From Pseudomonas iranensis (GTDB lineage Bacteria; Pseudomonadota; Gammaproteobacteria; Pseudomonadales; Pseudomonadaceae): 64,000 nt of DNA. This document shows positions 1-64,000 of the stretch, in pieces. The stretch is taken from positions 5,865,501 to 5,929,500 of the forward strand of contig NZ_CP077092.1 of assembly GCF_014268585.2 (NCBI RefSeq), in the 5' to 3' direction. How positions within the stretch are numbered: the stretch's first letter is position 1; every line of letters begins with the position of its first letter. Both the position numbers and the translations under genes were made by a program. The notes under the pieces are model-generated. The model did not search any database, was not told the DNA's origin, and saw only the letters and a program-made list of their open reading frames with translations.

Positions 1-1229
1 AGCGTCGCTTCGACGTAGAGCAAGGCCCCGGCGACGTCCATGAGAATCGCGTCGTTCGGTTCGCGCTGGCCCTGAGCGAGGCTGAGCACCACCGCCAGTT
101 GGTCGATGATGACCTTGCGCGGCTGGCCGAAACCCAGCACCGCGAGGGTGTCGGCGATCTGCCGCAGCGGCGCGAGCAGGCTGTCCAGGTCCGAGGCGTG
201 CTGGCGGTCGCTGCGCACGAACAGATCGAGGCGCTCCTTGACCCGCACCAGCTCTTCGCACAGCGCCGCCAGCACCGAGCGCATGGCATCGCGGTCGGGG
301 CCGGCGAGGCGCGCGCGTTCTTCATCGACCATCGCGCTGTCGGGCAACGCGTCGTCCAGGGAGTAGCGATCTTTCATGGTCAGCATCTGCCCGGTGGGAT
401 GTTCGGCTTTGGCAATATAGAACAACAGGCTTTTCAGCAGCTCGGCCGGCGCCGGCTGGTTGAGCCCGACGATGCCCTGCTCGAGCAGGCGCTTGAGCTC
501 TTGGTCGGCGTCCTTGAACAGGCTGCGCAGCGCCGGACTGTTGGCGATGACGCCCTCGCGCATGCCCTCGACCAATGCCGAGGCGATTTGCCACAAAGGG
601 CTCAACGGCGCGTCGCCGCTCAGCGCTTCGAGACGGCTGAAGACTTTGGCCAGATAGCCAAGGTGCGTCTGGTCGTCCTGTTCGCGCAGCAGACCGACCA
701 GAGCCATTTGCAGCATCTGCCGCAGTTTGCGCAGCACGTTCGGCAGATCGGGCGGTTCCAATGCCGCGAGTGCCTCGTCGCCGAGCGGCGCCAGCTCGGG
801 CAGTGGCGGGCTGAACAGGCTGGTTTCCGCCAGCAGGCTTTCACCGCGAGCGCTGCGTAGATCGTTGATCAGCGGCAACACCACCAGCGGCAGGTCGCGG
901 CGGGCGCTCTGCACGCGGTCGAGGTAAAGCGGCAGTTGCCCCAGGGCTTGCAGCATCAGGTGCAGGGCTTCGTCGCGGTGCGGTACACGATCATGTTGCA
1001 GGGCTTCGACCAAGTGCTCCATTTCTTCGGCCAGTAACGCTGCGCCGTAGAACTCGACCATCTGCAGGCTGCCGTGGACCTGATGAATGTACGCCAGGCA
1101 CTCGTCCAGCCCGGGGAAGGCCTGCGGATCGTCGAGCACGGCTTCGATCGCCTGATGCGCCAGCTTCAGCGTTTCGGCAATTTCGCCCTTGACCCATTCC
1201 AGGGCCACGTAGTCGTGCCGATCACCCAT
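1..1229 (-). CDS. chpA: ChpA, chemosensory hybrid histidine kinase (N-terminal part, cut by window edge)
   Basis: About 409 N-terminal residues are visible; the rest lies beyond the left edge. The product starts MGDRHDYVALEW and carries a His-phosphotransfer-like helix with H52 in the motif QVHGSLQM, followed by helical FimL/Hpt-like sequence. In P. aeruginosa ChpA is the large multi-Hpt CheA-type kinase of the Chp system that controls twitching and cAMP, phosphorylating PilG and PilH. It starts 11 bases after the pilJ stop on the same strand, so it is the promoter-distal part of the pilG-H-I-J-chpA operon. PilK, which sits between pilJ and chpA in PAO1, is missing. Identity rests on sequence resemblance and gene order. 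Confidence 0.9.
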   Translation of the reverse strand, partial: MGDRHDYVALEWVKGEIAETLKLAHQAIEAVLDDPQAFPGLDECLAYIHQVHGSLQMVEFYGAALLAEEMEHLVEALQHDRVPHRDEALHLMLQALGQLPLYLDRVQSARRDLPLVVLPLINDLRSARGESLLAETSLFSPPLPELAPLGDEALAALEPPDLPNVLRKLRQMLQMALVGLLREQDDQTHLGYLAKVFSRLEALSGDAPLSPLWQIASALVEGMREGVIANSPALRSLFKDADQELKRLLEQGIVGLNQPAPAELLKSLLFYIAKAEHPTGQMLTMKDRYSLDDALPDSAMVDEERARLAGPDRDAMRSVLAALCEELVRVKERLDLFVRSDRQHASDLDSLLAPLRQIADTLAVLGFGQPRKVIIDQLAVVLSLAQGQREPNDAILMDVAGALLYVEAT

Positions 1230-1240
1230 AACCACTCCAC

Positions 1241-3289
1241 TCACGCTTTATCTGTCGCCGCCGGCAAGGTGAAACCGGACACCGAACGGCGCAACTGACT
1301 GGCCATTTTCGCCAGGTTGCCGATGCTCTCGGCGGTGGCCGTGGACCCCGACGAAGTCTGCGAGGTGATCTGCTGGATCACGTTCATCGTCAGCGAGATC
1401 TGCCCGGCCGAAGAGGTCTGCTGCTGCGCTGCGTTGGAAATGCTCTGGATCAGCGCGGCGAGGGTCTTGGACACGCCTTCGATTTCTTCCAGGGCGACAC
1501 CGGCATCCTGCGCCAGTCGCGCGCCGCGCACCACTTCGGTGGTGGTCTGCTCCATGGAAATCACCGCTTCGTTGGTGTCGGCCTGAATCGCCCGCACCAG
1601 GGTTTCGATCTGTCGGGTCGCGGCGGACGACCGCTCGGCCAGCCGTTGCACTTCGTCGGCAACCACAGCAAACCCGCGCCCGGCGTCGCCGGCCATCGAC
1701 GCTTGAATCGCCGCGTTGAGGGCAAGAATGTTGGTCTGGTCGGCGATGTCATCGATCAGGCTGACGATATCGCCGATTTCCTGGGACGACTCGCCGAGGC
1801 GCTTGATGCGCTTGGCAGTGTCCTGAATCTGTTCGCGAATGTTGTCCATGCCGTGGATGGTGTTGTGCACCACTTCGTTACCCTTGTTGGCGATTTCCAC
1901 GGAACGCTCGGCCACCGCCGACGATTCGGCAGCGTTGGCCGAGACCTGATCGATGGACTCGGCCATGTCGCTGATCGCTGTCGAGGCTTCGGAAATCTGC
2001 TGCGCCTGTTGCTCAGACGCTTGGGCCAGATGCATGGCGGTGGCCTGGGTTTCCTGCACCGCAGCGGCAACCTGGCCGGCGGTGAGGTTGATGGTGGCGA
2101 CCAGATCGCGCAATTGGTCGACGGAATAGTTGATCGAGTCGGCGATGGTGCCGGTGAAGTCTTCGGTCACCGAAGCGGTTACGGTGAGGTCGCCATCGGC
2201 GAGGTCTTCGATTTCGTCGAGCAGGCGCATGATCGCGTTCTGGTTGCGCTCGTTCTTCTCGGCAGTTTCGCGCAACTGGCGATTGGTTTCGCGGACCATG
2301 ACCAGACCGATGAGGATGATCGAGGCCAGCGCCAGCAAGCCCAGCACATAGCCGCCAATGGTGTCGGTGTTGCGCCCGCCGGCCAGTTGCTCGAATCCGG
2401 TGGCCAAGTGCGAGGCTTCGTCGAGCAGGGTTTGCGACAGGGTGAAGATGTTGCTCGCCGATTCCCGCACCTTGAACAGCTCTGGCGAGGTTTCGAGGAT
2501 TTCGTCCACCGAGCCGGAGACGAACTGGAACAGCTCGGAGATTTCGCTCAAACGGGCGCGGGCGTCGCGGTCTTCGACCTGGCTGATTTTCAGCGCCGGG
2601 TTGCCCTGCAACATGCCGTTGAGCACCAGACCGAAACGCGCGGCATCGCGGCCAAAGGCGTCGGCGGCCTGCTGCGAGTTTTCGTCACCGGCGAGCACGG
2701 TGTTGACTGCGCCAAGAATGCGTTCAGCCAGTAGCGACTGCCGCTGCGCCATCGCCACCTGCGCCGCCGGAGCGCCGCGCTGGAGGAGGATTTCCACGAC
2801 TTTTTCGTATTCGATCTGCAACTGCGGCACGGTTTCGGCGAGTGTCGCGGCGACCTGATGCAGCGACAGCACGGTCTGTTCGCTGGTGAGGATCGCGTCG
2901 GTGTTTTTCAGCAGGCGTTCCCAGTCCATCTGCACCGCGCGCATTTCCGGGCGCACGGCGACGGGTGCCGGTGGCAGGCCGGTGTTCGGGTCACCTTTCT
3001 TCAGGTAACCCCAGCGCTGGGCGAAATCGTTGCGCGCATCACTGAGCAACTTGAACGCCGCCGCTTTGCCCGCCGCCGCTTCGGTGGCGTTCTTGGCGAT
3101 GCGTTGCGAGAGCACGCGCAGCTCACCGGCGTGGCCGATGTACTGCTTGTCGTAGTTCGCCTGGGTGTTGAGGTACGCGAAGTTGGCGAACAGCAGCATG
3201 ATGAACACGATCAGTGCGATAAACAGCACGATGATCTGCGCGCGACTACGCGATGCTTCTGCCGACTTGCCTGTTTTTGCTGTTGTCAT
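1241..3289 (-). CDS. pilJ: PilJ, methyl-accepting chemotaxis-type receptor for type IV pili
   Basis: 682 residues. The start at 3289 ([10 protein letters not shown]) places the first membrane segment at about residues 18-40; an upstream in-frame ATG would extend it into a repeat element and is unlikely. A periplasmic PilJ-type sensor region (about 41-311) is followed by a second membrane segment (about 312-332), a HAMP-like linker and a cytoplasmic signalling hairpin whose tip reads [16 protein letters not shown] at about 513-528. The usual NAAIEA glutamate is Gln here, as I recall for PilJ. It would pass pilus or surface signals to ChpA through PilI. No pilK methyltransferase gene follows it. 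Confidence 0.94.
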
Positions 3290-3364
3290 CGGTCCTCGCC
3301 TTAACCCACACCTTTGAGGCCTGCTGCAATCCCTGTGGGAGGCAACCTCATGATGAAGAAATTT

Positions 3365-3492
3365 TGTGGCGAGGGGATTTATCCCCGATGGGTCGCGCAG
3401 CGGCCCCAAAAACCTGAGTCGTATCGGCTACATCTCAAATACAGGTCTTGGGTCGGCTTCGCCAACCATCGGGGATAAATCCCCTCGCCACA
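3365..3492. repeat. Inverted-repeat intergenic element (GGGGATTTATCCCC family)
   Basis: The element begins TGTGGCGAGGGGATTTATCC and ends with the reverse complement (GGATAAATCCCCTCGCCACA), with about 90 bases of inner sequence containing GCGCAGCGGCCCC. It lies between pilI and pilJ. The same termini recur at 7200-7539 and 11540-11669, so it is a dispersed non-coding element. A shorter palindrome (GGGGATTTATCCCC) lies inside each end. It could fold into a long stem in RNA and may affect the pilI-pilJ transcript. Confidence 0.85.
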
Positions 3493-3561
3493 GGTCTGTC
3501 TGACCCACAATTTTCCTGATCACATAGCCCATTCCACCCAATGGGTTCTGTGTTGTTCCTG

Positions 3562-4101
3562 CTATAGAGCCACACCCATAAACACCGGAGACCTGGCCAG
3601 GGCAAACAGGCTGAACACCCGCCAGTTCTGTTCGCGGCGGAAATAGCCTTTGACGAATTCGGCCTTGGAGCCCTGGCGCTTGCTGATCGACAGCGGCTCG
3701 AAACTGCCCTGTTCGAAATGCTGCAAACCGATCACCTCGTCGACCATCACTCCGGCGAACACGTCTTCATGTTCCACCACCAATACCCGCCGCTGTTTGC
3801 GCAGCGGCGACAACTCATGGCCGAAGAAGCCGCACAGGTCCATGATCGGCAGCAGCCGCCCGCGCAGGTTAGCCACACCCTTGACCCACGGCTTGACCCC
3901 GGGCAACTGGGTGAAGCGCGGTTCATGCAAAACTTCGCTGACTTCGCCCATCGGCGCCACATACCAATGCTCGCCGAGGCGAAAGCCGATGCCGCTCCAG
4001 CGATCCGGGCGCGCCGCTTGCGACGGCAGGTCGGCTGCCAGCAGGCGGCAGCGCTGGTCGATCTGCCAGAGCAGTTCGAACGCGGTCAGCGATTCGTTCA
4101 T
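3562..4101 (-). CDS. pilI: PilI, CheW-like coupling protein
   Basis: 179 residues, a single CheW-like domain: the signature stretch VANLRGRLLPIMDLCGFFG near residues 75-93 is typical of CheW folds. It should couple the PilJ receptor to the ChpA kinase at the cell pole. It lies 10 bases downstream of pilH and is followed by a 270-base gap holding a repeat element before pilJ, so expression of pilJ may partly be uncoupled from pilGHI. The length matches the PAO1 protein. Confidence 0.92.
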   Translation of the reverse strand: MNESLTAFELLWQIDQRCRLLAADLPSQAARPDRWSGIGFRLGEHWYVAPMGEVSEVLHEPRFTQLPGVKPWVKGVANLRGRLLPIMDLCGFFGHELSPLRKQRRVLVVEHEDVFAGVMVDEVIGLQHFEQGSFEPLSISKRQGSKAEFVKGYFRREQNWRVFSLFALARSPVFMGVAL

Positions 4102-4111
4102 GATCGCGCGA

Positions 4112-4477
4112 TCAGCCGTTGAGTACGTTGTTCAGGGTCTTGATCAGGGTGTCTTCGTCGACCGGTTTGGTCAGGTAATCCTTGGCGCCCTGGCGGGTGC
4201 CCCAGACCTTGTCGGTCTCCTGATCCTTGGTGGTGATGATGATCACCGGGATGTGCGCCGTGTCGGCATCCTTGGTCAACTGACGGGTCGCCTGAAAACC
4301 GTTGAGGCCGGGCATGACGATGTCCATCAGCACCGCGTCGGGTTTTTCCTGACGGGCCAGGGCCACGCCGTCGGCGCCGTTCTCGGCCTTGAGCACTTCA
4401 TGGCCGTGCTTTTCGAGCATGCCGGTGAGTTTGTACATTTCAGTCGGCGAATCATCGACGATCAGGATACGTGCCAT
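4112..4477 (-). CDS. pilH: PilH, single-domain response regulator
   Basis: 121 residues starting MARILIVDDSPTEMYKL. I chose the ATG at 4477 because it gives the standard receiver-domain length; an ATG four codons upstream is also open. The acidic pocket (IVDD), the phospho-acceptor Asp in VLMDIVMPGLNG, the Thr of IIITTKD and the Lys in LTKPVDE are all present. In P. aeruginosa PilH acts opposite PilG in pilus retraction and cAMP control. It is the second gene of the operon, 60 bases after pilG. Confidence 0.94.
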   Translation of the reverse strand: MARILIVDDSPTEMYKLTGMLEKHGHEVLKAENGADGVALARQEKPDAVLMDIVMPGLNGFQATRQLTKDADTAHIPVIIITTKDQETDKVWGTRQGAKDYLTKPVDEDTLIKTLNNVLNG

Positions 4478-4537
4478 GGTCTTCCCCATTTTTCTGGTCG
4501 ACTGCCGGCCCGCTGGCCGAGCGTCACTGTGCGTGTC

Positions 4538-4942
4538 TTACTGCGGCAAAACGGCGGCGAAGCCCGGAACATGGGCCTGAATCGCGTTGAGCAGTTCTTC
4601 TTTGCTGAACGGCTTGGTCAGAAATTGATCAGAGCCGACGATCCGCCCCTTGGCCTTGTCGAACAACCCGTCCCTGGATGAAAGCATGATCACTGGCGTC
4701 GCCTTGAAGGCGCTGTTGTTCTTGATCAGGGCGCAGGTCTGATAACCGTCCAGACGCGGCATCATGATGTCGACAAAGATGATCCCGGGATGGTGGTCGG
4801 CAATCTTCGCCAGCGCATCGAAACCGTCGATGGCGGTGATCACTTCGCAACCGACATTCTTCAACAATGTTTCGGCGGTGCGGCGAATCGTTTTCGAGTC
4901 GTCGATCACCATGACCTTCAAGGCGCTGGACTGCTGTTCCAT
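4538..4942 (-). CDS. pilG: PilG, single-domain response regulator
   Basis: 134 residues, CheY-like receiver: VMVIDDSKTIRRTAETLL carries the acidic pair, IIFVDIMMPRLDGYQT the phospho-acceptor Asp, and FLTKPFSKEEL the conserved Lys. In P. aeruginosa PilG is phosphorylated by ChpA and promotes pilus extension and adenylate cyclase activation. It is the first gene of the minus-strand pilGHIJ-chpA operon. Its promoter must lie in the 225-base region shared with the divergent gshB. Confidence 0.94.
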   Translation of the reverse strand: MEQQSSALKVMVIDDSKTIRRTAETLLKNVGCEVITAIDGFDALAKIADHHPGIIFVDIMMPRLDGYQTCALIKNNSAFKATPVIMLSSRDGLFDKAKGRIVGSDQFLTKPFSKEELLNAIQAHVPGFAAVLPQ

Positions 4943-5167
4943 AAGAGGGTTCTACCGTCGCCTTTGCGAATCAAATTGTCCGTTTTGCTGTGAATAATGG
5001 CCTGAAACCCTTGAAACCCATGGGGCGGCGCGATCTGCCAGCCTTTTTAGCACAGTCTCCAGATGCAATCTATCGACGGGTTTTTCCTTGACCCGAAACC
5101 CGCCCGGCGCCACTCTGGCGGCACTTTTTCAATACCGATCCGGTAGCCAAATTTCGAGGAAAACCCA

Positions 5168-6139
5168 ATGAGCGTTCGCGTCGGGATTGTCATGGACCCT
5201 ATCGCCAGCATCTCCTATAAAAAGGATAGCTCGCTGGCCATGCTGCTGGCCGCGCAGAAGCGTGGCTGGGAACTGTTCTACATGGAACAGAAAGACCTGT
5301 ATCAGGCCGAAGGCCAGGCGCGGGCGCGGATGAGTCCGCTGAAAGTTTTCGCCAACCCGGACAAATGGTTCGAACTGGACGCCGAGCAGGACAAACTGCT
5401 GAGCGATCTGGACGTGATCCTGATGCGCAAGGATCCGCCGTTCGACATGGAATTCGTCTATTCCACTTATCTGCTGGAACAGGCCGAAGCCGCTGGCGTG
5501 CTGGTGGTGAACAAGCCGCAGAGCCTGCGCGACTGCAATGAAAAGCTGTTCGCTACGCTGTTTCCGCAGTGCACGCCGCCGACCATCGTCAGCCGCCGCC
5601 CGGACGTATTGCGTCAGTTCGCCGACCATCACGGTGACGTGATCCTCAAGCCGCTGGACGGCATGGGCGGTTCGTCGATCTTCCGCCACACCGCCGGACA
5701 CCCGAACCTTTCGGTGATCCTCGAAACCCTGACCCTGCACGGCAAGCAGCAGATCATGATTCAGGGCTACCTGCCGGCGATCGTCGATGGCGACAAGCGC
5801 ATCCTGATGATCGATGGCGAGCCGGTGGATTACTGCCTGGCGCGGATCCCGGCCATGGGCGAAACCCGTGGCAACCTCGCCGCCGGTGGCCGTGGCGAAG
5901 CGCGTCCGCTGACCGAGAAGGATCGCTGGATCGCCGCCCAGGTCGGCCCGACCCTGCGCGAGAAAGGCCTGCTGTTCGTCGGCCTCGACGTGATCGGCGA
6001 GCACCTGACCGAAATCAACGTCACCAGCCCGACCTGCATCCGTGAAATCGACAATGCGTTCGGCACTGATATCGGCGGGATGCTGATGGATGCCATTGAG
6101 AAGAAGCTGCAAGCTGCAAGCTCCAAGCCGCAAGCTTGA
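5168..6139 (+). CDS. gshB: Glutathione synthetase
   Basis: 323 residues, ATP-grasp enzyme joining gamma-glutamylcysteine and glycine. Start MSVRVGIVMDPIASI matches the family; the ATP-grasp core is visible as VILKPLDGMGGSSIF, IDGEPVDYCLARIP and LTEINVTSPTCIREID. The family usually ends soon after the helix MLMDAIEKKL. Here the last residues (QAASSKPQA) are encoded by a GCTGCAAGC-type repeat, so the native stop seems to have been lost to repeat insertion or expansion. It is divergent from pilG, as in PAO1. Confidence 0.95.
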   Translation: MSVRVGIVMDPIASISYKKDSSLAMLLAAQKRGWELFYMEQKDLYQAEGQARARMSPLKVFANPDKWFELDAEQDKLLSDLDVILMRKDPPFDMEFVYSTYLLEQAEAAGVLVVNKPQSLRDCNEKLFATLFPQCTPPTIVSRRPDVLRQFADHHGDVILKPLDGMGGSSIFRHTAGHPNLSVILETLTLHGKQQIMIQGYLPAIVDGDKRILMIDGEPVDYCLARIPAMGETRGNLAAGGRGEARPLTEKDRWIAAQVGPTLREKGLLFVGLDVIGEHLTEINVTSPTCIREIDNAFGTDIGGMLMDAIEKKLQAASSKPQA

Positions 6140-6230
6140 AGCCGAGCGACAAGCTTCTGACTTGCAGCTTGCAGCTCGAAACTTGCAACTGCCCCTATGC
6201 AGCTTGTCGCTTGAAGCTCGTCGCTTGCAG
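6104..6230. repeat. Degenerate GCTTGCAGC-type repeat block
   Basis: The block consists of short alternating AAGCTGCAAGC, CAAGCTTGAAGC and GACTTGCAGCTTGCAGCTC units in both orientations, forming many small overlapping palindromes. It begins inside the 3' end of gshB and stops just before the hairpin that precedes tonB. No coding function is supported beyond the last gshB codons. Confidence 0.75.
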
Positions 6231-6232
6231 CT

Positions 6233-6287
6233 AAAAACCAACATTGCGTTATCATGCCGGGCCCATGAAAACGCGATGTTGGTTTTT
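6233..6287 (+). terminator. Long hairpin with T-run before tonB; gshB terminator overlapping a possible tonB promoter
   Basis: The left arm AAAAACCAACAT (6233-6244) pairs with ATGTTGGTTTTT (6276-6287), and inner bases extend the stem to about 24 pairs with two mismatches around a CCGGGCC loop. The right arm ends in five Ts, so RNA read through from gshB should terminate. A -10-like TATCAT (6250-6255) lies within the left arm; a transcript starting near 6262 would contain only the right arm and reach tonB with a leader of about 30 bases. The promoter part is inference. Confidence 0.65.
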
Positions 6288-6292
6288 CTGTC

Positions 6293-7192
6293 ATGACCCT
6301 CCCGTCCGATCTGCCCGCTGAACTCGCCCATCGTGGCGTGCGCCCGGCCGATCGCCTCGGTTTTACCCTGTTTCTCGCGGCGCTGATTCACCTGGCGCTG
6401 CTGCTCGGCGTCGGTTTCACCATGGTCGAGCCGCAGCAGATCAGCAAAACCCTGGAAATCACCCTGGCCACCTTCAAGGCCGAGAAGAAGCCGGAAAAGG
6501 CAGATTTTCTCGCTCAGGAAAATCAGGAAGGCAGCGGCACGCTGGACAAGAAAGCCCTGCCCAAGACCACCGAAGTCGCGCCGTTCCAGGACAATCAGGT
6601 CAAAAAGGTCACCCCGCCGCCCGCCGCCAAGCCAGTGGTGCAGGAAGCCGCACCGAAAGCAGCGGTGACCACCGTCGCGCCGAAACCGAAAAAGGCGCCG
6701 ACCAAGAAAGAAGAAAGCAAAACCGAAGTCAAACCGACCGTCGACGCGCCGGCGTTCGACAGCTCGCAGTTGTCCAGCGACATCGCCAGCCTCGAGGCGG
6801 AGCTGGCCAAGGAACAACAGCTGTACGCCAAGCGCCCGCGCATCCACCGCTTGAGCGCGGCCTCGACCATGCGCGACAAGGGCGCCTGGTACAAGGACGA
6901 CTGGCGCAAGAAGGTCGAGCGCATCGGCAACCTCAACTACCCCGAAGAAGCACGGCGCAAGCAGATCTACGGCAATTTGCGCCTGATGGTCTCGATCAAC
7001 CGCGACGGCTCGCTGTATGAAGTGCTGGTGCTCGAATCCTCCGGCCAGCCGCTGCTCGATCAGGCGGCGCAGCGCATCGTCCGCCTGGCCGCGCCGTTTG
7101 CACCGTTTACCGGCGATCTGTCGGACATCGACCGCCTGGAAATCATCCGCACCTGGAAATTTGCCCGGGGCGACAAGCTCTCCAGCAACTGA
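6293..7192 (+). CDS. tonB: TonB-family energy transducer (TonB3-like)
   Basis: 299 residues. An N-terminal membrane anchor (about 22-45, LGFTLFLAALIHLALLLGVGF) is followed by a Lys/Pro/Ala-rich periplasmic spacer (about 60-150) and a C-terminal TonB domain (about 205-299, with YPEEARRKQIYGNLRLMVSI). The neighbourhood gshB-tonB-algH matches PAO1, where the gene at this place is tonB3, linked to twitching motility rather than iron uptake. No clear Shine-Dalgarno precedes the ATG; a T-run ends 5 bases upstream. The start is supported by the family N-terminus (MTLPSDLP). Confidence 0.88.
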   Translation: MTLPSDLPAELAHRGVRPADRLGFTLFLAALIHLALLLGVGFTMVEPQQISKTLEITLATFKAEKKPEKADFLAQENQEGSGTLDKKALPKTTEVAPFQDNQVKKVTPPPAAKPVVQEAAPKAAVTTVAPKPKKAPTKKEESKTEVKPTVDAPAFDSSQLSSDIASLEAELAKEQQLYAKRPRIHRLSAASTMRDKGAWYKDDWRKKVERIGNLNYPEEARRKQIYGNLRLMVSINRDGSLYEVLVLESSGQPLLDQAAQRIVRLAAPFAPFTGDLSDIDRLEIIRTWKFARGDKLSSN

Positions 7193-7199
7193 ATATTTA

Positions 7200-7539
7200 T
7201 GTGGCGAGCGGATTTATCTGTGGCGAGGGGATTTATCCCCGCTCGGCTGCGCAGCAGCCGCAAAACCATTCCATACGGAGTGTCAGGCAGAACCCATCAA
7301 GCGATTCAGGGGCGCTTCGCGCCCCAACGGGGATAAATCCCCTCGCCACAGATAAATCCCTTCACCACAGATAAATCCCCTCGCCACAGATAAATCCCTT
7401 CACCACAGATAAATCCCCTAACCACAGATAAGTCCCCTAACCACAGATAAATCCCTTCACCACAGATAAATTCCCTGAGCACAGATAAATCCCCTAACCA
7501 CAGATAAACTCCCTCACCACAGCAAATCCCCTCGCCACA
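7200..7539. repeat. Inverted-repeat element with expanded 19-bp tandem arms
   Basis: This is the GGGGATTTATCCCC-type element with its ends amplified. Two direct 19-bp units lie at 7200-7237 (TGTGGCGAGGGGATTTATC type). After about 95 bases of core, eleven units of the reverse complement run from 7332 to 7539 (consensus GATAAATCCCCTNNCCACA), ten exactly 19 bases and the last 18. Units differ mainly at the two positions after CCCT and at C/T in the CCC run. A long frame on the minus strand through the array is a by-product of the repeat. Confidence 0.9.
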
Positions 7540-7623
7540 AAAGCTCTGTTCCAATAATGGATCTGTGTTGTTGTCAGCATCTCCAGCTTGTCAGTTCGCC
7601 CCTCGAACGCCACACTAGCGCTC

Positions 7624-8196
7624 ATGAAAAACGTCAGCCCCAGCTACCTCAAGCATCACTTCCTGATCGCCATGCCACACATGGCCGACCCGAACTTTGC
7701 CCACACCTTGACCTACATCGTCGAGCACACGGCCAATGGCGCGATGGGGCTGGTGGTCAACAGGCCGCAAGACTTGAATCTGGCCGACATCCTCGAACAG
7801 CTGCGCCCGGACATCGAGCCGCCGGCGCGTTGCCAGGATGTGCCGATCTTCATCGGCGGGCCGGTGCAGACCGATCGCGGTTTCGTCCTGCACCCGGCGG
7901 GCCAGACCTTCCAGGCCACAGCGCAGCTGGACGGCGACCTCGCCCTGTCGACGTCGCAGGACGTGCTGTTCGCCATCGCTGACGGCGTCGGCCCCGCGCA
8001 GAGCCTGATTACCCTGGGTTACGCCGGTTGGGAAGCCGGGCAACTGGAAGCCGAACTGGCCGACAACGCCTGGCTGACCTGCCCGTTCAACGCCGACATC
8101 CTCTTCAACACTCGCAGCGAATTGCGCCTGGAAGCGGCAGCGCGGCACTTGGGCATCGACCTCAATCTGCTCACCAGCCAGGCAGGTCACGCCTGA
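7624..8196 (+). CDS. algH: AlgH / YqgE family protein (UPF0301)
   Basis: 190 residues, starting MKNVSPSYLKHHFLIAMPHM, the usual N-terminus of the family; it includes the conserved stretch NGAMGLVVNRP and the loop FIGGPVQTDRGFVLH. In P. aeruginosa the orthologue has been called AlgH and tied to alginate regulation, but the biochemical role is unsettled. It overlaps ruvX by one base (TGATG), so the two are translationally coupled. Confidence 0.92.
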   Translation: MKNVSPSYLKHHFLIAMPHMADPNFAHTLTYIVEHTANGAMGLVVNRPQDLNLADILEQLRPDIEPPARCQDVPIFIGGPVQTDRGFVLHPAGQTFQATAQLDGDLALSTSQDVLFAIADGVGPAQSLITLGYAGWEAGQLEAELADNAWLTCPFNADILFNTRSELRLEAAARHLGIDLNLLTSQAGHA

Positions 8197-8633
8197 TGGC
8201 CCTGCGCCTGATTCTCGGCTTCGACTACGGCACCAAACAGATCGGCGTCGCGGTCGGCCAGGTCATCACCGGCCAGGCCCGCGAGCTGTGCACCCTGAAA
8301 GCGCAGAACGGCGTGCCGAACTGGGATCAGGTCGAAGCGCTGATAAAAGAATGGAAACCCGACGCCGTAGTGGTCGGCCTGCCGTTGAACATGGACGGCA
8401 CGCCCAGTGAGATGTGCGTACGCGCGGAGAAATTCGCCCGCCGCCTCAACGGCCGCTACAACCTGCCCTTCTATACCCACGACGAACGCCTGACCACTTT
8501 CGAAGCCAAGGGCGAGCGACTGGTGCGTGGCGGGCAGAAAGGCAGTTACCGCGACAACCCGGTGGACGCCATCGCCGCTGCCCTGCTGCTGCAGGGCTGG
8601 CTCGATGAAAACACTGCATTGTTTGAATCCTGA
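8196..8633 (+). CDS. ruvX: RuvX / YqgF pre-16S rRNA nuclease
   Basis: 145 residues, RNase H-like fold: GFDYGTKQIGVAVGQ near the N-terminus carries the first catalytic Asp, VVVGLPLNMDGTPSEM the conserved loop and RDNPVDAIAAALLLQ the C-terminal acidic motif. The family processes the 5' end of 16S rRNA and was earlier called a Holliday junction resolvase. It is coupled to algH and followed by a UUCG-loop hairpin. Confidence 0.93.
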   Translation: MALRLILGFDYGTKQIGVAVGQVITGQARELCTLKAQNGVPNWDQVEALIKEWKPDAVVVGLPLNMDGTPSEMCVRAEKFARRLNGRYNLPFYTHDERLTTFEAKGERLVRGGQKGSYRDNPVDAIAAALLLQGWLDENTALFES

Positions 8634-8634
8634 C

Positions 8635-8657
8635 AAGCGCTTCGGCGCTTTTCTTTT
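8635..8657 (+). terminator. UUCG-loop hairpin after ruvX
   Basis: AAGCGC-TTCG-GCGCTT followed by TTCTTTTGG begins just after the ruvX stop. The stem is short (6 pairs) but has a stable tetraloop and a T-rich tail, so a weak intrinsic terminator is plausible before pyrR. Confidence 0.6.
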
Positions 8658-8714
8658 GGTTATAAACCGAGCTTCGTCCGGCAGGACGCAGCGCGGAATC
8701 ACGAAGGAGCAACC

Positions 8715-9221
8715 ATGAGCCTGCCCAATCCCGCCGATCTGATCAGCCAGATGGCGACCCGCCTCAAGGCGCACCTTGCCCAGCGTGACATCAGCGAACC
8801 GCGTTACATCGGCATCCGCACCGGCGGCATCTGGGTCGCGCAAGCGCTGCTCAAGGAGCTGGCCAGCGATGCGCCACTGGGCACGCTGGATGTGTCCTTC
8901 TACCGCGACGACTTCAGCCAGAACGGCCTGCACCCGCAAGTGCGCCCGTCCGCCCTGCCCTTCGAGATCGAAGGCCAGCATCTGGTGCTGATCGACGACG
9001 TGCTGATGAGCGGTCGGACCATCCGCGCCGCCATGAATGAACTGTTCGATTATGGCCGTCCGGCCAGCGTCACCCTGGTCTGCCTGCTGGACCTGGACGC
9101 CGGCGAGTTGCCGATCCGCCCGAACGTGGTCGGCGCCACCCTGACCCTCGCCGGCAACCAGCGGGTCAAGTTGTCCGGCCCCGAGCCGCTGACGCTCGAA
9201 CTGCAAGACGTCACCCTTTAA
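8715..9221 (+). CDS. pyrR: PyrR, bifunctional pyr regulator / uracil phosphoribosyltransferase
   Basis: 168 residues of the type I phosphoribosyltransferase fold. The PRPP-binding loop [17 protein letters not shown] is intact near residues 93-109. In Pseudomonas PyrR has been proposed to regulate pyrimidine synthesis and may have weak UPRTase activity. The start follows a good AAGGAG site (gaaggagcaaccATG). It is the first gene of pyrR-pyrB-pyrC', 27 bases before pyrB. Confidence 0.93.
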
Positions 9222-9248
9222 TCCGCCCTATTGAGAGTCCCCCTCGCG

Positions 9249-10253
9249 ATGACGCCTCTAGATACCAAGCGCCCGCTGCAGCTCAATGATCAGGGCCAGC
9301 TGCGCCACTTCCTCTCGCTCGACGGTTTGCGCCGCGAGTTGCTGACGGAAATTCTCGACACTGCCGACTCGTTCCTTGAAGTCGGCGCCCGGGCGGTGAA
9401 GAAAGTCCCGTTGCTGCGCGGCAAGACCGTGTGCAATGTGTTCTTCGAGAACTCCACGCGCACCCGCACCACTTTCGAACTGGCGGCCCAGCGCCTGTCG
9501 GCGGACGTGATCACCCTGAACGTGTCGACATCGTCGGCGAGCAAGGGCGAAACGCTGCTCGATACCCTGCGCAATCTTGAAGCGATGGCCGCCGACATGT
9601 TCGTCGTGCGCCACGGCGACTCGGGCGCGGCGCACTTCATCGCCGAGCATGTCTGCCCGCAGGTGGCGATCATCAACGGCGGCGACGGCCGGCATGCGCA
9701 CCCGACCCAGGGCATGCTCGACATGCTCACCATCCGTCGGCACAAGGGCGGTTTCGAAAACCTCTCGGTGGCGATCGTCGGCGACATCCTCCATTCGCGG
9801 GTGGCGCGCTCGAACATGCTCGCGCTGAAGACCCTCGGCTGCCCGGACATCCGCGTGATCGCGCCGAAAACCCTGCTGCCGATCGGCATCGAGCAATACG
9901 GCGTCAAGGTCTACACCGACATGGCCGAAGGCCTGAAAGATGTCGACGTGGTAATCATGCTGCGTCTGCAACGTGAGCGCATGACCGGCGGCCTGCTGCC
10001 CAGCGAAGGCGAGTTCTACCGCCTGTTCGGCCTGACCACCGCGCGTCTGGCCGGGGCCAAACCCGATTGCATAGTCATGCACCCGGGGCCGATCAACCGT
10101 GGCGTGGAGATCGAGTCGGCGGTGGCCGACGGCCCACACTCGGTGATCCTCAATCAAGTGACCTACGGCATCGCGATTCGTATGGCCGTGCTGTCCATGG
10201 CCATGAGCGGGCAGACTGCGCAACGTCAATTCGAGCAGGAGAACGCCCAGTGA
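9249..10253 (+). CDS. pyrB: Aspartate carbamoyltransferase catalytic chain
   Basis: 334 residues. The carbamoyl-phosphate motif [15 protein letters not shown] is near residue 72, and [10 protein letters not shown] and [11 protein letters not shown] are the other hallmark stretches. I start at the ATG at 9249 ([11 protein letters not shown]); a TTG 18 bases upstream is open but less likely. Pseudomonads form a large dodecamer of PyrB with an inactive PyrC-like chain, encoded here by the next gene, which overlaps pyrB by 4 bases (GTGA). Confidence 0.95.
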
Positions 10254-11521
10254 AGCTCAGCATTCTCGGCGCACGCGTCATCGATCCCAGCAGCGGCCTG
10301 GATCAAATCACCGACATCCACGTTGAAGCCTGCAAGATCGTCGCCCTCGGCGCCGCACCGGCCGGTTTCAGCGCAGTAGAAACCATCGATGCTCAAGGCC
10401 TGGTCGCCGCGCCTGGCCTGGTCGACCTCAACGTAGCCCTGCGCGAGCCGGGCTACAGCCGCAAAGGCTCGATCGTCAGCGAAACCCGCGCCGCCGCCGC
10501 CGGTGGCGTGACCAGCCTGTGCTGCCCGCCGAAGACCAGACCGGTGCTCGACACCTCCGCCGTGGCTGAGCTGATCCTCGACCGTGCCCGCGAGGCCGGC
10601 AACACCAAAGTGTTCCCGATTGGCGCGCTGAGCAAAGGTCTGGACGGTGAGCAACTGGCCGAACTGGTCGCGCTGCGCGACGCCGGTTGCGTGGCGTTCG
10701 GCAACGGTCTGGAGAGCTTCCGCAACAGCCGCACCCTGTGCCGGGCGCTGGAATACGCGGCGACTTTCGACCTGACGGTGATCTTCAACTCGCAGGATCA
10801 CGATCTGGCCGAGGGCGGTCTCGCCCACGAAGGCGCGGTCGCCAGTTTCCTTGGCCTGCCGGGCATCCCGGAAACCGCCGAAACCGTGGCTTTGGCTCGC
10901 GATCTGCTGCTGGTCGAGCAGACCGGCGTGCGTGCGCATTTCAGCCAGCTGACCAGTGCGCGCGGTGTGGCGCTGATTGCTCAGGCGCAGGCCCGTGGCT
11001 TGAAGGTAACAGCGGATGTTGCGTTGTATCAGCTGATCCTGACTGACGAAGCGCTGATCGACTTCAACAGCCTTTATCACGTGCAACCGCCGCTGCGCAC
11101 CCACGCCGACCGCGATGGTCTGCGTGAAGCGGTGAAATCCGGGGTGGTCTCGGCCATTTCCAGCCATCACCAGCCCCACGAGCGCGACGCCAAACTGGCA
11201 CCGTTCGGCGCCACCGAGCCGGGCATCAGCAGTGTTGAGTTGCTGCTGCCGCTGGCGATGACGCTGGTCGAGGATGGTTTGCTCGACTTGCCGACGCTGC
11301 TGGCACGTCTGAGCGCAGGCCCGGCCGAAGCCCTCCGCCTGCCGGCGGGCAAACTGGCGGTAGGTGGTGCGGCGGATATCGTGCTGTTCGATCCGAAGGC
11401 ATCGACGGTGGCCGGTGAACACTGGCTGTCGAAGGGCGAGAACTGCCCGTTCATCGGCCACAGTCTGCCGGGCGTGGTGCGCTATACGCTGGTGGATGGG
11501 CGGATTACTCACCAGGCATGA
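10250..11521 (+). CDS. pyrC': PyrC', non-catalytic dihydroorotase-like partner of ATCase
   Basis: 423 residues starting with GTG ([13 protein letters not shown]), overlapping the pyrB stop. The amidohydrolase fold is clear ([29 protein letters not shown]). However, the metal-binding HxH that normally follows the VDL strand is replaced by Asn-Val-Ala ([10 protein letters not shown]), so it should lack dihydroorotase activity. In Pseudomonas this chain is known as a structural subunit needed for ATCase assembly. The overlap with pyrB fits equal production of the two chains. Confidence 0.93.
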
Positions 11522-11539
11522 CTTGCTGCTGAGGGAGAT

Positions 11540-11669
11540 TGTGGCGAGGGGATTTATCCCCGTTCGGCTGTGTAGCAGTCGCGAAGCCATTGCACGCGGT
11601 GGAGCAAATCCACCGCGTTCTCGGATTCAGGACCGCTTCGCGGCCCAACGGGGATAATCCCCTCGCCAC
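11540..11669. repeat. Inverted-repeat intergenic element (GGGGATTTATCCCC family)
   Basis: This third copy of the element starts TGTGGCGAGGGGATTTATCC and ends GGATAATCCCCTCGCCACT (one base shorter than the others), with an inner hairpin around GACCGCTTCGCGGCCC. It fills the space between the convergent pyrC' and TM2-protein genes and could act as a bidirectional terminator. Confidence 0.82.
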
Positions 11670-11679
11670 TACTTACTGG

Positions 11680-12114
11680 TTACTGGAAGGCGCCGCGATT
11701 CTGCGCGTTGCGCACCGACACCTGATCGTTCAGGGTCCAGAAGTCATACAGCACACCAATAAAGAACAACCCGCCGGTCAGCAGATACAGCAGGCCGCTG
11801 ATCCATTTGCCCTGATACATCCGGTGCACGCCGAACACACCGAGGAAAGTCAGCAGAATCCACGCGACGTTGTACTCGATCGGCCCGGCAGCAAAGCGCA
11901 AATCCGCTTCGCGATCCATCGCCGGGATCAGAAACAGGTCGATCAGCCAGCCAATCCCCAGCAAACCGAAGGTGAAGAACCAGATCGTCCCGGTTACCGG
12001 TTTGCCGTAGTAAAAGCGGTGCGCGCCAGTGAATCCGAAAATCCACAGCAGGTAGCCGATGACTTTGCTGTGAGTGTCTTTTTCTTTCACGCGGGGTAGC
12101 TGATAGCTGTTCAT
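11680..12114 (-). CDS. TM2 domain-containing membrane protein
   Basis: 144 residues, starting MNSYQLPRVKEKDTHSK. Two TM2-like modules are visible: YLLWIFGFTGAHRFYYG (about 22-38) and LLTFLGVFGVHRMYQG (about 93-108), each a hydrophobic helix with the GxHRxYxG turn, giving four membrane segments. The function of such proteins in bacteria is unknown. It is convergent with pyrC' and divergent from the NlpC/P60 gene. The 248-base region between the two is AT-rich and probably holds both promoters. Confidence 0.85.
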   Translation of the reverse strand: MNSYQLPRVKEKDTHSKVIGYLLWIFGFTGAHRFYYGKPVTGTIWFFTFGLLGIGWLIDLFLIPAMDREADLRFAAGPIEYNVAWILLTFLGVFGVHRMYQGKWISGLLYLLTGGLFFIGVLYDFWTLNDQVSVRNAQNRGAFQ

Positions 12115-12362
12115 TAAGACCTCATTGCACTCGATAGATAAATATTCTTCATTTCTTTGTGACTTTTTTACAGGTGGCCGACGTATGGCAAATGTTACCG
12201 TTGCTAGCGCGAAACCCTTGTAGAACCTGACTTCTGTCGGACAATTGCGTACTTTTTGAGCGTTTTTGGTTCCGTAGCCGGCGGAATGAATCGATGAACG
12301 GCCTCGGAACGGCAAAAAAAGCTGTTATAAAGTTGCGCGCTATCACTTATGAGCCACGCCTA

Positions 12363-12974
12363 ATGCGACCATTTTTCAAGACATGGCTGACTATTTGCCT
12401 ATTAATGCCACTGGCCGCCCACGCCACCAATCGTGAGCAACGTCTTCCCAACGTCAACGGCTTCACCCCTAAATCCCATGCTTCGGCTCCTTCGAGCAAA
12501 AGCAGCAAGAGCACCACGCTGAGCAGCAAGAGCCGCAGCAAGCTGGTGCCACCGATGGCGAGCAAGGAAAGCAGCAATGTGCTGAGCCGTGCGGTAAACG
12601 TCCTCGGTACACCTTATCGTTGGGGCGGCAGCAGCCCAAGTAAAGGCTTCGATTGCAGCGGTCTGGTGAAATATGCGTTCAACGACGCTACGTTCGACCT
12701 GCCACGCACCTCCAATGCCATGGCCAGCGGTCACGGCGAGAAAGTCGAGCGCAAGGATCTGAAACCGGGCGATCTGATTTTCTTCAACATCAAGAGCCGT
12801 CGGGTCAATCACGTTGCCATCTACCTGGGCAACGACCGCTTCATCCACGCCCCGCGCCGGGGCAAAGCGGTGAGCATCGACACGCTGAACAAGCCGTACT
12901 GGGAAAAGCATTACGTCGTCGCCAAGCGCGTATTGCCGAAAGAACAACAGCAACTGCGCGTAGTCCAGCGCTGA
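12363..12974 (+). CDS. Secreted NlpC/P60 family peptidoglycan hydrolase
   Basis: 203 residues. Signal peptide at 1-22 (MRPFFKTWLTICLLMPLAAHA), then a Ser/Lys-rich low-complexity linker (about 35-65) and a C-terminal NlpC/P60 domain. The catalytic Cys lies in GFDCSGLVKYAF and the His in RRVNHVAIYLG; FIHAPRRGKAV completes the site. Enzymes of this type cut gamma-D-Glu-diaminopimelate or nearby peptide bonds in murein. It is followed by a REP doublet and the converging pilT. Confidence 0.9.
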   Translation: MRPFFKTWLTICLLMPLAAHATNREQRLPNVNGFTPKSHASAPSSKSSKSTTLSSKSRSKLVPPMASKESSNVLSRAVNVLGTPYRWGGSSPSKGFDCSGLVKYAFNDATFDLPRTSNAMASGHGEKVERKDLKPGDLIFFNIKSRRVNHVAIYLGNDRFIHAPRRGKAVSIDTLNKPYWEKHYVVAKRVLPKEQQQLRVVQR

Positions 12975-13013
12975 GCTGACTGATCCGGAAATCTGCTCAA
13001 GCAGTACCGCCAC

Positions 13014-13099
13014 CTTCGCGAGCAGGCTCGCTCCCACAGAAGAATGCATTCCAGCTGAAGGAATGCGGTTTGATGTGGGAGCGAGCCTGCTCGCGAAGG
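13014..13099. repeat. REP doublet (converging arrangement)
   Basis: CCTTCGCGAGCAGGCTCGCT at the left faces its reverse complement (AGCGAGCCTGCTCGCGAAGG) at the right across about 35 bases containing AATGCATTCC. It lies between the convergent NlpC/P60 and pilT genes. Confidence 0.9.
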
Positions 13100-13123
13100 G
13101 GCCGGCAGCCACACCAGCGACCC

Positions 13124-14158
13124 TCAAAAATTATCCGGCGTACGCGCCTTCTCCCGCGCATGCTCGCGGCTGATCAAGCCCTTGGTTACCAGATCCTTCA
13201 GGCACATATCGAGTGTCTGCATGCCCAACGACCCACCGGTCTGAATCGCTGAATACATCTGCGCCACCTTGTCCTCGCGAATGAGATTACGGATCGCTGA
13301 CGTCCCGAGCATGATTTCATGCGCCGCTACCCGCCCGCCGCCGATCTTCTTGATCAACGTCTGCGACACCACAGCCAGCAACGACTCCGACAGCATCGAA
13401 CGGACCATCGACTTCTCGTCGCCGGGGAACACATCCACCACGCGGTCGATGGTCTTCGCCGCCGAGGTCGTGTGCAGCGTGCCGAACACCAGATGCCCGG
13501 TCTCGGCGGCGGTCAGAGCGAGGCGAATGGTTTCCAGATCACGCATCTCGCCAACCAGAATCACGTCCGGATCTTCACGCAGGGCAGAGCGCAGTGCGGT
13601 GGCGAAGCTGCGGGTATCGCGATGGACTTCGCGTTGATTGATCAGGCATTTGCGCGATTCGTGGACGAACTCGATGGGATCTTCAATAGTGAGGATGTGG
13701 TGATGGCGATGGGTGTTGAGGTAATCGATCATCGCCGCCAGCGTGGTCGATTTGCCGGAGCCGGTCGGCCCGGTGACCAGCACCAGCCCGCGCGGCGCAT
13801 CGGTGATCTTGCGGAAAACATCGCCCATGGCGAGGTCTTCCATGCTCAGCACTTTCGACGGAATGGTGCGAAACACCGCGCCGGCACCACGATTCTGGTT
13901 AAAGGCGTTGACGCGAAAGCGCGCCACGCCAGGTACATCGAAGGAAAAATCCGTTTCCAGATTTTTCTCGAATTCGATGCGCTGGGTGTCGTTCATGAGG
14001 TCGTAGATCAGATCGTGCACTTGCTTGTGGTCCAGCGCCGGCAGATTGATCCGTCGCACGTCGCCATCGACGCGAATCATCGGCGGCAGGCCGGCCGACA
14101 GGTGCAGGTCGGAAGCGCCCTGTTTGGCGCTGAAGGCCAGCAGTTCAGTGATATCCAT
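13124..14158 (-). CDS. pilT: PilT, twitching motility (pilus retraction) ATPase
   Basis: 344 residues, the exact family length, starting MDITELLAFSAKQGASDLHL. Walker A is GPTGSGKST, and the His box, Walker B region (DPDVILVGEMRDLET) and C-terminal AIRNLIRE motif are all present. PilT is the hexameric cytoplasmic motor that depolymerises type IV pili. The gene is divergent from yggS, as in PAO1, but no pilU follows it; the next gene downstream is the NlpC/P60 hydrolase on the other strand. Confidence 0.96.
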   Translation of the reverse strand: MDITELLAFSAKQGASDLHLSAGLPPMIRVDGDVRRINLPALDHKQVHDLIYDLMNDTQRIEFEKNLETDFSFDVPGVARFRVNAFNQNRGAGAVFRTIPSKVLSMEDLAMGDVFRKITDAPRGLVLVTGPTGSGKSTTLAAMIDYLNTHRHHHILTIEDPIEFVHESRKCLINQREVHRDTRSFATALRSALREDPDVILVGEMRDLETIRLALTAAETGHLVFGTLHTTSAAKTIDRVVDVFPGDEKSMVRSMLSESLLAVVSQTLIKKIGGGRVAAHEIMLGTSAIRNLIREDKVAQMYSAIQTGGSLGMQTLDMCLKDLVTKGLISREHAREKARTPDNF

Positions 14159-14214
14159 AGCGTCCCTCAATTCCAGTAGAATGCCGCGAACCTACAGACC
14201 GCTGGCGCCTCTTG

Positions 14215-14901
14215 ATGTCCACGATAGCAGACAACATCCTTCAGGTTAGTTCGCGCATCCAGGCAGCGGCCAAAGCCGCGCACCGCGACGAAAACAGCAT
14301 CCATTTGCTCGCCGTGAGCAAGACCAAACCCGCCCAGGCCCTGCGCGAAGCCTACGCCGCCGGCCTGCGCGACTTCGGCGAGAACTACTTGCAGGAAGCC
14401 TTGGGCAAACAGCTGGAGCTGGCCGACCTGCCATTGATCTGGCACTTCATCGGCCCCATTCAATCGAACAAGACTCGCGCGATTGCCGAGCATTTCGACT
14501 GGGTGCACTCCGTGGATCGTCTGAAAATTGCCCAACGCCTGTCCGAACAACGCCCGGCCGAACTGCCGCCACTGAACATCTGCATTCAGGTCAATGTCAG
14601 CGGCGAGGCGAGCAAATCCGGTTGCACCCCGGCCGATCTGCCAGCGCTGGCCGAGGCCATCAGCGCGTTGCCACGCTTGAAACTGCGCGGACTGATGGCG
14701 ATTCCCGAGCCGACCGAGGAGCGCGCTGAACAGGACGCTGCCTTCGCCGCCGTACAGGCATTGCAGGCGAGCCTCGCTCTGCCGCTCGACACACTGTCCA
14801 TGGGCATGAGCCACGACCTTGAGTCGGCCATCGCCCAAGGCGCCACCTGGGTGCGGATCGGTACCGCGCTGTTTGGCGCCAGAGATTATTCCCAGTCTTG
14901 A
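14215..14901 (+). CDS. yggS: YggS-type PLP homeostasis protein
   Basis: 228 residues, alanine-racemase-like barrel that binds pyridoxal phosphate without known catalysis. The PLP lysine lies in LLAVSKTKP and the C-terminal signature is SMGMSHDLESAI with IGTALFG. Start MSTIADNILQV at 14215; a TTG directly upstream is not needed. It is divergent from pilT by 56 bases and 23 bases upstream of proC, a very common bacterial pairing. Confidence 0.94.
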   Translation: MSTIADNILQVSSRIQAAAKAAHRDENSIHLLAVSKTKPAQALREAYAAGLRDFGENYLQEALGKQLELADLPLIWHFIGPIQSNKTRAIAEHFDWVHSVDRLKIAQRLSEQRPAELPPLNICIQVNVSGEASKSGCTPADLPALAEAISALPRLKLRGLMAIPEPTEERAEQDAAFAAVQALQASLALPLDTLSMGMSHDLESAIAQGATWVRIGTALFGARDYSQS

Positions 14902-14924
14902 ACGTTTCCAGATAAGGACCACAC

Positions 14925-15743
14925 ATGAGCAACACACGTATTGCGTTTATCGGTGCGGGCAACATGGCGGCCAGTCTGATTGGCGGCTTGCGCGCCAAAG
15001 GTCTGGAAGCGGCGCAGATCCGCGCCAGCGATCCGGGCGAAGACACCCGCGCCAAGGTCAGCGCCGAACACGGCATCGAAACCTTCGCTGACAACGCCCA
15101 GGCCATCGACGGCGTCGATGTCATCGTGCTGGCGGTCAAGCCACAGGCGATGAAAGCCGTGTGCGAGGCGATTCGCCCAAGCCTGAAACCGAATCAACTG
15201 GTGGTGTCGATCGCCGCCGGCATTACCTGCGCGAGCATGACCGCGTGGCTCGGCGAACAGCCAATCGTGCGCTGCATGCCGAACACCCCGGCGCTGCTGC
15301 GTCAGGGTGTCAGCGGTTTGTACGCGACCAGCGAAGTAACCGCCGAGCAGCGTCAGCAAGCCGAAGAGCTGCTGTCCGCCGTCGGCATCGCCCTGTGGCT
15401 GGAAGAAGAACAGCAACTGGACGCGGTCACCGCAGTGTCCGGCTCCGGCCCGGCGTACTTCTTCCTGCTGATCGAAGCCATGACCGCCGCCGGCGTCAAA
15501 CTTGGCCTGCCAAAAGAGATCGCTGAGCAACTGACCGTGCAGACTGCTCTGGGCGCCGCGCACATGGCGGTGTCCAGCGATGTCGACGCCGCCGAATTGC
15601 GTCGCCGCGTGACCTCGCCAAACGGCACCACGGAAGCTGCGATCAAATCATTCCAGGCTGGCGGCTTCGAAGCGCTGGTTGAAACCGCACTCGGCGCCGC
15701 CGCGCACCGCTCGGCCGAAATGGCCGAACAACTGGGCAAATAA
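14925..15743 (+). CDS. proC: Pyrroline-5-carboxylate reductase
   Basis: 272 residues. The Rossmann motif IAFIGAGNMAASLIGGL is at the N-terminus, and the family signature region VSGSGPAYFFLLIEAMTAAG lies near residues 170-190. It makes the last, NAD(P)H-dependent step of proline synthesis. A GAxAAGGAC-like site precedes the ATG. It lies in the yggS-proC-yggT operon; yggT begins 12 bases after its stop. Confidence 0.95.
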   Translation: MSNTRIAFIGAGNMAASLIGGLRAKGLEAAQIRASDPGEDTRAKVSAEHGIETFADNAQAIDGVDVIVLAVKPQAMKAVCEAIRPSLKPNQLVVSIAAGITCASMTAWLGEQPIVRCMPNTPALLRQGVSGLYATSEVTAEQRQQAEELLSAVGIALWLEEEQQLDAVTAVSGSGPAYFFLLIEAMTAAGVKLGLPKEIAEQLTVQTALGAAHMAVSSDVDAAELRRRVTSPNGTTEAAIKSFQAGGFEALVETALGAAAHRSAEMAEQLGK

Positions 15744-15754
15744 AGGAGCCTTAC

Positions 15755-16345
15755 ATGATCGGATTGAACACCGCAGCGGTTTACGTGCTGCAAACCCTCG
15801 GCAGCCTGTACCTGCTGATCGTGCTGCTGCGCTTCGTCCTGCAACTGGTGCGGGCGAACTTCTACAACCCGCTGTGCCAGTTCGTGGTCAAGGCCACTCA
15901 GCCGCTGCTCAAGCCTTTGCGCCGGATCATCCCGAGCCTGTTCGGCCTCGACATGTCGTCGCTGGTGCTGGCGATTCTGGTGCAACTGCTGCTGATGGCG
16001 CTGACCCTGCTGCTGACCTACGGCACCACCGGCAACCCGCTGCAACTGGTGATCTGGTCGCTGATCGGCGTCACCGCGCTGTTCCTGAAGATCTTCTTCT
16101 TCGCCCTGATCATCAGCGTGATCCTGTCGTGGGTTGCACCGGGTAGCCACAATCCGGGCGCCGAATTGGTCAACCAGATCTGTGAGCCGGCGCTGGCACC
16201 GTTCCGCCGCTTCCTGCCGAACCTCGGCGGCCTGGACCTGTCGCCGATCTTCGCCTTCCTTGCGCTGAAATTGATCGACATGCTGGTGATCAACAATCTG
16301 GCGGCGATGACGATGATGCCGGAGATTCTGCGTTTGCTGATGTGA
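15755..16345 (+). CDS. yggT: YggT family membrane protein
   Basis: 196 residues with two repeats of the YggT unit. Each has hydrophobic helices followed by an RxxxP-type loop: LKPLRRIIPSLFGLDMS in the first and LAPFRRFLPNLGGLDLS in the second. Four membrane segments are apparent. The family has been linked to osmotic or cation stress, but the mechanism is unknown. AGGAG precedes the ATG closely. Confidence 0.9.
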   Translation: MIGLNTAAVYVLQTLGSLYLLIVLLRFVLQLVRANFYNPLCQFVVKATQPLLKPLRRIIPSLFGLDMSSLVLAILVQLLLMALTLLLTYGTTGNPLQLVIWSLIGVTALFLKIFFFALIISVILSWVAPGSHNPGAELVNQICEPALAPFRRFLPNLGGLDLSPIFAFLALKLIDMLVINNLAAMTMMPEILRLLM

Positions 16346-16388
16346 GGTGAGAGGGATTGGCGCTCGGCTTGATATGGCGTCGTCTGCG

Positions 16389-16538
16389 CCCCTCACCCCA
16401 GCCCTCTCCCAAGGGAGAGGGAGCCGATTTGTGTTGAGCTCAAGATTGGAGTTCGACTCGCAATTATCAGGTCGGCGCAGTTCGACAGAACACCTTGGTC
16501 AGTCCCCTCTCCCTCTGGGAGAGGGTTAGGGTGAGGGC
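16389..16538. repeat. Palindromic intergenic element with CCCTCACCCCAGCCCTCTCC ends, copy 1
   Basis: About 150 bases. The left end CCCTCACCCCAGCCCTCTCC is followed by GGGAGAGGG, and the right end carries CCCTCTCCCTCTGGGAGAGG then GGTGAGGG, giving a hairpin at each end and overall inverted symmetry. A second copy is at 57231-57381. It lies between yggT and metX and probably separates their transcripts. Confidence 0.88.
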
Positions 16539-16599
16539 TGCTTGCCGCTAACCCCCCCGGTCTTTAGACTTACGCCTCATTTCAACGAGAGCAGGGTCG

Positions 16600-17739
16600 A
16601 TGCCAACTGCCTTTCCCGCCGATTCTGTTGGTCTGGTAACGCCGCAAACCGCGCATTTCAGCGAACCGCTGGCGCTGGCCTGTGGCCGTTCGCTGGCCGC
16701 TTATGACCTGATTTATGAAACCTACGGCACGCTGAACGCCCAGGCGAGCAACGCCGTGCTGATCTGCCACGCGCTGTCCGGTCATCATCACGCCGCTGGT
16801 TATCACAGCGTCGACGACCGCAAGCCCGGTTGGTGGGACAGTTGCATCGGCCCCGGCAAGCCGATCGACACCAACAAGTTCTTCGTCGTCAGCCTGAACA
16901 ACCTCGGCGGCTGCAACGGCTCCACCGGCCCGAGCAGCGTCAACCCGGAAACCGGCAAGCCGTTCGGCGCCGATTTCCCGGTGCTCACCGTGGAAGACTG
17001 GGTGCACAGCCAGGCGCGTCTGGCTGACCTGCTCGGCATCGGCCAGTGGGCAGCGGTGATCGGCGGCAGCCTCGGCGGCATGCAGGCCCTGCAATGGACC
17101 ATCACCTACCCGGATCGCGTGCGGCATTGCCTGGCGATCGCCTCGGCGCCTAAATTGTCGGCGCAGAACATCGCCTTCAACGAAGTCGCACGCCAAGCGA
17201 TCCTCACCGATCCGGAATTCCACGGCGGTTCGTTCCAGGAAGCCGGCGTGATCCCCAAGCGCGGGCTGATGCTGGCGCGCATGGTCGGGCACATCACCTA
17301 TCTGTCCGACGACTCCATGGGTGAGAAATTCGGCCGTGGCCTGAAGAGCGAAAAGCTCAACTACGACTTCCACAGTGTCGAGTTCCAGGTCGAAAGCTAC
17401 CTGCGTTATCAGGGAGAAGAGTTCTCCGGGCGCTTCGATGCCAACACTTATCTGTTGATGACCAAAGCGCTGGATTACTTCGATCCGGCGGCGAACTTCG
17501 ACGATGACTTGGCGAAAACCTTCGAAAACGCCACAGCCAAATTCTGCGTGATGTCGTTCACCACCGACTGGCGCTTCTCCCCGGCACGCTCGCGCGAGCT
17601 GGTGGATGCGCTAATGGCCGCGCGCAAGGACGTCAGTTATCTGGAAATCGATGCGCCGCAAGGCCACGACGCCTTCCTGATTCCGATCCCGCGTTATTTG
17701 CAGGCGTTCGGCAATTACATGAACCGCATTTCGTTGTGA
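16600..17739 (+). CDS. metX: Homoserine O-acyltransferase (succinyl-type in Pseudomonas)
   Basis: 379 residues, alpha/beta-hydrolase fold. Hallmarks: [15 protein letters not shown] (oxyanion region), [10 protein letters not shown], nucleophile Ser in [12 protein letters not shown] (about residue 150), and the catalytic His in APQGHDAFL. It activates homoserine for methionine synthesis; Pseudomonas members of this family have been assigned succinyl-CoA rather than acetyl-CoA as donor, which I cannot test here. It is followed 7 bases later by metW. Confidence 0.94.
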
Positions 17740-17746
17740 GAAAGCC

Positions 17747-18367
17747 ATGAGAGCTGATCTGGAAATCATCCAGGAATGGATCCCCGCCGGCAGCCGCGTC
17801 CTCGACCTGGGTTGCGGTGACGGCGAGCTGCTGACCTGGCTGCGCGATAACAAGAACGTCACCGGTTATGGCCTGGAAAACGACGCCGACAACATCGCCG
17901 AGTGCGTGGCCAAGGGCATCAACGTCATCGAGCAGGATCTGGACAAAGGCCTGGGCAATTTTGCCAGCAACAGTTTCGACATTGTCGTCATGACCCAGGC
18001 CCTGCAAGCGGTGCATTACCCGGACAAGATCCTCGACGAAATGCTCCGGGTCGGCCGTCAGTGCATCATCACCTTCCCCAACTTCGGCCACTGGCGCTGC
18101 CGCTGGTATCTGGCGAGCAAGGGCCGCATGCCGGTCTCGGAATTCCTGCCCTACACCTGGTACAACACGCCGAACATCCACTTCTGCACATTCGAGGATT
18201 TCGAAGAACTGTGCCGCGAACGTGATGCGAAGGTCATTGATCGGCTTGCCGTGGATCAACAGCACCGGCACGGGTGGGCCAGTAAGCTATGGCCTAATCT
18301 GTTAGGTGAAATCGGTATCTACCGCGTCAGCAGTCCGCAGTTGGCGGATCACCGAGTCGCGGTCTGA
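17747..18367 (+). CDS. metW: MetW, methionine biosynthesis methyltransferase-like protein
   Basis: 206 residues, SAM-dependent methyltransferase fold: VLDLGCGDGELLTWL is motif I near residue 20, and the family stretch PNFGHWRCRWYL lies near residue 115. In many proteobacteria MetW is paired with MetX and needed for methionine synthesis, apparently as a partner of MetX rather than a methyltransferase. The 7-base spacing after metX supports an operon. Confidence 0.93.
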   Translation: MRADLEIIQEWIPAGSRVLDLGCGDGELLTWLRDNKNVTGYGLENDADNIAECVAKGINVIEQDLDKGLGNFASNSFDIVVMTQALQAVHYPDKILDEMLRVGRQCIITFPNFGHWRCRWYLASKGRMPVSEFLPYTWYNTPNIHFCTFEDFEELCRERDAKVIDRLAVDQQHRHGWASKLWPNLLGEIGIYRVSSPQLADHRVAV

Positions 18368-18393
18368 GCCTGGGCATTTGAAGGAGCACGAAC

Positions 18394-18828
18394 ATGAGTC
18401 GTCTAGCGTTGCTGTTACTCACCGCCTGCCTGAGCGCCAGCGCCATGGCGGCGGACGTCATCAAAGGTGAACGCAAGGAAACCTTCGGCGACATCACGGT
18501 GCACTACAACACTTTCAACTCGACGTTCCTGCAACCGGACATCGCCAAGGCTGCCGAGCTGATCCGCAGCAAGAATCAGGGCGTGATCAACGTCTCGGTG
18601 GTCAAGGACGGCAAACCGGTGATCGCCAGCGTCACCGGCACGATCAAGGACCTGACCAGCAACAGCGTGGCGCTGAAATTCCGCCAGGTCACCGAACAGG
18701 GCGCGATCTACTACATCGCCCAGTATCCGGTGCCGCAGCAGGAAACCCGCACCTTTGAAATCAAGGTGCAGAACGGCGACAAGATCAACACCATCAATTT
18801 CAACCAAGAACTCTTTCCCGGCGAATGA
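18394..18828 (+). CDS. Secreted DUF4426 family protein
   Basis: 144 residues with a signal peptide (about 1-19, [20 protein letters not shown]). The mature part is a single beta-rich domain with the stretch [17 protein letters not shown], typical of DUF4426. Function unknown. It has a good GGAG site and lies between metW and rdgB, overlapping rdgB by 4 bases, as in other pseudomonads. Confidence 0.87.
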
Positions 18829-19421
18829 TGAACATCAAGCAGCTCGTACTGGCCAGCCATAACGCCGGCAAACTCAAAGAACTCCAGGCCATGCTCGGCG
18901 ACTCGGTGCAACTGCGCTCGATTGGCGAATGGAGCAAGGTCGAGCCGGAAGAAACCGGCCTGTCGTTCGTCGAGAACGCGATCCTCAAGGCCCGCAATGC
19001 CGCGCGCATTTCCGGGCTGCCGGCACTGGCCGACGACTCCGGACTGGCAGTGGATTTCCTTGGTGGTGCGCCGGGCATCTACTCGGCGCGTTACGCCGAC
19101 GGCCAGGGCGATGCGGCGAACAACGCCAAACTGATCGATGCGCTGAAGGACGTGCCGCAAGCCGAGCGCGGCGCGCAGTTCGTCTGCGTGCTGGCACTGG
19201 TGCGCCACGCCGATGATCCGCTGCCGATCCTCTGCGAAGGCCTGTGGCACGGGCGCATCCTCAACGCAGCCAGCGGCGCACACGGTTTCGGTTACGACCC
19301 GCTGTTCTGGGTGCCGGAGCGCGATTGCTCCAGCGCCGAGCTGAGCCCGGCCGACAAGAACCAGATCAGCCACCGCGCCCGTGCAATGGATCTGCTGCGC
19401 CAGCGTCTGGGCTTGAAATGA
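18825..19421 (+). CDS. rdgB: RdgB, dITP/XTP pyrophosphatase
   Basis: 198 residues. Signature [18 protein letters not shown] at the N-terminus, the catalytic acid in [15 protein letters not shown] and the C-terminal SHRARAM are all present. It removes non-canonical purine nucleotides such as dITP and XTP. Two adjacent ATGs (18825, 18828) are possible starts; the first overlaps the previous stop (ATGA). It overlaps hemW by 4 bases. Confidence 0.94.
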
Positions 19422-20623
19422 CCACTGATTCTTGCGCGTCGTCGCTGATCATCGGCGGCGCCGCGTCCTCGCCTCGGGCACCGCTGCCAACCCTGCCGCC
19501 CCTGGCGCTGTACATCCACATTCCGTGGTGTGTACGCAAATGCCCGTATTGCGATTTCAACTCGCACACCGCCAGCCCGGTGCTGCCGGAGCAGGAATAC
19601 GTCGACGCGCTGCTGGCCGATCTCGACCAGGATCTGCATGCGGTGTATGGCCGTGAGCTGACCTCGATTTTCTTTGGTGGCGGGACGCCAAGCCTGTTCA
19701 GCGCCGAAGCCCTCGGGCGGTTGTTGAAGGGTGTCGAGCAGCGCATCCCGTTCGCCGCCGAAATCGAAATTACCCTTGAGGCCAATCCAGGCACCTTCGA
19801 GCAAGAGAAGTTTGTTGCCTATCGCAAGCTGGGGATCAATCGGCTGTCGATCGGCATCCAGAGCTTTCAGCAAGAAAAGCTGGAGGCCCTCGGCCGCATT
19901 CACAACGGTGACGAAGCCGTGCGTGCGGCGGGCATGGCGCGGCAGGCCGGGTTCGATAACTTCAACCTGGACTTGATTCACGGTTTGCCCGATCAGTCGC
20001 TGGACGATGCCTTGAGCGATCTGCGCCAGGCCATTGCGCTGAAGCCGACGCACATTTCCTGGTATCAACTGACGCTGGAGCCCAATACGGTGTTCTGGAA
20101 CCAGCCGCCAGTGCTGCCGGAAGACGACACCCTGTGGGACATTCAGGAAGCTGGGCAGGCGCTGCTGGCCGAGCACGGTTACGCGCAATACGAAGTCTCG
20201 GCGTACGCCCAGGCCGGGCGACCGGCGCGGCACAACCTCAATTACTGGAGTTTCGGCGACTTCATCGGCATCGGCGCCGGCGCCCATGGCAAGCTGAGTC
20301 ACCCGGACGGGCGCATCGTGCGCACATGGAAAACCCGCCTGCCGAAGGACTATCTGAATCCCGCAAAGAGCTTTCAGGCTGGCGAGAAATCGCTGAGCAA
20401 TGACGAGATGCCCTTCGAGTTCCTGATGAACGCCCTGCGCCTGACTGCCGGGGTCGAATCGCGCCTGTATCCGGAGCGCACCGGCCTGTCGCTGGACACC
20501 CTCGCCGAAGGCCGCCGCGAAGCCGAACAAAGCGGCCTGTTGCAGGTCGAACCGTCACGCCTGGCGGCGACCGAACGCGGCCAGCTGTTTCTCAACGATT
20601 TGCTGCAACAATTTCTGAACTGA
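19418..20623 (+). CDS. hemW: HemW, radical SAM heme chaperone
   Basis: 401 residues. The radical SAM cluster motif is in [16 protein letters not shown] near residue 37, followed by [10 protein letters not shown] and LSIGIQSFQ. Long annotated as an oxygen-independent coproporphyrinogen oxidase, this family lacks that activity and is now seen as a heme chaperone. The start [10 protein letters not shown] gives about 25 extra N-terminal residues before the conserved core. The gene overlaps rdgB (ATGA). Confidence 0.93.
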
Positions 20624-20645
20624 CTTGAGCTCAAAGGGAAAACGC

Positions 20646-20969
20646 ATGGATTTGATACTCGACCTGCTGGCCACCGTCTCCCGCTGGAGCCGCAGCAATC
20701 TCTCGGAAATCGCTTTGGCGCTGGTCGGTTGCCTGCTGGTGCTGTTCGGCGCTGACTTCAAAGGCTGGGTCGAGCAACGCCTGGGCAGCATCGCCGGCGC
20801 CCTGCGCGTGCCGCTGATGGCCCTGCTCTGCCTGATCGGCAGCGGCGCCGCGCTGATCTACGCCACGCCGTGGGTGATCAAAGGCCTGAGCCAGTTCAAC
20901 AACTACAGCCTGGCGCCGGTGCTGCTGGTGGTGTTGGTGCTGATCGGCGTCGTAGCCGACCGCCGCTGA
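20646..20969 (+). CDS. DUF3392 family membrane protein
   Basis: 107 residues, start MDLILDLLATVSRWSR. Three hydrophobic segments (about 18-37, 53-75 and 85-104) suggest an inner-membrane protein. The family is small, found in gamma-proteobacteria and of unknown role. It lies 22 bases after hemW and is followed by a REP doublet. Confidence 0.82.
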   Translation: MDLILDLLATVSRWSRSNLSEIALALVGCLLVLFGADFKGWVEQRLGSIAGALRVPLMALLCLIGSGAALIYATPWVIKGLSQFNNYSLAPVLLVVLVLIGVVADRR

Positions 20970-20998
20970 CCCCGCAAACACCCCAAAACGAAATGTGT

Positions 20999-21086
20999 GA
21001 GCGAGCCTGCTCGCGAAGGCGTCATGACATCCAACATCATCGTTGATTGTCAGACCGCTTTCGCGAGCAGGCTCGCTCCCACAGTT
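20999..21086. repeat. REP doublet (diverging arrangement), left copy flanking kptA
   Basis: GAGCGAGCCTGCTCGCGAAG at the left and its complement near the right end enclose a spacer with GTCATGACATCCAACATCAT. The whole 88-base block is identical, apart from one base, to 21684-21771 on the other side of kptA and in the same orientation. Confidence 0.93.
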
Positions 21087-21108
21087 GATTGCAATGAAAG
21101 GGAAGTTC

Positions 21109-21657
21109 ATGAGTAAAAAACTACTGGATGAGACGAGCAAATTTCTCAGCTTCGTGTTGCGTCACCAGCCTCAAGCGATTGGTCTTACGCTGGATTCGGA
21201 TGGCTGGGCAAATATCGACGCACTGATCAGCGGCGCGGCGCGTGATGGCAGACATTTAAGTCGTGAGCTGATTGAAAACGTCGTGACCAGCAGTGACAAG
21301 AAGCGTTTTACGATTTCCGCTGATGGCCACTGTATACGCGCTGTTCAAGGCCACTCGACGAAAAGCGTTGATCTGCAATTCGAGCAGAAACAGCCACCGC
21401 AAACGCTCTACCACGGAACAGCGACGCGTTTTCTCGACTCGATCCACGAACAAGGCTTGATTCCAGGACAACGCCATCAGGTGCATCTGTCCGATGAGAT
21501 CGCCACCGCGTCGGCCGTGGGTCAACGCTACGGAACGCCAGTCGTTCTGAAGGTTGCCGCGAAGCAGATGGAAGAACAGGGCTTCAAGTTCTATCAGGCC
21601 GAAAATGGCGTCTGGTTGACAGAGCAGGTGCCCGCTCGATTTCTTGCCCCCCTGTAA
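21109..21657 (+). CDS. kptA: KptA / Tpt1 family RNA 2'-phosphotransferase
   Basis: 182 residues, start MSKKLLDETSKF with a GGAAG site upstream. The N-terminal winged-helix part has the LRHQP motif (FVLRHQPQAIGLTLD) and the C-terminal ART-like part has LYHGTATRFLDSI and ARFLAP, so the His/Arg catalytic positions of the family look intact. Tpt1 enzymes move a 2'-phosphate from spliced RNA to NAD. The bacterial role is unclear, since tRNA splicing of that kind is absent. Codon use is somewhat less GC-rich than that of its neighbours, and it sits between two direct REP copies, which suggests gain by transfer. Confidence 0.92.
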   Translation: MSKKLLDETSKFLSFVLRHQPQAIGLTLDSDGWANIDALISGAARDGRHLSRELIENVVTSSDKKRFTISADGHCIRAVQGHSTKSVDLQFEQKQPPQTLYHGTATRFLDSIHEQGLIPGQRHQVHLSDEIATASAVGQRYGTPVVLKVAAKQMEEQGFKFYQAENGVWLTEQVPARFLAPL

Positions 21658-21683
21658 TCTCCTCATACACAAAACAATTGTGG

Positions 21684-21771
21684 GAGCGAGCCTGCTCGCG
21701 AAGGCGTCATGACATCCAACATCATCGTTGATAGTCAGACCGCTTTCGCGAGCAGGCTCGCTCCCACAGTT
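21684..21771. repeat. REP doublet (diverging arrangement), right copy flanking kptA
   Basis: This 88-base block is the direct repeat of 20999-21086 with one difference (GATAGTC versus GATTGTC in the spacer). It separates the convergent kptA and trmB genes. Confidence 0.93.
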
Positions 21772-21786
21772 TTTATTGCGTGATGC

Positions 21787-22515
21787 TTAAGCGATCTTTT
21801 CGAACTTCAGATCCCACACGCCATGGCCAAGGCGTTCGCCACGGCGTTCGAACTTGGTGATCGGGCGTTCGGCCGGGCGCGGGACGCATTTGCCGTCTTC
21901 GGCGAGGTTGCGGTAGCCCGGGGCGACGTTCATCACTTCCAGCATGTACTCGGCGTAAGGCTCCCAGTCGGTGGCCATGTGCAGAATGCCACCGACCTTC
22001 AACTTGCTGCGCACCAGTTCAGCGAACGAGGCCTGGACGATGCGGCGCTTGTGGTGGCGGCTTTTGTGCCACGGATCCGGGAAAAACAGCATCAGGCGAT
22101 CGAGGCTGTTGTCGGCGATGCAGCGGTTGAGCACTTCGATCGCGTCGCAATCGTAGACCCGCAGGTTGGTCAGCCCTTGGGTCAACACGCCATTGAGCAG
22201 CGCGCCAACACCCGGACGGTGCACTTCAACACCGATGAAATCCTGCTCTGGAGCAGCAGCGGCCATTTCCAGCAGCGAGTGGCCCATGCCGAAACCGATT
22301 TCCAGCGAGCGCGGCGCCGAGCGGCCGAACACCTGGTCGTAATCGACCGGCGCATCGGCCAGCGGCAGCACATACAGCGGCGCGCCCTGGTCCAGGCCGC
22401 GTTGCTGGCCTTCGGTCATGCGCCCGGCGCGCATCACGAAACTCTTGATGCGGCGGTGTTGGCGCTCGTCGCCTTCGTCCGGCTGGACAGGCGTGTCGTT
22501 CGATTCAGTCATCAA
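21787..22515 (-). CDS. trmB: tRNA (guanine-N7-)-methyltransferase
   Basis: 242 residues. The SAM-binding motif is [15 protein letters not shown] near residue 70 and the family signature [17 protein letters not shown] lies near residue 145. It methylates G46 of tRNA. Two adjacent ATGs (22515 and 22512) are possible starts. It lies 6 bases downstream of thiG on the same strand, as in PAO1. Confidence 0.95.
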
Positions 22516-22521
22516 TGGCTC

Positions 22522-23316
22522 TTACTTGATCAGACCATCCAGCGGCGAAGAGGCGCTGGCATAGAGTTTTTTCGGCATGCGGCCGGCGAGGTACGCCAGG
22601 CGACCGGCGACGATGGCGTGCTGCATGGCTTGCGCCATCATCACCGGTTGCTGGGCGTGGGCGATGGCCGAGTTCATCAGTACGGCGTCGCAACCCAGCT
22701 CCATCGCGATGGTCGCGTCGGAAGCGGTACCGACACCGGCATCCACCAGCACCGGGATCTTGGCTTCTTCGAGGATGATCTGCAGGTTGTACGGATTGCA
22801 GATGCCCAGACCGGAGCCGATCAGACCGGCCAGCGGCATCACGGCGATGCAACCGATTTCCGCCAGTTGCCGGGCGATGATCGGGTCATCGCTGGTGTAG
22901 ACCATCACGTCGAAGCCTTCCTTGACCAGGGTTTCGGCGGCCTTGAGGGTTTCGATCACGTTGGGGAACAGGGTCTTCTGATCGGCCAGCACTTCCAGCT
23001 TCACCAGGTTGTGGCCGTCGAGCAGCTCACGCGCCAGGCGGCAGGTGCGCACGGCTTCGATGGCGTCGTAGCAACCGGCAGTGTTCGGCAGGAAGGTGTA
23101 GCGCTCCGGCGACAGCACCTCAAGCAGGTTCGGCTCGCCTTCGATCTGGCCCAGGTTGGTGCGGCGTACGGCGAAGGTGACGATTTCGGCACCCGAGGCT
23201 TCGATGGCCTGGCGGGTTTCTTCCATGTCACGGTACTTGCCGGTACCGACCAGCAAACGCGACTGGTAAGTACGACCGGCCAGCACAAAAGGCTTGTCGC
23301 TACGAACGATGCTCAT
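22522..23316 (-). CDS. thiG: ThiG, thiazole synthase
   Basis: 264 residues, TIM barrel. The Schiff-base lysine lies in [16 protein letters not shown] and the phosphate-binding end has [18 protein letters not shown]. With ThiS-thiocarboxylate it makes the thiazole of thiamine. It follows thiS by 61 bases and precedes trmB. Confidence 0.95.
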
Positions 23317-23377
23317 GGGGAATCCTCTTTAAGGGTGAGGGTCTTGCAGAATTCTGTGCCCTTGCGGGCCGGGACAA

Positions 23378-23578
23378 TCAGCCGCCGCCGATGGCGTGGA
23401 CCACTTCGACGTTGTCGCCGTCGTTCAACGTGGTGTCGGCATGCTGGCTGCGCGGGACGATGTCCAGATTGAGCTCTACGGCCACACGGCGCCCGCTCAG
23501 CTCCAGACGGGTGATCAGGCCCGCAACGGTTTCACCGTCGGGCAATTCAAAGGACTCGCCGTTCAACTGAATGCGCAT
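23378..23578 (-). CDS. thiS: ThiS, sulfur carrier protein
   Basis: 66 residues, start [15 protein letters not shown], ubiquitin-like fold ending in the required Gly-Gly (HAIGGG). It carries the sulfur for thiazole formation as a C-terminal thiocarboxylate. An upstream in-frame ATG is open, but the short form is the family norm. Confidence 0.93.
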
Positions 23579-23664
23579 GCACAACGCCGCCATCATTTTT
23601 AGGGGCTGGCATTCTAGCCCGATCAATCAGGCTGACCCAAGCCATTCGTCTTGAAACACGTCCG

Positions 23665-23743
23665 TGTAGGAGCTGCCGAAGGCTGCGATCTTTTGATCTT
23701 GAAAAACAAAATCAAAAGATCGCAGCCTTCGGCAGCTCCTACA
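23665..23743. repeat. Perfect 33-bp hairpin repeat (TGTAGGAGCTGCCGAAGGCT family)
   Basis: The arm 23665-23697 (starting TGTAGGAGCTGCCGAAGGCT) is the exact reverse complement of 23711-23743, around a 13-base A-rich loop. Half of the same element appears at 51053-51082, and a degenerate short relative at 40403-40434. It lies between two minus-strand genes, DUF423 and thiS, and may terminate transcription. Confidence 0.92.
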
Positions 23744-23759
23744 GGAGGGAGCGTCAGAT

Positions 23760-24131
23760 TCAGGATAGGCGCCAGGCGGCGAGGCCGAGGCAAACCCAAC
23801 CGATGAGAAACGCGAGGCCACCAAACGGCGTGATGATGCCGAGTTTGCTGATGCCGGTCATGGTCAGCAGATACAGGCTGCCGGAGAACAATACAATGCC
23901 GACGGTGAAGGACACGCCGGCCCAAGTGACCAGCCGCCCTTGAGTCTGCGTGGCCAGCAGCGCAACGCCGAACAGCGCGAGTGTGTGCACCAATTGGTAG
24001 GTGACGCCGGTGTGGAAAATCGTCAGGTATTCCGGCGTCAGACGGTTTTTCAGGCCGTGGGCGGCGAACGCACCGAGCGCAACACCGGTGAATCCGAAAA
24101 AAGCGGCCATCATCAAAAAGCCACGCAGCAT
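23760..24131 (-). CDS. DUF423 family membrane protein
   Basis: 123 residues with four hydrophobic segments. The start MLRGFLMMAAFFGFTGVALG and the motif AFAAHGLKNRL identify the DUF423 (YgdD-like) family; the C-terminal PFGGLAFLIGW is also typical. Function unknown. It is divergent from mtgA. Confidence 0.88.
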   Translation of the reverse strand: MLRGFLMMAAFFGFTGVALGAFAAHGLKNRLTPEYLTIFHTGVTYQLVHTLALFGVALLATQTQGRLVTWAGVSFTVGIVLFSGSLYLLTMTGISKLGIITPFGGLAFLIGWVCLGLAAWRLS

Positions 24132-24205
24132 GGGGAACTCCAGTCAGACGCCATCGGCAGGGTCTGTATAATGGCCCGCTCCACGGGTTCGGCCAAGCCA
24201 TCTCT

Positions 24206-24928
24206 ATGCTGCGTTCAATTTTCCGTCGTCTCATGAAGGCTCTACTCTGGTTCGCCGGCGGCAGTGTCTTGCTGGTGCTGGTGTTTCGCTTCGTGCCACC
24301 GCCAGGCACGGCGCTGATGGTCGAGCGCAAGGTCGAATCCTGGGTCGACGGCGAGCCGATTGACCTGCAGCGCACCTGGAAACCGTGGGGCGAAATCTCC
24401 GATGACCTGAAAGTGGCGGTAATTGCTGGCGAAGACCAGAAATTCCCCGAGCACTGGGGTTTCGATCTGCGCGCAATACAGGCCGCTCTGGCCCACAACG
24501 AACTGGGCGGTTCGATTCGCGGCGCCAGCACCTTGAGCCAGCAGGTGTCGAAAAACCTCTTTCTCTGGTCGGGCCGCAGCTATCTGCGCAAAGGCTTGGA
24601 AGCGTGGTTTACCGCGCTGATCGAGGTGTTCTGGCCCAAGCAGCGGATTCTTGAGGTGTACCTGAACAGCGTCGAATGGGATGACGGCGTATTTGGCGCT
24701 GAAGCGGCGGCCCGCCACCACTTTGGCGTGAGCGCGAAGTCATTGTCGCGCCAGCAGGCGAGTTATCTGGCGGCGGTACTGCCCAATCCACGGGTGTGGA
24801 GCGCGAGTCATCCGACCGGTTATGTATCGCGACGGGCCGGGTGGATTCGGCAGCAGATGAGTCAGTTGGGCGGGGACAGTTATTTGCTCGGGCTAAATGA
24901 TTCGCGACGGGCGCCTTGGGCTGAATAA
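24206..24928 (+). CDS. mtgA: Monofunctional biosynthetic peptidoglycan transglycosylase
   Basis: 240 residues. One N-terminal membrane anchor (about 12-30) precedes a GT51 domain. The catalytic Glu lies in VIAGEDQKFPEHWGFD, the second motif in RGASTLSQQVSKNLFLW, and further motifs in RKGLEAWFTALIE and LEVYLNSVEWDDGVFG. It polymerises glycan strands from lipid II at the inner membrane. It lacks the transpeptidase domain of class A PBPs, as expected for MtgA. Confidence 0.94.
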   Translation: MLRSIFRRLMKALLWFAGGSVLLVLVFRFVPPPGTALMVERKVESWVDGEPIDLQRTWKPWGEISDDLKVAVIAGEDQKFPEHWGFDLRAIQAALAHNELGGSIRGASTLSQQVSKNLFLWSGRSYLRKGLEAWFTALIEVFWPKQRILEVYLNSVEWDDGVFGAEAAARHHFGVSAKSLSRQQASYLAAVLPNPRVWSASHPTGYVSRRAGWIRQQMSQLGGDSYLLGLNDSRRAPWAE

Positions 24929-24942
24929 CACCCAAATACCAA

Positions 24943-25032
24943 TGTGGGAGCGAGCTTGCTCGCGAATGCGGTGGATCATTCAGCATTGGCGGTGACTGAC
25001 ACTCCGCTTTCGCGAGCAAGCTCGCTCCCACA
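24943..25032. repeat. REP doublet (diverging arrangement)
   Basis: TGTGGGAGCGAGCTTGCTCG and its complement enclose about 40 bases. This copy has AGCTTGCTCG where most others in the window have AGCCTGCTCG, and the change is compensated in the partner arm, so the stem is kept. Confidence 0.9.
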
Positions 25033-25056
25033 TGGGTTTTGCGTGAAGCCAGAAAT

Positions 25057-25094
25057 AAAAACGCCCCGATCATCGCTGATCGGGGCGTTTTTTA
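25057..25094. terminator. Bidirectional intrinsic terminator between mtgA and rpoH
   Basis: AAACGCCCCGATCA-TCGC-TGATCGGGGCGTTT forms a long GC-rich stem with T-runs on both strands. It lies just after the rpoH stop on the minus strand and also ends plus-strand transcription from mtgA. Confidence 0.9.
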
Positions 25095-25109
25095 TTGCTG
25101 ATGCGCCGG

Positions 25110-25964
25110 TTACGCGGCGATCGACAACTTGAGCTTGTTCATCGCGCTCTTTTCGAGCTGACGGATTCGCTCGGCCGACACGTTGTACTTCTGCGCCAGG
25201 TCGTGCAGCGTGGCTTTCTCTTCCGCCAGCCAGCGCTGGTAGAGGATGTCACGGCTGCGCTCGTCCAGCACTTCCAGTGCTTCGTGCAGGTTGGTGTTGG
25301 AGTTGTCGCTCCAGTCGGCATCTTCCAGTTGACGCGCCGGGTCGTACCGGTGGTCTTCCAGGTAGTTGGCCGGCGACTGGAAAGCACTGTCGTCGTCGGC
25401 TTCGGCAGCCGGGTCGAAGGCCATGTCATGGCCGGTCAGGCGGCTTTCCATCTCGCGGACTTCACGTGGTTCGACGCCAAGGCTTTCCGCCACACGGTGG
25501 ACTTCCTCGTTGTTCAGCCACGCCAGACGCTTCTTCTGGCTGCGCAGGTTAAAGAACAGCTTGCGCTGGGCCTTGGTGGTCGCGACTTTCACAATGCGCC
25601 AGTTGCGCAGGATGAACTCGTGAATTTCCGCCTTGATCCAGTGCACGGCGAACGACACCAGACGCACGCCCATTTCCGGGTTGAAGCGCTTGACGGCCTT
25701 CATCAGGCCGACGTTGCCTTCCTGGATCAGGTCAGCCTGAGCCAGACCGTAGCCGGAATAGCTACGGGCAATGTGTACGACAAAACGCAGGTGGGCGAGC
25801 ACCATCTGCCGAGCCGCCCCCAAATCCTGCTCATAGTAGAGACTCTCGGCCAGTTCACGCTCCTGCTCCGGCGTCAGCAATGGAATGCTGTTGACGGTGT
25901 GCACATAGGCTTCCAGGTTCGCACCCGGAACCAGCGCATACGCAGGTTGCAAAGAATTGGTCAT
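25110..25964 (-). CDS. rpoH: RpoH, heat-shock sigma factor sigma-32
   Basis: 284 residues, starting [18 protein letters not shown] after a GGGAGG site. Region 2 ([17 protein letters not shown] and the -10 recognition part [15 protein letters not shown]), the RpoH box (QRKLFFNLR near residues 130-140) and region 4.2 ([20 protein letters not shown]) are all present. It directs transcription of chaperone and protease genes on heat shock. It lies downstream of ftsX on the same strand, in the ftsY-ftsE-ftsX-rpoH order known from enterobacteria and PAO1. Confidence 0.96.
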
Positions 25965-26079
25965 ACGAAAAAACCTCCCACTCACATACTCGTGCCTCTC
26001 GGCACTGCGAAAAATTGACCGGGAACTCAGGTACAAGTTCCCATAAAAACCGCAAGGTCAATCACGCGCAAAAAAGATT

Positions 26080-27105
26080 CTACTTCGGCGCCAGCTCCCT
26101 GAGATGACGTGCGACTGCAATCCATGCACCGATATAACCCAACAGCACCGCGCCAAGCAAGAGCGACAGACCGTCGGCCACTGGCACGCCGGCCAGGGCG
26201 AAATCACTGCCGTACAAGCCGGCCAGTCCGACCACCGCATCGTTCAGCCAGTTCAGGCCGAACGCCAATACGCCCCAGGACAACAGCCCTGCACCGAAGC
26301 CATACAACGCGCCCATATAAAGGAAAGGGCGGCGCACATAACTGTCAGTGCCGCCGACGAGTTTAATCACTTCTATCTCGGTGCGGCGGTTTTCAATATG
26401 AAGACGAATGGTATTGCCTATCACCAAAAGTAATGCAGACACCAACAACACCGTCAGACCGAAGACAAAGCGGTCGCCAAGCTTGAGGATGGCGGCCAGA
26501 CGCTCGACCCAGACTAGATCAAGTTGCGCCTGTTGTACCTTCGGCAGCTCGGAAAGTTTTTGTCTTAATGCTTCGAGTGTCGGCTTGTCGACTTCGTTCG
26601 GTGTCACCAGCACCACACCCGGCAAAGGGTTCTCGGGCAGCTCACGCAGGGCTTCACCCAGGCCGGACTGCTGCTGGAACTCTTCCAGCGCCTGATCGCG
26701 GCCGACATATTCGGCATCAGCGACGCCAGGCATGCCTTTGATCTGCTCACGCAGCGCTTCACCCTGCTCCGGGCTGGCGTCGAGTTGCAGGTACAGAGAA
26801 ATCTGCGCCGCGCGCTGCCAGGAACCGCCAAGACGCTCAACATTGTTCAGCAACAGCGACAACCCCATCGGCAGACTTAACGCCACCGCCATCACCATGC
26901 AGGTGAAGAAGCTGCCGATCGGCTGTTTGCCGAGGCGGCGCAGGCTGTCGAGCAGGCTGGCGCGATGGCTTTCGATCCAGGCGCGAAACAGCGTGGCGAA
27001 GTCCGGGCCGTCGTCATCGTCGTGCTTTTTCTTTTTCTGCGGTTGCGGATCGGCGGCCTTCGGGGCCACGCGCTCGGAAACCTTGGGACTGCGTGTCGCA
27101 CTCAT
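26080..27105 (-). CDS. ftsX: FtsX, cell division ABC-type membrane subunit
   Basis: 341 residues: a charged cytoplasmic N-terminus with a KKKKHDDDD run, four membrane segments (about 72-95, 215-240, 265-290 and 305-330) and a periplasmic loop after the first (LDASPEQGEALREQIKGMPG). FtsX works with FtsE to regulate murein hydrolases at the septum. It overlaps ftsE by 4 bases. The gap of about 115 bases to the rpoH start probably holds heat-shock promoters, which I could not define. Confidence 0.94.
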   Translation of the reverse strand: MSATRSPKVSERVAPKAADPQPQKKKKHDDDDGPDFATLFRAWIESHRASLLDSLRRLGKQPIGSFFTCMVMAVALSLPMGLSLLLNNVERLGGSWQRAAQISLYLQLDASPEQGEALREQIKGMPGVADAEYVGRDQALEEFQQQSGLGEALRELPENPLPGVVLVTPNEVDKPTLEALRQKLSELPKVQQAQLDLVWVERLAAILKLGDRFVFGLTVLLVSALLLVIGNTIRLHIENRRTEIEVIKLVGGTDSYVRRPFLYMGALYGFGAGLLSWGVLAFGLNWLNDAVVGLAGLYGSDFALAGVPVADGLSLLLGAVLLGYIGAWIAVARHLRELAPK

Positions 27106-27773
27106 ACCCCGGCCTCCCCGTCGCCGATCAGGCGGCCGCGTTGCAGGGTCAGCATGCGATGACGCATGCGCGCGATCAGTGCCAGATCGTGACTGGCGAT
27201 CAGCACGCTGGTGCCTAAACGGTTGATGTCTTCGAACACGCCCATGATCTCCGCCGCCAAACGCGGGTCGAGGTTACCGGTCGGTTCGTCCGCCAGCAGC
27301 AAGGCCGGCCGATGGACGATGGCGCGGGCAATGCCGACGCGCTGTTGCTGACCGGTGGACAGGTCGCCCGGGTACAGATCGGATTTGTCCGACAGCGCCA
27401 CGCGCTCCAGCGCCGAATCGACGCGCTTGGCGATCTCGACCTTGGACAGGCCGAGGATCTGCAGCGGCAAGGCGACGTTGTTGAACACCGTGCGATCAAA
27501 CAGCAACTGATGATTCTGGAACACTACGCCGATCTGTCGGCGCAGGAACGGAATCTGCGCGTTGCTGATGGTGCTCAGGTCTTGCCCGGCAAGCAGCAGC
27601 TTGCCGCTGGTCGGCCGTTCCATCGCCAGCAACAGGCGCAACAGCGTGGATTTACCGGCACCGGAGTGGCCGGTGACAAACAAGAACTCGCCACGACGGA
27701 CTCGAAAGCTCAGCTCATGCAAGCCGACGTGACCGTTCGGGTAGCGTTTACCGACCTGTTCGAAACGAATCAT
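27102..27773 (-). CDS. ftsE: FtsE, cell division ABC-type ATPase
   Basis: 223 residues: Walker [17 protein letters not shown]-loop [11 protein letters not shown] signature [14 protein letters not shown] and Walker [14 protein letters not shown]. Partner of FtsX at the divisome. It overlaps ftsY and ftsX by 4 bases each, so the three are translationally coupled. Confidence 0.96.
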
Positions 27774-29248
27774 GAACGCTCCCGCTCGGCAAACAATGCC
27801 TGGACAAAGGGTTCGGCTTCAAAGGTGCGCAAATCGTCGATGCCTTCACCGACGCCGATGTAGCGGATCGGCAGGCCGAACTGCTTGGCCAGGGCGAAAA
27901 TCACCCCGCCCTTGGCGGTGCCGTCGAGTTTGGTCAGGGCCAGGCCGGTCAGTTCGACGGTCTGGTTGAATTGCTTGGCCTGGTTGATCGCGTTCTGCCC
28001 GGTGCCAGCGTCGAGCACCAGCAGCACTTCGTGCGGCGCATCGGCGTCGAGCTTGCCAATCACCCGGCGAACCTTTTTCAGCTCTTCCATCAGGTTGTCT
28101 TTGGTGTGCAGGCGACCGGCGGTGTCAGCAATCAGCACATCGATGCCACGGGCCTTGGCCGCTTGCACCGCGTCGAAGATCACCGAAGCGGAATCGGCGC
28201 CGGTGTGTTGGGCGATCACCGGAATCTTGTTGCGCTCGCCCCAGACCTGCAATTGCTCCACGGCCGCGGCGCGGAAGGTGTCGCCGGCCGCCAGCATGAC
28301 CTTCTTACCCTCCAATTGCAGCTTCTTCGCCAGCTTGCCGATGGTGGTGGTCTTGCCAGCGCCGTTGACGCCAACCACCAGAATCACGAACGGCTTGTTC
28401 TGCGAGGCGATTTTCAGCGGCTGTTCAACCGGCTTGAGCATCGCGGCCAATTCGGCCTGCAAGGATTTGTACAAAGCGTCGGCGTCGGCCAGCTCCTTGC
28501 GTGCGACCTTCTGGGTCAGGCGCTGGATGATCTGCGTGGTGGCTTCGACGCCGACGTCGGCGGTGAGCAGACGGGTTTCGAGGTCGTCGAGCAGGTCATC
28601 GTCGATGGTCTTGCGCCCGAGGAACAGGCTGGCCATGCCCTCGCCGATGCTGGCGCTGGTCTTCGACAGACCTTGCTTGAGGCGGGCGAAGAAACCGGCT
28701 TTGGTTTCTTCGGTGCGCGGGGTTTCGACGGGCGTTTCTAGAGGGACTTCGACCGGCACGATCGGAGCGATAACCGGCGCAGCGGCAAGTGGTGCGGGCT
28801 CCGACGGCGGAACAACCGGGGCGGCGGGTTCAGAAATGATCGGCGCTGGCTCGACAACTGGCTCAGGCGCAGGCTGCGCAGCCACTTCGGCAATTGGCGC
28901 AGGAATCACTGGCGTCACATGCGGAGCTGCTTCTTCAACCAGCGCGACCGGCTCTTCTGCCACCGGCAAGGTCAGCCACGGCTCGGCGGCGGGCGTCAGC
29001 GGCAACTCGGCAGCGGCCGGCGTTTCGGGCTCGGCCTCAACCTCCGGTTGCAGCACCGGTTCGGCGATCGGCAGCACAATCGGCGCCGGCTCTTCTTCTA
29101 TTACAGGTGCTGGCGCGGGGGCCGGCTCAGGAATCGCGGGCGGCTGTTCGACGACGGGTTCCTGCGGTTTCTTCCGCAGCCATCCGAACAGGCTTTTCTT
29201 CTCGCCAGCCGCAGCTGGGCTCTTCTTGTCGTCGTTGGAACCAAACAT
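27770..29248 (-). CDS. ftsY: FtsY, signal recognition particle receptor
   Basis: 492 residues. The N-terminal acidic Pro/Ala/Glu-rich region (about 1-175) is long and low in complexity, with many PAPAP and PVVP runs. It is followed by the NG GTPase domain: VGVNGAGKTTTIGKLAKKL (G1), VLIADTAGRLHTK (G3) and LTKLDGTAKGG (G4 area). It docks SRP-ribosome complexes at the inner membrane. The long acidic arm is common in pseudomonads and probably interacts with lipids or SecYEG. Confidence 0.95.
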   Translation of the reverse strand: MFGSNDDKKSPAAAGEKKSLFGWLRKKPQEPVVEQPPAIPEPAPAPAPVIEEEPAPIVLPIAEPVLQPEVEAEPETPAAAELPLTPAAEPWLTLPVAEEPVALVEEAAPHVTPVIPAPIAEVAAQPAPEPVVEPAPIISEPAAPVVPPSEPAPLAAAPVIAPIVPVEVPLETPVETPRTEETKAGFFARLKQGLSKTSASIGEGMASLFLGRKTIDDDLLDDLETRLLTADVGVEATTQIIQRLTQKVARKELADADALYKSLQAELAAMLKPVEQPLKIASQNKPFVILVVGVNGAGKTTTIGKLAKKLQLEGKKVMLAAGDTFRAAAVEQLQVWGERNKIPVIAQHTGADSASVIFDAVQAAKARGIDVLIADTAGRLHTKDNLMEELKKVRRVIGKLDADAPHEVLLVLDAGTGQNAINQAKQFNQTVELTGLALTKLDGTAKGGVIFALAKQFGLPIRYIGVGEGIDDLRTFEAEPFVQALFAERERS

Positions 29249-29592
29249 GGAGGACGGCTATCTCACGGTAGCGACGCGCCAACAGGGCGCCCCGGCAAAT
29301 AAATATTCGATGCAGAACAGACTGTGTTTCACCCAGCTTGTTCACGCGCAACATTTTGTCGAGGCACCGAAGGCACCTCAAGGATCGTTTTTACGATGAT
29401 CTAAACCGGCAAAGATCGGCGAAAACGCGGAGTTTAGTGGGAAAAACACAGCATTGCGCCGCTAACCTAATCAGCCTTATCACACCCTCAGGCCTGATAG
29501 ACGTGGTCGCCGGTAAAACGGATCAGTATCCTAGCACCCTCTCGCCCGCCGACGCTAAGACCAAGCGGGCAGCCCAACAGGTTGAAAAACGA
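29249..29592. other. Intergenic region between divergent ftsY and M16 peptidase gene
   Basis: 344 bases, less GC-rich than the genes on either side. It must contain promoters for both divergent operons. An open frame runs upstream of the M16 start, but the signal peptide beginning at 29593 argues against using it. I see no repeat element, RNA gene or clear terminator. Confidence 0.5.
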
Positions 29593-30948
29593 ATGAATGC
29601 TCTTGCCCGCCGCGCTGCTGGCCTGCTGCTCAGCGCAGTCTGCCTGCCCCTTTCGGCCCTGGCGGCCGACCCGCAACCGACCCATGAATTCACCCTCGAC
29701 AACGGCCTCAAGGTCGTCGTGCGCGAAGACCATCGCGCACCGGTGGTCGTTTCGCAGATCTGGTACAAGGTCGGCTCCAGCTACGAGACTCCGGGCCAGA
29801 CCGGTCTGTCCCACGCGCTCGAGCACATGATGTTCAAGGGCAGCGAAAAGGTCGGCCCCGGCGAAGCTTCGCTGATCCTGCGCGACCTCGGCGCCGAAGA
29901 AAACGCCTTTACCAGCGACGACTTCACGGCTTATTACCAGGTGCTGGCCCGTGATCGTCTCGGCGTGGCCTTCGAGCTGGAAGCCGACCGCATGGCCAAC
30001 CTGCGCCTGCCGGCCGACGAGTTCGCCAAGGAAATCGAAGTCATCAAGGAAGAGCGCCGCCTGCGCACCGATGACAAGCCGATGTCCAAGGCCTACGAGC
30101 GTTACAAGGCCATGGCCTACCCGGCCAGCGGTTATCACACGCCGACGATCGGCTGGATGGCCGACCTCGACCGTATGAAAGTCGAGGAGCTGCGTCACTG
30201 GTACCAATCCTGGTACGCGCCGAACAATGCCACGCTGGTGGTGGTCGGTGACGTCACTCCGGACGAAGTGAAAACCCTCGCCCAGCGCTATTTCGGCCCG
30301 GTCGCCAAACGCGACGTGCCACCGGCGAAAAAACCGCTGGAACTGGCCGAGCCCGGCGAACGCCAGATCACCCTGCGCGTGCAGACCCAACTGCCGAGCC
30401 TGATGCTTGGCTTCAACGTGCCGAGCATCGCTACCGCTGAAGACAAACGCTCAGTCAACGCCCTGCGCCTGATTTCGGCGCTGCTCGACGGCGGCTACAG
30501 CGGGCGCATCCCGGCGCAACTGGAACGCGGCGAAGAACTGGTCTCCGGCGGCTCGTCGGACTATGACGCCTACACCCGTGGCGACAGCCTGTTTACCCTG
30601 TCGGCCACGCCGAATACGCAGAAGAAAAAGACCATCGCCCAGGCCGAAGCCGGCTTGTGGAAACTGCTTGAGCAACTGAAAACCACCGCGCCGTCTGCCG
30701 AAGAGCTGGAACGCGTCCGCGCTCAAGTCATCGCCGGCCTGGTCTACGAGCGTGACTCGATCACCAGCCAGGCCACCGCGATCGGTCAACTGGAAACGGT
30801 CGGCCTGTCGTGGAAGCTGATGGACACCGAACTGGCCGACCTGGAAAGCGTGACTCCGCAAGACATCCAGAACGCCGCGAAAAAGTATTTCACCCGCGAA
30901 CGTCTCAGCGTCGCCCACGTCCTGCCAATGGAGACGACTCATGAGTGA
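29593..30948 (+). CDS. Periplasmic M16 family zinc metallopeptidase (catalytic member)
   Basis: 451 residues with a signal peptide (about 1-25, MNALARRAAGLLLSAVCLPL then SALAA). The inverted zinc motif HxxEH is intact at H74-A-L-E77-H78 within GLSHALEHMMFKG, and the downstream stretch FELEADRMANL provides the third-ligand region. Such peptidases degrade small proteins and peptides in the periplasm. It overlaps the next gene, a zinc-less M16 homologue, by 8 bases; M16 proteins often work as such active/inactive pairs. Confidence 0.92.
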   Translation: MNALARRAAGLLLSAVCLPLSALAADPQPTHEFTLDNGLKVVVREDHRAPVVVSQIWYKVGSSYETPGQTGLSHALEHMMFKGSEKVGPGEASLILRDLGAEENAFTSDDFTAYYQVLARDRLGVAFELEADRMANLRLPADEFAKEIEVIKEERRLRTDDKPMSKAYERYKAMAYPASGYHTPTIGWMADLDRMKVEELRHWYQSWYAPNNATLVVVGDVTPDEVKTLAQRYFGPVAKRDVPPAKKPLELAEPGERQITLRVQTQLPSLMLGFNVPSIATAEDKRSVNALRLISALLDGGYSGRIPAQLERGEELVSGGSSDYDAYTRGDSLFTLSATPNTQKKKTIAQAEAGLWKLLEQLKTTAPSAEELERVRAQVIAGLVYERDSITSQATAIGQLETVGLSWKLMDTELADLESVTPQDIQNAAKKYFTRERLSVAHVLPMETTHE

Positions 30949-32431
30949 GCGCAAAACCCCACGCCTGATGCTGCTTGGCCTGATTGCTGTCGCGGTGATC
31001 GGCTCGGCAGCGGTTTATTTGTCGCCAAGCGCTGACAGCAAGGCCAGCGAAGCACTGGATAACGCCAAGTCCAGCCAGAAACTGCAATCGCTGGCCGAAC
31101 TCGACGGCAAGGCTCCGGCCAGCCGCAAGCTTGACGTGCAGACCTGGAACACCGCTGAAGGCGCCAAAGTGCTGTTCGTCGAAGCGCATGAGCTGCCGAT
31201 GTTCGACATGCGCCTGATCTTCGCCGCTGGCAGCAGCCAGGACGGCAACGTGCCCGGCCTCGCGGTGCTCACCAACGCGATGCTCAACGAAGGCATCGCC
31301 GGCAAAGACGTCGGCGCCATCGCCCAGGGTTTTGAAGGCCTCGGCGCCGACTTCGGCAACGGTGCATTCAAGGACATGGCGCTGGCCTCGCTGCGCAGCC
31401 TGAGCGCCGCCGAGCAGCGTGAACCGGCGCTGAAGCTGTTTGCCGAAGTGGTTGGCAAACCGAGCTTCCCCGCCGACTCCTTCGCGCGCATCAAGAACCA
31501 GCTGCTCGCCGGTTTCGAATACCAGAAACAGAACCCCGGCAAGCTTGCCAGCCTGGAGCTGATGAAGCGTCTGTACGGCGATCACCCGTACGCGCATTCC
31601 AGCGATGGCAATGCCCAAAGCGTGCCGAAGATCACCGTCGCGCAATTACGCGAGTTCCATGCCAAGGCCTACGCCGCCGGCAATGCGGTGATTGCGCTGG
31701 TTGGTGATTTGTCGCGAGCCGAAGCCGAGGCGATTGCCAATCAGGTTTCCTCGTCCCTGCCGAAAGGCCCGGCGCTGGCGAAGATCGCCGCGCCGCAGGA
31801 ACCGCAAGCCAGCGTCAACCACATCGAGTTTCCGTCGAAACAGACCAACCTGATGCTCGCGCAACTGGGCATCGATCGCGACGATCCGGATTACGCCGCG
31901 CTGTCGCTGGGCAATCAGATCCTCGGCGGCGGTGGTTTCGGTACGCGCCTGATGAGCGAAGTGCGCGAGAAGCGTGGCCTGACCTACGGGGTTTACTCGG
32001 CGTTCAGCCCGATGCAGGCCCGTGGCCCGTTCATGATCAATCTGCAGACCCGCGCCGAGATGAGCGAAGGCACCCTGAAACTGGTGCAGGACGTGCTCGC
32101 CGACTACCTGAAAAGCGGGCCGACACAAAAAGAACTCGACGACGCCAAGCGCGAACTGGCCGGCAGCTTCCCGCTGTCCACCGCGAGCAACGCCGACATC
32201 GTTGGCCAACTCGGCGCGATGGGCTTCTATAATCTGCCGCTGAGCTATCTCGACGATTTCATGCGTCAGTCGCAGAGCCTGACCGTTGAGCAAGTGCGCG
32301 ATGCGCTGAACAAACACCTGAGCACGGAGAAAATGGTCATCGTCACCGCTGGCCCGACCGTGCCGCAAAAGCCGTTACCGGCCCCATCTGATAAACCTGC
32401 CGAGCAACCGCTCGGGGTTCCGGAGCATTAA
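30941..32431 (+). CDS. M16 family peptidase-like protein lacking HxxEH (partner subunit)
   Basis: 496 residues. A hydrophobic N-terminal segment (about 9-27, MLLGLIAVAVIGSAAVYLS) would export or anchor it. Two M16 half-domains follow; the zinc motif HxxEH is absent (the equivalent stretch reads GLAVLTNAMLNEG), while the C-terminal R/Y region (GGGGFGTRLMSEVREKRGLTYGVYS) is kept. It is therefore probably a non-catalytic partner of the preceding enzyme. The C-terminus is Pro/Ala-rich. Its stop shares a base with the rsmD start (TAATG). Confidence 0.9.
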   Translation: MSERKTPRLMLLGLIAVAVIGSAAVYLSPSADSKASEALDNAKSSQKLQSLAELDGKAPASRKLDVQTWNTAEGAKVLFVEAHELPMFDMRLIFAAGSSQDGNVPGLAVLTNAMLNEGIAGKDVGAIAQGFEGLGADFGNGAFKDMALASLRSLSAAEQREPALKLFAEVVGKPSFPADSFARIKNQLLAGFEYQKQNPGKLASLELMKRLYGDHPYAHSSDGNAQSVPKITVAQLREFHAKAYAAGNAVIALVGDLSRAEAEAIANQVSSSLPKGPALAKIAAPQEPQASVNHIEFPSKQTNLMLAQLGIDRDDPDYAALSLGNQILGGGGFGTRLMSEVREKRGLTYGVYSAFSPMQARGPFMINLQTRAEMSEGTLKLVQDVLADYLKSGPTQKELDDAKRELAGSFPLSTASNADIVGQLGAMGFYNLPLSYLDDFMRQSQSLTVEQVRDALNKHLSTEKMVIVTAGPTVPQKPLPAPSDKPAEQPLGVPEH

Positions 32432-33045
32432 TGGCCACTCGAGCACCGAAAAAACCCGTGCAAAACGTGCACAACGGCGTGAACCAGCTGCGCATCATTG
32501 GCGGCCAGTGGCGCAGCCGCAAGCTGAGCTTTCCCGACGCACCGGGCCTGCGCCCGACCCCGGATCGCGTGCGTGAAACCCTGTTCAACTGGCTCGCGCC
32601 GTATGTCGAAGGGGCGAAAGTGCTCGACCCGTTCGCCGGCAGCGGCGCGCTGTTTCTCGAAGCGCTGTCCCGTGGCGCGGCCACGGCCCAGGCGCTGGAC
32701 GCCAGCAACGTTGCGGTTTCCAGCCTGAAAGAGCACCTCGGCACCCTGCGCTGCAGCAACGGCCAGGTGCAAACCGCCGATGCGCTGCGCTACCTGGAAA
32801 CCCAGACCGCGACGCCGTTCGACCTGGTGTTCCTCGACCCGCCGTTCAACCAGAACCTGTTGCCAGCGGTTTGTACCTTGCTGGAAGAGCGCCAATGGCT
32901 GGCGGCCGATTCGTGGATCTACACTGAAAGCGAAACAGCGCCATCGACGCTGGGCCTGCCGGGCAACTGGCGCCTGCATCGTGAACAGAAATCCGGTCGG
33001 GTTTTTTACGCGCTGTGGCAGCGCACGGCGGACATCGCCGGCTGA
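32431..33045 (+). CDS. rsmD: RsmD, 16S rRNA (guanine-966-N2)-methyltransferase
   Basis: 204 residues. LRIIGGQWRSRKLSFPDAPG and RPTPDRVRETLFNWL are family signatures, VLDPFAGSGALFLEAL is SAM motif I and VFLDPPFNQ the catalytic DPPF. It modifies the small-subunit rRNA. It is coupled to the preceding M16 gene, as in other pseudomonads. Confidence 0.95.
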   Translation: MATRAPKKPVQNVHNGVNQLRIIGGQWRSRKLSFPDAPGLRPTPDRVRETLFNWLAPYVEGAKVLDPFAGSGALFLEALSRGAATAQALDASNVAVSSLKEHLGTLRCSNGQVQTADALRYLETQTATPFDLVFLDPPFNQNLLPAVCTLLEERQWLAADSWIYTESETAPSTLGLPGNWRLHREQKSGRVFYALWQRTADIAG

Positions 33046-33110
33046 CAAGGTCGCAAGCAACCTGCGGCGAGGTGGCAAGCTTCCTCGCCATAAGCCCATC
33101 GAGAATCATC

Positions 33111-34106
33111 GTGCCCCCTTCGCCAGAACGCTTCATCCCCGCCTTCGGCCTCGGCAATCCGCATCTGCAAACCCTGTGGGGGCCGCTGTGGCGCAAGACC
33201 GTGCACATCGAGCGCGAACGCGAACGCCTGTGGCTCGAGGACGGCGACTTCCTCGACCTCGACTGGCACGGCCCGCACAGCGCCGAGGCGCCGTTGGTAC
33301 TGGTGCTGCACGGTTTGACCGGCTCTTCCAATTCGCCCTATGTGGCGGGCATTCAAAAGGCCTTGGCCGAGCAGGGCTGGGCCAGCGTCGCGCTGAACTG
33401 GCGCGGTTGTTCCGGCGAGCCGAATCTGTTGCCGCGCAGCTACCACTCCGGCGCCAGCGAAGACCTTGCCGAAGCCATCCAGCACCTGCGCGCCAAACGA
33501 CCGTTGGCGCCGTTGTACGCGGTCGGCTATTCGCTGGGAGGTAATGTGCTGCTCAAGCATCTGGGTGAAACCGGCAGCAACAGCGGTGTGCTCGGCGCGG
33601 TGGCGGTGTCGGTACCGTTCCGTCTCGATCAATGTGCCGATCGTATCGGCCAAGGATTTTCGCGGGTGTATCAGGCGCACTTCATGCGAGAGATGGTCGC
33701 CTACATCAGGAACAAGCAGCGTCAGTTCCAGCGTGACGGGCGCGAAGACGGCCTAGCGAAACTGGCCGCGCTCGGCTCGCTGGAAAACATGCGTACGTTT
33801 TGGGATTTCGACGGCCGGGTTACGGCGCCGCTGCATGGCTTCAATGATGCCGAGGATTATTACCGCCGCGCCTCGAGCCGCTATTACCTCGGCGAGATCC
33901 GCACGCCGACGCTGATTATTCAGGCGGCGGACGATCCGTTTGTATTTCCCCACAGCCTGCCGCAAGCCGACGAGTTGTCAGCCTGCACCCGGTTCGAATT
34001 GCAGGCGCGTGGCGGTCATGTCGGTTTTGTCGACGGCTCGGTGCGCCGGCCCGGGTATTACCTGGAGCGGCGCATCCCACAATGGCTGGCCGCACTCGGT
34101 CAATGA
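33111..34106 (+). CDS. YheT-type alpha/beta hydrolase
   Basis: 331 residues with a GTG start at 33111 (VPPSPERFIPAFGLGN), chosen because it begins at the family N-terminus; the upstream ATG would overlap rsmD and add 32 unconserved residues. HLQTLWGPL, VLVLHGLTGSSNSPYV, the nucleophile elbow AVGYSLGGNVLLKHLGE (Ser) and the His in RGGHVGFVD mark the fold. The family has putative esterase activity, with no defined substrate in Pseudomonas. Confidence 0.88.
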   Translation: MPPSPERFIPAFGLGNPHLQTLWGPLWRKTVHIERERERLWLEDGDFLDLDWHGPHSAEAPLVLVLHGLTGSSNSPYVAGIQKALAEQGWASVALNWRGCSGEPNLLPRSYHSGASEDLAEAIQHLRAKRPLAPLYAVGYSLGGNVLLKHLGETGSNSGVLGAVAVSVPFRLDQCADRIGQGFSRVYQAHFMREMVAYIRNKQRQFQRDGREDGLAKLAALGSLENMRTFWDFDGRVTAPLHGFNDAEDYYRRASSRYYLGEIRTPTLIIQAADDPFVFPHSLPQADELSACTRFELQARGGHVGFVDGSVRRPGYYLERRIPQWLAALGQ

Positions 34107-34120
34107 GCGCCGCATAACCC

Positions 34121-34211
34121 TTGCAGGAGTGAGCCTGCTCGCGATCGCGGTGTGTCAGTCTGGAAACTCAATGCCTGACAGGACGCCTTCGCGAGCAGGC
34201 TCGCTCCCACA
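34121..34211. repeat. REP doublet (diverging arrangement), first of two in tandem
   Basis: GAGTGAGCCTGCTCGCGATC on the left (slightly diverged) pairs with CGCGAGCAGGCTCGCTCCCA on the right, across about 45 bases that include GTGTCAGTCTGG. It lies between the convergent YheT-type and sulfurtransferase genes. Confidence 0.88.
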
Positions 34212-34253
34212 GGGATTTGTTTCGGCATCAAAATGTATGGCACAACCTGGTTC

Positions 34254-34344
34254 ATTGTGGGAGCGAGCCTGCTCGCGAAAGCGGTGAGTCAGTTGGCTTT
34301 TAACTCACAGACATACCGCTATCGCGAGCAGGCTCACTCCTACA
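34254..34344. repeat. REP doublet (diverging arrangement), second of two in tandem
   Basis: TTGTGGGAGCGAGCCTGCTC on the left and GCGAGCAGGCTCACTCCTAC on the right, about 45 bases apart. The less conserved ends of the two tandem doublets face outwards: the left arm of the first and the right arm of the second. Confidence 0.88.
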
Positions 34345-34358
34345 GGAGATCGCTGTGT

Positions 34359-35213
34359 TTATTCGCCGGTGGCAATGCCGCGCGATGGCTCGTTGATCCA
34401 TTCGCTCCACGATCCGGCATACAGCGCACCCAGCGGGTAGCCGGCTAGGCACAGTGCAAACAGGTTGTGACACGCCGTCACTCCGGAGCCGCAGTAGGCG
34501 ACCAGTTCCGACGGTGAGCGATCACCCAGTTTCGCGACAAAGCGCTGCTTGAGCTGCTCGGCCGGCAAAAACCGTCCATCACTGCCGAGGTTGTCGGTGA
34601 ACGCCGCGCACTGCGCGCCGGGAATGTGTCCGGCGACCGGATCGATCGGTTCCATTTCGCCCTTGAAGCGCGGCAAGGCGCGGGCGTCGAGCAGGGTCAG
34701 GGTTGGCTGGCCGAGGCGCTGCTGCAATTGTTCGGCGCTGAGCAACAGGCTCATGTCCGGCTGACCGCTGAAGTTACCCGGCGTCACGCTCGGCGGGTCC
34801 AGGCTCAGCGGCAGGCCGGCGGCGTGCCAAGCTTTGAGCCCGCCATCGAGAATGAATACGCCGTCGCGCTTGCCCAGCCATGCCAGCAACCACCACGCCC
34901 GCGCCGCGTATGCACCCGGGCCGTCGTCATACAGAACCACATCGCTGTCGTTGCTGATGCCCCAGGCTTGCAGGCGTTCGATCAGCGCCGCCGGCTCGGG
35001 CAACGGATGACGCCCGGTCACGCCCTTCTCGACTTTGCCGCTTAGATCCCGTTCCAGATCGGCGAAACTCGCCCCGGCAATGTGCCCTTCGGCGTAGCTG
35101 CGCTGGCCGTAATCCGGATCTTCGAGGGCAAAACGACAATCGACAATCACCAGCCCCGGCTGCTCTTTGCGAGCGTCCAGTGCTTGTGGGCTGATCAACT
35201 GCGCAATTGACAT
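34359..35213 (-). CDS. sseA: 3-mercaptopyruvate sulfurtransferase-type rhodanese
   Basis: 284 residues with two rhodanese domains. The N-terminal one is structural (VIVDCRFALEDPDYGQ). The C-terminal one carries the active Cys in YCGSGVTACHNL; the loop CGSGVTA is the 3-mercaptopyruvate type rather than the thiosulfate type. It would move sulfur from mercaptopyruvate to thiol or cyanide acceptors. Same strand as the TetR gene, with 31 bases between them. Confidence 0.88.
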   Translation of the reverse strand: MSIAQLISPQALDARKEQPGLVIVDCRFALEDPDYGQRSYAEGHIAGASFADLERDLSGKVEKGVTGRHPLPEPAALIERLQAWGISNDSDVVLYDDGPGAYAARAWWLLAWLGKRDGVFILDGGLKAWHAAGLPLSLDPPSVTPGNFSGQPDMSLLLSAEQLQQRLGQPTLTLLDARALPRFKGEMEPIDPVAGHIPGAQCAAFTDNLGSDGRFLPAEQLKQRFVAKLGDRSPSELVAYCGSGVTACHNLFALCLAGYPLGALYAGSWSEWINEPSRGIATGE

Positions 35214-35244
35214 AACGGGCTCCTGTGGAATTCGGCTGAACGGT

Positions 35245-35916
35245 TTATTTCACGTCTTCAAGGGCCTGCGCCAGCGGCACGTAGAACTCGTCGAACAGTG
35301 CGTTGACTTCATCCCGCGCCTGATCGGTAACAAACCCTGCTTCCAGCACCAGCACCTGATACACGCCACGCTTCACGGCCTGTTCGCTGAGGTGGTTGGA
35401 GTTTTCCCGCGTGGTGCACAGAAAACGCACCCACGAGGTCAGGATGATCCACGCGTTGAGGGTCAGCGACTCGATCTGCACGCGATCCATTTTCAGGATG
35501 CCGGCGGCGACAAAACCTTCGTAGATTGCGGCCCCCTGGATCACGCAGCGCTGGGAGAAACGCCGATAACGCGCGGCCAGTTCCGCATCGCTGTCGAGCA
35601 GATGCTCGAGGTCGCGGTGCAGAAAGCGGTAGCGCCACATGGCCGAAAGCAGTTCCTTGAGATAGAAACGCTTGTCCTCGACGGTCGCCGGGCGGCCCTG
35701 AGGCGGACGCAGAAAGCTGTCCACCAGGGCTTCGTACTCACTGAACAACACGGCGATGATCGCCTGCTTGTTGGGGAAGTGGTAGTACAGGTTGCCCGGA
35801 GAAATCTCCATGTGCGCGGCGATGTGGTTGGTGCTGACGCTGCGCTCGCCCTGCTGATTGAACAGCTCCAGGCTGTTCTGAACGATGCGCTCGCTGGTTT
35901 TTATTCGTGGGGCCAT
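35245..35916 (-). CDS. TetR family transcriptional regulator
   Basis: 223 residues. The N-terminal HTH is clear: IVQNSLELFNQQG, then HIAAHMEISPGNLYYHFPNK as the recognition helix region. The C-terminal ligand domain resembles regulators adjacent to fatty or aromatic aldehyde genes in other pseudomonads. It is divergent from the aldehyde dehydrogenase gene by 147 bases and most likely represses that operon and itself. The ligand is unknown. Confidence 0.88.
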   Translation of the reverse strand: MAPRIKTSERIVQNSLELFNQQGERSVSTNHIAAHMEISPGNLYYHFPNKQAIIAVLFSEYEALVDSFLRPPQGRPATVEDKRFYLKELLSAMWRYRFLHRDLEHLLDSDAELAARYRRFSQRCVIQGAAIYEGFVAAGILKMDRVQIESLTLNAWIILTSWVRFLCTTRENSNHLSEQAVKRGVYQVLVLEAGFVTDQARDEVNALFDEFYVPLAQALEDVK

Positions 35917-36003
35917 GGCTTGAGCTTTAATTCAGAGTGCGTAGACGGCGCATCTTACGACCTAACCGGAAATGGATAAAACACTGACGTGCGCGGAAGT
36001 CGT

Positions 36004-36032
36004 TTGACTTTCTAGAGCTTAGACTCTAAAAA
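36004..36032 (+). promoter_or_regulatory. Candidate promoter with TetR operator for the aldehyde dehydrogenase operon
   Basis: TTGACT (36004-36009), a 17-base spacer and a weak -10 TAAAAA (36027-36032). A perfect inverted repeat TAGAG-N6-CTCTA (36013-36017 / 36024-36028) fills the spacer and touches the -10, the position expected of a repressor operator. Assignment to the divergent TetR protein is inference. Confidence 0.55.
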
Positions 36033-36063
36033 GTGCCCACTACAATAAAATCCGGAGCCCGCG

Positions 36064-37494
36064 ATGACTGCCGACATTGCCTACCTGCAAACGCTGCAAC
36101 AGCCTCTTGAAACCCTTGATCGGCAGTTCCAGGCACAACGGGCCGCGTACGCCGCCAACCCGATGCCACCGGCCGCGCAACGTCAGCAATGGCTCAAGGC
36201 TTTGCGCGATCTGCTCAGCGCTGAGCGGCAGGCATTGATCGACGCGATCAGCGCCGATTTCAGTCACCGCAGCGCCGACGAAACCCTGCTCGCCGAGCTG
36301 ATGCCGAGCCTGCACGGCATTCACTACGCCAGCCGTCACCTGAAAAACTGGATGAAGCCCTCGCGGCGCAAGGTTGGCATGGCGTTCCAGCCTGCTTCGG
36401 CAAAGGTGGTTTACCAGCCGCTGGGCGTGGTCGGTGTGATCGTGCCGTGGAACTACCCGCTGTATCTGGCCGTAGGGCCGATGGTCGGCGCCCTGGCGGC
36501 GGGCAATCGGGTGATGCTCAAGCTCAGCGAATCGACCCCGGCGACCGGGCTGTTGCTCAAAGACCTGCTCGCGCGGATCTTTCCCGAAGACCTGGTTTGC
36601 GTGGTGCTGGGTGAGGCGGACGTCGGCGTGGCGTTCTCGCGCCTGCCTTTCGATCATCTGCTGTTCACCGGCTCCACCAGCGTCGGCAAGCACGTTATGC
36701 GTGCGGCGGCGGAAAACCTCACGCCAGTCACCTTGGAACTGGGTGGCAAGTCACCGGCCATCGTCTCCACAGACGTACCGCTCAAGGACGCCGCCGAACG
36801 CATCGCCTTCGGCAAGACCCTCAACGCCGGGCAGACCTGCGTCGCGCCTGACTATGTGCTGGTGCCGGAAGACCGCGTCGGCGCTTTCGTCGAGGCCTAT
36901 CGTCAGGCTGTGAAAGGCTTCTACCCGACCCTGGCCGACAACGCCGACTACACCGCAATCATCAACGAACGCCAACTGGCCCGGCTGAACGGATACGTCA
37001 GCGACGCGACCAGCAAGGGCGCGCTGCTGATCCCGCTGTTCGAACAAGGCCAGGGCCGACGCATGCCGCACAGCGTGCTGCTCAATGTCAGCGATGAAAT
37101 GACCGTGATGCAGGACGAAATCTTCGGCCCGTTGCTGCCAATCGTGCCTTACCGCGATCTGGAGCAGGCATTCGCTTACATCAATCAGCGGCCTCGTCCT
37201 CTGGCTCTTTACTACTTTGGCTACGACAAACGCGAACAGCATCGCGTACTGCACGAGACCCATTCCGGCGGCGTATGCCTGAACGACACTTTGTTGCATG
37301 TCGCTCAGGACGACATGCCCTTCGGTGGCATCGGTCCCTCGGGCATGGGCCATTACCACGGCCACGAAGGTTTCCTGACGTTCAGCAAGGCCAAGGGTGT
37401 GCTGATCAAACAGCGCTTCAACGCGGCCCGGCTGATCTACCCGCCCTACGGCACATCGATTCAGAAACTGATTCAGAAACTGTTCATCCGCTAA
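36064..37494 (+). CDS. calB: Coniferyl-aldehyde-dehydrogenase-like NAD(P) aldehyde dehydrogenase
   Basis: 476 residues. VGVIVPWNYPLYLAVGP is the cofactor region, the catalytic Glu is E225 in VTLELGGKSP and the nucleophile C259 in NAGQTCVAPDYV. The hydrophobic C-terminal end (FNAARLIYPPYGTSIQKLIQ) resembles class 3 or CalB-type enzymes that act on long-chain or aromatic aldehydes. PAO1 has the same gene next to the TetR regulator. It leads an apparent operon with a Tat-exported protein and a GMC oxidoreductase; the true substrate is not evident. Confidence 0.87.
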   Translation: MTADIAYLQTLQQPLETLDRQFQAQRAAYAANPMPPAAQRQQWLKALRDLLSAERQALIDAISADFSHRSADETLLAELMPSLHGIHYASRHLKNWMKPSRRKVGMAFQPASAKVVYQPLGVVGVIVPWNYPLYLAVGPMVGALAAGNRVMLKLSESTPATGLLLKDLLARIFPEDLVCVVLGEADVGVAFSRLPFDHLLFTGSTSVGKHVMRAAAENLTPVTLELGGKSPAIVSTDVPLKDAAERIAFGKTLNAGQTCVAPDYVLVPEDRVGAFVEAYRQAVKGFYPTLADNADYTAIINERQLARLNGYVSDATSKGALLIPLFEQGQGRRMPHSVLLNVSDEMTVMQDEIFGPLLPIVPYRDLEQAFAYINQRPRPLALYYFGYDKREQHRVLHETHSGGVCLNDTLLHVAQDDMPFGGIGPSGMGHYHGHEGFLTFSKAKGVLIKQRFNAARLIYPPYGTSIQKLIQKLFIR

Positions 37495-37523
37495 ACGTTC
37501 GTCGACGCCGGGTAATAACAACA

Positions 37524-38069
37524 ATGCACCCAAGCCTGACCGAAACACCCGCCCTGTCGCGCCGTGGCCTGCTGAAATTCAGCCTCGGCGCCAGCGCGTT
37601 TCTCGCCACCGCAGGCCTTGGCGCCAGCCTCACTGGCTGCTCGTCGAGCGTCAGCGCCAACGGCTTTGTGGTTTTGCGCGACGGCGATCTGCTGTTCCTG
37701 CGCGCGCTGATCCCGGTGATGCTCGACGGCGCCGTTGCCGTCGGGGAAATACCCGCAGCGGTCGACGGCACGCTGAAGTCGCTGGACTACAGCCTTGATC
37801 ACGTGTCGCCGGAAATGCTCAAGCTCACTCGGCAACTGTTCGATGTGCTCGGCATGGCCGTGACCCGTGGCCCGCTCACCGGCATCTGGGGCAGTTGGGA
37901 AAACGCCGGCCCTGAAGCGATGCGACATTTCCTCGAACGCTGGGAGAACAGTTCATTGAGCTTGCTGCGCATGGGCCATAGCTCGTTGCAGCAGATGGTG
38001 ATGATGGCCTGGTACACCCGCGCCGAATCCTGGGCTCACTGCGGTTATCCCGGGCCGCCAAAGGTCTGA
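37524..38069 (+). CDS. Tat-exported putative lipoprotein, small-subunit-like partner of the GMC oxidoreductase
   Basis: 181 residues. The N-terminus carries a twin-arginine motif (SRRGLLKF at about residues 13-20), a hydrophobic stretch and a lipobox-like LTGC. The mature part is helical and has no Cys cluster. Small Tat-signal proteins of this layout serve as third subunits of FAD-dependent gluconate-type dehydrogenases and carry the GMC partner across the membrane; that role fits the position just before a GMC gene but is inference. It lies 29 bases after calB. Confidence 0.82.
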   Translation: MHPSLTETPALSRRGLLKFSLGASAFLATAGLGASLTGCSSSVSANGFVVLRDGDLLFLRALIPVMLDGAVAVGEIPAAVDGTLKSLDYSLDHVSPEMLKLTRQLFDVLGMAVTRGPLTGIWGSWENAGPEAMRHFLERWENSSLSLLRMGHSSLQQMVMMAWYTRAESWAHCGYPGPPKV

Positions 38070-38083
38070 AACCGGGGGCGCGG

Positions 38084-38152
38084 CCTTCGCGAACAGGCTC
38101 GCTCCCATATTTGAAATGCATGTCCCTGTGGGAGCGAGCCTGCTCGCGAAGG
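38084..38152. repeat. REP doublet (converging arrangement)
   Basis: CCTTCGCGAACAGGCTCGCT faces AGCGAGCCTGCTCGCGAAGG across about 30 bases with AAATGCATGTCC. It lies inside the presumed calB-Tat-GMC operon, which could lower expression of the GMC gene relative to the first two. Confidence 0.88.
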
Positions 38153-38200
38153 GGCCAGCCGCCACACACCCGCATCCAGAATAATAAGAGAACCTGACCG

Positions 38201-39796
38201 ATGCCCGTACCCGATCCCTTCCGCGAAGGCCTCGCCCGAGGCTGGAAAACCTACAACGGCGCGCAACTGAGCGACGACCTCACCCTCGAAGCCGACGTGG
38301 CGATCATCGGCAGTGGCGCCGGCGGCGGCACCACGGCGGAGATCCTCAGCGCGGCGGGCTACAAAGTCCTGCTGATCGAAGAAGGCCCGCTGAAGACCAG
38401 TTCGGATTTCAAACTGCTCGAAGACGAGGCCTACAGCAGCCTCTATCAGGAAGGCATCGGGCGCATGAGCAAGGACGGCGCGATCACGATCCTGCAGGGC
38501 CGCGCGGTCGGCGGCACGACGCTGATCAACTGGACCTCGAGCTTCCGCACACCCGAGCCGACCCTCGAACACTGGGCCAGCGAGCACAACGTCAAAGGCC
38601 ATAGTCCGGCAGAGATGGCGCCGTGGTTCGAAAAAATGGAGCAGCGCCTCGGCGTCGCGCCGTGGATGGTGCCGCCCAATGCCAACAACGATGTGATCCG
38701 CAAAGGCTGCGAGCAACTCGGCTACAGCTGGCACGTGATCCCACGCAACGTTCGCGGTTGCTGGAATCTCGGCTATTGCGGCATGGGCTGCCCGAGCAAC
38801 GCCAAGCAATCGATGATGGTCACGACCATCCCGGCGACGCTTGAAAAGGGCGGCGAGCTGCTGTATCTCGCGCGGGTGGAGAAACTGCTGATCAGTGGCG
38901 ACAAGGTTACCGGGCTGCATTGCGTGGCGATGGACCAACGCTGCGTCGAGCCGACCGGGCGCAGCATCACCGTCAAGGCGCGACATTACGTGCTGGCCGG
39001 CGGCGGCATCAACAGCCCGGCGCTGTTGCTGCGCTCCGACGCACCGGATCCGCATGAGCGCGTGGGCAAGCGCACCTTTCTACATCCGGTGAACATGTCC
39101 GCCGCGCGTTTCGCCGAGGTGGTCAATCCGTTCTACGGCGCGCCGCAGTCGATTTATTCCGACCATTTTCAATGGAAGGACGGCACCACCGGGCCGATGG
39201 CGTTCAAACTTGAAGTGCCACCGCTGCACCCGGCGCTGGCCGCCACACTGCTCGGCGGTTTCGGCCAAGAGAACGCGCAACACATGGCCGACCTGCCGCA
39301 CACCCACGCAATGCTGGCGCTGCTGCGCGATGGCTTCCACCCGGACAGCAGCGGTGGCTCGGTGGAGCTGCGCGGTGATGGCTCGCCAGTGCTCGACTAT
39401 CAGGTTTCGCAGTACGCCTGGGACGGTTTGCGCCGGGCCTTTCACGTCATGGCTGAAATTCAGTTCGCCGGCGGCGCGCAATCGGTGATGCCGATGCACG
39501 CCGACGGCCGCTATGTGAAGACACTGGCCGAGGCGCGCTCAATGATCGATGGACTGAGCCTGGAGCTGTACCGCACGCGACTCGGTAGCGCCCATGTGAT
39601 GGGTGGTTGTGAGATGGGTGAAGATCCGCAAAGCGCGGTCGCTGACAGCCTCGGTCGCCATCATCAACTGCGCAATCTGTCGATTCACGACGGCTCGCTG
39701 TTCCCCACCAGCATCGGCGCCAACCCGCAGCTGTCGGTGTATGGCCTGACCGCGCAATTGGCGACAGCCTTGGCTGATCGGCTGAAAAATCCATGA
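38201..39796 (+). CDS. GMC family FAD-dependent oxidoreductase
   Basis: 531 residues. The ADP-binding motif is VAIIGSGAGGGTTAEIL (about 33-49), followed by GRAVGGTTLINWTSSFRTP. The C-terminal catalytic part includes GSAHVMGGCEMGEDP and NPQLSVYGLTAQLA. A CGMGCPSNAK cluster near residue 200 is typical of the long-chain alcohol and gluconate-type branch. It has no signal peptide of its own, so it is either cytoplasmic or exported with the upstream Tat protein. It probably oxidises an alcohol whose aldehyde product is used by CalB. Confidence 0.88.
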   Translation: MPVPDPFREGLARGWKTYNGAQLSDDLTLEADVAIIGSGAGGGTTAEILSAAGYKVLLIEEGPLKTSSDFKLLEDEAYSSLYQEGIGRMSKDGAITILQGRAVGGTTLINWTSSFRTPEPTLEHWASEHNVKGHSPAEMAPWFEKMEQRLGVAPWMVPPNANNDVIRKGCEQLGYSWHVIPRNVRGCWNLGYCGMGCPSNAKQSMMVTTIPATLEKGGELLYLARVEKLLISGDKVTGLHCVAMDQRCVEPTGRSITVKARHYVLAGGGINSPALLLRSDAPDPHERVGKRTFLHPVNMSAARFAEVVNPFYGAPQSIYSDHFQWKDGTTGPMAFKLEVPPLHPALAATLLGGFGQENAQHMADLPHTHAMLALLRDGFHPDSSGGSVELRGDGSPVLDYQVSQYAWDGLRRAFHVMAEIQFAGGAQSVMPMHADGRYVKTLAEARSMIDGLSLELYRTRLGSAHVMGGCEMGEDPQSAVADSLGRHHQLRNLSIHDGSLFPTSIGANPQLSVYGLTAQLATALADRLKNP

Positions 39797-39824
39797 AAAA
39801 GCAGAATATTCCTATCGTCTATAG

Positions 39825-40391
<567 letters not shown>

Positions 40392-40402
40392 GAACTGCCG
40401 CA

Positions 40403-40434
40403 GGCTGCGATCCTTTCGTTTTTGGATCGCAGCC
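40403..40434. terminator. Hairpin after coaD
   Basis: GGCTGCGATCC and GGATCGCAGCC form an 11-bp perfect stem with a T-rich 10-base loop. The sequence is a shortened relative of the 23665-23743 hairpin family. There is no strong T-run after it, so termination would be partial. Confidence 0.55.
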
Positions 40435-40500
40435 AAAGAGTGCCCTTGATCGCCCCCGCGTGCACTGCGAGCGCCAATGCGGCACAATTGCGCGCATTGA

Positions 40501-40791
<291 letters not shown>

Positions 40792-40813
40792 TCACTTCAG
40801 CGCCTGTACCGCC

Positions 40814-40882
40814 CTCTTCGCGAGCAGGCTCGCTCCCACATTTGCAATGCATTCCCCTGTGGGAGCGAGCCTGCTCGCGAAT
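40814..40882. repeat. REP doublet (converging arrangement)
   Basis: CTCTTCGCGAGCAGGCTCGC faces GCGAGCCTGCTCGCGAATGG with AATGCATTCC between them. It lies between convergent fdx and the 107-residue secreted protein gene. PAO1 carries a gamma-glutamyltranspeptidase gene near this position; none is present here. Confidence 0.88.
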
Positions 40883-40916
40883 GGGCCATCAGCCACACCA
40901 CTGAAACCCGATCAGC

Positions 40917-41240
40917 TCACTCGCGCTGCTCAAACCCCTCCCCTGTACACCCCAGACACCGCACAAACGCCGCTTTCGCCGGGTCAACCACCAGCGCCTG
41001 ACCGGCATCGCCAACACCGCCGCCCAGTGCGGTAAACGGCAACGACACCACAAACGCTCCCGCACCGATCACCGTGGCCACCACCAGCAAAGGTCGGGCA
41101 ATCAGCAGGTCGCCAAGCATGGCGTAGGCCGGGGGATTCTGGATGGTGTAACGCGGATCACCGCTGCCGGTTTCCGAGGCCTGAACGGCCAGGCTGGAAC
41201 ACAACAGCAGCGTGACGAAGAAGACTTGCAGGACTTTCAT
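40917..41240 (-). CDS. Small exported protein of unknown function
   Basis: 107 residues. Signal peptide at about 1-21 ([20 protein letters not shown]), then a short polar stretch, one or two hydrophobic segments (about 45-75, [19 protein letters not shown]) and a C-terminal CLGC motif. I do not recognise a domain. Proteins like this are sometimes named multidrug transporter in pseudomonad annotations without evidence; nothing here supports transport. It is next to mutM on the same strand, 56 bases away. Confidence 0.75.
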
Positions 41241-41296
41241 GGCACGATCCTTCGGGCTGCGCAGTAAGACTTCTCACCATAGACCGAAGGATTTTT

Positions 41297-42109
41297 TCAG
41301 GTCTGGCAGCGCGGGCAAAACACGCTGGCGCGCTGGCCCAGCTTCACTTCGCGCAGGCCGGTGCCGCAGACCTTGCAATGCTGACCTCCGCGGCCGTAGA
41401 CAAACAGTTCCTGCTGGAAATAGCCCGGCTGACCGTCTCCGCCAATGAAATCGCGCAACGTCGTACCGCCACGCTCGATGGCGGCGGCGAGGATGCGTTT
41501 GATCTCGATCGCCAGTTTCAAGTAACGCCCGCGAGAAATGCCTCCGGCTTCGCGGCGCGGGTCGATGCCGGCGGCGAACAGCGCTTCGGTCGCGTAGATA
41601 TTGCCGACCCCGACCACCACTGCGTTGTCCATGATGAACGGCTTGACCGCCATCGAGCGCCCGCGTGACAGTTGGAACAGGCGCTCGCCATCGAACAGAT
41701 CGGTCAGCGGCTCCGGCCCGAGGCGAATCAGCAACTCGTGATTGAGCGGGTCGTTGCTCCACAGCATCGCGCCGAAGCGTCGCGGATCGGTGTAGCGCAG
41801 GGCCAGTCCCGATTCCAGTTCGATATCGACGTGCTCGTGCTTCAACGCCGGCAACCCGGCCTCCACCAGACGCAGATTGCCCGACATGCCCAAATGGCTG
41901 ATCAGCGTGCCGATCTCGGCGTTGATCAACAGGTATTTGGCGCGCCGCTCGACCAGCACGATGCGCTGCCCGGACAGGCGCACATCGAGGTCTTCGGGGA
42001 TCGGCCAGCGCAGGCGCCGGTCGCGGACGATGACCCGGCTGACACGCTGGCCTTCCAGGTGCGGGGCGATCCCGCGACGGGTGGTTTCGACTTCCGGCAG
42101 TTCAGGCAT
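41297..42109 (-). CDS. mutM: Formamidopyrimidine-DNA glycosylase
   Basis: 270 residues. [14 protein letters not shown] provides the N-terminal Pro nucleophile and Glu, the H2TH region includes [18 protein letters not shown], and the C-terminal zinc finger is [16 protein letters not shown] with FCPRCQ. It excises oxidised purines such as 8-oxoguanine. It is 12 bases downstream of the HDOD gene. Confidence 0.95.
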
Positions 42110-42121
42110 GGTGTCCTCGGA

Positions 42122-42988
42122 TCAATGCGCGCCGAGGTCGCGAATCGTTTGTTTGAGTGTTTCGAAGTCGTAGTCCGACAGACCGACGTAATCGAGCACC
42201 AGCGGGCCCACCGCGCTCCACTCGAAATCCTCGCTCTGGTTGCCCAGCACGCGATAAGAGGCGCAGATGTGCTCGGCCATTTTCAGAATCGCCAGCAAGT
42301 TTTTCAGTTGGCTGTTCTTCGACGATTCGTCGCTGAAAATCGCCAGCGCATTGTGGTGATTGGCAATGGCGGCGCTGACATGCTCCGGCAGGCGCCAGGA
42401 CTTGGCGGTGTAGTAGCCGACCACGGCGTGGTTGGTGTTGAACACACGATTTTCCGTATCGACCACGCGGCATTCCGGGCTGGCGCTGGCGTAGGCCTCT
42501 TCCAGCACGGTCATGTAATTGGGGAAACGCTGCAGCATCAATGGCACGCCGCAATCGTGGAACAGGCCCAACGCATAGGCTTCGTCACCGGCCTGGGTGC
42601 CGATGCGCTTGGCCAGGGTCAGGCAGGTCATCGCCACATCCTGCGCGGTGTCCCAGAAACGGTTGAGGGTGACGATGGTGTCATCGTTCATCTCGCCCTT
42701 GATCGACTGCGCGTTGATCAGGTTGATGATCGAGCGGCTGCCCAACAGGTTCACCGCACGCTGGATCGAGGTGATCTTGTTGCTCAGGCCGTAATACGGC
42801 GAGTTGACGATTTTCAGCAGCGCGCCGGACAGGCCGGGATCCTGGGAGATCAGCTTGGCGATCACCTCCAGGTCCGGGTCGGGCATGTACTGCTCCATTT
42901 GCAGATCCACCATGATCTGCGGTTGCGCCGGCACACTGATGCCTTGCAGCGATTGTTGAATCTGTTCGGTGGTCAGCTCTTGGGACAT
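42122..42988 (-). CDS. HDOD domain protein
   Basis: 288 residues. The HDOD stretch begins LISQDPGLSGALLKIVNSPY (about 46-65), with RAVNLLGSRSIINLINAQ and GLFHDCGVPLMLQ following. HDOD proteins are HD-related signalling scaffolds without the full metal site; this one still keeps an HD pair in LFHDCG. The target is unknown. It is the upstream partner of mutM, as in PAO1. Confidence 0.87.
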   Translation of the reverse strand: MSQELTTEQIQQSLQGISVPAQPQIMVDLQMEQYMPDPDLEVIAKLISQDPGLSGALLKIVNSPYYGLSNKITSIQRAVNLLGSRSIINLINAQSIKGEMNDDTIVTLNRFWDTAQDVAMTCLTLAKRIGTQAGDEAYALGLFHDCGVPLMLQRFPNYMTVLEEAYASASPECRVVDTENRVFNTNHAVVGYYTAKSWRLPEHVSAAIANHHNALAIFSDESSKNSQLKNLLAILKMAEHICASYRVLGNQSEDFEWSAVGPLVLDYVGLSDYDFETLKQTIRDLGAH

Positions 42989-43162
42989 AAGTACACACTC
43001 CGGGGCAGGCGGCGATTCTAACCGCTGAAACCGCAGGGCGACACACCGATGGGCACATCGCCGGAACTTTCATCTGTGCCCAGGCTTCGGAATCTGTAGG
43101 GCGCATCGGACCTCAACGGTTCGCTGCGAAGGCAAAATCTCCACAGACTCAGGAGCTTACCG

Positions 43163-43702
43163 ATGGCAACTTCCCTCAATGGCAAACGCGTCGCTATTTT
43201 GGTTACCGATGGTTTCGAACAGGTCGAAATGACCGGCCCCAAGGATGCCTTGGAGCAGGCCGGCGTGCAGGTCGATATCCTCTCGGCCGAGGCCGGCACC
43301 GTCAAAGGCTGGAACCATGACAAACCGGCCGACGACTTCCCCGTCACCAACACTTTCCAAGCTGTGAGCGTCGATCAATACGATGCCGTGCTGCTGCCGG
43401 GCGGTGTGCAGAATTCCGACACCATCCGTATCGACCAGGATGCTCAGCATCTGGTCAAGACTGCCGCTTCGGCGGGCAAGCCGATTGCCGTGATCTGCCA
43501 CGGCAGCTGGTTGCTGATCTCGGCGGGACTGGTCAATGGCAAAACCATGACCAGCTACAAAACGGTCAAGGACGATCTGGTCAATGCAGGGGTCAACTGG
43601 GTCGACCAGGAAGTGGTCAAGGACGGCAACCTGATCAGCAGCCGCCAGCCGGATGATGTGCCAGCGTTCAGTCAGGCCCTGATCGACGCACTGGCTGCAT
43701 AA
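43163..43702 (+). CDS. pfpI: DJ-1/PfpI family protein
   Basis: 179 residues. The nucleophile Cys lies in IAVICHGSWLLISAG (about residue 112), with the acid in the VDILSAEAG strand region. Proteins of this subgroup (PfpI, YhbO) protect against stress; some are reported to act on glycated or glyoxal adducts. It has a CTCAGGAG site before the ATG and is followed by a REP doublet. Confidence 0.9.
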   Translation: MATSLNGKRVAILVTDGFEQVEMTGPKDALEQAGVQVDILSAEAGTVKGWNHDKPADDFPVTNTFQAVSVDQYDAVLLPGGVQNSDTIRIDQDAQHLVKTAASAGKPIAVICHGSWLLISAGLVNGKTMTSYKTVKDDLVNAGVNWVDQEVVKDGNLISSRQPDDVPAFSQALIDALAA

Positions 43703-43714
43703 GAGCTGAAATCG

Positions 43715-43784
43715 CTTTCGCGAGCAGGCTCGCTCCCACAGGTGAATGCATTCCAAGTGTGGGAGCGAGCCTGCTCGCGAAGGG
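43715..43784. repeat. REP doublet (converging arrangement)
   Basis: CTTTCGCGAGCAGGCTCGCT faces AGCGAGCCTGCTCGCGAAGG with GAATGCATTCC between them. It lies between pfpI and rlmI. Confidence 0.88.
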
Positions 43785-43864
43785 GCCATCCGCTTTTCAT
43801 CGCAGGCCAGACCGGAGCACGCGTCAACACGCTATACTCCCGCTCTTTTTTCCGGAGCGACGTC

Positions 43865-45061
43865 ATGTCCCTGCCTAGCCTGCGCCTCAAAGCCAACGCC
43901 GACCGTCGCCTGCGCAACGGCCACTTGTGGGTCTACAGCAACGAAATCGACGTGGCCGCCACGCCTCTGCACGGCTTCAAGGCCGGCGATCAGGCGGTGC
44001 TCGAAGCCGCTGGCGGCAAGCCGTTGGGCATCGTCGCCATGAGCCCGAACAACCTGATCTGCGCGCGTCTGCTGTCTCGCGACATCAAACTGGCACTCGA
44101 CAAGTCGCTGCTGGTGCATCGCCTGAATGTCGCACTGTCGTTGCGCGAGCGTCTGTTCGACAAGCCGTTCTATCGTCTGGTCTACGGCGACTCCGACCTC
44201 TTGCCGGGTCTGGTGGTCGATCGTTTCGGCGACATCCTTGTGGTGCAGATCGCCTCGGCGACCATGGAAGCGCATAAAGACGACGTGATCGCCGCGTTGA
44301 CCCAGGTGCTCAAGCCAAGCGGCATCCTGTTCAAGAACGACTCCGCCGCCCGCGACGCCGAAGGCCTCAACCGCTACGTCGAAACCGTGTTCGGTCTGGT
44401 ACCGGAATGGGTCGCGCTGGAAGAAAACGGCGTCAAGTTCGAAGCGCCGGTCATCCAAGGGCAGAAAACCGGCTGGTTCTACGATCACCGCATGAACCGC
44501 GCGCGCCTGGCACCTTACGCCAAGGGCAAACGCGTACTTGATCTCTATAGCTACATCGGTGGCTGGGGCGTGCAGGCCGCTGCGTTCGGCGCCAGTGAAG
44601 TGTTCTGCGTCGACGCCTCTGCATTCGCCCTCGACGGTGTCGAGCGCAACGCTGCACTGAACGGCTTCGCTGACAAGATGACCTGCATCGAAGGCGACGT
44701 CTTCGAAGCGTTGAAGGAACTCAAAGCCAGCGAAGAGCGCTTCGACGTGATCGTTGCCGATCCGCCGGCCTTCATCAAACGCAAGAAAGACATGAAGAAC
44801 GGCGAAGGCGCCTACCGTCGTCTCAACGAGCAAGCCATGCGCCTGCTGACCAAGGACGGCATTCTGGTCAGTGCTTCGTGCTCCATGCACCTGCCGGAAG
44901 ACGATCTGCAGAACATCCTGCTGACCAGCGCCCGTCATCTGGACCGCAACATCCAGATGCTCGAGCGTGGCGGTCAGGGCCCGGATCATCCGGTACATCC
45001 GGCCATCGCTGAAACCCGCTACATCAAAAGCATCACCTGCCGTCTGCTGCCCAACAGCTGA
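43865..45061 (+). CDS. rlmI: RlmI-type 23S rRNA (cytosine-C5)-methyltransferase
   Basis: 398 residues, start MSLPSLRLKANADRRLRNGH at 43865. An N-terminal PUA domain (about 1-75) is followed by an EEHEE region and a SAM methyltransferase domain: VLDLYSYIGGWGVQAAAFGA and the catalytic-loop VIVADPPAFIKRKKD; the acceptor Cys lies in LVSASCSMHL. It should methylate C1962 of 23S rRNA. An intrinsic terminator ends it, marking the left border of the accessory cassette. Confidence 0.93.
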   Translation: MSLPSLRLKANADRRLRNGHLWVYSNEIDVAATPLHGFKAGDQAVLEAAGGKPLGIVAMSPNNLICARLLSRDIKLALDKSLLVHRLNVALSLRERLFDKPFYRLVYGDSDLLPGLVVDRFGDILVVQIASATMEAHKDDVIAALTQVLKPSGILFKNDSAARDAEGLNRYVETVFGLVPEWVALEENGVKFEAPVIQGQKTGWFYDHRMNRARLAPYAKGKRVLDLYSYIGGWGVQAAAFGASEVFCVDASAFALDGVERNAALNGFADKMTCIEGDVFEALKELKASEERFDVIVADPPAFIKRKKDMKNGEGAYRRLNEQAMRLLTKDGILVSASCSMHLPEDDLQNILLTSARHLDRNIQMLERGGQGPDHPVHPAIAETRYIKSITCRLLPNS

Positions 45062-45075
45062 TTGCGCTTGAACAC

Positions 45076-45105
45076 CGGGGAGCCACTGAGCTCCCCGTTT
45101 TTTTT
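45076..45105 (+). terminator. Intrinsic terminator of rlmI
   Basis: CGGGGAGC (45076-45083), loop CACTGA and GCTCCCCG (45090-45097) followed by eight Ts. A strong rho-independent terminator, so the downstream cassette needs its own promoter. Confidence 0.93.
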
Positions 45106-45291
45106 GCGCCCTCCCTCCCCCAGTTTTTACACTCGACATGAGTGCCCCGCCCTCTTCCTACAACTTCTTTCTCGCTGCCTTGCAGGAAGTTTCGTCACGC
45201 CCGTCAATCATGGAAATTAAACCTACACAATAAGGCGCTTGCAAAAGATCACTCCGACAAAATTACTGGAATATTCCTACTTAATATCCGC

Positions 45292-45319
45292 TTGCCAATA
45301 TCCGATTACAAACTAATAT
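45292..45319 (+). promoter_or_regulatory. Candidate sigma-70 promoter of the peptide cassette
   Basis: TTGCCA (45292-45297), a 16-base spacer and TAATAT (45314-45319) in an AT-rich region. Transcription would start near 45326 and give a leader of about 46 bases before the peptide start. The 265 bases from the rlmI terminator to the peptide gene are clearly richer in A+T than the rest of the window and hold no other convincing gene. Confidence 0.65.
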
Positions 45320-45371
45320 GAAGTTGTCGCAACGAAGCGACTCAACTACCAACAAACAAGGAGTTCACATC

Positions 45372-45443
45372 ATGAAAACCATTTATCTCGAAACAGACAA
45401 ACTCGCCAACCTGGCCTTTCTGGTTGCAGCCACCGGCCGCTAA
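45372..45443 (+). CDS. 23-residue peptide, candidate RiPP precursor or leader
   Basis: A 23-codon frame with an AAGGAG site (45358-45363) exactly 8 bases before the ATG. The product begins MKTIYLETDKLANL and ends FLVAATGR: a polar, acidic first half (Tyr5, Glu7, Asp9) and a hydrophobic helix-like second half ending Thr-Gly-Arg. There is no Cys or Ser; Thr at 3, 8 and 21. It is followed by a stem-loop and then by oxidoreductase, oxygenase and exporter genes on the same strand. Size and context resemble short precursors such as PqqA, but the sequence does not match any I know. An attenuation leader is the main alternative; no repeated regulatory codon is seen, which argues against it. Confidence 0.7.
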   Translation: MKTIYLETDKLANLAFLVAATGR

Positions 45444-45450
45444 GTAGCCT

Positions 45451-45493
45451 GGACGCTGGAGAGTGCCGGCACTCTGGCGTCCATCAGACTTTT
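45451..45493 (+). promoter_or_regulatory. Stem-loop between the peptide gene and the dehydrogenase gene
   Basis: GGACGC (45451-45456) pairs with GCGTCC (45477-45482), and AGAGTG (45460-45465) with CACTCT (45470-45475), with a small internal bulge and a CCGG loop. Four Ts follow at 45490-45493. It starts 7 bases after the peptide stop. It may act as a leaky terminator or an RNA-stabilising end so that peptide outnumbers enzyme, as in several peptide clusters; this is inference. Confidence 0.7.
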
Positions 45494-45511
45494 CCTGAGT
45501 GATCTGAACCC

Positions 45512-46585
45512 ATGCATATCAATCCTTTTCTTTTTATATTGCCGCGCCCGCCCGGACAAGTTGTCTGGAACTACAAGAACCATACTCAACATGAACTTGA
45601 TCTTGAATACTCCCATCGCCTCGCCAGCCTTATACACAACCCTGATATATTTGACCCCAACAACATAATAGACAGACAACTTCTGAACGCAGGCATTCTA
45701 ACAACTTCAAAAATAGACAGCCCGGATTGGGGCTGGGATGAACTATCGAAGATCTATCACATCGGCACACAAAATATACCTTGCGCACATACGCCTCGGA
45801 ATATCCACGAGTGGTCCAGGCAATATCTGGCGCACTGCAGCGAAGTGCTGGCAAAGCCGGAACCTGCGAACACCCCGGCGCCGCGATCAGTGCAGCCCTT
45901 GATTACCCTGCCCGTACCGGGCGCCATTAATGATGACAGCCTGACTCAGGCCTTGATGAGGCGCAAAACCTGTCGTTCCTACACCGGTGCCGCGGTGACA
46001 CTGAACGAGGTCGGCACGCTGCTGTATCTGACCCTCGGCTATCTTCCCCCGCGCGCAGACGCCCACGCCGATCCGGTCGCGCCGGGTCTCGAAGCCCGCC
46101 GGAGCTGCCCGTCCGGCGGCGGATTGAACGCCTGTGAGGGATTTGTCCTGGCGCAAAATGTCAGCGGGCTGGAAACCGGCATCTACGCCTACCACCCTGC
46201 CGAACATGCTCTGAGTCGGATCAATGCGCTGCCCGATCCGGAACTGGGCCAATTGCTCGGCGGCCAGCACTTCATCAACAACCTGCCGCTGGGCGTGTTC
46301 ATCACCGCCAGGTTTGACCGTCTCTGGTGGAAGTACGAACATTCGCGCGCCTATCGCATGGCATTCATCGAGGCCGGTCATCTCTCGCAAACCTTTCAAC
46401 TGGTAGCAACGACGCTGGGGCTGAACACCTGGCTGACCGGCGCATTTGCCGACGCACAGGTTGAAACCCTGCTCGGCATCGCGGGCAGCGCCGAGCAACC
46501 GCTGTTCTTTGTCGGTTGCGGCGAAAGCGATGGCCAGGCCATGTGCCAGGAAATGCGTGATCTGCTCAGCGGAGCACAGTCATGA
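45512..46585 (+). CDS. SagB-type FMN-dependent dehydrogenase (nitroreductase fold)
   Basis: 357 residues. Residues 1-125 form an N-terminal accessory region and 140-350 a nitroreductase-fold domain. FMN-contact motifs are visible: RRKTCRSYTG (150-159) and RRSCPSGGGLNACEG (196-210). The Lys-Tyr pair of the SagB/McbC family occurs at K274-Y275 in WWKYEHSRAYR, followed by EAGHLSQTFQLVA. Relatives oxidise azolines to azoles in peptides, but no YcaO cyclodehydratase is nearby and the 23-mer has no Cys or Ser, so another oxidation is likely. The first 115 codons or so are AT-richer than the rest. The ribosome site is weak. It overlaps the next gene by 4 bases. Confidence 0.85.
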   Translation: MHINPFLFILPRPPGQVVWNYKNHTQHELDLEYSHRLASLIHNPDIFDPNNIIDRQLLNAGILTTSKIDSPDWGWDELSKIYHIGTQNIPCAHTPRNIHEWSRQYLAHCSEVLAKPEPANTPAPRSVQPLITLPVPGAINDDSLTQALMRRKTCRSYTGAAVTLNEVGTLLYLTLGYLPPRADAHADPVAPGLEARRSCPSGGGLNACEGFVLAQNVSGLETGIYAYHPAEHALSRINALPDPELGQLLGGQHFINNLPLGVFITARFDRLWWKYEHSRAYRMAFIEAGHLSQTFQLVATTLGLNTWLTGAFADAQVETLLGIAGSAEQPLFFVGCGESDGQAMCQEMRDLLSGAQS

Positions 46586-47559
46586 TTCCCACGGCGATGG
46601 ATGAGAGCGAAGCCCCGGTGTCATGGTCGCTGAAATTCACGCTTCCAGACTGGGAGAGCCGTGCGTCGGTACGCAGCAGTACCCATGACTATCGGTTACC
46701 AAGTGATGTCGAGCAGCAACTGCAGACCCGCTACTGGTTCCCCCCGGCCTTTGTGCCCTATCTGGCGCATCCGGCCATCCAGGCCAAGGGGCGCGAAACC
46801 CTGCACCGCCTCACCGCCAATCATCTGGTGTATTTCCTCGACTACACCACCCTGCTTGAACACCGCATCGTCAACCGCGCGGTGGAAGTCATCGCGCACC
46901 GCGAACTGCCCATCTACATACCGTTACCGATGAAGCATGCAGCACTTCAGCTGTATACCGACGAGGGCTACCACGCGCTGTTTTCCAACCAGATTGCCGA
47001 GCAGATCGCTGCGTATTACAGCATCACCCGGCGTCCGGTCATTCCGAGACGGATCAGCCGCATGAACGCCTTGATCGCGCGGACACCAGAGAAAAACCGC
47101 GCTCTGGCCTGGTTCCTGCTCGGGTTTGTCTCGGAAACCATCATTGCCCGTGAATTGCTGGAAGTGTGCCGCGACACGCTCGTGTCCAGCGTGAACGACA
47201 TGCTGCGTGATCACCTTGCCGACGAAGCCCGGCACAGCCGGTATTTCGCCGAAGCCTTCCATTACTTCTGGATTGCGATGAACAGTCGTCAGCGCCTGTT
47301 CGCCAGCAAGACCCTCGTGGAGATCATTTCCATCTTCTTCGAAGCAGATGAAAGCTGGCTGCAACAAAGCCTGCGTTCGGCCGGTATTGCCGAGATCGAC
47401 GTGATGGAGATTGTCGGCAGCACGGTAACGGTGCAGGCCAACCGCGCTCGTGCACGCGCTGGCTGCAAACCTACTGTGGAGGCCCTGCACAAGGCCGGCT
47501 TCTTTGCATTGCCCCATAACCAGACACTCTTCGCCAAAGCAGGATTGATCGATGGATAA
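46582..47559 (+). CDS. AurF-type diiron oxygenase
   Basis: 325 residues, all-helical ferritin-like fold. The seven ligands of the AurF diiron site are all found with matching spacing: E93 (LLEHR), E128 and H131 (DEGYH), E185 (VSETI), H211, E215 and H218 (HLADEARH). AurF itself oxidises an aromatic amine to a nitro group; relatives carry out N-hydroxylation or other oxidations. The substrate here is unknown, and the peptide-derived product is the obvious candidate. It overlaps its neighbours by 4 and 8 bases, so the three genes are translationally coupled. Confidence 0.88.
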   Translation: MIPTAMDESEAPVSWSLKFTLPDWESRASVRSSTHDYRLPSDVEQQLQTRYWFPPAFVPYLAHPAIQAKGRETLHRLTANHLVYFLDYTTLLEHRIVNRAVEVIAHRELPIYIPLPMKHAALQLYTDEGYHALFSNQIAEQIAAYYSITRRPVIPRRISRMNALIARTPEKNRALAWFLLGFVSETIIARELLEVCRDTLVSSVNDMLRDHLADEARHSRYFAEAFHYFWIAMNSRQRLFASKTLVEIISIFFEADESWLQQSLRSAGIAEIDVMEIVGSTVTVQANRARARAGCKPTVEALHKAGFFALPHNQTLFAKAGLIDG

Positions 47560-48784
47560 ACACAGCCGTGCAACCACCCGCCGACAACAGCGCGGAGCAA
47601 TCAGCCTGCTGCTGGCGATGATCCTGCTTGGCGTGTTTCCGCTGGATGTGCTGCTGCCTTCCTTTCCGGCATTGGCAGCCCACTTTGGCCGATCGTCAAA
47701 CGACATCGCGCTGTCGATCAGTCTGTTTGCCGTGGGCATCGCATTTGCTCAGTTATTGATCGGCCCGTTGTCCGATGTGATCGGGCGCAAAGGTCTGCTG
47801 CTTGCCGGCATGAGCGTGTCGCTGCTCGGCGCACTGGGCTGCGTGCTGAGCAATGACTACACGCTGTTCCTGATTTTCCGGGTGATGCAGGCGCTGGGAT
47901 GTGGTTGCTTCGTGCTGTCCCAGGCACTGGTGCAGGATCTGTTCGAAGGCAACGAGCGTGATCGCCTGCGGATCCTGATGGTCACCGCCACGGGCATCTT
48001 CATTTCGGTATCACCATTGGCGGGCACGTTTCTGCAGGCCACGCTCGGCTGGCGCGGCAGCTTCTGGGTGTTCATCGCCCTGGCCGCCGTGGTTCTGGTG
48101 AAGACGTGGCGGCTGCTCGATAACAGCCGGCCCGTTCAGAATGGGCCACACGTGGGTTTCATAAAGCCCTACAGGTTGGTGCTGAGCAATTTCGAATTCG
48201 TCGGCTGCTGGCTGATTTCCGCCTTCGCTTTCGCCTGCCACTTTTCCTTCATTGTCATTTCCCCGCTGATCTTCATGGAGCAGCTGCAGATGGCACCTTA
48301 CGATTTCGCTTTGATCCTGCTGATCTACGGCGCCGCCTATGTCTTTGGCGGCCTGTTCGCCAGCGTGCTGAATCGGCATATCAATGCGCAACAGCAGATT
48401 TTCACCGGGCTGAGTCTGATCCTGCTCTCGGGGCTGGTGATGCTCTATCTGGCGGCCAGTCATGATCTGTCAGCGGCGACTGTGCTGATTCCGATGCTGA
48501 TCTGCACGGTAGGCACGACCATTTCACGCCCGCCGGCTACCTCACGCGCCATGAGCCTGTTTGCCGAAAACGCCGGCGCATCGGCGTCCGCCGGCAGCAC
48601 CATCATCTTTATCTGTGGCGGGCTGGTCAGCGCCTTGATCAGCCTTGGCCCGGCCAACCTGCAAGCGACACTGGGTTACGGCTTCGTGGTGTTGAGCGGC
48701 GTATCGCTGTTGCTCAACAGCGTGATTGGCCGTCGCGTCAGCAACCTGCGCAGCAATCCGGTGATGCCGGGAGGCGACCACTGA
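47552..48784 (+). CDS. MFS exporter, Bcr/CflA-like (12 membrane segments)
   Basis: 410 residues with about 12 hydrophobic segments. The motif between helices 2 and 3 is GPLSDVIGRKG, and RVMQALGCGCFVLSQALVQD matches the drug:H+ antiporter-1 (Bcr/CflA) group. It probably exports the product of the upstream enzymes and protects the producer. It starts inside the end of the oxygenase gene (8-base overlap). It is the last gene of the cassette; ilvD follows after 256 bases. Confidence 0.88.
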   Translation: MDKHSRATTRRQQRGAISLLLAMILLGVFPLDVLLPSFPALAAHFGRSSNDIALSISLFAVGIAFAQLLIGPLSDVIGRKGLLLAGMSVSLLGALGCVLSNDYTLFLIFRVMQALGCGCFVLSQALVQDLFEGNERDRLRILMVTATGIFISVSPLAGTFLQATLGWRGSFWVFIALAAVVLVKTWRLLDNSRPVQNGPHVGFIKPYRLVLSNFEFVGCWLISAFAFACHFSFIVISPLIFMEQLQMAPYDFALILLIYGAAYVFGGLFASVLNRHINAQQQIFTGLSLILLSGLVMLYLAASHDLSAATVLIPMLICTVGTTISRPPATSRAMSLFAENAGASASAGSTIIFICGGLVSALISLGPANLQATLGYGFVVLSGVSLLLNSVIGRRVSNLRSNPVMPGGDH

Positions 48785-48862
48785 TCCTGCCAGTCGTCAT
48801 CCCGCGTGCCTCTTCAACGGGGGAACAACGCTTTGCGCCATTCCCTCGCGACGCCAGCGGTG

Positions 48863-48868
48863 TAGAAT
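48863..48868 (+). promoter_or_regulatory. Possible -10 box of ilvD
   Basis: TAGAAT lies 173 bases before the ilvD start, with a poor -35 (TTCCCT, 16 bases upstream). The 256-base gap 48785-49040 holds no repeat and no gene; no attenuator peptide rich in branched-chain codons was found. No terminator for the exporter gene is evident, so some readthrough into ilvD is possible. Confidence 0.35.
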
Positions 48869-49040
48869 CGCCTCATTCATCGCCATTCATCCCCGGCGGG
48901 TTTATGAGCTCAGGCTGAGACCAGCGGCGATCCCGCAACGTCATCGGCAGCTTCCGGACACACGGCCATTTTTCGGGTGTTTCAGAGGTCAACAGAAGCT
49001 CACTCCCCTTTAGTACGTGATTAGCCGCCCGGAGTGCTCC

Positions 49041-50882
49041 ATGCCAGATTACCGCTCGAAAACATCCACCCACGGCCGCAACATGGCCGGCGCCCGCGCA
49101 CTGTGGCGCGCCACCGGCATGAAAGATGACGACTTCAAGAAGCCGATCATCGCCATTGCCAACTCGTTCACCCAGTTTGTCCCGGGGCATGTGCACCTGA
49201 AGGACCTGGGTCAACTGGTCGCCCGCGAAATCGAACGCGCCGGTGGCGTGGCCAAGGAATTCAACACCATTGCTGTCGATGACGGCATCGCCATGGGCCA
49301 CGACGGCATGCTGTATTCGCTGCCGAGTCGCGAGATCATCGCCGACTCCGTCGAGTACATGGTCAATGCCCACTGCGCCGACGCCATCGTGTGCATTTCC
49401 AACTGCGACAAGATCACCCCGGGCATGCTGATGGCCGCGCTGCGCCTGAACATCCCGGTGATTTTCGTTTCCGGTGGTCCGATGGAAGCGGGCAAGACCA
49501 AACTCGCTTCCCACGGCCTCGACCTCGTCGACGCCATGGTGATCGCCGCCGACTCCAGCGCTTCTGACGAGAAAGTCGCCGAGTACGAGCGTAGCGCCTG
49601 CCCGACCTGCGGTTCGTGCTCCGGCATGTTCACCGCCAACTCGATGAACTGCCTGACTGAAGCACTGGGTCTGGCCTTGCCGGGCAACGGTTCGACTCTG
49701 GCCACCCACAGCGACCGCGAACAGCTGTTCCTCCAGGCCGGTCGCACCATCGTCGAGCTGTGCAAGCGTTACTACGGCGAGAACGATGACTCCGTGCTGC
49801 CGCGCAACATCGCCAACTTCAAGGCGTTCGAAAACGCGATGATGCTCGACATCGCCATGGGCGGTTCGACCAACACCATCCTGCACTTGCTCGCAGCTGC
49901 CCAGGAAGCCGAGATCGATTTCGACCTGCGCGACATCGACCGTCTCTCGCGCAGCGTGCCGCAGCTGTGCAAAGTCGCGCCGAACATCCAGAAGTACCAC
50001 ATGGAAGACGTGCACCGCGCCGGCGGCATTTTCAGCATCCTCGGTTCGCTGGCCCGTGGCGGCCTGCTGCACACCGACCTGCCGACCGTGCACAGTCGCA
50101 GCATGGAAGAAGCCATCGCCAAGTGGGACATCACCCAGACCAGCGACGAAGCCGTGCATCACTTCTTCAAGGCAGGTCCGGCGGGCATTCCGACCCAGAC
50201 CGCGTTCAGCCAGTCGACCCGCTGGGAAACCCTCGACGACGACCGTGAAAACGGCTGCATCCGCAGCTTCGAGCACGCCTATTCGAAAGAAGGCGGCCTC
50301 GCCGTGCTGTACGGCAATATCGCGCAGGACGGCTGCGTGGTGAAAACCGCCGGGGTTGATGAGTCGATCCACGTCTTCGAAGGCAACGCGAAGATTTTCG
50401 AAAGCCAGGACAGCGCCGTGCGCGGCATCCTCGCTGACGAAGTGAAGGAAGGCGACATCGTCATCATTCGCTACGAAGGTCCGAAAGGCGGCCCTGGCAT
50501 GCAGGAAATGCTCTACCCGACGTCCTACCTGAAATCCAAAGGTCTGGGCAAAGCCTGCGCGCTGCTCACCGACGGGCGTTTCTCCGGCGGCACTTCCGGC
50601 CTGTCGATCGGTCACGCTTCGCCAGAAGCTGCGGCCGGTGGCGCGATCGGTCTGGTGCAGGATGGCGACAAGGTGCTGATCGACATTCCGAACCGCTCGA
50701 TCAACCTGTTGGTCAGCGACGAAGAACTGGCGGCACGCCGCGCCGAGCAGGACAAGAAAGGCTGGAAACCGGTTGAAGTGCGCCCACGCAAAGTGACCAC
50801 CGCGCTCAAGGCCTACGCCCTGCTGGCGACCAGTGCCGACAAGGGTGCTGTGCGCAACAAGGCGATGCTCGACGGGCTGTAA
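49041..50882 (+). CDS. ilvD: Dihydroxy-acid dehydratase
   Basis: 613 residues, start [20 protein letters not shown] with GGAG upstream. Iron-sulfur ligands are in [11 protein letters not shown] and [20 protein letters not shown]; the C-terminal signature [20 protein letters not shown] is intact. It makes the keto acids of valine and isoleucine synthesis. The cysteine set is that of the [4Fe-4S] E. coli-type enzyme. In PAO1 it directly follows rlmI, so the 45292-48784 cassette is an insertion at this junction. Confidence 0.96.
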
Positions 50883-50902
50883 GCGTCCAGGTGCAGAAAC
50901 AA

Positions 50903-50933
50903 AAATGCCCCGCCAACGTGCGGGGCATTTTTT
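50903..50933 (+). terminator. Intrinsic terminator of ilvD
   Basis: AAATGCCCCGC (50903-50913) and GCGGGGCATTT (50920-50930) form an 11-bp stem with a 6-base loop, followed by a run of Ts. Confidence 0.93.
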
Positions 50934-50948
50934 AATCCGTCTGACACT

Positions 50949-51082
50949 GATCGTTCCCACGCTCCTGCGTGGGAATGCCTCAAGGGACGCTCCGCGTCCA
51001 GTGACGCGGAGCGTCACGGGCTGCATTCCCACGCGGAGCGTGGGAACGATCAAAGATCGCAGCCTTCGGCAGCTCCTACATG
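50949..51082. repeat. Nested double-hairpin repeat joined to a half-copy of another repeat
   Basis: The outer arms GATCGTTCCCACGCTCC... (from 50949) and ...GGAGCGTGGGAACGATC (to 51051) match over 29 bases apart from one extra base. The centre holds a perfect inner hairpin GACGCTCCGCGTC-CAGT-GACGCGGAGCGTC. Directly after it, 51053-51082 is one arm of the TGTAGGAGCTGCCGAAGGCT family seen at 23665-23743. It lies between the convergent ilvD and pchP. Confidence 0.88.
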
Positions 51083-51092
51083 CGATCGTGGC

Positions 51093-52148
51093 TTACTGGA
51101 TTTCCTCAGGCTTGACTATCACCCAGTTCTTGTCCGCTGTCACCGGCAAGCCTTCCTTGGCCTGCGCCGCTGCGTGTTTGGCCATCATGCCGTTGATTTG
51201 CGTCATGTACTTGTCCTTGCGGTTGATCCACAAGTGAATGCCGCCCTTGGCCACATCGACATCGTGGAACAGCATGTAACCGTCGCTCGTCGGGGTATCG
51301 CCGCCGACCAGTACCGGTTTTTTCCATTCATCGATGTAGGTCAGGATCGCCGCGTGCTTGCCGGCCATCCAGGTTGCCGGGGTCCACAGGTACGGCGTCA
51401 GCTCCAGGCCCAGGTTGGCCTTCTCGTCATATTTGCCGGCAGTGATCTGTTTGCGCGCGGTGGTCAACTCGCCGGTCTTCTGATCCTTGAGCAGCAGTGA
51501 AACGCCAATGACGTTCTGCGGTTTGACGTTGTAGCCATACTTGGGATCCGCCGCGACCATACGCACCAGTTCCTCTGAAGCGGCGGTCATCACGTAGACC
51601 TCGATGCCGTTCTCCATCAGCTTGTTATACAGCTCCTGCTGGCCAGTGAAGATCCTCGGCGGATTGACGTCGAGTTTCTTCACCACATCGCCTTCGTAAT
51701 ACGTCGCCGGCACCGGCTTGCCCGAAGCCATCAGCTCATCGACGTAGCCCTTGAGCTCCTTGAGGGTGAAGCCGGAGAACACCTGCGCCACCCACGGGTA
51801 GCAGACCATGTCGTCGACTTCGCAGAGCCGGTAGTAATAACTGAACAGGCTTTCCTTGTGCTCGGCGGTGTCCTTGAAGGGCATCAGTTTCAGCGAGGGG
51901 TCGAGCTTGTCACGGGTAATAAGGCCTTTGTTTTCCATGAACGGCAGCAAGGATTCTTCGAGGTCGTAGCGGTAACTGGTGTTGTCCATGTCGAACACGG
52001 CGTAATTACCCTTGTTGGCGTTGGCAGCGATCATCGCGTCCAGCGCCTTCGCCTGATCTGCCGGCCAATGCTTGAGGTCCGTGGCCAATGCATGGCCGGC
52101 GAGGCCAGCCGCCAGTGCTACAGCCAAAAACGTGCGTGCAATTTTCAT
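51093..52148 (-). CDS. pchP: Phosphorylcholine phosphatase (HAD family, periplasmic)
   Basis: 351 residues with a 22-residue signal peptide (MKIARTFLAVALAAGLAGHA...). In mature numbering the HAD motifs fall where P. aeruginosa PchP has them: DMDNT at 31-35, T-A-A at 166-168 (Ser in the P. aeruginosa enzyme), K242 and GDTPTSD from 261 (P. aeruginosa GDTPDSD). It releases choline from phosphorylcholine in the periplasm, supporting use of host or plant phosphatidylcholine. It is convergent with ilvD. No choline genes lie nearby. Confidence 0.9.
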   Translation of the reverse strand: MKIARTFLAVALAAGLAGHALATDLKHWPADQAKALDAMIAANANKGNYAVFDMDNTSYRYDLEESLLPFMENKGLITRDKLDPSLKLMPFKDTAEHKESLFSYYYRLCEVDDMVCYPWVAQVFSGFTLKELKGYVDELMASGKPVPATYYEGDVVKKLDVNPPRIFTGQQELYNKLMENGIEVYVMTAASEELVRMVAADPKYGYNVKPQNVIGVSLLLKDQKTGELTTARKQITAGKYDEKANLGLELTPYLWTPATWMAGKHAAILTYIDEWKKPVLVGGDTPTSDGYMLFHDVDVAKGGIHLWINRKDKYMTQINGMMAKHAAAQAKEGLPVTADKNWVIVKPEEIQ

Positions 52149-52387
52149 AGCGCTACTCCCCGATGCAAAGAGTTCGACGCTAACAAATCAGTGTGACAAC
52201 CCTCGCCTGTCAGCGACCGCTTGCGTCCCCTGCGCGTCAGTTGCATTGGCGACAGCGACACGCGCTTATTCCAAAAACGACGGACGCCCTGCCATTTCGG
52301 TATTAAATCATTGCAAATCAAGCTGTTAGTCTTTCCGGTTCGCAGCAGCCCCGGACGGCTGTTGGCACAGTCTTTACTGGAGTTCTC

Positions 52388-53779
52388 ATGAATCTACCGT
52401 TGATTCTCAACCTGCTGGTGTTCCTCGCCTTGCTCTTCGGTCTGGCGCAAACCCGCCACACCACTTGGAGCCTGGCGAAAAAAGTCCTGCTTGCACTGGT
52501 CCTCGGCGTGGCGTTCGGCGTTGCGCTGCACACGATTTACGGTGCCGGCAACCCGGTGCTGAAAGCCTCGATCGGCTGGTTCGATCTGGTCGGCAACGGT
52601 TACGTGCAGTTGCTGCAAATGATCGTGATCCCGCTGGTGTTTGCTTCGATCCTCAGCGCCGTGGCACGCCTGCACAACGCTTCGTCGCTGGGCAAAATCA
52701 GTTTCCTGACCATCGGCACGCTGCTGTTCACCACCGCCATCGCGGCGTTGATCGGCATCGGCCTGACCAACCTGTTCGGCCTTACCGCTGAAGGTCTGAT
52801 CGCCGGCACTCAGGAAATGGCGCGCCTGCAAACCATTCAGAACGACTACGCCGGCAAGGTCGCCGACCTCAATGTGCCGCAACTGCTGCTGTCGTTCATT
52901 CCGCAGAACCCGTTCGCCGACCTGGCCCGGGCCAAGCCGACCTCGATCATCAGCGTGGTGATTTTTGCCGCGTTCCTTGGGGTTGCTGCACTGCAACTGC
53001 TCAAGGACGACGTCGAGAAAGGTCAGAAAGTGATCAACGCCATCGACACCCTGCAAGCCTGGGTGATGCGTCTGGTGCGTCTGGTGATGAAGCTGACCCC
53101 GTACGGTGTGCTGGCGCTGATGACCAAAGTGGTCGCCGGTTCCAACCTGCAGGACATCATCAAGCTCGGCAGTTTTGTCGTGGTCTCGTATATCGGCCTG
53201 GGCCTGATGTTCGTCGTGCACGGCGTGCTGGTGTCGGCCGCCGGGATCAACCCGCTGCGCTTCTTCCGCAAGATCTGGCCGGTACTGACGTTTGCTTTCA
53301 CCAGCCGCTCCAGCGCGGCGACCATTCCGCTGAGCATCGAAGCGCAGACCCGTCGTCTGGGTATTCCGTCGTCGGTCGCCAGTTTCGCTGCCTCGTTCGG
53401 TGCGACCATCGGCCAGAACGGGTGTGCCGGCCTGTACCCGGCGATGTTGGCGGTGATGGTCGCGCCAACGGTCGGCATCAACCCGCTGGATCCGCTGTGG
53501 ATCGCGACGCTGGTGGCGATTGTCACGTTGAGTTCGGCCGGCGTGGCCGGAGTTGGCGGCGGCGCAACGTTCGCCGCCCTGATCGTGCTGCCGGCAATGG
53601 GCTTGCCGGTGTCACTGGTGGCGTTGCTGATTTCGGTCGAGCCGCTGATCGATATGGGCCGCACCGCGTTGAACGTGAGTGGCTCGATTACCGCAGGGGC
53701 GATTACCAGTCAGGTCATGCAGCAGACGGATAAAGCGCTGCTGGATGCCGATGAACACGCAGAGTTGGCCCAGGCTTAA
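52388..53779 (+). CDS. tcyP: TcyP/YdjN-type cystine transporter (dicarboxylate/amino acid:cation symporter family)
   Basis: 463 residues, the same length as E. coli YdjN (TcyP). Eight or so hydrophobic segments and two re-entrant regions are expected; the conserved Ser-rich hairpin appears as [20 protein letters not shown], and the cation-binding stretch near the C-terminus as [17 protein letters not shown]. It should import L-cystine with protons or sodium. The 239-base upstream gap is shared with the divergent pchP. No CysB or Cys-loop site was identified. Confidence 0.88.
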
Positions 53780-53802
53780 GCTTCTCAGCGACTGAGCGGG
53801 CC

Positions 53803-53869
53803 TCTTCGCGAGCAGGCTCGCTCCCACACTGAAATGCGTTCCCCTGTGGGAGCGAGCCTGCTCGCGAAG
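53803..53869. repeat. REP doublet (converging arrangement)
   Basis: CCTCTTCGCGAGCAGGCTCG faces GCGAGCCTGCTCGCGAAGC with AAATGCGTTCCCC between them. It fills the space between the convergent tcyP and folA genes. Confidence 0.88.
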
Positions 53870-53872
53870 CTG

Positions 53873-54385
53873 TTAGGCTTTCTCCCAAACCTCAAAGCTA
53901 TATGCAGGATTATCGCCCTCTGCCGGATTCGGTACATTCGACACCAGCTTCCATTCACTCAGATCAAACTCCGGAAACCACGCATCCCCTTCCGGGCTCA
54001 GTGCCACGCGGGTCAGGTACAGCCGATCGGCCTGCGCCAGTCCCTGCGCATACAACTGCGCGCCGCCAATCAGCATCAGTTCATCAACGCCCTGGGCTTT
54101 CGCCCATTCCTCGGCGCGGGCCACAGCGGCTTCCAGCGACGGATAGACCTCGGCACCTTCGAGTTGCAGATCAGGCTGGCGGCTGACCACGATGTTCAAG
54201 CGCCCCGGCAGCGGCCGGCCGAGCGAATCCCAGGTCTTGCGACCCATGATGATCGGCTTGCCGAGCGTGGTCGCCTTGAAGTATTTGAAGTCCCCCGGCA
54301 GGTGCCAGGGCATGCTGTTGTCGACGCCGATCACGCGGTTTTCACCGAGGGCTGCGATCAGGCTGAGGGGCAGTGATTTAGTCAT
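53873..54385 (-). CDS. folA: Dihydrofolate reductase
   Basis: 170 residues, start MTKSLPLSLIAALGENRVIG. The DNSMPWHLPGDFKYFK stretch and IIMGRKTWDSLGRPLPGR are the folate and NADPH motifs, and LMLIGGAQLYAQ is the C-terminal one. It reduces dihydrofolate, the target of trimethoprim. No resistance-type change can be judged by eye. It is divergent from the DUF2868 gene by 85 bases. Confidence 0.95.
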   Translation of the reverse strand: MTKSLPLSLIAALGENRVIGVDNSMPWHLPGDFKYFKATTLGKPIIMGRKTWDSLGRPLPGRLNIVVSRQPDLQLEGAEVYPSLEAAVARAEEWAKAQGVDELMLIGGAQLYAQGLAQADRLYLTRVALSPEGDAWFPEFDLSEWKLVSNVPNPAEGDNPAYSFEVWEKA

Positions 54386-54470
54386 GCCAGCGAGGATACC
54401 AGAGCCGCGCTTACCCCGATAAGCGCCACAGCGGTTATGCTCAGCGCTCGATTTAGCGACGGGACGCCGC

Positions 54471-55844
54471 GTGACTGAACTGACTCCACTGCAAAACCTC
54501 TGGCTCAGCGAAACCATCCGCCTGCGCGAAGAACACGCGGGGCCGCTGGACGATCTGGAAGCCAATCGTCTGGCCCGCGCCGCTGGCGGCGATCTGCCGA
54601 GCCGCATTGCGCGCCGGGCGCTATGGCTGGCCGAGCGTGACGGGCTGACCGCCGCGCTCAAGCACTGGCTGCAAGGCGCGCGTCTGGCGCTGGTGCTGTT
54701 GATGATTTTCGCCGTGCTCAGCGGCGCCGGTCTGGCTTTCGCCGCACTTGGGCAGACGCCGGTGAATGTGTTCTGGGCGCTGGGCAGTCTGCTCGGGATC
54801 AATCTGATTTTGCTGCTGAGCTGGGCGCTGGGCTTGATTTTCGCTGGCGAACACGGCGCCACCCTTGGGCGCTTGTGGCTGTGGCTCAGCGAAAAATTCG
54901 CCCGCGACGCCAAAGCCGCGCAACTGGCGCCGGCCCTGCTGTTGCTGCTGCAGCGCAAGAAACTCAACCGCTGGGCGCTCGGCGCGTTGGTCAATGGTCT
55001 GTGGCTGCTGGCGATGCTCAGCGCGCTGATTCTGTTGCTGACGCTGATGGCCACGCGGCGCTACGGCTTTGTCTGGGAAACCACAATCCTCGGTGCCGAC
55101 ACCTTTATCCATGTCACCCAGGCCCTTGGCTATCTGCCGTCGCTGCTCGGCTTCAACGTGCCGACCGAGGAAATGATTCGCGCCAGCGGCGACGGCGCAC
55201 TGGATATTGAAAGCGCGCGACAGGCCTGGGCGACGTGGCTGGTCGGTGTGCTGGTGCTCTACGGCGTGCTGCCGCGCCTGCTGCTCGCGCTGTTCTGCCT
55301 GTGGCGCTGGAACAGCGGCAAAGCCACGCTGCGTCTGGATCTGAATCTGCCCGGCTACGCGCAACTGCGTGAAAGGCTGATGCCGACCAGCGAGCGCCTT
55401 GGTGTCAACGACCCGGAGCCGGCGCAACTGCATCGCGTCGAAAGCAACGTCGGCGAGCTCGCCAGTGAAGGCGCGCTGCTGGTGGCGATCGAGTTGGACG
55501 AACAGCGCCCATGGCCACCCGCGCTGCCGAAAAACGTCAGCAACGCGGGCATCCTCGACAGTCGCGAATCGCGGCACAAACTGCTCGAACAACTCAGTCG
55601 CTTCCCGCCAGCGCGGCTGGCCATCGCCTGTGATCCGCGACGTTCGCCGGATCGCGGCAGCCTCGCATTGATCGCCGAACTCGCGCGCAACGCCGGCGCC
55701 ACTCGCATCTGGCTGCTGCAAGCGCCGCCTGGCGAAGCGCTGGACGGGCAACGTCTGGGTGACTGGCACGCGGCGCTGCAACAGCTGGAACTGCCATTCG
55801 CCGATTGCGCGCCGATGAACTGGCTGGAGAGCGGACATGACTGA
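54471..55844 (+). CDS. DUF2868 family membrane protein
   Basis: 457 residues, probably starting at the GTG at 54471 (VTELTPLQNLWLSETIRL). Five or so hydrophobic segments lie between about 65 and 290. The cytoplasmic C-terminal part (about 310-457) has a Rossmann-like end (LAIACDPRRSPDRGSLALI). It overlaps the following GTPase gene by 8 bases; DUF2868 and DUF3482 genes are regularly found together, which suggests one membrane complex of unknown role. Confidence 0.85.
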   Translation: MTELTPLQNLWLSETIRLREEHAGPLDDLEANRLARAAGGDLPSRIARRALWLAERDGLTAALKHWLQGARLALVLLMIFAVLSGAGLAFAALGQTPVNVFWALGSLLGINLILLLSWALGLIFAGEHGATLGRLWLWLSEKFARDAKAAQLAPALLLLLQRKKLNRWALGALVNGLWLLAMLSALILLLTLMATRRYGFVWETTILGADTFIHVTQALGYLPSLLGFNVPTEEMIRASGDGALDIESARQAWATWLVGVLVLYGVLPRLLLALFCLWRWNSGKATLRLDLNLPGYAQLRERLMPTSERLGVNDPEPAQLHRVESNVGELASEGALLVAIELDEQRPWPPALPKNVSNAGILDSRESRHKLLEQLSRFPPARLAIACDPRRSPDRGSLALIAELARNAGATRIWLLQAPPGEALDGQRLGDWHAALQQLELPFADCAPMNWLESGHD

Positions 55845-57222
55845 TGCACGCAAGGCCCCGCTGAAACTCGCGGTGGTCGGCCACACCAACGTCGGCAAGA
55901 CCTCGCTGCTGCGCACCCTGACCCGCGATGTCGACTTCGGCGAAGTGTCGCACCGGCCGAGCACCACCCGACATGTCGAAGGCGCGCGGTTGTCGGTGGA
56001 CGGCGAGCCGTTGCTCGATCTGTACGACACGCCGGGGCTGGAAGATGCGATCGCCCTGCTGGATTTTCTCGAACGTCTGGAACGCCCCGGCGAACGCCTC
56101 GACGGCCCGGCGCGGCTGGCGCGGTTTCTCGACGGCAGCGAGGCGCGCCAGCGGTTCGAGCAGGAGGCCAAGGTACTGCGGCAGTTGCTCGCCTCCGACG
56201 CTGGTCTGTATGTGATCGACGCCCGTGAACCGGTGCTGGCCAAGTATCGCGACGAACTGGAAGTGCTCGCCAGTTGCGGCAAACCGCTGCTGCCGGTGCT
56301 GAATTTCGTCAGCAGCGCCAACCATCGCGAACCCGATTGGCGCGAGGCGCTGGCGCGGTTGGGGCTGCATGCGCTGGTACGTTTCGACAGCGTCGCACCG
56401 CCCGAAGATGGCGAGCGGCGCTTGTACGAGAGCCTCGCCCTGCTATTGGAAAACGCCCGGCCGCAACTGGAGCGGTTGATCGCCGACCAGCAGGCGCAGC
56501 GCCTCACCCGTCAGCAAAGCGCCGCACGCCTGATTGCCGAATTGCTGATCGACTGCGCTGCGTGCCGGCGCAGTGTGGTCAGCGAAGCCGAGCAGGAACA
56601 GCAGGCGATCAGCGAGCTGCGCAAAGCCGTACGCCAGCGTGAGCAGAAGTGCGTTGAGGCGTTGCTCAAGCTCTACGCGTTTCGCCCGCAGGACGCGGCG
56701 GCCAGTGATTTGCCGTTGCTCGACGGGCGCTGGGGCGATGACCTGTTCAACCCGGAAACCCTGAAGCAACTCGGCGTGCGCGTCGGCGGCGGCATTGCTG
56801 CCGGTGCAGCGGCCGGGGCTGGCGTGGATTTGCTGGTCGGCGGGATTACCCTCGGCGCGGCAGCACTGGCCGGCGCGATAGCCGGGGGCGCACTGCAAAC
56901 CGCGCGCAGTTATGGCAGTCGCCTGCTCGGCAAGATCAAAGGCCAGCGGGAATTGACGGTGGATGACGCCGTGCTGCGCCTGTTGGCGTTGCGCCAGCGC
57001 CAGTTGTTGCTGGCGCTCGATCAGCGTGGGCATGCGGCGATGGACAGCATTCAGGTGGCCACGCCTGTGGACAAGACCTGGCGCGAAGGCAAGTTGCCGG
57101 AAGCGCTGAACAAGGCGCGCGCGCATCCGCAGTGGTCGTCGCTCAATCCGCAGGCGAAGTTGAATCAGGCGGAAAGGCAGGAGCAGGTTGAGGCGTTGGT
57201 TGATCGGGTGCTTGAGCTTTAG
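55837..57222 (+). CDS. DUF3482 family GTPase
   Basis: 461 residues. An N-terminal GTPase domain: LAVVGHTNVGKTSLLRTL (G1), RPSTTRHVEG (G2 area) and LYDTPGLEDA (G3); the region NFVSSANHRE stands where the base-specificity motif is expected. The C-terminal DUF3482 domain has a glycine/alanine-rich hydrophobic stretch (about 311-350, GGIAAGAAAGAGVDLLVGG) that probably inserts in the membrane. It is partner of the DUF2868 protein. Confidence 0.88.
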   Translation: MTDARKAPLKLAVVGHTNVGKTSLLRTLTRDVDFGEVSHRPSTTRHVEGARLSVDGEPLLDLYDTPGLEDAIALLDFLERLERPGERLDGPARLARFLDGSEARQRFEQEAKVLRQLLASDAGLYVIDAREPVLAKYRDELEVLASCGKPLLPVLNFVSSANHREPDWREALARLGLHALVRFDSVAPPEDGERRLYESLALLLENARPQLERLIADQQAQRLTRQQSAARLIAELLIDCAACRRSVVSEAEQEQQAISELRKAVRQREQKCVEALLKLYAFRPQDAAASDLPLLDGRWGDDLFNPETLKQLGVRVGGGIAAGAAAGAGVDLLVGGITLGAAALAGAIAGGALQTARSYGSRLLGKIKGQRELTVDDAVLRLLALRQRQLLLALDQRGHAAMDSIQVATPVDKTWREGKLPEALNKARAHPQWSSLNPQAKLNQAERQEQVEALVDRVLEL

Positions 57223-57230
57223 ATCGCTAC

Positions 57231-57381
57231 CCCCTCACCCCAGCCCTCTCCCGGAGGGAGAGGGGGCCGACTGTGTTGCTCTTGGGTCATACACCGACCT
57301 GAGATATCCAGTCGAACTCAGGTTTGAAAAGCACGGAGATCAGCTCCCTCTCCCTCCGGGAGAGGGCTGGGGTGAGGGCTG
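57231..57381. repeat. Palindromic intergenic element with CCCTCACCCCAGCCCTCTCC ends, copy 2
   Basis: Same termini as 16389-16538: CCCTCACCCCAGCCCTCTCC then GGGAGAGGG at the left, and CCCTCTCCCTCCGGGAGAGG then CTGGGGTGAGGG at the right. The central stretch containing CCGACCTGA and AGTCGAACTC is inverted relative to copy 1. It separates the convergent DUF3482 and PhnZ-like genes. Confidence 0.9.
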
Positions 57382-57384
57382 CAA

Positions 57385-57942
57385 TCACTCAGCCGACAAC
57401 AATTTCTCAGCCTTGCGCTTTAACACACTCAGATCCACCAGCGGCACTGCAACCTCCTTCGCCAACTCATCCCAGCGCCGCATGCGCAAACTCAGCGCAC
57501 ACAAAGGATCAGCCTCGAACGCATCCGCCTCAGCCGCGCTCATTATCCCGCCCTGATATTCCAGCGTCCGCCGACTCGCCTCACTCAACCGCGCGTAATA
57601 GCCCGGCTCGCGCAAGGTCAGATAGCGTTTGGCCTGGACGTGATATTCCACCATTCGCGCCAGCCGCTCGCTGAAACCTGCCTCACGCAGATAATCCGCA
57701 CCGAGCCGTTCATGGCTGACCACGCCATAACCGCCCATGTTTTGCGCGCCCTCGGCACACAAATGGCCGATGTCATGAAAGAACGCCGCCAGCACCACTT
57801 CATCGTCACAGCCTTCAGCCATGGCCAGTTCTGCGGCCTGGGACATGTGCTCGAGCTGCGACACCGGTTCGCCGATGTAATCGCTGGCGCCGAAGCGTTC
57901 ATACAGACCGAACACCCGGGCGATCACCTGTTCGTGATTCAT
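57385..57942 (-). CDS. phnZ: PhnZ-like HD-domain mixed-valence diiron oxygenase
   Basis: 185 residues. Ten residues known from the PhnZ active site align in spacing: Y22, E25, H32, H56-D57, H60, H77, H101, K105 and D158 (for example YIGEPVSQLEHMSQA and FFHDIGHLC). PhnZ cleaves the C-P bond of 1-hydroxy-2-aminoethylphosphonate to glycine and phosphate with O2. The usual partner hydroxylase (PhnY type) is not in the window. It overlaps the upstream FAD oxidoreductase gene by 4 bases and is the last gene of the phosphonate locus. A related enzyme acting on trimethylated substrates (TmpB type) is the alternative. Confidence 0.85.
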   Translation of the reverse strand: MNHEQVIARVFGLYERFGASDYIGEPVSQLEHMSQAAELAMAEGCDDEVVLAAFFHDIGHLCAEGAQNMGGYGVVSHERLGADYLREAGFSERLARMVEYHVQAKRYLTLREPGYYARLSEASRRTLEYQGGIMSAAEADAFEADPLCALSLRMRRWDELAKEVAVPLVDLSVLKRKAEKLLSAE

Positions 57943-59072
57943 GCCTCCTCCAGTAACTGCGCGATGTTGCGTTCGGCCAGCGCCGGGCCGACGCTCATGC
58001 CGACGCCGGTGTGCATCAGCGCCACGCTCAGGCCCGGTGCCGGGCGCAGGAAAGAAAACGGACCAGGCCCACGAGCACCATAGACGCCCTGCCAGCGTTC
58101 GACCACTTGCACCTTGCAGCCCAGCGTCTGCTCGGCGAGTTCGAGCATCCAGTTGTCAATCTGCTCGGCGTTGAACGGTGACGCATCGCTGCCGTAATGA
58201 TGCGAATCGCCGATGATCAACTCACCGTACGGCGTCGGGCTGATCAGCAAGTGAATGCCGTTGGCGTGCAGGTGCGATTGTTCACGGAGAATCTGCGCCT
58301 GCACCGCTGCGGCTTGCGGCAGATCGGCGAAAGCGCCGTAGTGCACGCAGCTCAGGCCGGTGAGCACGGCGTGTTGCAGGTTCAACTCGATGCTTGGTCT
58401 GGCCCGCAGCATTTGCAAACGACAGATCTGCGGATTGAGCGCAGCAATCGGCTCGGCCAGCAGGGTCTGATAATCGTGGCCGGAGCAGACGATGATCTGC
58501 TTGCCGGTAAAACTGCCAGCGGTGCTGTGCAAATGCCCCGGCTCGACGTCGCGCACCAGCGTGGAAAAGTGAAACTCGACGCCCAGGTCGCGGCGCAAAT
58601 AATCGATCAGCGCCGGAATCGCTTCGCGCGAGTACAACTGCTGATCATCGACACCGTGCAGCGCGGCGCGGTGATGGCTGAAATGGCCTTCATACAGATC
58701 ACGCAACGCCGCGCCGCGCAGCAGCTCGACGTTGTAGCCGTGCTCGATCGCGCGGCCGGTGCAGAAGACTTCGAGCAGGTGTTCTTCGGCCTCGCTGCGG
58801 GCGAACAGGTAGGAGCCGTTGCGCTTGACCTGCAGGCCGGCAAGTTGCGCCCAGTCGCCCCAGATCTCGCGACTGGCCTTGGCCAGTTCGAGCATGATGC
58901 CGGGCGGCTGACCGGTCACCAGCGCCTGGCCGAAGTTGCGCACCGAGGCGCCGAGGGGCGTGGCGGTGCGTTCGAATACCGCGACTTTGAGGCCGCGTTT
59001 GGCAGCGGCATAGGCGTGGGACAGACCGAGGATGCCGGCGCCGATGATGAGCAGGTCTTTGGGTTGTGTCAT
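57939..59072 (-). CDS. FAD-dependent oxidoreductase of phosphonate loci (DAO family)
   Basis: 377 residues, start MTQPKDLLIIGAGILGLSHA, chosen because the FAD motif GAGILG then lies at the usual position; an ATG 63 bases upstream would extend into a REP element. The motifs SVRNFGQALVTGQPPGIMLE and C-terminal GPGPFSFLRPAPGL resemble the DAO subgroup repeatedly found beside phosphonate genes. Members have been reported to oxidise aminoethylphosphonate or its N-methyl form to phosphonoacetaldehyde; which applies here is not clear. It is coupled to the PhnZ-like gene. Confidence 0.82.
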   Translation of the reverse strand: MTQPKDLLIIGAGILGLSHAYAAAKRGLKVAVFERTATPLGASVRNFGQALVTGQPPGIMLELAKASREIWGDWAQLAGLQVKRNGSYLFARSEAEEHLLEVFCTGRAIEHGYNVELLRGAALRDLYEGHFSHHRAALHGVDDQQLYSREAIPALIDYLRRDLGVEFHFSTLVRDVEPGHLHSTAGSFTGKQIIVCSGHDYQTLLAEPIAALNPQICRLQMLRARPSIELNLQHAVLTGLSCVHYGAFADLPQAAAVQAQILREQSHLHANGIHLLISPTPYGELIIGDSHHYGSDASPFNAEQIDNWMLELAEQTLGCKVQVVERWQGVYGARGPGPFSFLRPAPGLSVALMHTGVGMSVGPALAERNIAQLLEEA

Positions 59073-59097
59073 GGAGAGGTGCTCTGAATGAGAAACC

Positions 59098-59168
59098 GCT
59101 TTCGCGAGCAGGCTCGCTCCCATAAGGGACAGCATTGCAACTGTGGGAGCGAGCCTGCTCGCGAAGGG
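59098..59168. repeat. REP doublet (converging arrangement)
   Basis: CTTTCGCGAGCAGGCTCGCT faces AGCGAGCCTGCTCGCGAAGG with ACAGCATTGCAACTG between them. It lies within the phosphonate locus, between the binding-protein gene and the FAD oxidoreductase gene. Confidence 0.88.
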
Positions 59169-59190
59169 GCCTTGTCAGTCGATAAAGATC

Positions 59191-60216
59191 TTACTTGGCC
59201 GCAACTTTCTCGGACTTGCCGTCATAACGCTTGCGCCACTCGGTGAGGATCTCGTCGCGATTCTTCGAGGCCCAGGCGAAGTCGTTCTTGATCAGACGTT
59301 GCTCATAGTCGGCTGGCAATTCGGTCTGCGGCTTGGCGATCCCCGGCTGGGCGAGCACGGCGAAGTTTTCCTTGTACAGATCCATCGCCTCGGCGCTGGC
59401 GGAGAAGTCGGCGAGTTTCTTCGCTGCCTCTTCATGCGGTGTGCCTTTGATCACCGCCGTCGCTTCGATCTCCCAGCCCAGACCTTCCTTCGGCAGGATG
59501 ATATCCAGCGGCGCGCCCTGGCGTTTCAACTGTACCGCCGGATATTCAAAGGAAATCCCGATCGGAAACTCCCCCGCCGCCGCTAGCTTGCACGGCTTGG
59601 AACCGGAGTGAACGTATTGGCCGATGTTCTGGTGCAGGCCGTCCATATACGCCCAGCCCTGCTTCTCGCCGAAGGTTTGCAGCCAGGCGCTGACGTCGAG
59701 GAAACCAGTGCCGGACGACGCCGGGTTGGGCATGACGATCTTGCCCTTGTACTCAGGCTTGGTCAGGTCCTGCCAACTGACCGGTTTGCTCAGACCCTGC
59801 TTCTCAGCCTCGACGGTGTTGAAGCAAATGGTCGCCGCCCAGACGTCCATGCCGACCCAGGCTGGCGGGTTGGCGGCGTCGCGGTAGTTCGCGCCGATCT
59901 TGCCGAGATCCTTCGGTGCATAGCTTTGTAGCATGCCTTGCTGGTCGAGAATCGCCAGGCTCGACGCGGCCAGGCCCCACACCGCGTCAGCCTGCGGACG
60001 AGCCTTTTCGGCGAGCAGTTTGGCGGTGATGATCCCGGTGGAATCGCGCACCCATTTGATCTCGACGTCCGGGTTGGCCTTCTCAAAGGCCTCCTTGTAG
60101 GACTTCAGTTGCTCGGCTTCGAGGGCGGTGTACACCGTCAACTCGGTTTTTGCCGCGAAGGCATTCAGGCTGAAAGTCGCGAGCACAGCAGCGGCCAGGG
60201 CCATAGGCTTGAACAT
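59191..60216 (-). CDS. ABC transporter binding protein, probable 2-aminoethylphosphonate type
   Basis: 341 residues with a signal peptide (about 1-21, ending LNAFAA). It is an iron/polyamine-like periplasmic binding fold: ELTVYTALEAEQLKSYKEAF, VRDSTGIITAKLLAEK, MPNPASSGTGFLDVSAW, and FPIGISFEYPAVQLKRQGA. The set resembles the phnS2/AepX type for 2-aminoethylphosphonate. It lies 37 bases downstream of the permease gene; the substrate is inferred from the locus. Confidence 0.85.
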   Translation of the reverse strand: MFKPMALAAAVLATFSLNAFAAKTELTVYTALEAEQLKSYKEAFEKANPDVEIKWVRDSTGIITAKLLAEKARPQADAVWGLAASSLAILDQQGMLQSYAPKDLGKIGANYRDAANPPAWVGMDVWAATICFNTVEAEKQGLSKPVSWQDLTKPEYKGKIVMPNPASSGTGFLDVSAWLQTFGEKQGWAYMDGLHQNIGQYVHSGSKPCKLAAAGEFPIGISFEYPAVQLKRQGAPLDIILPKEGLGWEIEATAVIKGTPHEEAAKKLADFSASAEAMDLYKENFAVLAQPGIAKPQTELPADYEQRLIKNDFAWASKNRDEILTEWRKRYDGKSEKVAAK

Positions 60217-60253
60217 GAGCGTTTTCCTGTAGATGAGTTGATCGGGTTTGCAA

Positions 60254-61978
60254 TCAGTGACCGGGCGCGGTTTGCCGCCAGGCCTGGGAGCGGCGCAACA
60301 GGCCGCGCGAAGCCCACGCCAGCAGCAGCGACACGCCGGCCGAAGTGAACAGAATCAGGGTCGACATCGCCGCCGCACCGCCGACGTTGCCGGCGTCGTC
60401 CATGTTCAGCACCGCCACCGCCGCGAGGATGGTGTCGGGGCTGTAAAGGAAGATCGCAGCGGAAACCGTGGTCATCGCCGAGACGAACAGGTAGCGCACG
60501 ATGTCCAGCAGCGCCGGCAGGCAGATCGGCACGGTCACGCGCAGGTAATGCCGGTACAGCGGCGCCTTCAGCGACAGCGCGGCGGCTTCGAACTCGGCGT
60601 CGAGCTGGCGCAGCGCGGTGGTCGCGGTCATTTGTGCGGTGGTCAGGTAGTGCGCAATGGTGCAGACAATCAGCAGCGTCATCGTCCCGTAGAGCACGTG
60701 CAGCGGATTGCCGCTGAGGTTGAAGAAGAAGACGTAACCCAGGCCCAGCACCAGCCCCGGCACCGCCATCGGCACGAAGCTGAGCATGCGCAAAGCCAGG
60801 TTCAAGCCGCGCTGAGTGCGGGTTTTCTCCATCAGATAGGCGCCGGTAAAAATCAGCACGCTGCCAATCAGCGCGGTGCCCAGCGCCATTTTCAGACTGT
60901 TGCCGTAAGCGAGCCAGCCACCGCCGGCGGTTTCGTTGAACTGATAGTGGTTGAGCGACAGCGACAGGTTGTACGGCCAGAACTTCACCAGCGACGAAAA
61001 CACCGCCATGCCGAACACCAGCAGCAGCGCGGCGCAAATCAGCAAAACGATCGCCAGATAGCAGCCGTCACGCAGCCTGGACGGCAGCGGCTTGAACACC
61101 TGCGCGCGTCCGCTCATCGAGTCACCATGGCGGCGACGCAACCACGCATCGACACCGAAACTGAACAGCGCCGGCAGCAACAGCACCATGCCGATCAACG
61201 CGCCGCGACCGAATTGCTGCTGGCCGACCACGGCTTTGTAGGCTTCCAGCGCCAGCACTTGATAGTCGCCACCGACCACCACCGGCACACCAAAATCGGT
61301 AATGGTCAGGGTGAACACCAGACAGAACGCGGCGAACACCGCCTGGCGCGTCGCCGGCCAGGTGATGCTGCGAAACGCCTTGGCCGGACTGGCGCCCATG
61401 CTCGATGCGGCATCGAAAAGCCGTGCATCGGCCAGCGACAATGCCGAGAGCAAAATCATCAGCGCATGGGGGAAGGTGTAGATCACCTCGCCCAGCACAA
61501 TGCCCCAGAACCCATAGATATTGTCCGAGAGCAGCCCACGCAGCATGCCCTGGTTGCCGAACAGATAGACCAGCGCAATTCCCGGCAGCATCGACGGCGC
61601 CATCAGCGGCAGCAGCGAGATCCCGCGCCAGATGCCTTTGCCCGGAATCAGCGTGCGTTGCAGCGCGTAGGCAAACAGGTAGGCCAGCGGTACGACAATG
61701 GCCGCCACGCTGAGGGACACTTTCAGGCTGTTGCCGAGCAGCCAATGGAAATTGGCACTGGTTACCAACTCTTTCGCCGCGAGCCAGCCACCGCCCTGCC
61801 CGGCGTCATTGCTGAAACCGCGCCAGAAGATCGCCAGCAACGGCAGCAGCACCGCGAGGCCGAGCAACACCAGCAAGAGGACTTTGCCGCCGAGCACGAA
61901 CAGGCGATCGCCGATCTCGGCTTTCGAGGACTGTCGCACCTGCTTGTGCGGTAGCGGCAGCGCGAAGTTGCTGTTCAT
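60254..61978 (-). CDS. ABC transporter permease with two fused transmembrane halves
   Basis: 574 residues with about 12 membrane segments in two halves. Each half has the EAA-like loop: DAASSMGASPAKAFRSITWP in the first and AAALSLKAPLYRHYLRVTVP in the second. This double-length FbpB-like layout fits the PhnU2-type phosphonate permease. It overlaps the ATPase gene by one base (TGATG). Confidence 0.88.
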   Translation of the reverse strand: MNSNFALPLPHKQVRQSSKAEIGDRLFVLGGKVLLLVLLGLAVLLPLLAIFWRGFSNDAGQGGGWLAAKELVTSANFHWLLGNSLKVSLSVAAIVVPLAYLFAYALQRTLIPGKGIWRGISLLPLMAPSMLPGIALVYLFGNQGMLRGLLSDNIYGFWGIVLGEVIYTFPHALMILLSALSLADARLFDAASSMGASPAKAFRSITWPATRQAVFAAFCLVFTLTITDFGVPVVVGGDYQVLALEAYKAVVGQQQFGRGALIGMVLLLPALFSFGVDAWLRRRHGDSMSGRAQVFKPLPSRLRDGCYLAIVLLICAALLLVFGMAVFSSLVKFWPYNLSLSLNHYQFNETAGGGWLAYGNSLKMALGTALIGSVLIFTGAYLMEKTRTQRGLNLALRMLSFVPMAVPGLVLGLGYVFFFNLSGNPLHVLYGTMTLLIVCTIAHYLTTAQMTATTALRQLDAEFEAAALSLKAPLYRHYLRVTVPICLPALLDIVRYLFVSAMTTVSAAIFLYSPDTILAAVAVLNMDDAGNVGGAAAMSTLILFTSAGVSLLLAWASRGLLRRSQAWRQTAPGH

Positions 61979-63054
61979 CAGGCGAACACCTGCAAACTGC
62001 GCGGCGGCAAGGCGACCATGATCTGCTGGGCGCCGAGGCGCGGCATGGTTTCTGGCGCGAGTTCGGCAAGCAGCGCATGGCCCGGCAATTGATCAAGTTC
62101 GAAGCTCATCCGGCAGCGGTTGCCGAGGAAAGTGATTTCGCGAACCTTGGCCGGGAACAGGTTCTCTTCGTGCACCAGCGGGTTGACGTTGATCGCCTCC
62201 GGGCGGCAGAACAGTCGACCCGAAGCGCCGTGCGCGCTGCCCTCGGCCAGGCGCAGATTCATCCCGCCGACCTGGGCGTGACTGTCGCTACTGCGCTGAA
62301 ACGGCAGCCAGTTGCCCTGGCCGACAAACTCGGCCACGAACGGCGTGGCCGGGCGGTTGTAGATTTCCTGCGGGGTGGCGTACTGCTCGACGCGGCCGTT
62401 ATTCATCACCGCGATGCGATCGGCCATCAACATCGCCTCGTCCTGATTGTGCGTGACCATCAGCGTGGTGATGCCGAGGTTGCGTTGCAGCTGACGCAGC
62501 TCGGTGCACAGATGCTCGCGCACCCGCGCGTCGAGGGCCGACATCGGTTCATCGAGCAACAGCAGCGACGGTGCCGGCGCCAATGCGCGAGCGAGTGCTA
62601 CTCGCTGTTGCTGACCGCCGGATAATTGGCCTGGGTACTTTTTCTCACTGCCAGTGAGGCCGACCAGTTCCAGCATCTGACCGACACGCCGGCGCACTTC
62701 GTCGCGCCCGCTGCCGGCGAGGCCGTAGGCAATGTTCGCCTCGACGGTCAGATTGGGAAACAACGCGTAGGACTGAAACAGAATCCCGTAATCCCGCGCT
62801 TGCGGGGCAAGATGCGAGACATCGCGATCGCCCAGATACAGCTCGCCGCTGTCCTGCTGCTCCAGCCCGGCAATGCAGCGCAACAATGTGGTCTTGCCAC
62901 AGCCCGACGGCCCGAGCAGGCACACCAGTTCGCCGGCGGCGACATCGAGGGAGACGTTATCCAGCGCAGTGAACGCACCGAAACGCTTTTGCACGCCGCG
63001 CACTTTCATCGGCGCGCCGGGGTTGGTCAGGGCAGTTGCGATGGCAGGATTCAT
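61978..63054 (-). CDS. ABC transporter ATP-binding protein, phosphonate type
   Basis: 358 residues. Walker A LLGPSGCGKTTLLRCI, Q-loop LFQSYALFPNLTV, signature LSGGQQQRVALARAL and Walker B LLLDEPMSALDA are intact, with a C-terminal TOBE-like domain (about 270-358). It is of the CysA/PotA size class and resembles PhnT2. It is the first structural gene of the operon; 234 bases with a REP doublet separate it from the LysR gene. Confidence 0.9.
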   Translation of the reverse strand: MNPAIATALTNPGAPMKVRGVQKRFGAFTALDNVSLDVAAGELVCLLGPSGCGKTTLLRCIAGLEQQDSGELYLGDRDVSHLAPQARDYGILFQSYALFPNLTVEANIAYGLAGSGRDEVRRRVGQMLELVGLTGSEKKYPGQLSGGQQQRVALARALAPAPSLLLLDEPMSALDARVREHLCTELRQLQRNLGITTLMVTHNQDEAMLMADRIAVMNNGRVEQYATPQEIYNRPATPFVAEFVGQGNWLPFQRSSDSHAQVGGMNLRLAEGSAHGASGRLFCRPEAINVNPLVHEENLFPAKVREITFLGNRCRMSFELDQLPGHALLAELAPETMPRLGAQQIMVALPPRSLQVFA

Positions 63055-63184
63055 GGACGGACCTCATCAAGCAGATGAGGCCAATCCTAGAGTTGTAATG
63101 CGTCCGTCATGTGGCAGCGAGGCAAAAACGGCTGATAGTGGTATTCGGGGATTTTGGTTCAGATTGTGTGTTGCCTGGGCTGAC

Positions 63185-63264
63185 GCCTTCGCGAGCAGGC
63201 TCGCTCCCACAGGGGATAGTGTTCACAACCCAAATCCAATGTGGGAGCGAGCCTGCTCGCGAAG
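63185..63264. repeat. REP doublet (converging arrangement)
   Basis: GCCTTCGCGAGCAGGCTCGC faces GCGAGCCTGCTCGCGAAG with a spacer of about 33 bases. It lies between the LysR gene and the ABC ATPase gene, where the promoter of the transport operon would be expected. Confidence 0.87.
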
Positions 63265-63288
63265 AGGCCAGCTCGCACACTGAAGATC

Positions 63289-64000
63289 TCAGGCCGGGGA
63301 CATTTCCTGGGCCAAGCCGAGAAACGCCGCCGGCAACCTCGCGCCCTTTCTTTCCTTCAGGCAATACAGATACTCCGGAATCTGCGGCGCATTCTCGATG
63401 GTCAGCACGCGCAACTGCGGATCATGCGGCACCTCCTGCCGGGCGATGATGCTGATGCCGATATTGCGCAGCACCGCCTCGCGGATCGACTCGCGGCTGC
63501 CGATCTCCAGCAGCGGGCCGAAGCTCACTCCGGCGCTGGCCAGCAACTCTTCGGTCAAGCGCCGCGTGGTCGAACCCGGTTCGCGCATCAACAACGTATG
63601 CCCGGCCAGCGCGTTCAGCGTCACATGTTCCTGCGCCGCCAACGGATGATTGCGATGCACCGCCAGCACCAGCGGATCGGTTCCGAGCACCCGGCGAATC
63701 AACCGCGTGTCATCAAGCAACTGCGACGATGCCGCGACATCCACGCGGTAATCCTCCAGCGCTTCCAGGACCTGCTGCGAGTTGCCGATTTCCACCGACA
63801 CTTCCACCTGCGGCAAACGCTCGCGGAAGGTTTTTACCAGATCGAGGATGTAATACGGCGCCGTCGCGGCAATACGCAGCGTGCCCTGCACCTGACCGCT
63901 GTTGCGCAGGAAGAACTCGATGTCCGCCTCTTGCTGCAACAGGGTCTTGACCATCGGCAGCAGCCGCGCGCCTTCGTCACTGACGCTTAAACGGCGCCCG
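63289..64000 (-). CDS. LysR family regulator (C-terminal part, cut by window edge)
   Basis: About 236 C-terminal residues are visible; the DNA-binding HTH lies beyond the right edge. The frame is open to the edge (GRRLSVSDEGARLLPMVKTL). The effector domain has the usual GTLRIAATAPYYILDLVKTF start and the MREPGSTTRRLTEELLASAG hinge. It resembles the LysR regulators found with aminoethylphosphonate genes. It is encoded on the same strand as, and upstream of, the ABC operon. Confidence 0.87.
   Translation of the reverse strand, partial: GRRLSVSDEGARLLPMVKTLLQQEADIEFFLRNSGQVQGTLRIAATAPYYILDLVKTFRERLPQVEVSVEIGNSQQVLEALEDYRVDVAASSQLLDDTRLIRRVLGTDPLVLAVHRNHPLAAQEHVTLNALAGHTLLMREPGSTTRRLTEELLASAGVSFGPLLEIGSRESIREAVLRNIGISIIARQEVPHDPQLRVLTIENAPQIPEYLYCLKERKGARLPAAFLGLAQEMSPA

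Follow-up and report, generated by a model that had tools for sequence, protein, structure and literature searches.

We analyzed a 64,000-nt stretch of the Pseudomonas iranensis genome (the window), in which four genes form a 3.4-kb cassette between rlmI (43862..45061) and ilvD (49041..50882). All features described here lie on the forward strand. The cassette comprises a short gene for a 23-aa peptide, MKTIYLETDKLANLAFLVAATGR (45372..45443), followed by genes for a 357-aa SagB/ThcOx-like FMN oxidase (45512..46585), a 325-aa AurF-like diiron oxygenase (46582..47559), and an MFS transporter (47552..48784). The SagB-like and AurF-like genes overlap by ATGA, and the AurF-like and MFS genes by 8 bp. 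This gene set and order are those given in the initial annotation, and, as it had also claimed, no YcaO, lanthionine enzyme, radical SAM enzyme or protease was found among the cassette genes by reading frames and Pfam. The genome encodes one YcaO, which is far from the cassette and lies within a 736-aa frame. The two neighbouring genes were recognized from their reading frames; among the 60 stretches L033-L092, rlmI was matched in 43 (one partially) and ilvD in 43, with both flanking in 40. A motif scan located a terminator-like hairpin with eight T 3' of rlmI (45076..45097), terminator-like sites as a class not being enriched here (4 found versus 3.7 in shuffles). The promoter proposed in the initial annotation was not supported, the sigma-70 match at 45292 being not beyond chance (3 matches in 45060-49050 versus 1.6, sd 1.5, in shuffled sequence).

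The short gene is preceded, as had been noted, by a ribosome-binding site; this is AAGGAG (45358..45363), 8 nt before the ATG, and GGAG-type sites occur upstream of most of its relatives. The frame at 45372-45443 is coding: over 70 distinct sequences, dN/dS was 0.307 in frame, whereas the two alternative frames gave 1.11 and 2.60. In all 88 Pseudomonas loci among L003-L092 where SagB was matched, a relative of the short gene was present upstream of it. The same held for all 80 loci of another set, which was taken from genome contigs and overlaps the first (of 140 relatives, the contig scan retained 80, every one from Pseudomonas). The homologues thus carry the conserved upstream short frame on which the initial annotation had made its peptide-pathway proposal depend. 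The peptide motif was found as a single copy in each of 67 out of 398 genomes, in every case adjoining SagB, 79-353 bp upstream, and a reversed-pattern control gave 0 matches.

Peptide length is 21-26 aa in the AurF type and 21-58 aa over the Pseudomonas architectures. Residues 1-7 (M-K-x-I-x-L-E) are common to these architectures, with the exception of one Pseudomonas peptide, L243, which differs at position 4, and the C-terminal part varies with the enzyme set; beyond the N-terminal motif, no residue is common to all architectures. Because the N-terminus is shared and the C-terminus changes with the enzymes, the pattern looks, as far as sequence can tell, like a leader and a core, and not like a regulatory leader peptide. 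As in RiPP systems, a short encoded candidate precursor is linked to modifying enzymes. Asn13 is invariant in AurF-type cassettes (63/63 distinct peptides). At the same site, the seven AurF-less cassettes carry Ala, Gly or His; these represent one or two AurF losses (one clade in one analysis, two unresolved places in another). The link between AurF and Asn13 depends on these losses, which are not replicated events, and on the chosen root. Asn is not exclusive to AurF, as it also occurs in peptides of types 3 and 4 (carbamoyltransferase; methyltransferase plus carbamoyltransferase), though these lack AurF. After residue 11, Cys, Ser and Thr are absent in 30 of the 63 distinct peptides and at least one of them is present in 33; after residue 8, they are absent in 22. 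A metal-binding role for the peptide was rejected because position 16 is Phe in 39/63 distinct peptides and Cys in 13/63.

Between the short gene and sagB, the stem-loop described in the initial annotation was recovered by folding at 45450..45483, with compensating changes in relatives. Its inner motif, AGTGCCGGC, is present in most relatives, and in some of them 3-4 T stand 3' of the hairpin. An Rfam search of 45060-45600 gave no match, a self-devised 14-base hairpin pattern allowing up to 2 mismatches had no match in the window, and a terminator-like scan of the window scored no match at this hairpin.

The SagB-like protein scored over the cut-offs of PF00881 and NCBIfam TIGR03605 (122.9 bits versus a cut-off of 78.4) and its fold agrees, confirming the earlier assignment to the SagB-family FMN dehydrogenases. 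In a model of a close relative, an N-terminal three-strand-plus-helix (RRE-like) domain is joined to a nitroreductase-fold domain with an invariant W-K-Y. In the predicted structure, the N-terminal domain aligns over ThcOx and BmdC, both of which have an N-terminal RRE-like domain. Pfam searches with N-terminal fragments (100-124 residues) of seven SagB proteins matched no RRE/PqqD family, and no stand-alone RRE protein was among the fold-search matches listed. A PqqD was located in the organism's own genome. In a one-chain model of peptide and SagB-like protein, residues 2-5 of the peptide formed a short strand and residues 11-18 a helix, at low confidence and given no weight as evidence; no docking was seen in this model, and peptide pLDDT was < 50 from residue 5 on.

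The AurF-like protein was assigned to its family from sequence (PF11583 over cut-off) and predicted fold, together with the ligand positions E93, E128, H131, E185, H211, E215 and H218. All seven are invariant in 23 aligned relatives, as expected from the complete set of ligands first reported; the metal-site motifs are intact, as are the flavin-site motifs of the oxidase. Fold and ligand positions are shared with the diiron arylamine oxygenases AurF and CmlI, from which the protein differs in having only about 20% identity over the fold and in adjoining a short peptide gene. AurF and CmlI act on small arylamines and belong to PKS/NRPS pathways. The MFS gene was verified by an MFS_1 score over cut-off; the best NCBIfam match of its product is Bcr/CflA, at 186.0 bits, below the cut-off of 200.9. 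Bcr/CflA transporters export small molecules.

An AurF-like orthologue (> 120 bits) is present in 103 of 398 Pseudomonas genomes, about a quarter, and SagB (E <= 1e-60) accompanies it in 101; the two AurF-bearing genomes without such a match (G031 and G168) are decayed. Fetched AurF-type loci keep the order SagB, AurF, MFS with the short frame ahead of SagB, and the scattering of genes that would have spoken against a peptide pathway was not observed. Across architectures, the peptide, the SagB-like oxidase and the MFS protein are constant while the middle enzymes swap: AurF-like (here), none, carbamoyltransferase, or methyltransferase plus carbamoyltransferase. Two sets that share genomes were also searched, one of 369 Gammaproteobacteria and one of 398 Pseudomonadota. 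Outside Pseudomonas, G799 alone gave a match at E <= 1e-25 along most of the SagB-like protein (positions 6-348 of 359), with neither AurF nor MFS found beside it; the remaining matches cover the catalytic domain, two of them starting from about position 81. In a large protein search, every named organism among the matches listed (120 of 499) is Pseudomonas. Three of 12 plasmid records were inspected (Maritalea, Sinorhizobium, Roseateles); the Maritalea record was used, and the gene sets of the other two differ from the cassette.

The SagB/ThcOx/McbC azoline oxidases of LAP, cyanobactin and bacillamide pathways share with the cassette protein the FMN nitroreductase fold and the W-K-Y motif. 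In contrast to these pathways, the cassette has no YcaO or NRPS partner and many of its cores contain no Cys, Ser or Thr, two features that set it apart from LAP/TOMM clusters. For each of six SagB-like proteins scanned, the best NCBIfam E-value was to TIGR04511 ('putative peptide maturation dehydrogenase'), at 122.8-168.1 bits (168.1 for the cassette protein, the five others lower), which is below the 240-bit cut-off; the usual partner genes of TIGR04511 are absent from the cassette. According to the accessible part of the source, the OS3 cluster of Pseudomonas sp. Os17 combines an 85-aa precursor, an acetyltransferase, an HEXXH protein, a 650-aa SagB-type protein and efflux genes, and its authors found no SagA, SagC or SagD homologue (PMC7726476). 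That cluster and the cassette are alike in host genus, peptide and SagB-type protein, whereas the 85-aa precursor, acetyltransferase and HEXXH protein have no counterpart in the cassette, and 'AurF' does not occur in the accessible text of that paper. ATP-grasp loci, as far as the available part of their description goes, contain predicted short precursors beside a SagB-like nitroreductase and differ in having an ATP-grasp enzyme as partner (PMC8939145). In the accessible parts of a Synechococcus study, SagB is mentioned in connection with clusters that have YcaO or lanthipeptides. The AlbA cyclodipeptide oxidase differs in acting on cyclodipeptides, as a filament and without a leader peptide. 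With most subscription papers outside coverage, the literature searched contained no combination of SagB, AurF and precursor peptide and, at the level of titles and abstract openings, no AurF-type enzyme in a RiPP; at that level, only Os17 was relevant for SagB clusters in Pseudomonas.

The best explanation of these results, to which we assign a probability of about 0.75, is that the cassette turns a ribosomal peptide into a small exported product. The linked short frame, the unscattered genes and the C-terminal part that changes with the swapped enzymes all support the peptide pathway proposed initially; the lack of a leader protease in the cassette, the YcaO elsewhere in the genome, the missing docking in the one-chain model and a strong hairpin that attenuation could equally explain count against it. 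The peptide is probably the substrate. Residues 1-7 would be the leader, probably a beta-strand read by the RRE-like N-terminal domain of the SagB-like protein, whose FMN domain would then dehydrogenate the remaining peptide, about residues 8-23; that the enzyme acts on the peptide is likely. Since so many cores lack Cys, Ser and Thr, this step probably oxidizes a C-C or C-N bond rather than converting an azoline to an azole. We tentatively place the AurF-like enzyme at or beside Asn13, which it might oxygenate before or after the SagB-like step. Trimming of the peptide would fall to host proteases and export of the product to the MFS protein; a product smaller than the peptide has an even chance. 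The cassette is best read as RiPP-like and as belonging to a family not described before, in which a SagB/ThcOx-type oxidase is central and YcaO is lacking. Whether it amounts to a new RiPP class is evenly poised; such a class would have a constant ThcOx-like FMN oxidase with its own leader-binding domain, dehydrogenating non-azoline residues, and interchangeable tailoring enzymes (AurF-type diiron oxygenase, carbamoyltransferase or methyltransferase).

An unlikely alternative is that the peptide serves as a carrier or raw material that gives up a single residue by excision, in the manner of PqqA for PQQ, so that the product would be an amino-acid-derived small molecule and not a peptide. The shortness of AurF-type peptides, a transporter nearest to Bcr/CflA, AurF and CmlI as the nearest solved folds of the oxygenase, and a cassette with neither peptidase nor ABC transporter are all in keeping with excision, for which Asn13 would be the chief candidate residue in the AurF type. 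However, a single excised unit would need a residue common to all architectures, and none exists beyond the N-terminal motif. Less likely still is that the short ORF encodes a regulatory leader peptide acting by attenuation or ribosome arrest, with the hairpin as the switch and the enzymes acting on an unrelated small molecule. Leader peptides precede some drug-exporter genes, and here the short gene stands directly ahead of a strong conserved hairpin that is followed by the T residues in some relatives. Attenuation was nevertheless rejected as the best explanation because what the peptides have in common is the N-terminus, not the residues near the stop, and because length and C-terminus follow the tailoring genes while SagB stays; moreover, no single-amino-acid run was seen by eye, and the hairpin escaped the terminator-like scan.

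Very improbable, finally, is a plain azole peptide whose azolines are made in trans by the distant YcaO and oxidized by the SagB-like enzyme. SagB enzymes of known azole pathways act after a YcaO, and the intact SagB-family K-Y motif, the single genomic YcaO and the 33 peptides in which Cys, Ser or Thr occurs beyond residue 11 would fit. This reading was rejected because of the 30 peptides that have none of these residues there, which argue that SagB is not merely finishing azoles; the 22 without them after residue 8 and the unlinked, 736-aa frame of the YcaO also stand against it.

If the proposed conversion of a ribosomal peptide is correct, an oxidase family familiar from the final step of azole formation would also act on peptides by itself, and a well-studied family of diiron N-oxygenases would gain a peptide substrate. 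Being compact and common, the cassette is easy to delete or express, and its AurF-bearing and AurF-less sister forms are a natural pair for asking the role of each enzyme.

The cassette spans window positions 45372-48784, between rlmI and ilvD in a genome of 6.07 Mb, and begins with a 23-codon gene, followed by a hairpin and three overlapping genes. The product of the first long gene belongs to the nitroreductase superfamily and passes the TIGR03605 (SagB family peptide dehydrogenase) cut-off; that of the second is AurF-like and exceeds the PF11583 (AurF) cut-off; and that of the third is an MFS protein that scored below the cut-off of its nearest model, Bcr/CflA. A terminator-like hairpin lies 3' of rlmI (45076-45097), so the cassette probably forms a unit of its own. 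The promoter that the initial annotation placed at 45292 was not borne out, the match there being no better than chance. Upstream of the short gene, ACAAGGAG (45356-45363) is similar to the RsmA/E binding-site consensus, a likeness that makes Gac/Rsm control possible.

The spacer between the short gene and sagB contains a hairpin (45450-45483) with ten consensus pairs in 41 of 79 distinct spacers; most of the 41 were picked for being among the better conserved. In eight of the ten pairs, at least one sequence was altered on both sides with pairing kept. A hairpin, often of different sequence, was also predicted at divergent loci, and the inner motif AGTGCCGGC was found again in most relatives. 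No Rfam family matched the window hairpin. It may fix the precursor-to-enzyme ratio or protect the message.

The AurF-like protein gave 104 matches >120 bits in 103 of the 398 Pseudomonas genomes searched. At 1e-10, weaker matches included, 257 genomes were recovered; the weaker matches are mostly a different AurF-family protein. The genome of the window encodes a second AurF-family protein remote from the cassette (G000:C1:359290-360042, locus L002; 388-aa frame), and weak matches resembling it were found in many of the 398 genomes. The SagB profile search identified 118/398 genomes at E <= 1e-40, in 113 of which the best E was <= 1e-60; of the remaining five, one is a remnant (G158) and the others match over the catalytic domain, within other frames 467-655 aa long. 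Several Pseudomonas also have SagB-type domains within frames of roughly 650-710 aa (e.g., G083:C12:68961-69554), possibly the OS3 type of PMC7726476, judged by length. SagB and AurF occur together in 101 genomes, SagB alone in 12 and AurF alone in 2, both decayed.

The short gene was assessed at 90 of the 104 strong AurF-like matches (L003-L092). Of these, 88 have a SagB match; the other two are an AurF remnant (L089) and a locus at a contig edge (L090). A script located short frames sharing one motif 5' of SagB at 87 of the 88, and at the last (L080), where SagB is truncated, such a frame was found by eye. It was also present in 80/80 genomic-contig loci of a second set, retained from 140 relatives; the two sets overlap, since some contigs agree in length and position. 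Homologues in both sets have a conserved short frame upstream. Across 70 distinct 23-codon sequences, dN/dS was 0.307 in frame vs 1.11 and 2.60 in the other two frames. A pattern covering the ANL[AS]FLVA form, with divergent forms left out, matched once each in 67/398 genomes; all 67 copies sit 79-353 bp upstream of a same-strand SagB match, and the reversed pattern gave 0 matches in the 398 genomes. The 87 loci yielded 63 distinct peptides. In these, I or V occupies position 4, L or M occupies position 6, and position 7 is E in 62 and Q in one. Position 12 is A in 62, position 13 is N in all 63, and 60 carry L at position 17. Positions 15-16 vary, as does the tail, with K or R as the last residue in 60.

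We fetched the loci of all 12 SagB-alone genomes, together with those of a second SagB in G235, of SagB in G188 and of the G158 remnant. Seven loci (L120, L235-L240) have a peptide-SagB-MFS arrangement without AurF, flanked by rlmI and ilvD. Their peptides (MKTVILESKELAAFSLIGMPK, MNAIVLESKALAAFALIGMPK, MNAIFLESKALAAFALIGMPK, MAKIKLEHEVSAGHHTMLGTLK, MEKIKLEQAVSAGHHALLGTSK, MEKINLEHKTSVGFHVMLGTSK and MKKVQLEKNLAVHHHAMLSTPK) retain the N-terminal start, with A, G or H at position 13. A separate Pseudomonas type (L241, L242, L246) combines a 55-58-aa peptide with the motif SNDAY, SagB, a carbamoyltransferase and an MFS gene; the SagB of L246 is split over two frames. L243-L245 encode a 33-aa peptide (measured from an inner start in two of the three) with the motif SN[DN]AY; with it come SagB, both a TPR-methyltransferase and a carbamoyltransferase, and an MFS gene that is present at least in part. 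The start M-x-x-[IV]-x-[LIM]-[EQ] is common to the sister-cassette peptides, except that of L243 (Ala at position 4). L247 (G188) belongs to the AurF type, its AurF and MFS matches being broken, and L248 is a remnant. In the decayed cassettes L080, L089, L246 and L248, sagB or aurF is truncated, frame-broken or missing, which suggests loss of the pathway by strains.

Across the Pseudomonas cassettes, the peptide N-terminus, SagB and the MFS protein are constant, and the peptide C-terminus varies together with the tailoring enzymes. In our analysis, this combination is the pattern of a RiPP family; it is not the pattern expected of an attenuator, in which the short gene would encode a regulatory leader peptide. 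In the first SagB tree, the AurF-less rlmI-ilvD group was split between two positions within an unresolved fork of AurF-bearing rows, and 46% of bootstraps united it as a single clade. In a quick tree it was one clade (SH-aLRT 99) within AurF-bearing rows (SH-aLRT 92). Both trees were rooted on long outgroup branches that we picked. From these placements, AurF was lost probably once, perhaps twice. Three different residues occupy position 13 after the loss, which suggests from sequence, on one or two unreplicated events, that Asn13 would be the AurF site. Against this link, the peptides of both carbamoyltransferase types have Asn although AurF is lacking there. In the predicted peptide-SagB model, the peptide did not dock.

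A Maritalea (Alphaproteobacteria) plasmid (L250, 5705-8122) contains an unannotated 25-aa frame, MKKVTRTFPNKEKLASFVLDVNGVC, with AAGGAG, 59 bp upstream of a SagB gene that overlaps an MFS gene; no AurF is annotated there. The frame departs from the start motif after position 4, its alignment with the Pseudomonas peptides is uncertain, and the set is a possible relative of the cassette outside Gammaproteobacteria.
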